Origin: Methanosarcina sp. | Lineage (GTDB): Archaea > Halobacteriota > Methanosarcinia > Methanosarcinales > Methanosarcinaceae | NCBI GenBank assembly: GCA_017883485.1 | Contig: JADGNM010000028.1 | Span: 1-12,836, forward strand | Direction: 5' to 3' | DNA: 12,836 bases | Shown: in pieces, positions 1 to 12,836 of the stretch | How positions within the stretch are numbered: position 1 is the stretch's first letter | Layout: each line of letters opens with the position of its first letter | Translations under genes and position numbers: made by a program | The notes under the pieces: generated by a model | The model's database searches: none | The model's input: only the letters and a program-made list of their open reading frames with translations | What the model was told of the DNA's origin: nothing

Positions 1-27
1 TGATCGTGTTTTTCATTTTTCCATCAG

Positions 28-1569
28 TTGGTAATCAGACGTACCTATTACGTCAAAATCGATATTAGCCAACTGGTTTTGGGGAGGCTGAATAGTTACC
101 AAATATTATTCAATATCGATAAGCATACAAACCCAAAAATCATTATCTCGGTTCTTATGTTGAGAGAAGGTTTTGATGTAAATAATATCTGTGTTATTGT
201 TCCTTTAAGGTCAACAACTTCATACATTCTTTTAGAGCAGGTAATTGGTAGAGGTTTAAGGTTGATGTGGAGAGAACCTGTATATACCGAAATTAAAGAC
301 GAGAACAGAGAAAAATTATTAGTCAGGAAGCAAGAGCCAGACAATTACTTAGACATTTTAAGCATTATTGAACACCCTGCTTTTATTGAGTTTTATGAAA
401 GAGTTTTAGAAGACGCTCTTGGTAAAGTTGAGAAAGTTCCAGAAAGCGGAAGAGTTGTTGGGGATTTAATCAACATTGTATTAAAAGATGAATACAATGA
501 TTATGACCTTTTCTGGCCTGTCATAATTCATGACAAAGAGGAATTTATTGAAGTAGGGGAGTTATCGATTGAAGAATTGGAGACTTTCCCAGCACCTTTA
601 GAAAAAATAAAGCAACTTGTTTCAAAAAAAGAAGGACACACTTTTTACGAAGAGGAGTTGACCGTAAAAACGAAATTTGGAGAATATACGGTAACAGCAG
701 ACCTGTTCAATGCTAAAAATTATAATTCATTCATCTCAAAAATTGTTAATATTATTTCTGCTGTTCCTATTAAGATTTCAAAAAGAAGCACAAAAAATTT
801 CCCTGTAATGCAAATAAATACTGCTCAGATAGCTCAACTTACCGACCAATACATAAGACATAAATTGTTTAATGAAGAATTTGATCCCTTCGCAGAAAAT
901 AATTGGAGAGTCCTTTTACTTACTGAATCAAGAATTACTGAACATATCATAAGAAACATCAGTAAAAGCATTTATGATATACAGAATAAACTAAATGTAA
1001 ATGAAGCAAAAATTGTAAAAAGACAATTTTCAGAGGTTACAGAAATTAGAGGAAGAGAAGAATATTGTGTAATAGTTTCAAAATCAATTTATCCAAAAAT
1101 TCCATTTCCAAGCAATAGAGGTGGATTTGAACGGTCATTTATTGAGTTTGTTGATAGAGACACAAAGGTTGAAAGGTTTATAAAGATAAACGAATATTCT
1201 CATAACTTCGCAAATATTCTTTATGTTAGAGAAGATGGATTATTGGCTCATTACTTTCCTGATTTTATAGTCAAAATAGGTGATACAATTTACTTAGTAG
1301 AAACCAAAGCAGAAAAAGATGTAAAGAGCCCTAATGTAAAACTTAAGCAGATTTCCACGATTGACTGGATTAATAAGATAAATGAATTGAATGCAGAAAA
1401 CAGGATGAGCAGCATTTGGAAATATGTATTATTGGGAGAGAAAACGTTCTATTCAATGTCAGATAAAGGAGCAACTACTTCTGAAATATTAGAATATAAC
1501 CTGATGAGTAGATCTAAGATTAAAGGAACATTAACTAGATTTATAAGCGACAAGGACGATAAATATTAA
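28..1569 (+). CDS. Type III restriction enzyme Res subunit, C-terminal fragment (probably 5'-truncated)
   Basis: This is the C-terminal part of a DEAD/DEAH helicase-nuclease of the type III restriction (Res) family, which cleaves DNA after ATP-driven translocation together with a Mod methylase. Visible parts are superfamily 2 helicase motif V (LREGFDVNN, residues 45-53), motif VI (QVIGRGLR, 71-78), a long middle region, and a PD-(D/E)xK nuclease core with PD at 411-412 and ETK at 425-427. Motifs I to IV, including the Walker A and DEAD boxes, are absent. Full Res proteins are usually 900-1000 residues, so about half is missing. A TGA at 1-3 closes the same frame, so the missing half cannot be joined in frame upstream. 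The TTG at 28 is only the first possible start and is doubtful; clear family similarity begins near residue 26-36. No mod gene is visible. The DNA is markedly AT-rich compared with argS and prf1, which suggests transfer. Most likely a remnant, although translation from an internal start cannot be excluded. Confidence 0.8.
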   Translation: MVIRRTYYVKIDISQLVLGRLNSYQILFNIDKHTNPKIIISVLMLREGFDVNNICVIVPLRSTTSYILLEQVIGRGLRLMWREPVYTEIKDENREKLLVRKQEPDNYLDILSIIEHPAFIEFYERVLEDALGKVEKVPESGRVVGDLINIVLKDEYNDYDLFWPVIIHDKEEFIEVGELSIEELETFPAPLEKIKQLVSKKEGHTFYEEELTVKTKFGEYTVTADLFNAKNYNSFISKIVNIISAVPIKISKRSTKNFPVMQINTAQIAQLTDQYIRHKLFNEEFDPFAENNWRVLLLTESRITEHIIRNISKSIYDIQNKLNVNEAKIVKRQFSEVTEIRGREEYCVIVSKSIYPKIPFPSNRGGFERSFIEFVDRDTKVERFIKINEYSHNFANILYVREDGLLAHYFPDFIVKIGDTIYLVETKAEKDVKSPNVKLKQISTIDWINKINELNAENRMSSIWKYVLLGEKTFYSMSDKGATTSEILEYNLMSRSKIKGTLTRFISDKDDKY

Positions 1570-1603
1570 GGAAAAAGAAAGTCCTTCTATCTTTTTTTAA
1601 TAT

Positions 1604-1632
1604 GAAAGTACTCTTAAGTACTTTCCTTTTTT
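1604..1632 (+). terminator. Hairpin plus T6 terminator after the Res fragment
   Basis: A perfect 9-bp stem (GAAAGTACT at 1604-1612 and AGTACTTTC at 1617-1625) with a 4-nt loop is followed by T6 at 1627-1632. A separate T7 tract lies at 1592-1598, between the stop codon and the hairpin. Archaeal termination depends mainly on oligo-T tracts, so either tract would suffice. It sits 35 nt after the stop codon of the Res fragment. Confidence 0.6.
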
Positions 1633-1797
1633 CGTGCCTGTTATTCAAAGAATATCATGTTTGTTTATTATTGCATCTATCTTAATCAACTATAGCATAA
1701 ATTTCTATTTTAGAGAATGAGATTTTTATGACTACTTGTTGTGTCAATAAATGACTTTGTTAAGGTAATATAATGGATTGAACTATAAATTCCAGCC

Positions 1798-1920
1798 CTA
1801 AGGACACACTAACATCCAACCAAGGAAAACACCAACAAGCAAACTCAAAGGTATATCAGATACTGGCGGTATTTCGTAACCTTTGTCACCGAGTGACTTG
1901 ACATCCGGCAACTTTTGCAT
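1798..1920 (-). CDS. Small membrane protein, 40 aa (unrecognised)
   Basis: This ATG-to-TAG frame encodes a 40-residue protein. The first half is polar (starting MQKLPDVKSLGDKGYEIPP), then comes one hydrophobic segment (about residues 23-39, IPLSLLVGVFLGWMLV) that could span the membrane once, with an aromatic-proline boundary typical of real membrane proteins. A TGA 9 nt upstream of the ATG closes the frame. No strong Shine-Dalgarno is seen. It is divergent from the 66-aa membrane protein gene at 2143, and the region between them carries a large inverted repeat. I do not recognise the family. The coding call rests on amino-acid composition and plausible codon use, so it remains tentative. Confidence 0.4.
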   Translation of the reverse strand: MQKLPDVKSLGDKGYEIPPVSDIPLSLLVGVFLGWMLVCP

Positions 1921-1936
1921 TATGATATGTCACAAA

Positions 1937-2045
1937 GGTACTGTAAAGTCTTCGTCTGCTGGCCAAAAGCTATTCTTTTTGAGAAGGCGACTGCTCATAC
2001 TAAATAATTTTGCAAATTATTAGCAGACGAAGACTTCACAGAACC
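1937..2045. repeat. 24-bp imperfect inverted repeat bounding a 109-bp segment
   Basis: The arms at 1937-1960 and 2022-2045 match at 22 of 24 positions, including a perfect inner 15 bp (AAGTCTTCGTCTGCT at 1946-1960 against its complement at 2022-2036). The 61-nt interior contains a further 8-bp hairpin, AATAATTT (2003-2010) with AAATTATT (2014-2021) and a 3-nt loop. A 24-bp match at this distance is far beyond chance. It lies between two divergent small genes, so it could be an operator, a structured leader RNA, or a miniature transposon-like element. No flanking target-site duplication is evident. Confidence 0.85.
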
Positions 2046-2046
2046 G

Positions 2047-2056
2047 TTTTATACAT
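2047..2056 (+). promoter_or_regulatory. Possible TATA box for the 66-aa gene
   Basis: An AT-rich TTTTATACAT block lies about 90 nt before the ATG at 2143, directly after the right arm of the inverted repeat. Archaeal promoters place the TATA box about 25 nt before transcription start, which would give a leader of about 60 nt. The match is weak, and the AT-rich block at 2063-2078 is an alternative. Confidence 0.25.
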
Positions 2057-2142
2057 CGTAACATACATAAATAATTAACACAGTTATTACCTCGGATAAA
2101 AGCATTGTTTGTGAATAAGTCGAGAAATTCGGAGTGGTACTT

Positions 2143-2343
2143 ATGGATGTATCTGATGATGGTGTAAAAAAAATTGCTCATGCCGTAGCTGGCACCGTTT
2201 TAGTTGGTACTCTTGTTAGTGGTCTTTATTTTGCTGCTGGGCCTCTAGCTCCATTCTTATTAGCACATCCCGCAGTAAGAAAACAGGTTGAACAAGCAAC
2301 AAGTAATGGATTGCCATTATTATTAGGTCATATTTTTAAGTGA
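2143..2343 (+). CDS. Small hydrophobic membrane protein, 66 aa (unrecognised)
   Basis: This frame encodes a small protein with a short charged N terminus (MDVSDDGVKKIAH), one clear hydrophobic segment (about residues 14-40, rich in Ala, Val, Leu and Gly) and an amphipathic C-terminal part ending GHIFK. I prefer the ATG at 2143 because CGGAG (2129-2133) lies 9 nt before it. A GTG at 2134 would add three residues but would sit directly against that site. The gene is 171 nt before the recombinase gene on the same strand, separated by the three-arm site, and is divergent from the 40-aa membrane frame. Small one-span proteins of this kind occur in archaeal mobile elements, but nothing here gives a function. 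Confidence 0.6.
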   Translation: MDVSDDGVKKIAHAVAGTVLVGTLVSGLYFAAGPLAPFLLAHPAVRKQVEQATSNGLPLLLGHIFK

Positions 2344-2369
2344 TTGTAAAAATCTTGAGAATGGCTACA

Positions 2370-2494
2370 TTTTAACATAGAACGTTGGTATTTTTCCAGT
2401 TTCAAAGACTTTCTAATTTTACCATATTTTACAGCATATCGATTTTGAGTTTTATGACTCCAAATACCAACATTTATATGGAACGTTGGTATTT
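2370..2494 (+). promoter_or_regulatory. Three-arm site A upstream of the recombinase gene
   Basis: The 10-bp arm GTTGGTATTT occurs at 2384-2393, inverted at 2462-2471, and again direct at 2485-2494, all perfect. The two direct copies extend to an 18-nt match with one difference (2377-2394 and 2478-2495). The inverted copy and third copy form facing arms separated by 13 nt. The first arm is preceded by TTTTAACATAGAAC (2370-2383). The third arm ends 20 nt before the recombinase ATG. It could be the recombinase's own recombination site or its operator. A second site with the same layout but different arms lies at 4053-4158. Confidence 0.65.
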
Positions 2495-2514
2495 TAATTT
2501 TTGGAGTAATTTAA

Positions 2515-3084
2515 ATGGAAAATGGATTAGTGACAGCAGACGGCACAAAAGTATTAACCGTCGAAGAATATGACCGCTTCGTCCAGGCTGTACCAAATAA
2601 GTTCAGGCCTATTTTTGAAGTGAACGTAATAACGGGCTTGAGGTACATCGAACTTCAAAGGCTATATAAAAATCCGGGCTGGTATTTTCAAGATCGAAAT
2701 CAAATCATACTCCCGAAGGAAGCACAAAAAAAGGTAAAACAAAAAGCTCCAAAAAGGATTATAGACAAACTACCTTCGACTTTTCCATGTCTATTTAATG
2801 CCTTCTTAGATGGCAGGAGGCCGCCAGAACGTACCACATGGTGGGATAACCTTAGCAGGTGGTCTGAAAGGGCGAGAATCGAGCCAAAAGTAAGTCCGAA
2901 GACTCCAAGGAAGACTATAGAAAGTTGGATGCTAAAGGCAGGGATACCAGAGATTGAGATATATTCTCGCCAGGGACATGACCCGATAACCTCTCTAATG
3001 CATTATCAGAGCCTATCATTCACTGATTACGAAATGAGGGACATTGAAAAAAGGCTCACTGAGTGGGGAATACTGAGGAAATGA
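2515..3084 (+). CDS. Minimal tyrosine recombinase (phage/archaeal integrase family)
   Basis: This is a site-specific recombinase of the tyrosine family, which cuts and rejoins DNA through a covalent phosphotyrosine. The 189 residues cover only the catalytic domain; the N-terminal core-binding domain usual in 300-400-residue integrases is absent. Visible catalytic positions are Arg43 in TGLRYIE, a lysine in the strand around 68-80, Lys129-x-x-Arg132 in place of the common HxxR, His155 in RQGHD, and Tyr164 in MHYQS, nine residues after the histidine as in the family. A lysine at the first box II position also occurs in some archaeal integrases. The ATG at 2515 is supported by GGAG at 2503-2506. 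The four-cysteine mini-gene starts 6 nt after its stop, so the two probably form an operon. The set of residues looks complete, so it may be active. Its natural site is unknown; the three-arm repeat just upstream is the obvious candidate. Confidence 0.88.
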   Translation: MENGLVTADGTKVLTVEEYDRFVQAVPNKFRPIFEVNVITGLRYIELQRLYKNPGWYFQDRNQIILPKEAQKKVKQKAPKRIIDKLPSTFPCLFNAFLDGRRPPERTTWWDNLSRWSERARIEPKVSPKTPRKTIESWMLKAGIPEIEIYSRQGHDPITSLMHYQSLSFTDYEMRDIEKRLTEWGILRK

Positions 3085-3090
3085 AAATTT

Positions 3091-3234
3091 ATGTCTAAAA
3101 TCTTTGTCATCTTAGCGTGTCACAACTGCCCGCATTATGAACGGACGGGAAGTTATTGTTATGTGCTGCGGAAAACAGTCTATCCTGATAAGATTGATAG
3201 TGACTGTCCACTACCTGAGAATATGATGTATTAA
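3091..3234 (+). CDS. Four-cysteine mini-protein, 47 aa, downstream of the recombinase
   Basis: An ATG six nucleotides after the recombinase stop opens a 47-residue frame ending in TAA. It contains Cys10-x-x-Cys13, Cys23 and Cys39, with CHNCPHY near the start and a DCPLP motif near the end. The spacing suggests a small metal-binding, zinc-finger-like or iron-sulfur fold. Short proteins with a CxxC pair and a terminal DCPLP-type motif are, from memory, common in methanogen genomes. GAGG at 3075-3078 could serve as a distant ribosome site, or translation may be coupled to the recombinase. It may be a DNA-binding helper (directionality factor or repressor) for the recombinase, but that is inference from position only. 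Confidence 0.6.
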   Translation: MSKIFVILACHNCPHYERTGSYCYVLRKTVYPDKIDSDCPLPENMMY

Positions 3235-3352
3235 TGCATTAAAAGATTAGTTTATCACATCTCGGACACGTCACAGCATACTGATAGAAGGCCTTTTTAG
3301 GTCATGCCTGTAGCTGCCAGGATAACATTTTTAACACAAAAGGGGAAACTGA

Positions 3353-3612
3353 TTAATAAATATTGTCGTGATGATCGTAATCTTCCAGGATTACTGTCTT
3401 TAATTCCTCGTCGATGGAAAAAACAAGAACAAAGTGTCTATCAATATTACTCTTTTGAGATGGTTTAAAGGAGCATTGAGATTTTTGTACCTGTGTGGGT
3501 CCACCTGAATTTCGAATGCTTTTTTGAATATTGCTTCATACTGTATGATATTCTTTTTTTTGAGTTTGTTTAGCTTTTTCGAAAGCCCTGCATTAATCCC
3601 TAATTTGTACAA
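3353..3612 (-). pseudogene. RelE/ParE-like toxin, frameshifted
   Basis: Read on the minus strand from a TTG at 3612, one base after the antitoxin stop, the protein runs YKLGINAGLSKKLNKLKKK and so on to NHLKRV, then leaves the family pattern. Adding one base between 3448 and 3447 restores the typical C terminus (IDRHFVLVFSIDEEL, then a DYDHHDNIY ending) and a TAA at 3355-3353, giving about 86 residues. Methanogen RelE-type toxins, mRNA interferases that act at the ribosome, carry this RVHID...F.F...EEDYDHHD-like tail, so a single-base deletion is the simplest explanation. GAGG (3621-3618) precedes the TTG by 5 nt. Without repair the frame ends at 3400 with a nonsense tail and loses the conserved end. 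The gene overlaps or abuts the antitoxin as in a normal type II operon. A sequencing error is the main alternative. Confidence 0.7.
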
Positions 3613-3613
3613 G

Positions 3614-3877
3614 TTAATCCTCGTCTTCACCAGGTAAACTCTCAATATATGCTTTCAACTCATCAACAGTATTGAAAGGTCCTATAGGTTCTTCTTTCAT
3701 TATTTTTTGCATTTTCTCGATATATTCAGGTTTTAACTCTGGCTCTAGCATTTCCTCTTCATACTCAGCTACTATGAAATCAATAGCGGCACTTTCATCT
3801 TTTAAACCATATTTAGCTTTGATAACGCTCAAAATCTTATTCGTGCGGTCATCAATGTTTATAATCGCTTGAACCAT
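3614..3877 (-). CDS. Antitoxin of a type II toxin-antitoxin pair (DUF2683/RelB-like)
   Basis: The 87-residue acidic protein begins MVQAIINIDDRTNKILSVIK, a ribbon-helix-helix-like N terminus for DNA binding. It continues with a helix (DESAAIDFIVAEYEEEML) and ends with a toxin-binding tail (PIGPFNTVDELKAYIESL). This pattern matches the archaeal DUF2683 group, which sits before RelE-type toxins. I chose the ATG at 3877 because GTGAT (3886-3882) precedes it by 4 nt and the family starts MVQAI; a GTG at 3886 would add MIS. The toxin frame begins one base after its stop. Such antitoxins normally neutralise the toxin and repress their own operon. Here the toxin is frameshifted, so the antitoxin may be an orphan or act against related toxins elsewhere. 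Confidence 0.75.
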   Translation of the reverse strand: MVQAIINIDDRTNKILSVIKAKYGLKDESAAIDFIVAEYEEEMLEPELKPEYIEKMQKIMKEEPIGPFNTVDELKAYIESLPGEDED

Positions 3878-4052
3878 GCTTATCACATAAATGAAATGTT
3901 AACACCATATTAATTAATATCGTTTAAGGCCTGCATCCATGATCAAGCCAGGATAAGGACCTTATCGAGCCCTCAGCTGCCATGTGTTATATCCTGATTT
4001 CGTAGATTAAAGAATGTAGACAATTTGTCACTATATTTGAAAAATACACAGG

Positions 4053-4158
4053 TTTTAATGTAGAACCTATGCATTTTGGCGGTTTTAGCTTAAATTTTGG
4101 GGTGAATAAGGGCTCTGAACTCATAAAATGCATAGATTTTATTGTAACATGTGCATCC
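4053..4158 (+). repeat. Three-arm site B, orphan relative of site A
   Basis: An 11-bp inverted pair, CTATGCATTTT (4067-4077) and AAAATGCATAG (4125-4135), is followed after a 13-nt gap by a degenerate direct third arm at 4149-4158 (6 of 10 identical). The first arm is preceded by TTTTAATGTAGAAC (4053-4066), matching 12 of 14 bases at the equivalent place in site A. The 13-nt gap between second and third arms (4136-4148) has the same length as in site A and matches at 9 of 13 positions. The arms themselves differ from site A. No recombinase gene follows it. Confidence 0.6.
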
Positions 4159-4231
4159 GTATAAATGATGATTTTTTATGGTGAAGAAGATTATAGAGTG
4201 AATCAAATTTACAGAATTTCCGGTACACAGC

Positions 4232-4285
4232 CAAAACTCAGATAAGGAAAACTCAGAAAAGGGAAATTCAGAAAAGGAAAACTGT
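4232..4285 (-). repeat. Short A-rich tandem repeat, possible argS 3' termination zone
   Basis: Three to four degenerate 15-16-nt units of the type GGAAAACTCAGAAAA run in tandem. On the minus strand, downstream of argS, they give a series of short oligo-T tracts (TTTTC) about 150-200 nt past the argS stop. Multiple T-tracts are the usual archaeal termination signal, so this may end the argS transcript. That role is inferred. Confidence 0.45.
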
Positions 4286-4433
4286 GGAAGGTAAGAAGGG
4301 ATAGAAAACTATTCTCATTTCTTATCTCATTTTCTTCTTATATAGATACTCTTCTATCTTCCCTCCGATGTCGATTATTTTTGTCTCTTGCTTTCTCTAT
4401 TCCGCTTTCCCTCTTTACATCGATGCTCTCTTT

Positions 4434-6143
4434 TTACATAGATTCGGGGGCCGCGATTCCCAGAGTATCAAGAGAGTTTGCAAGTACGATCCTTGCACAG
4501 TCCACAAGAGCCAGCCTTGCAGCCCTGACATTTTCGCCCTCTGCGGCGATTACCGGAACAAAACGGTAGAACTGGTTGAAGGCATCGGCAAGTTCGCGGG
4601 CATAGATTGCAAGCACATGAGGCTTGATTTCGCGGGCTGCAAGGTCGATTATGCTGTCAAACATCGCAATTTTCTTGATTAAATCGATTTCACTGTCTTC
4701 GATGAGGAAGAGGGGGTCGATTTTCCCTGAGGGGTTCCATACTGCCTCTTCTTTTGCTTTTTCGAGGATGCTGCAGGCACGGGCGTGGGAATACTGGATG
4801 TAAGGGGCACCCTGTTTCTCAAAGTCGAGAGCTTCTTTCCAGTTGAAAACCGTGGATTTTTCAGGAGAGACTCTAACTATATCATATCTTACTGCACCCA
4901 TTCCAACCATTTCCGCAACCTGTTTCTTGAACTCGTCAGAAGTTTCCGGGCGGCGGGTTTCGACCTGTTCGAAGGCAGCTTCCGTGATCCTGTCAAATAG
5001 CTCGTCTGCACTTATGAACTGTCCGCGGCGGGTGCTCATAGAGCCTTCAGGAAGGGAGACGAACTCGAAAATCACTACCTCGGGTTCTTTGATCCCGATT
5101 GCATTCAGTGTAGCTTTTAGCTGGCCGGAGATAAATTTGTGGTCCGCCCCGAGTACGTCAATTATACGGTCTGCCTGGCTGGCTTTCCATTCATGGTAGG
5201 CAAGGTCTCTTGTAGTGTAAAGAGAAGTCCCGTTTGAGCGCTGGATAACAAGGGTTTTTTCAAACCCGTAATCCGAAAGATCTACCACAACGGCTCCTTT
5301 GTCTATTTTTGTCCTTCCGGTAGCTTTGATCTGCTCGATAATGTCATGCACAGCTCCGGATTTAAGGAAGCGGGATTCATTGACAAACTTGTCGTGGACT
5401 ACGTTTAAGCGAAGAAGGGTTTCCTTGATCCCGGAGATAGCCAGGGAAACCGCCTTATCAAAACTTTCGATGGTCTCAATATCCCCGGCTTCCACCTTTT
5501 CCATAAGGGCATCGATTTCCTTTACGTACTCAGGGTTTTTATCCAGCTCGACATTTGCCTTTATATATACTTCAGCGATGGCAGAGTCGGGTTTTTTGGA
5601 AAGGTCAAGCTCAAAGCGCTCACATGCCCAGGAGACTACCGCAATCTGACGGCCCATGTCATTGACATAGTACTGTACCTCAACATCGTACCCTGCGCAC
5701 CTGAGAATGCGGACAAGGGTGTCTCCGATAATCGAATTGCGGATGTGCCCGACATGCAGGGGACCGTTAGGATTTGCGGAGGTGTGCTCAAGGAGAATTT
5801 TATCCTTTGGGGCTCCGCATCCGAACTTTTCCTTTTTTTCGAGAACTACAGCTACTGTCCTGTTCAGGTAGTGTCTGCCTGCATGGAAGTTAATGTAAGG
5901 GCCTGAGGCATTTGCTTTCCCTATGTACGAGCCATCCGGGATTTCGATTGCATAAACAATACGGGATGCGAGCTCTTTTGGGTTTTGTTTGTAGAGGCTT
6001 GCCAGCCTGAAGGCAGCCCTGCTCGCAAGGTCGGCGTGAGAAGAGGTCTCGAAATAGAGTTCCGAATCTTCAATCTCAAATCCGACTTTTCGGATAGCCT
6101 CTTTTAAGATTGATTCAGCCTGAGCTTTGAGTTCCAGGAACAA
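4434..6143 (-). CDS. argS: Arginyl-tRNA synthetase
   Basis: This class I synthetase charges tRNA-Arg with arginine using ATP in the cytoplasm. From the TTG at 6143 it is 569 residues, a normal length. It has the N-terminal Arg-tRNA additional domain (about 1-110), the HIGH-type motif in SANPNGPLHVGH (HVGH at 130-133), the degenerate KMSKS equivalent MSTRRG (369-374), and a C-terminal DALR anticodon-binding domain (about 450-569) ending APESM. The TTG start is chosen because AGGTGAT (6154-6148) lies 4 nt before it and the product then begins MFLELKAQAESIL, as archaeal ArgRS does. A longer frame from 6200 would translate the 19-bp tandem repeat and is unlikely. Its GC content is clearly higher than in the accessory patch. 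It lies 226 nt downstream of prf1 on the same strand, with a terminator-like hairpin between, so it probably has its own promoter. Confidence 0.97.
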   Translation of the reverse strand: MFLELKAQAESILKEAIRKVGFEIEDSELYFETSSHADLASRAAFRLASLYKQNPKELASRIVYAIEIPDGSYIGKANASGPYINFHAGRHYLNRTVAVVLEKKEKFGCGAPKDKILLEHTSANPNGPLHVGHIRNSIIGDTLVRILRCAGYDVEVQYYVNDMGRQIAVVSWACERFELDLSKKPDSAIAEVYIKANVELDKNPEYVKEIDALMEKVEAGDIETIESFDKAVSLAISGIKETLLRLNVVHDKFVNESRFLKSGAVHDIIEQIKATGRTKIDKGAVVVDLSDYGFEKTLVIQRSNGTSLYTTRDLAYHEWKASQADRIIDVLGADHKFISGQLKATLNAIGIKEPEVVIFEFVSLPEGSMSTRRGQFISADELFDRITEAAFEQVETRRPETSDEFKKQVAEMVGMGAVRYDIVRVSPEKSTVFNWKEALDFEKQGAPYIQYSHARACSILEKAKEEAVWNPSGKIDPLFLIEDSEIDLIKKIAMFDSIIDLAAREIKPHVLAIYARELADAFNQFYRFVPVIAAEGENVRAARLALVDCARIVLANSLDTLGIAAPESM

Positions 6144-6147
6144 GATA

Positions 6148-6154
6148 ATCACCT
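6148..6154 (-). promoter_or_regulatory. Ribosome binding site fixing the argS TTG start
   Basis: AGGTGAT on the minus strand matches the archaeal 16S 3'-end complement and stands 4 nt before the TTG at 6143-6141. It decides between that TTG and the upstream in-frame candidates. Confidence 0.65.
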
Positions 6155-6162
6155 GTGAAAAC

Positions 6163-6200
6163 TGTGAGAACAATGTGGCATTGTGAGAACAATGTGACAT
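6163..6200. repeat. 19-bp tandem duplication in the argS leader
   Basis: Two head-to-tail copies of TGTGAGAACAATGTGGCAT (6163-6181) and the same with one change, G to A (6182-6200), lie 20-57 nt upstream of the argS start. They may be a recent slippage duplication or a pair of regulator sites in the 5' leader. No function is shown. Confidence 0.8.
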
Positions 6201-6270
6201 TAATTTACTGAATTTTATGTAAGCATTAATTTAGGAAATTTTTATCCAGTGATCTAATGGCGGTTTAATT

Positions 6271-6348
6271 AAAAAAGTATTGGATAAAAAGGTATGGATG
6301 GAAAAGCTATGAATAGAGAATTTGGACCCATGGAGGTTTAGCCATGGG
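6271..6348 (-). terminator. Probable prf1 terminator: hairpin and T-tracts
   Basis: Downstream of the prf1 stop on the minus strand lie a 7-bp stem, CCCATGG/CCATGGG (6342-6348 with 6327-6333, 8-nt loop), then T5 (6290-6286) and T6 (6276-6271). The stem sits within a direct repeat of GAATTTRGACCC (6318-6329 and 6348-6359). Oligo-T tracts are the key element in archaea. Confidence 0.45.
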
Positions 6349-6369
6349 AATTTAGACCCCTGAAAGAAA

Positions 6370-7617
6370 TTACACCCCGGTGTTGTACCTGAGAATTGCA
6401 GCCATGCCCCCGAATGCATTCATGAGCTGGGAACCTTCGTCAAAGTCCGTGGACACGAAAACAACCTTTGCATTGCTTTTGTCAGCAAGCGCTGAGAATT
6501 CATCAACAATATCAGTTACATCAGTTACATCAAGGGAAGAACCGCACTTTGGGCAGTTTCCTGCCGTAGGAGCAGATTCACCTGGCTTCCAGCGCCTTGT
6601 CCATTTATTCTCGTATCCGCAGACGCTGCATTTTGTGGTCACTCTTTCAGCCCGCAGGTCTTCGGAGAGCAAAAGCATTTCCACGGCATTAATCTCAAGG
6701 TTAGCCCTGACCTGGGCTTCCCCATAGGCTACTTTGCCTGAATCTGAAATCAGCTCTTTGAAGAAGGCCTTGACAGCATTCTTCTGCCCCATGAGCTCAA
6801 GGTCCTGGAGCTTATCTCCTGCAGCATTCAAGAGTTCGGAAAGCCCGGATTCATCTGTGTAGGATATGTCAAAGAGCCCAAGAATTTTTTTCTGAAGCTC
6901 ATGATGCAGAAACTCACCTGCGTAGAACTCTTCTTTTGTCGGAGAAGGCCCACCTATCAGGATGCCTTTGAGATCCTTGTGGTCAATGGCAAGGAATATT
7001 TCACTTGAGGCATCCCCTATTCTTTTGTAAAAATCATGGATGGCAATGAGCCTGAGCTGCTGGAAACGGTGGGCACTCTGCCCTCCTTTCCTCTGTTTCC
7101 CCGGAACCGTAGAAGTCAGGTGGCGGAAAGCCTGAATTCTTTTCCCGACAAGCAACCCTACAGTGGCTTCCCTTCGGTCCAGTACCAGAAGCCCGAAGGT
7201 ATTCTTGTCCTTGAGCATATCTTCGAGAGGCTCGAGGTGGAAAGTTGAATCGCAGTGATATTTGTAAACTGTAATAGGTTCAGGAGGAACAATAACCTCG
7301 CTTTCCATGCTTGTCTTGTTGGCTCCAATATCCACGGCCCCGGTAAAGTAGACTATCCCGTTCTCTGGTACTTTGTTCAGGTATCTTAGTCTCGACAAAA
7401 GAGACTCGATTGCTCCCTGTACATTCGTCCTGGTTAGTTTGGACTTAATGTTTGCAGCCTGTCCATGCTCTTCTTTCAACTGGTTCGTAACGTCGAAAAT
7501 CTGCTTGTCAGGGGGGATATAAAGGGAGATTAGCTCAGTGCCTCTTCCCTTTTCATCCCTGAGACTTTCAAGCTTCTTCTTAAATTCATACTTTTCGTGT
7601 GCTGATTGTTCAGTCAT
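6370..7617 (-). CDS. prf1: Peptide chain release factor aRF1
   Basis: This is the archaeal/eukaryotic-type class I release factor, which recognises stop codons in the ribosomal A site and hydrolyses peptidyl-tRNA. The 415-residue length is typical. Domain 1 carries the stop-decoding motifs NIKS (56-59) and YxCxxxF (Tyr120, Cys122, Phe126). Domain 2 has GGQ (178-180) in PGKQRKGGQSAHRF. Domain 3 holds a minidomain with Cys330-x-x-Cys333 and Cys355-x-x-Cys358, a likely zinc site kept in archaeal proteins. The ATG at 7617 is the natural start (MTEQSAHEKYEFKKKLESL), with a weak GGGGAAA upstream. In Methanosarcina this factor competes with pyrrolysyl-tRNA at UAG codons, which bears on the amber codon in the surface-protein gene of this window. 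argS follows on the same strand. Confidence 0.97.
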   Translation of the reverse strand: MTEQSAHEKYEFKKKLESLRDEKGRGTELISLYIPPDKQIFDVTNQLKEEHGQAANIKSKLTRTNVQGAIESLLSRLRYLNKVPENGIVYFTGAVDIGANKTSMESEVIVPPEPITVYKYHCDSTFHLEPLEDMLKDKNTFGLLVLDRREATVGLLVGKRIQAFRHLTSTVPGKQRKGGQSAHRFQQLRLIAIHDFYKRIGDASSEIFLAIDHKDLKGILIGGPSPTKEEFYAGEFLHHELQKKILGLFDISYTDESGLSELLNAAGDKLQDLELMGQKNAVKAFFKELISDSGKVAYGEAQVRANLEINAVEMLLLSEDLRAERVTTKCSVCGYENKWTRRWKPGESAPTAGNCPKCGSSLDVTDVTDIVDEFSALADKSNAKVVFVSTDFDEGSQLMNAFGGMAAILRYNTGV

Positions 7618-8209
7618 TTCAAAATTTCCCCAAAAGAAAGTAGTAAAATTCTGGTATTTCCTGTAAATGTAATTTGTAAATGAAATTGCTTAAGATTACA
7701 GTATTTAAGAGATTGTTTGAGATTCTCAATCCAATATCGTAGTGATTTTAGTTATTTAGTTTACAATTCGTTTAGCATTTCGGTTACTGGACAAAAATGA
7801 ACTGAAAATTTCATAAGAAAAAATCAGGCAGCAAATTGTCTCAACCGAAATCGAATGTAAAAATCGCTTAGAACACGAAAAACCTGAAGTAAATACGCAC
7901 GCCAGAGAAGTGGACACTCCCAGGGTTTTGGAAAAAGCCAGTTCTTATATGCTATGCGTAAACCTGTTCGGTTTCGTATTCTGTTGATGCACTAAGTGTG
8001 AGACATAATTTTACTCAAATGTGTCTAATAGCTTAAAATTGGATTAATCCCTTTGGGATCATATCTTAAATGAAACATTAGTTTATATTTGTTTCTATCA
8101 ATCGACTTATTTTATATATTAATGTAATATAAAAATCTTACTGTACATAAATTTGATTAAAAATTATTTGTGATCCAGGAAGGCATGAGAAATAAGAAAA
8201 GAAAGAGTA
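7618..8209. other. Gene-free stretch upstream of prf1
   Basis: No coding frame is supported. A possible minus-strand TATA box, CTTAAATAC (7709-7701), could serve prf1 with a leader of about 60 nt. An imperfect inverted repeat brackets 7761-7862: TTTCGGTT next to TTACAATTCG on the left, AACCGAAA next to CGAATGTAA on the right, the perfect part being ATTTCGGTT (7777-7785) with AACCGAAAT (7843-7851). A 10-bp palindrome, GGATTAATCC, is at 8041-8050, overlapping a small ATCCC/GGGAT hairpin. The rest is AT-rich and featureless to me. Confidence 0.45.
7701..7709 (-). promoter_or_regulatory. Possible prf1 TATA box
   Basis: CTTAAATAC on the minus strand resembles the archaeal TTTAWATA box and lies 84 nt before the prf1 ATG. 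The call is by pattern alone. Confidence 0.3.
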
Positions 8210-8330
8210 AAAGAGGAGCATAACCCTCGGTGATATTGCTGGTGAATTTGCAGCAGGAAGTACTGGTGGTTGCAACTGAGTAAACATAAACTGACTTGCG
8301 ACTGAGTAAATATAAACTGACCACAGGAAC
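8210..8330 (-). pseudogene. Decayed fragment of the surface-protein gene (propeller-PKD junction)
   Basis: Plus-strand 8210-8234 is identical over 25 nt to 10783-10807 inside the surface-protein gene, and similarity continues to about 8272 (gene position about 10845). On the minus strand it encodes the linker PPVLPAAN and, after a one-base frame change, NITEGYAPL, matching the start of the first PKD domain of the intact gene. The adjoining GQFI linker is duplicated in tandem (ACTGAGTAAAYATAAACTGAC at 8275-8295 and 8301-8321). Similarity stops abruptly on both sides. This is a partial copy left by recombination among repeat-protein genes. Confidence 0.7.
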
Positions 8331-8479
8331 ACTGTAATACTTCCTGCAGCACAGTTGAAAAAAGAGCCAAATTTTTGATGAAAAAGAACCTCTTAAAGGA
8401 GTTCATTTTCATCTGAGATTCTTAAAGCTTTTCCAATTTAAGACATTTTTTTGCCAGTGACTGACATTCCTTGATGCTT

Positions 8480-8671
8480 TTATGATGCTGCAGACGCCGA
8501 GAAGCCAGCAACAGGGGCGTTCAAAGAGTTTGCAACGCTTATATAGCCGTATTTTGTTACTGCATTACTGCCAGCAGCATTACTTACTGTCAAGGAAACA
8601 GTATATTGTCCTACTTTACTGTATGTATGCATGGGATTCTGCTCGGTTGAATTGGTTCCATCTCCAAAATA
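8480..8671 (-). other. In-frame continuation of the surface protein past the UAG codon
   Basis: Read through the TAG at 8674-8672, the frame continues for 63 residues to TAA at 8482-8480. It begins YFGDGTNSTEQNPMHTY and contains GQYTVSLTVSNAAGSNAV, exactly completing the fourth PKD domain, then starts a fifth (APVAGFSASAAS) and stops. The preserved frame and domain show this was coding until recently, or still is by UAG read-through. Confidence 0.75.
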
Positions 8672-11600
8672 CTATTTCCATGAAGTAGGCGAGCCTGTAC
8701 TCATGTCATTAAAACTGACATTCAAAGGTGCTTTTCCTAACGTTGTGGATGCCGAAAATGCAGCAACAGGGGCTTCCAGAGAATTTATGACACTTACATA
8801 ACTGTATTTTGTTACCGCATTACTGCCAGCCTCATTACTTACTGTTAAGGTAACAGTATATTGCCCTACTTTATCGTATGTATGCATCGGGCTCTGCTCG
8901 GATGAAATACTTCCATCTCCAAAACTCCATTTCCATGATGTTACATTTTCAGATCTGTCTGTAAATTTCACGGAAAGGGGGACATAGCCACCAATAACAT
9001 TATCTTCAGGCTTTGCAACCATTATATAGCTGTTTTTTGCCACAGTGCTACTTCCAGCCGAATTATTTACCGTCAAGGTAATGGTATAGTTTCCTGCCGC
9101 AGAATAAGTATGCACTGGATTTTGGTCAGCTGAATTAGTTCCGTCTCCAAAGTCCCATTTCCATGATGTTGCATTTTCAGATAGGTCTGTAAATTGAACA
9201 GAGAGAGGAGTTCTGCCCATGGTAACATTGCTGCTGAAGTTTGCAACAGGAAGTGGGGGTTCTGAGATGTAACCAATAAACTGCCCGAAGGCATAAGGAT
9301 TATTTCCCACCTCCACTATGTCAGTAACCTCGTTTGTTGCAGTGTCAATTACAGAGACAGTGTTGCTACCCATGTTCGCAACATATACTTTTTTTCCATC
9401 CGGGGTGACTGAAACTCCCTCCGGCGAAGTTCCTACAGGCACTGTGGCTGTAATAGTATTTGTTGCTGTGTCAATCACAGAGACTGTATTGCTGCCTTCG
9501 TTCGTCACATAAACTTTTGTTCCTGTTGGGTTGATTGAAACTTCTTTAGGACTGGATCCTACAGGCACTGTGGTTATAACAGTGTTTGTTGCGATGTCAA
9601 TTACAGAGATAGAGTTGCTGTTTAGGTTCACCACATATACCTTTGTTCCCTCTGGGTTGATTGCAACTCCACAAGGATTGTTTCCTACATTAATCGTGGC
9701 TATAACAGCATTTGTAGCTGTGTCAATTACTGAGATTGTGTCAATTGCAGAGACGCCACTCCAGTCTGCGTTTGCCACATATACCTTTGTTCCATCCGGT
9801 GTGACTTCAATTCCAAATGGCCAGCTTCCTACATCAATGGTGTCTATAACATTTTTTGTAGCTGTGTCAATCACAGAGACAGTATTGCTGCCACGGTTCG
9901 TTACATACGCCTTTGTTCCTGTCGGGTTGAATGCAACTCCCCATGGATAGCTTCCAACAGGCACAGTGGTTGTAACAGTCTTTGTGGTTGTGTTTATTAC
10001 AGAGACTGTTTCTTCGTGATGATTCGTTACAAATACACTTTTTCCATCTGGACTGACTGCAACTCCATGAGGACCGGCTCCTACAGGCACCGTGGCTGTA
10101 ACAGTGTTTGTGGTTGTGTCAATTACAGAGACAGTATCGCTGTTTAGGTTTGGTATATATGCAAATTGTTTCCCACTGACAATTGTATTCTTTACTTCGT
10201 ACTCTACTATATAACCACCTAGCAGGGTATTATGAGAATTATCGTTCCAATATTCATTGCCATGAAAATGAAGTGACTCTTCTACTCCATCATAGTTATT
10301 AGGCTCTCCACTATTCCAATTGGTATAAACCCACGGTTCACCAGTTATCCATTGCCAGCCGCCATCGGGCTCTGCACTAGCATTTGGTTGGAAGCCACCT
10401 AACCAATGATCAGATGAACCAAGATTGTTAACAATGAAGTCATTTTCATCCTGAGAAGTGATCGTAGCCAGATGTCCATTCATACCTGAATAGGATAAAG
10501 ATTGAGCTTCATTTTTCGCGTCTTCCCAAGAAATGCCTCCCGTCACATTTTTCACTTCATAGTAGTGACCATTTCCAGAATAGTAAATTGGTGCAACAGC
10601 CTGAACTAGTATCGTAGCAGATTTCGAATTAATACCATTTGCATTGCTTACTGTTAGAGTAACGGTATAGGTTCCTGCCACAGTGTAAGTATGCATGGGA
10701 TTCTGCTCGGTTGAAGTATCTCCGTCTCCAAAGTCCCAGCTCCATCCAGTTGCGCTTTTAGAGAGATCTGTAAACTGCACGGAAAGAGGAGCATAACCCT
10801 CGGTGATGTCACTATTGAAATTTGCAACAGGAAGTAATGGTGGTTGTGCCGGAGGAGTACATATAAACTGTCCAAAAGCAGAAGGAACATTTCCTACCTT
10901 CGCCGTGTCTGTAACAGTGTTTGTTGCCGTGTCAATTATAGATACAGTATCGCTATTCCAGTTCGCGACATATACTTTATTTCCGTCTGGGGTGACTGAA
11001 ACTCCAAGAGGATTTCCATCTACTTTCACCGTGGCTTCAACCTTGTTAGTGGCTGTGTCAATTACAGAGACATTGCTGCTTAGCCAGTTAGTTACATATA
11101 CTTTTGTTCCTGCTGGGTTGATTGCTACTCCTTCAGGCCAAGCTCCTACATCTACCGTTGCTATGATAGTGTTTGTGGCTGTTTCAATTACAGAGACTGT
11201 ATCATAGTCATAGTAGCCTCCAAAGTTAGTCACGTAGACTCTTGTTCCATCTGGAGTAACTGCAACACCTTCAGGCTGACCTTCATGTATATTGTTTCCT
11301 AAGTTTACCGAGGCTGTAACAGTGTCTGTTACTGTGTCAATTATAGAGACAGTGTTGCTGCCTGTGTTCGCCACATATACCTTTATTCCATCCGGGTTGA
11401 CTGAAATTCCACGAGGATTGTTTCCGACAGGCACCGTGGCTTTAACAGTGTTTGTTGCCGTGTCAATTACAGAAACGGTGTTGTCGTCTAGGTTCGTCAC
11501 ATATACCTTCGTTCCATCAGGGGTAATTGCAATTCCATAAGGCCAATTACCTACATTCATATTAGCTGTTACACTGTTTGTGGATGTATCAATCGCAGAA

Positions 11601-12727
11601 ACAGTATTGCTTTTCGAGTTTGCCACATATACTTTTTTTCCATCGGAGCTGACTGTAACTCCTGTAGGCCATGCTTGTATGTTTTTGGGTACAGTTACCG
11701 TAGCTGTAATTTGGTTGGTTTCTGTGTCAATCACGGATACAGTATCGCTGCCGGCGTTTGTGATATATGCGTATGATCTTTGAGTAAGTACTGGTGAAAC
11801 TATAAACTGTCCTACGGACATACTCATAGACCCTATATTCACAGTGGCTACAACCCTGTTTGTTGCTGTATCAATTATAGAAGCAGTGCTGTCTCCACTG
11901 TTCGCCACATATACCCTTGTTCCATCAGGGGTGACTGAAACTCCATAAGGACTACTTCCTACATTCACAGTGGCTGTAACAGTGTTTGTTGCCGTATCAA
12001 TTACAGAGACAGTGTTGTAGTCGGAGTTCGCCACATAAGCTTTTGTTCCCGCCGGGTTAACTGCAACTCCAATAGGACCAGATCCTACATTCACCGTGGC
12101 TGTAACAGTATCTGTAGATGTGTCAATTACGGAGATATTGTTGCTATCAATGTTCGCTACATATACCTTTGTTCCATCAGGGGTGACTGCAATCCCCCAA
12201 GGTTTGCTTCCTACATTCACCGTGGCTGTAACAGTATTTTTAGATGTGTTAATTACGGAAACAGTCCCTTCAGCGTAGTTTGCCACATATGCCTTTGTTC
12301 CATCTGGGGTGACTGAAACGCCGGAAGGCTTATTTCCTACATTCACCGTGCCTGTAACAGTAATATTAGCATTATCAATTACAGAAACCGTATTACTGCC
12401 CAAGTTCGTAATATATACCTTTGTTCCTGCCTTATTGACTGCAGCGCCGAAAGGAGTGTATCCTACATTCACTTTGGCTGTAACAGTGTTTGTAGATGTG
12501 TCAATTACAGATACGCTGGCATCACGACCATTTGCTACATATACTTTTTTTTCATCAGGGGTAACTGCAACTCCACGAGGCTCTCCTCCTACATTCACTG
12601 TAGCCACAGCAGTATTATTTGCAGTATCAATTACAGTAACCGTATTACTGCCGTAATTTGTGATGTATGCATATGGTCCAGTGGGCGAAGAATTTTGCTC
12701 ACTTGCTGCCAGAGCAGTAGACGCCAT
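8672..12727 (-). CDS. Giant YVTN beta-propeller / PKD / C-type lectin surface protein
   Basis: This 1351-residue product is built of three seven-bladed YVTN propellers (about residues 18-303, 319-620 and 854-1148; 42-residue blades with VYVAN and NTVSVIDTATN motifs). It also has a PKD domain (632-710, WDFGDG), a C-type lectin domain (715-846), and PKD domains two to four (about 1159-1238, 1243-1315, 1319 on). The lectin domain has WLGG (775-778) and the EPN (808-810), Glu816 and WND (827-829) calcium-site residues. Such proteins are exported and form cell-surface or matrix adhesins in Methanosarcina. The ATG at 12727 is the first possible start, but no ribosome site precedes it and a TGA lies 12 nt upstream. 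The residues FLII-MASTALAAS look like the tail of a signal peptide whose beginning is missing. The frame ends at UAG in place of a conserved Trp. No C-terminal membrane anchor is seen. The gene may be decaying, or be expressed via read-through and an unseen start. Confidence 0.9.
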   Translation of the reverse strand: MASTALAASEQNSSPTGPYAYITNYGSNTVTVIDTANNTAVATVNVGGEPRGVAVTPDEKKVYVANGRDASVSVIDTSTNTVTAKVNVGYTPFGAAVNKAGTKVYITNLGSNTVSVIDNANITVTGTVNVGNKPSGVSVTPDGTKAYVANYAEGTVSVINTSKNTVTATVNVGSKPWGIAVTPDGTKVYVANIDSNNISVIDTSTDTVTATVNVGSGPIGVAVNPAGTKAYVANSDYNTVSVIDTATNTVTATVNVGSSPYGVSVTPDGTRVYVANSGDSTASIIDTATNRVVATVNIGSMSMSVGQFIVSPVLTQRSYAYITNAGSDTVSVIDTETNQITATVTVPKNIQAWPTGVTVSSDGKKVYVANSKSNTVSAIDTSTNSVTANMNVGNWPYGIAITPDGTKVYVTNLDDNTVSVIDTATNTVKATVPVGNNPRGISVNPDGIKVYVANTGSNTVSIIDTVTDTVTASVNLGNNIHEGQPEGVAVTPDGTRVYVTNFGGYYDYDTVSVIETATNTIIATVDVGAWPEGVAINPAGTKVYVTNWLSSNVSVIDTATNKVEATVKVDGNPLGVSVTPDGNKVYVANWNSDTVSIIDTATNTVTDTAKVGNVPSAFGQFICTPPAQPPLLPVANFNSDITEGYAPLSVQFTDLSKSATGWSWDFGDGDTSTEQNPMHTYTVAGTYTVTLTVSNANGINSKSATILVQAVAPIYYSGNGHYYEVKNVTGGISWEDAKNEAQSLSYSGMNGHLATITSQDENDFIVNNLGSSDHWLGGFQPNASAEPDGGWQWITGEPWVYTNWNSGEPNNYDGVEESLHFHGNEYWNDNSHNTLLGGYIVEYEVKNTIVSGKQFAYIPNLNSDTVSVIDTTTNTVTATVPVGAGPHGVAVSPDGKSVFVTNHHEETVSVINTTTKTVTTTVPVGSYPWGVAFNPTGTKAYVTNRGSNTVSVIDTATKNVIDTIDVGSWPFGIEVTPDGTKVYVANADWSGVSAIDTISVIDTATNAVIATINVGNNPCGVAINPEGTKVYVVNLNSNSISVIDIATNTVITTVPVGSSPKEVSINPTGTKVYVTNEGSNTVSVIDTATNTITATVPVGTSPEGVSVTPDGKKVYVANMGSNTVSVIDTATNEVTDIVEVGNNPYAFGQFIGYISEPPLPVANFSSNVTMGRTPLSVQFTDLSENATSWKWDFGDGTNSADQNPVHTYSAAGNYTITLTVNNSAGSSTVAKNSYIMVAKPEDNVIGGYVPLSVKFTDRSENVTSWKWSFGDGSISSEQSPMHTYDKVGQYTVTLTVSNEAGSNAVTKYSYVSVINSLEAPVAAFSASTTLGKAPLNVSFNDMSTGSPTSWK

Positions 12728-12836
12728 GATAATTAAAAATCAAATTGCGGGCGGCCACCCCAACCTAAACAGGCTGTCCGACAATTACTATCAGTAATAT
12801 TTGAATTCCTTCTTTTTCGATTTAAAGGCTCCAGAC
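12728..12836. other. Disrupted 5' end of the surface-protein gene
   Basis: On the minus strand this holds an AAATCGAAAAAGAAGGAATT stretch, three consecutive in-frame stops (TGA TAG TAA), then a GC-rich block (12744-12787) bounded by AATTG and CAATT, and finally TGA at 12742-12740 just before FLII-ATG. In the frame of the gene the upstream part reads KSKKKEFK, like a signal-peptide n-region, but stops intervene. The GC-rich block differs from its surroundings and may be inserted sequence or an insertion-sequence end. The window ends here. Confidence 0.4.

Follow-up and report, generated by a model that had tools for sequence, protein, structure and literature searches.

The window analysed here, a stretch of 12,836 nucleotides from a Methanosarcina sp., carries two short sites, A and B, of like layout and different arm sequence, one ahead of the gene of a very small tyrosine recombinase and one without such a gene, which raises the question of whether they are recognition sites or autoregulatory operators. 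An earlier note had described each site as a leader followed by three arms. When positions were re-checked, the three arms of A were in place (2384-2393, 2462-2471 and 2485-2494), as were the first (4067-4076) and inverted (4126-4135) arms of B, but B has a weak third arm, with 6 of 10 letters agreeing by eye. The three-arm layout is real but regroups into two palindromes per site, IR1 and IR2, since the left arm of each site had been overlooked. A stretch shared by the sites ahead of the first arm does exist (three copies of 23 nt, 74% between A and B), but what had been taken for a 14-nt leader forms the middle of IR1.

IR1 spans 31 bp and consists of an 8-bp arm, NTTTT, about five free bases, ARAAN and a second 8-bp arm, while in the 29-bp IR2 the arms flank a TATA-like centre. 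In site A, on the forward strand, IR1 (2361..2391; ATGGCTAC-ATTTTAACATAGAAC-GTTGGTAT) is a putative recombination core, and IR2 (2464..2492), with perfect arms ATACCAAC and GTTGGTAT around the TATA-like centre ATTTATATGGAAC, is a putative promoter-operator. The left arm of IR1, ATGGCTAC at 2361-2368, differs from its partner in three of eight letters and lies one letter from ATAGCTAC, an arm class of other family members, so that the left arm is one letter off the GCTAC class and the right arm belongs to the CCAAC class. Three random arm changes would land as near GCTAC with a chance of 0.012, and as near any other class with a chance of 0.039. The IR1 of site A is therefore probably a GCTAC x CCAAC hybrid core, judging by its letters; the left arm could also be a decayed CCAAC arm, with a chance of about 4% of ending within one letter of another class.

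Site B, also on the forward strand, comprises an IR1 of the CAYAG class (4044..4074; ATACACAG-GTTTTAATGTAGAAC-CTATGCAT), in which the left arm ATACACAG at 4044-4051 forms a near-palindrome with CTATGCAT, a linker of 53 nt (4075..4127) and an IR2 with a partly decayed right arm (4128..4156; ATGCATAG-ATTTTATTGTAAC-ATGTGCAT). Its 84-bp dimension and its arms are those of another subfamily and no gene was detected with it, and B is, as far as its sequence tells, an orphan twin site of another class. With 23 recombinase queries against positions 3100-4500, no remnant after B was found on the same strand better than E 3.6. The best match overall (E 0.006, 38 residues) falls within the twin site on the opposite strand and was rejected as a gene remnant. 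Between the recombinase gene and B, the reverse strand encodes a toxin-antitoxin-like pair (3400..3886), either cargo or a neighbour, made up of a DUF2683 protein (3614-3886) and an only weakly YafQ-like ORF (3400-3645; 19.3 bits, where the cut-off is 87). In loci L052-L055, too, the gene is followed by a toxin-antitoxin-like segment in reversed orientation (genes judged by eye). No structured RNA was matched in the window by Rfam.

The recombinase gene (2515..3084, forward strand) encodes a protein of 189 aa that matches PF00589, the catalytic domain alone, at 34.7 bits (gathering score 27.1), as did all 46 aligned family members at E<=1e-3. R43, K73, K75, K129, R132, H155 and Y164 are invariant in these 46 sequences and supply the catalytic set Arg, Lys, His/Lys-x-x-Arg, His and Tyr, with K73 or K75 as the catalytic Lys and K129 at the position where His is usual; these roles were assigned with the help of a weak IntI4 alignment. 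In simple tyrosine recombinases as defined by Smyshlyaev et al., a core-binding domain "usually" precedes the catalytic domain (PMC8138268), and the structure model of the 189-aa protein contains the catalytic fold only. Its nearest folds are XerA, the Tn1549 integrase and IntI4; a sequence search of the PDB gave no relatives for the single protein and weak ones for the family profile. Residues 110 and 111 vary with arm class (W,D in CCAAC; F,E in CGAAC; N and K/R in GCWAC), and these are candidates only for arm-specificity positions, class and descent being confounded.

The earlier note had predicted that homologous genes would carry such arms upstream, and for many of them this was borne out: twin palindromes with free arm sequence scored above all 60 dinucleotide shuffles in 31 of 66 regions upstream of relatives of the 189-aa integrase, while 35 of the 66 failed this strict test. 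Start-to-start spacing of IR1 and IR2 is 83-86 bp in 24 of the 31 loci. Across the family IR1 measures 30-32 bp, with 8-bp arms and a centre of 14-16, and, although palindrome pairs were chosen on arms alone and centres did not enter the choice, TTTT...ARAA recurs in 23 or 24 of the 24 loci with 15-nt centres at each position, around a variable middle. Seven CAGTA loci have arms too A+T-rich for the strict filter, and a looser, shuffle-free scan gave 37-39 of 48; in other loci (e.g., L028, L103-L105 and L114-L116) no clear pair was seen. The layout is also commoner than chance: IR1 with at most one arm mismatch was found in 22 of 66 upstream regions and not once in 800 kb of background, taken as evenly spaced stretches from two genomes of the same genus. 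In shuffled sequence there were 0-1 per 400 kb, and a direct-arm control gave two in one genome and none in the other. That both sites are chance palindromes of A+T-rich promoters is hardly credible given the shuffles, the empty background, the near-constant geometry and the class-specific arms, although the imperfect IR1 of A and the weak third arm of B are what chance would leave, and chance could account for the decayed right arm of B's IR2.

The facing pair 13 nt apart, which had been proposed as the recombination core, is IR2. The centre of IR2 is TATA-like, and because in 27 of 31 loci this box lies 23-39 nt ahead of the aligned start, IR2 is unlikely to be a core and is best read as probably the promoter-operator of the recombinase gene. 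By contrast, IR1 looks like a crossover site, because flanks are re-paired there and some sites carry two arm classes. Recognition site and autoregulatory operator, posed before as alternatives, are thus probably each right for one palindrome, IR1 and IR2, respectively.

Arm sequences agree within a locus and broadly track the recombinase tree (by eye), as had been suspected, with exceptions at L002, L003, L017, L035 and L043; the loci are related by descent. Mixed-class IR1 sites made up 10 of 82, or 8 of 82 when two ambiguous ones are set aside, and none occurred in the 800-kb background. In five of the ten, a GCTAC arm is joined to a CGAAC or CCAAC-like arm, GCTAC and CCAAC being two letters apart. 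Because a single letter separates CCAAC from CGAAC, with ATACAAAC equidistant from both, five of the ten could be point changes or misassigned. The window's own genome holds a perfect GCTAC core and a perfect CCAAC core on contig C106. Among 29 other genomes, two had exact GCTAC cores and none combined exact CCAAC arms with the constant core. The core-less pattern TACCAAC-N-GTTGGTA matched two other genomes and its reversed control three, and therefore only core-bearing matches were counted.

At E<=1e-3, DNA relatives of B turned up in 18 of 30 genomes, many barely exceeding the palindrome. The view of B as the scar of a lost member fits its arms, its dimensions and the missing gene, but such an orphan is not unique. 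Of 20 B-related loci, 14 had no recombinase match, three had the gene, two had a fragment and one was the window itself; perfect IR1 sites without a recombinase gene nearby also exist. At the palindrome, flank F0 is joined to F1 (four sites), F3 (three), F2 (one) or unrelated DNA (four); F1 is also joined to F7 (three sites) or unrelated DNA (three), and F3 to two unrelated flanks. IS-like DNA was seen by eye in some flanks and may explain part of this re-pairing. Within unrelated flanks, copies are 93-96% identical between IR1 and a point shortly beyond the stop codon; not all repeated units end alike on the right, the ends lying near the stop codon, at +662 or at +1335. No clean empty site was present among the matches listed for two 5.5-kb regions around near-identical copies in 30 genomes.

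A second site also follows the gene in 6 of 22 loci examined. In L052, L053 and L055 the second site is inverted, at +635; in L068 (+841 and +1697), L069 (+1068 and +1918) and L070 (+839 and +1690) there are two, with IR2-like sites 84-86 bp past the first. In all, the 22 loci held 15 such sites, against a permuted-arm mean of 3.4 and maximum of 8, ten of the 15 coming from the three probably syntenic loci L068-L070; a further 19 loci showed no excess (6 distant sites, compared with 3.45 on average and at most 6). The direct arrays downstream of the gene in L068, L069 and L070 (3 of 22 loci), together with the toxin-antitoxin-like genes between A and B, recall an integron, in which the IR1-IR2 pair would be a cassette boundary and the recombinase gene one cassette among others. 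We regard this as quite improbable: the three loci share much downstream DNA and are probably one syntenic locus, the L068 segment past the second pair holds no convincing gene, and the XerA/integron model scored 19 against a cut-off of 220.

Six of seven viral loci have the IR1-IR2 pair, several with the twin pair farther from the gene. Homologues also occur on five plasmid records, all from Methanosarcina and of 32-58 kb; the three that were read are circular records that encode ParA-like or segregation ATPases, and each has one IR1, ahead of the recombinase gene (one was covered for 43 of 58 kb). These plasmids, with their single core, would suit a multimer-resolution system of plasmids and viruses akin to tnpR-res or TnpI-IRS, with IR1 as crossover, IR2 as accessory site and chromosomal copies derived from integrated plasmids. 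As a full account this is possible but doubtful, since the copies dispersed over chromosomes, those in viruses and the mixed-class sites also require recombination between molecules; it overlaps the module that we favour below, and resolution may be the main role on plasmids. No attL/attR pair flanking a provirus or plasmid was found, and a search of 30 genomes with one protein of viral locus L120 gave no match, which, lacking a positive control, shows little. A further explanation is that both palindromes are operators only, bound by an autorepressor with a recombinase fold, any recombination taking place at another site. The position of IR2 on a TATA-like box, the near-fixed distance of IR1 from it (starts 83-86 bp apart in 24 of 31 loci) and a phage repressor of the same fold, SroF (a weak structural match, E 0.23), would suit such a protein, which is nevertheless unlikely: the catalytic residues are invariant in 46 sequences, mixed-class cores and flank re-pairing at IR1 are unexpected for an operator, and perfect IR1 sites stand without a recombinase gene nearby.

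Several known systems resemble this arrangement in part. Archaeal XerA is likewise a simple tyrosine recombinase and the best fold match by E-value (5hxy), and its dif site is described as a palindromic core with a short spacer (11-6-11, 28 bp; PMC8371274). The family protein, however, has about 190 aa and no N-terminal core-binding domain, scored 19 bits against a cut-off of 220 with the XerA equivalog model NF040815, and has a core of 31 bp (30-32) beside its own gene, with arms that vary by clade; IR1 does not follow the 28-bp dif layout. SsrA of the Methanosarcina acetivorans plasmid pC2A is a plasmid-borne tyrosine recombinase of the same genus, for which multimer resolution has been discussed as a possible role (PMC9569500). 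Unlike the family, it has 314 aa, and it was not among the five plasmid matches; compared with 23 family members it gave no convincing pairwise match (best E 0.018 among the matches listed), and pC2A contained no IR1 pattern with up to three arm mismatches (one strand, 5.4 of 5.5 kb). SSV-type suicidal integrases are also archaeal tyrosine recombinases of viruses and plasmids, with a catalytic domain that is a weak fold match (3uxu, E 0.036), but in the family the putative core lies upstream of the gene, and insertion would therefore not split it.

Integrases of the Tn916/Tn1549 type match structurally (6emy), and their coupling sequences differ between copies, as the IR1 centres do; in the family, by contrast, neither element ends nor an arm-binding domain were seen, and arms can be recognised in the outer half-site. 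FimB/FimE and other invertases made up of a catalytic domain only are similar in size, whereas, of 22 loci of the family, just L052, L053 and L055 showed a second, inverted site near the gene. In Tn4430 TnpI-IRS and Tn3 tnpR-res, the recombinase gene adjoins core and accessory sites near the promoter; in the family, the second site is a repeat of the palindrome whose centre is 2 bp shorter.

Taken together, we consider it fairly probable that the locus represents a self-contained site-specific recombination module of Methanosarcinaceae, consisting of a catalytic-domain-only recombinase and two cognate palindromes before its gene, and the idea of recombinase sites with changing specificity is to that extent largely supported. 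The IR1 core would consist of two 13-bp half-sites, each of eight class-specific bases and the constant TTTT part, and the recombinase would bind these and exchange strands across the roughly five free bases between them. Because IR2 repeats the arms around the TATA box of the gene, recombinase bound there would switch off the promoter of its own gene, and IR2 could double as an accessory site, in most members some 82-85 bp (8 helical turns) from the core. The clades of the recombinase would have drifted to different arms, with IR1, IR2 and protein changing together. Viruses and plasmids would carry the module and leave copies in chromosomes, where recombination at IR1 would re-pair flanks and leave hybrid and gene-less sites. 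A would then be a module copy with a probably hybrid core, and B an orphan twin site of another class. The module may serve integration, plasmid resolution or both.

The enzyme family is known, while the twin-site module with drifting arms is apparently undescribed; a search of the literature by title and opening of the abstract, with most subscription journals and preprints outside its scope, did not find it. More tentatively, the members may form a natural series of six or more classes, with specificity set by a changeable 8-bp half-site arm around a constant TTTT-N5-ARAA core, in which cross-reacting classes give hybrid cores, a network of orphan and hybrid chromosomal sites shuffles viruses, plasmids and toxin-antitoxin cargo, and a second site over the TATA box throttles the enzyme. 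Such small recombinases are sought as genome tools, and the family, if this is right, would provide a ready-made set with readable clade-specific half-sites and open the specificity change of tyrosine recombinases to study on natural pairs. Some of the mosaic structure of Methanosarcina intergenic DNA would be accounted for as well, and the viral and plasmid integrases of the lineage would gain an attachment-site rule, such that the sites of any new member would be predictable from its upstream DNA alone.

Comparison of the upstream DNA of recombinase homologues showed that the arms which the earlier note had read as a three-arm site regroup into two palindromes with 8-bp arms, IR1, a putative recombination core, and IR2, a putative promoter-operator; the leader it described as common to sites A and B is indeed shared, but represents the constant part of IR1. 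The loci compared comprise the best place in each of 30 genomes and 20 further regions. IR1 has the form arm-NTTTT-N5-ARAAN-arm', with a centre of 15 nt in 24 of 31 loci, 16 nt in 4 and 14 nt in 3, while IR2 consists of two arms around a TATA-like centre of 13 nt, which carries T at its second position in all 31 loci and A at its ninth in 30. In the window, IR1 and IR2 of site A, which precedes the recombinase gene, lie at 2361-2391 and 2464-2492, and those of site B, an orphan twin site with CAYAG-class arms, at 4044-4074 and 4128-4156. From start to start, IR1 and IR2 are spaced 83-86 in 24 of 31 loci; of the remaining seven, the window has a spacing of 103, L002 one of 107, and five loci have 119-121. 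In 27 of 31 loci the IR2 centre is situated 23-39 nt upstream of the aligned start, and in the remaining four at 50, 54, 54 and 100 nt. Starts are partly uncertain, as 9 of the 31 have an aligned first codon other than ATG, GTG or TTG.

For comparison with chance, 66 upstream rows (64 different loci) were retained from 79, leaving out those with an alignment start after residue 30 or less than 200 nt upstream, and the best free-arm IR1-IR2 pair of each row was scored against 60 dinucleotide shuffles. The true score exceeded every shuffle in 31 of the 66 rows, including the window (39 vs 34); two of the 66 rows are short matches in L047 next to the real gene of that locus. Seven CAGTA loci fell below this strict test because their arms are A+T-rich, and reached 37-39 of 48 in a looser scan without shuffles. 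IR1 alone was found with free arms in 22 of 66 rows at one mismatch or fewer and in 30 with two, compared to no places in 800 kb of background, 0 or 1 in five shuffles per 400 kb, and 2 and 0 in a direct-arm control. The exact CAYAG core pattern was present in 5 of 30 genomes and the exact CGAAC-armed site pattern in 10, and the reversed controls in none.

The gene at 2515-3084 encodes a protein of 189 aa whose sole Pfam match is PF00589. Its AlphaFold2 model (mean pLDDT 89.5, pTM 0.87) confidently predicts a tyrosine-recombinase catalytic domain without a core-binding domain; FimB and FimE are a precedent for recombinases that hold the core without a clamp domain. The top solved structures by E-value (2.8e-4 to 9.9e-4) were XerA (5hxy), the Tn1549 integrase (6emy) and IntI4 (2a3v), with TM-scores of 0.62-0.66 by query length. 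Matches were found in 35 of 99 related genomes and 8 of 25 genera, and close homologues with names are mostly from Methanosarcina; the window's own genome is an incomplete one of the Methanosarcina group (2.83 Mb, 453 contigs). Homologues L081, L083, L087, L093 and L104-L106 lie on contigs of 3-25 kb in genomes carrying the labels Clostridia, Patescibacteria, Tenericutes, Cloacimonadota or Omnitrophota; these sequences probably represent DNA of archaea or viruses that was misbinned.

In a tree built from 43 proteins, 30 from the 31 loci (one was too short) and 13 from rows manually added and labelled, the arm classes CAYAG, CAGTA, CGAAC and CCAAC and, in Methanolobus, a CTTGTC-like class broadly group together by inspection; the GCWAC rows do not unite in one supported clade. 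L002 and L003 depart from this: they stand with the CCAAC members, and their IR2 arms are CCAAC-like, but the arms of IR1 are CGAAC. L017, L035 and L043 are further exceptions, with arms of their own. Several CCAAC members have a CGAAC left arm and a CCAAC right arm in IR1.

Close homologues were also identified in seven viral-contig loci, six with twin palindromes and one, L122, with IR2 only. In five of the six, L120, L121, L123, L124 and L125, the spacing is 104, near the 103 of the window, and the centre is AAGAT throughout; their left arms are ATAGCAAC, ATGACTAC (in two loci), ACAACTAC and ATCACTAC. A minor-head-like protein is encoded near the L124 recombinase. Among the 30 genomes, a pattern with the viral centre was found only in the window's own. 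Five plasmid records, all from Methanosarcina and of 32-58 kb, carry a homologue (44-49% identity), and the three that were read have one IR1 before the gene. On the M. barkeri MS plasmid, IR1 (13124-13154) is preceded by the start of the annotated integrase (12407-13228), which is therefore probably annotated too long at its start. By contrast, the known Methanosarcina plasmid pC2A encodes a different recombinase, of 314 aa, and showed no IR1 pattern on the one strand scanned.

Other features of the window include a 27-nt inverted repeat (1934-1960 and 2022-2048; 89% complementary, 61 nt apart) upstream of a small ORF (2149-2340, or 2149-2343); the repeat may represent a hairpin or a small mobile element. 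This ORF of 64 aa, hydrophobic by eye, adjoins IR1 of A on its upstream side and had no match in Pfam or NCBIfam. A large repetitive gene, surface-protein-like by eye, occupies 8672-12727 on the minus strand.

With a spacing of 84 and a linker of 53 nt, site B fits the gene-bearing linkers, of which 19 were compared (range 52-54 nt). This linker matches four gene-less linkers (z 5.0-11.7), which were themselves originally found by similarity to B, and six of the 19 gene-bearing ones (L008, L019, L023, L045, L046 and L093) match it better than all, or all but one, of 300 shuffles. As L008 belongs to the GCTAC class, linker kinship is not class-specific. No convincing gene remnant was found after B; a recombinase fragment truncated at its 5' end and closest to the CAYAG class is present on contig C248 of the same genome.

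Dispersed copies were also found. L051-L054 and L056 are 93-96% identical from IR1 to just past the stop codon, with flanks otherwise mostly unrelated; the likeness of L051 and L056 extends to +662 and that of L052-L055 to about +1335. L052-L055 include an inverted third site (N and unreadable in L054) and a reversed toxin-antitoxin-like segment. Since L052 and L055 also share the left flank, these two probably represent one syntenic locus. In L068-L070 the sites are repeated downstream in direct order, possibly as a regulatory or phase-variable region. By eye (L068 read), these repeated sites lie upstream of an exopolysaccharide-like gene cluster.

The enzyme class is already known. As far as our literature searches show, novelty lies in the module of twin sites, in arms that change by clade while the core stays constant, and in sites that are orphan or mixed-class. 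Re-paired flanks and mixed-class sites are read as signs of exchange at IR1. Flanks were compared for 57 sites of the fetched loci whose arms are CGAAC/CCAAC-like, a set that is partly chance because some sites have 3 mismatches; the flanks form families, joined to differing partners at the palindrome. The left flank of L003 was seen again, by eye, in L158, whose site has a centre of 13 nt and is outside the 57, and the right sides of L158 and L153 are 87% identical. In flank families F1 and F2, inspection by eye often showed a CAYAG-like site about 40 nt left of a CGAAC-type core, with a similar sequence (gcaggatgcttcaata) linking the two, which resembles a tandem arrangement of two site classes.

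Of 82 sites in which class arms flank the constant core, 72 are single-class and 10 two-class, compared to no mixed-class sites in the background. Three of the 10 combine CGAAC and CCAAC, classes one letter apart, and in two ATACAAAC, equidistant from CGAAC and CCAAC, faces a CGAAC-like arm. In the other five, including the window, GCTAC is paired with CGAAC or CCAAC-like arms. The window's variant arm ATGGCTAC recurs in L165 and, facing ATAGCTAC, in L057. Both pure cores are present in the window's own genome; exact CCAAC arms with the core were found in none of the 29 other genomes, and exact GCTAC cores in two. An attractive reading on these grounds is that IR1 of A is a hybrid of two classes, although it could also be a CCAAC site with a decayed arm. 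The pure cores, one GCTAC and one CCAAC and each perfect, lie about 1.1 kb apart (117-147 and 1281-1311) on one 4.6-kb contig (C106, locus L271), with a 137-aa ORF between them, and this two-class pair would be a natural substrate.
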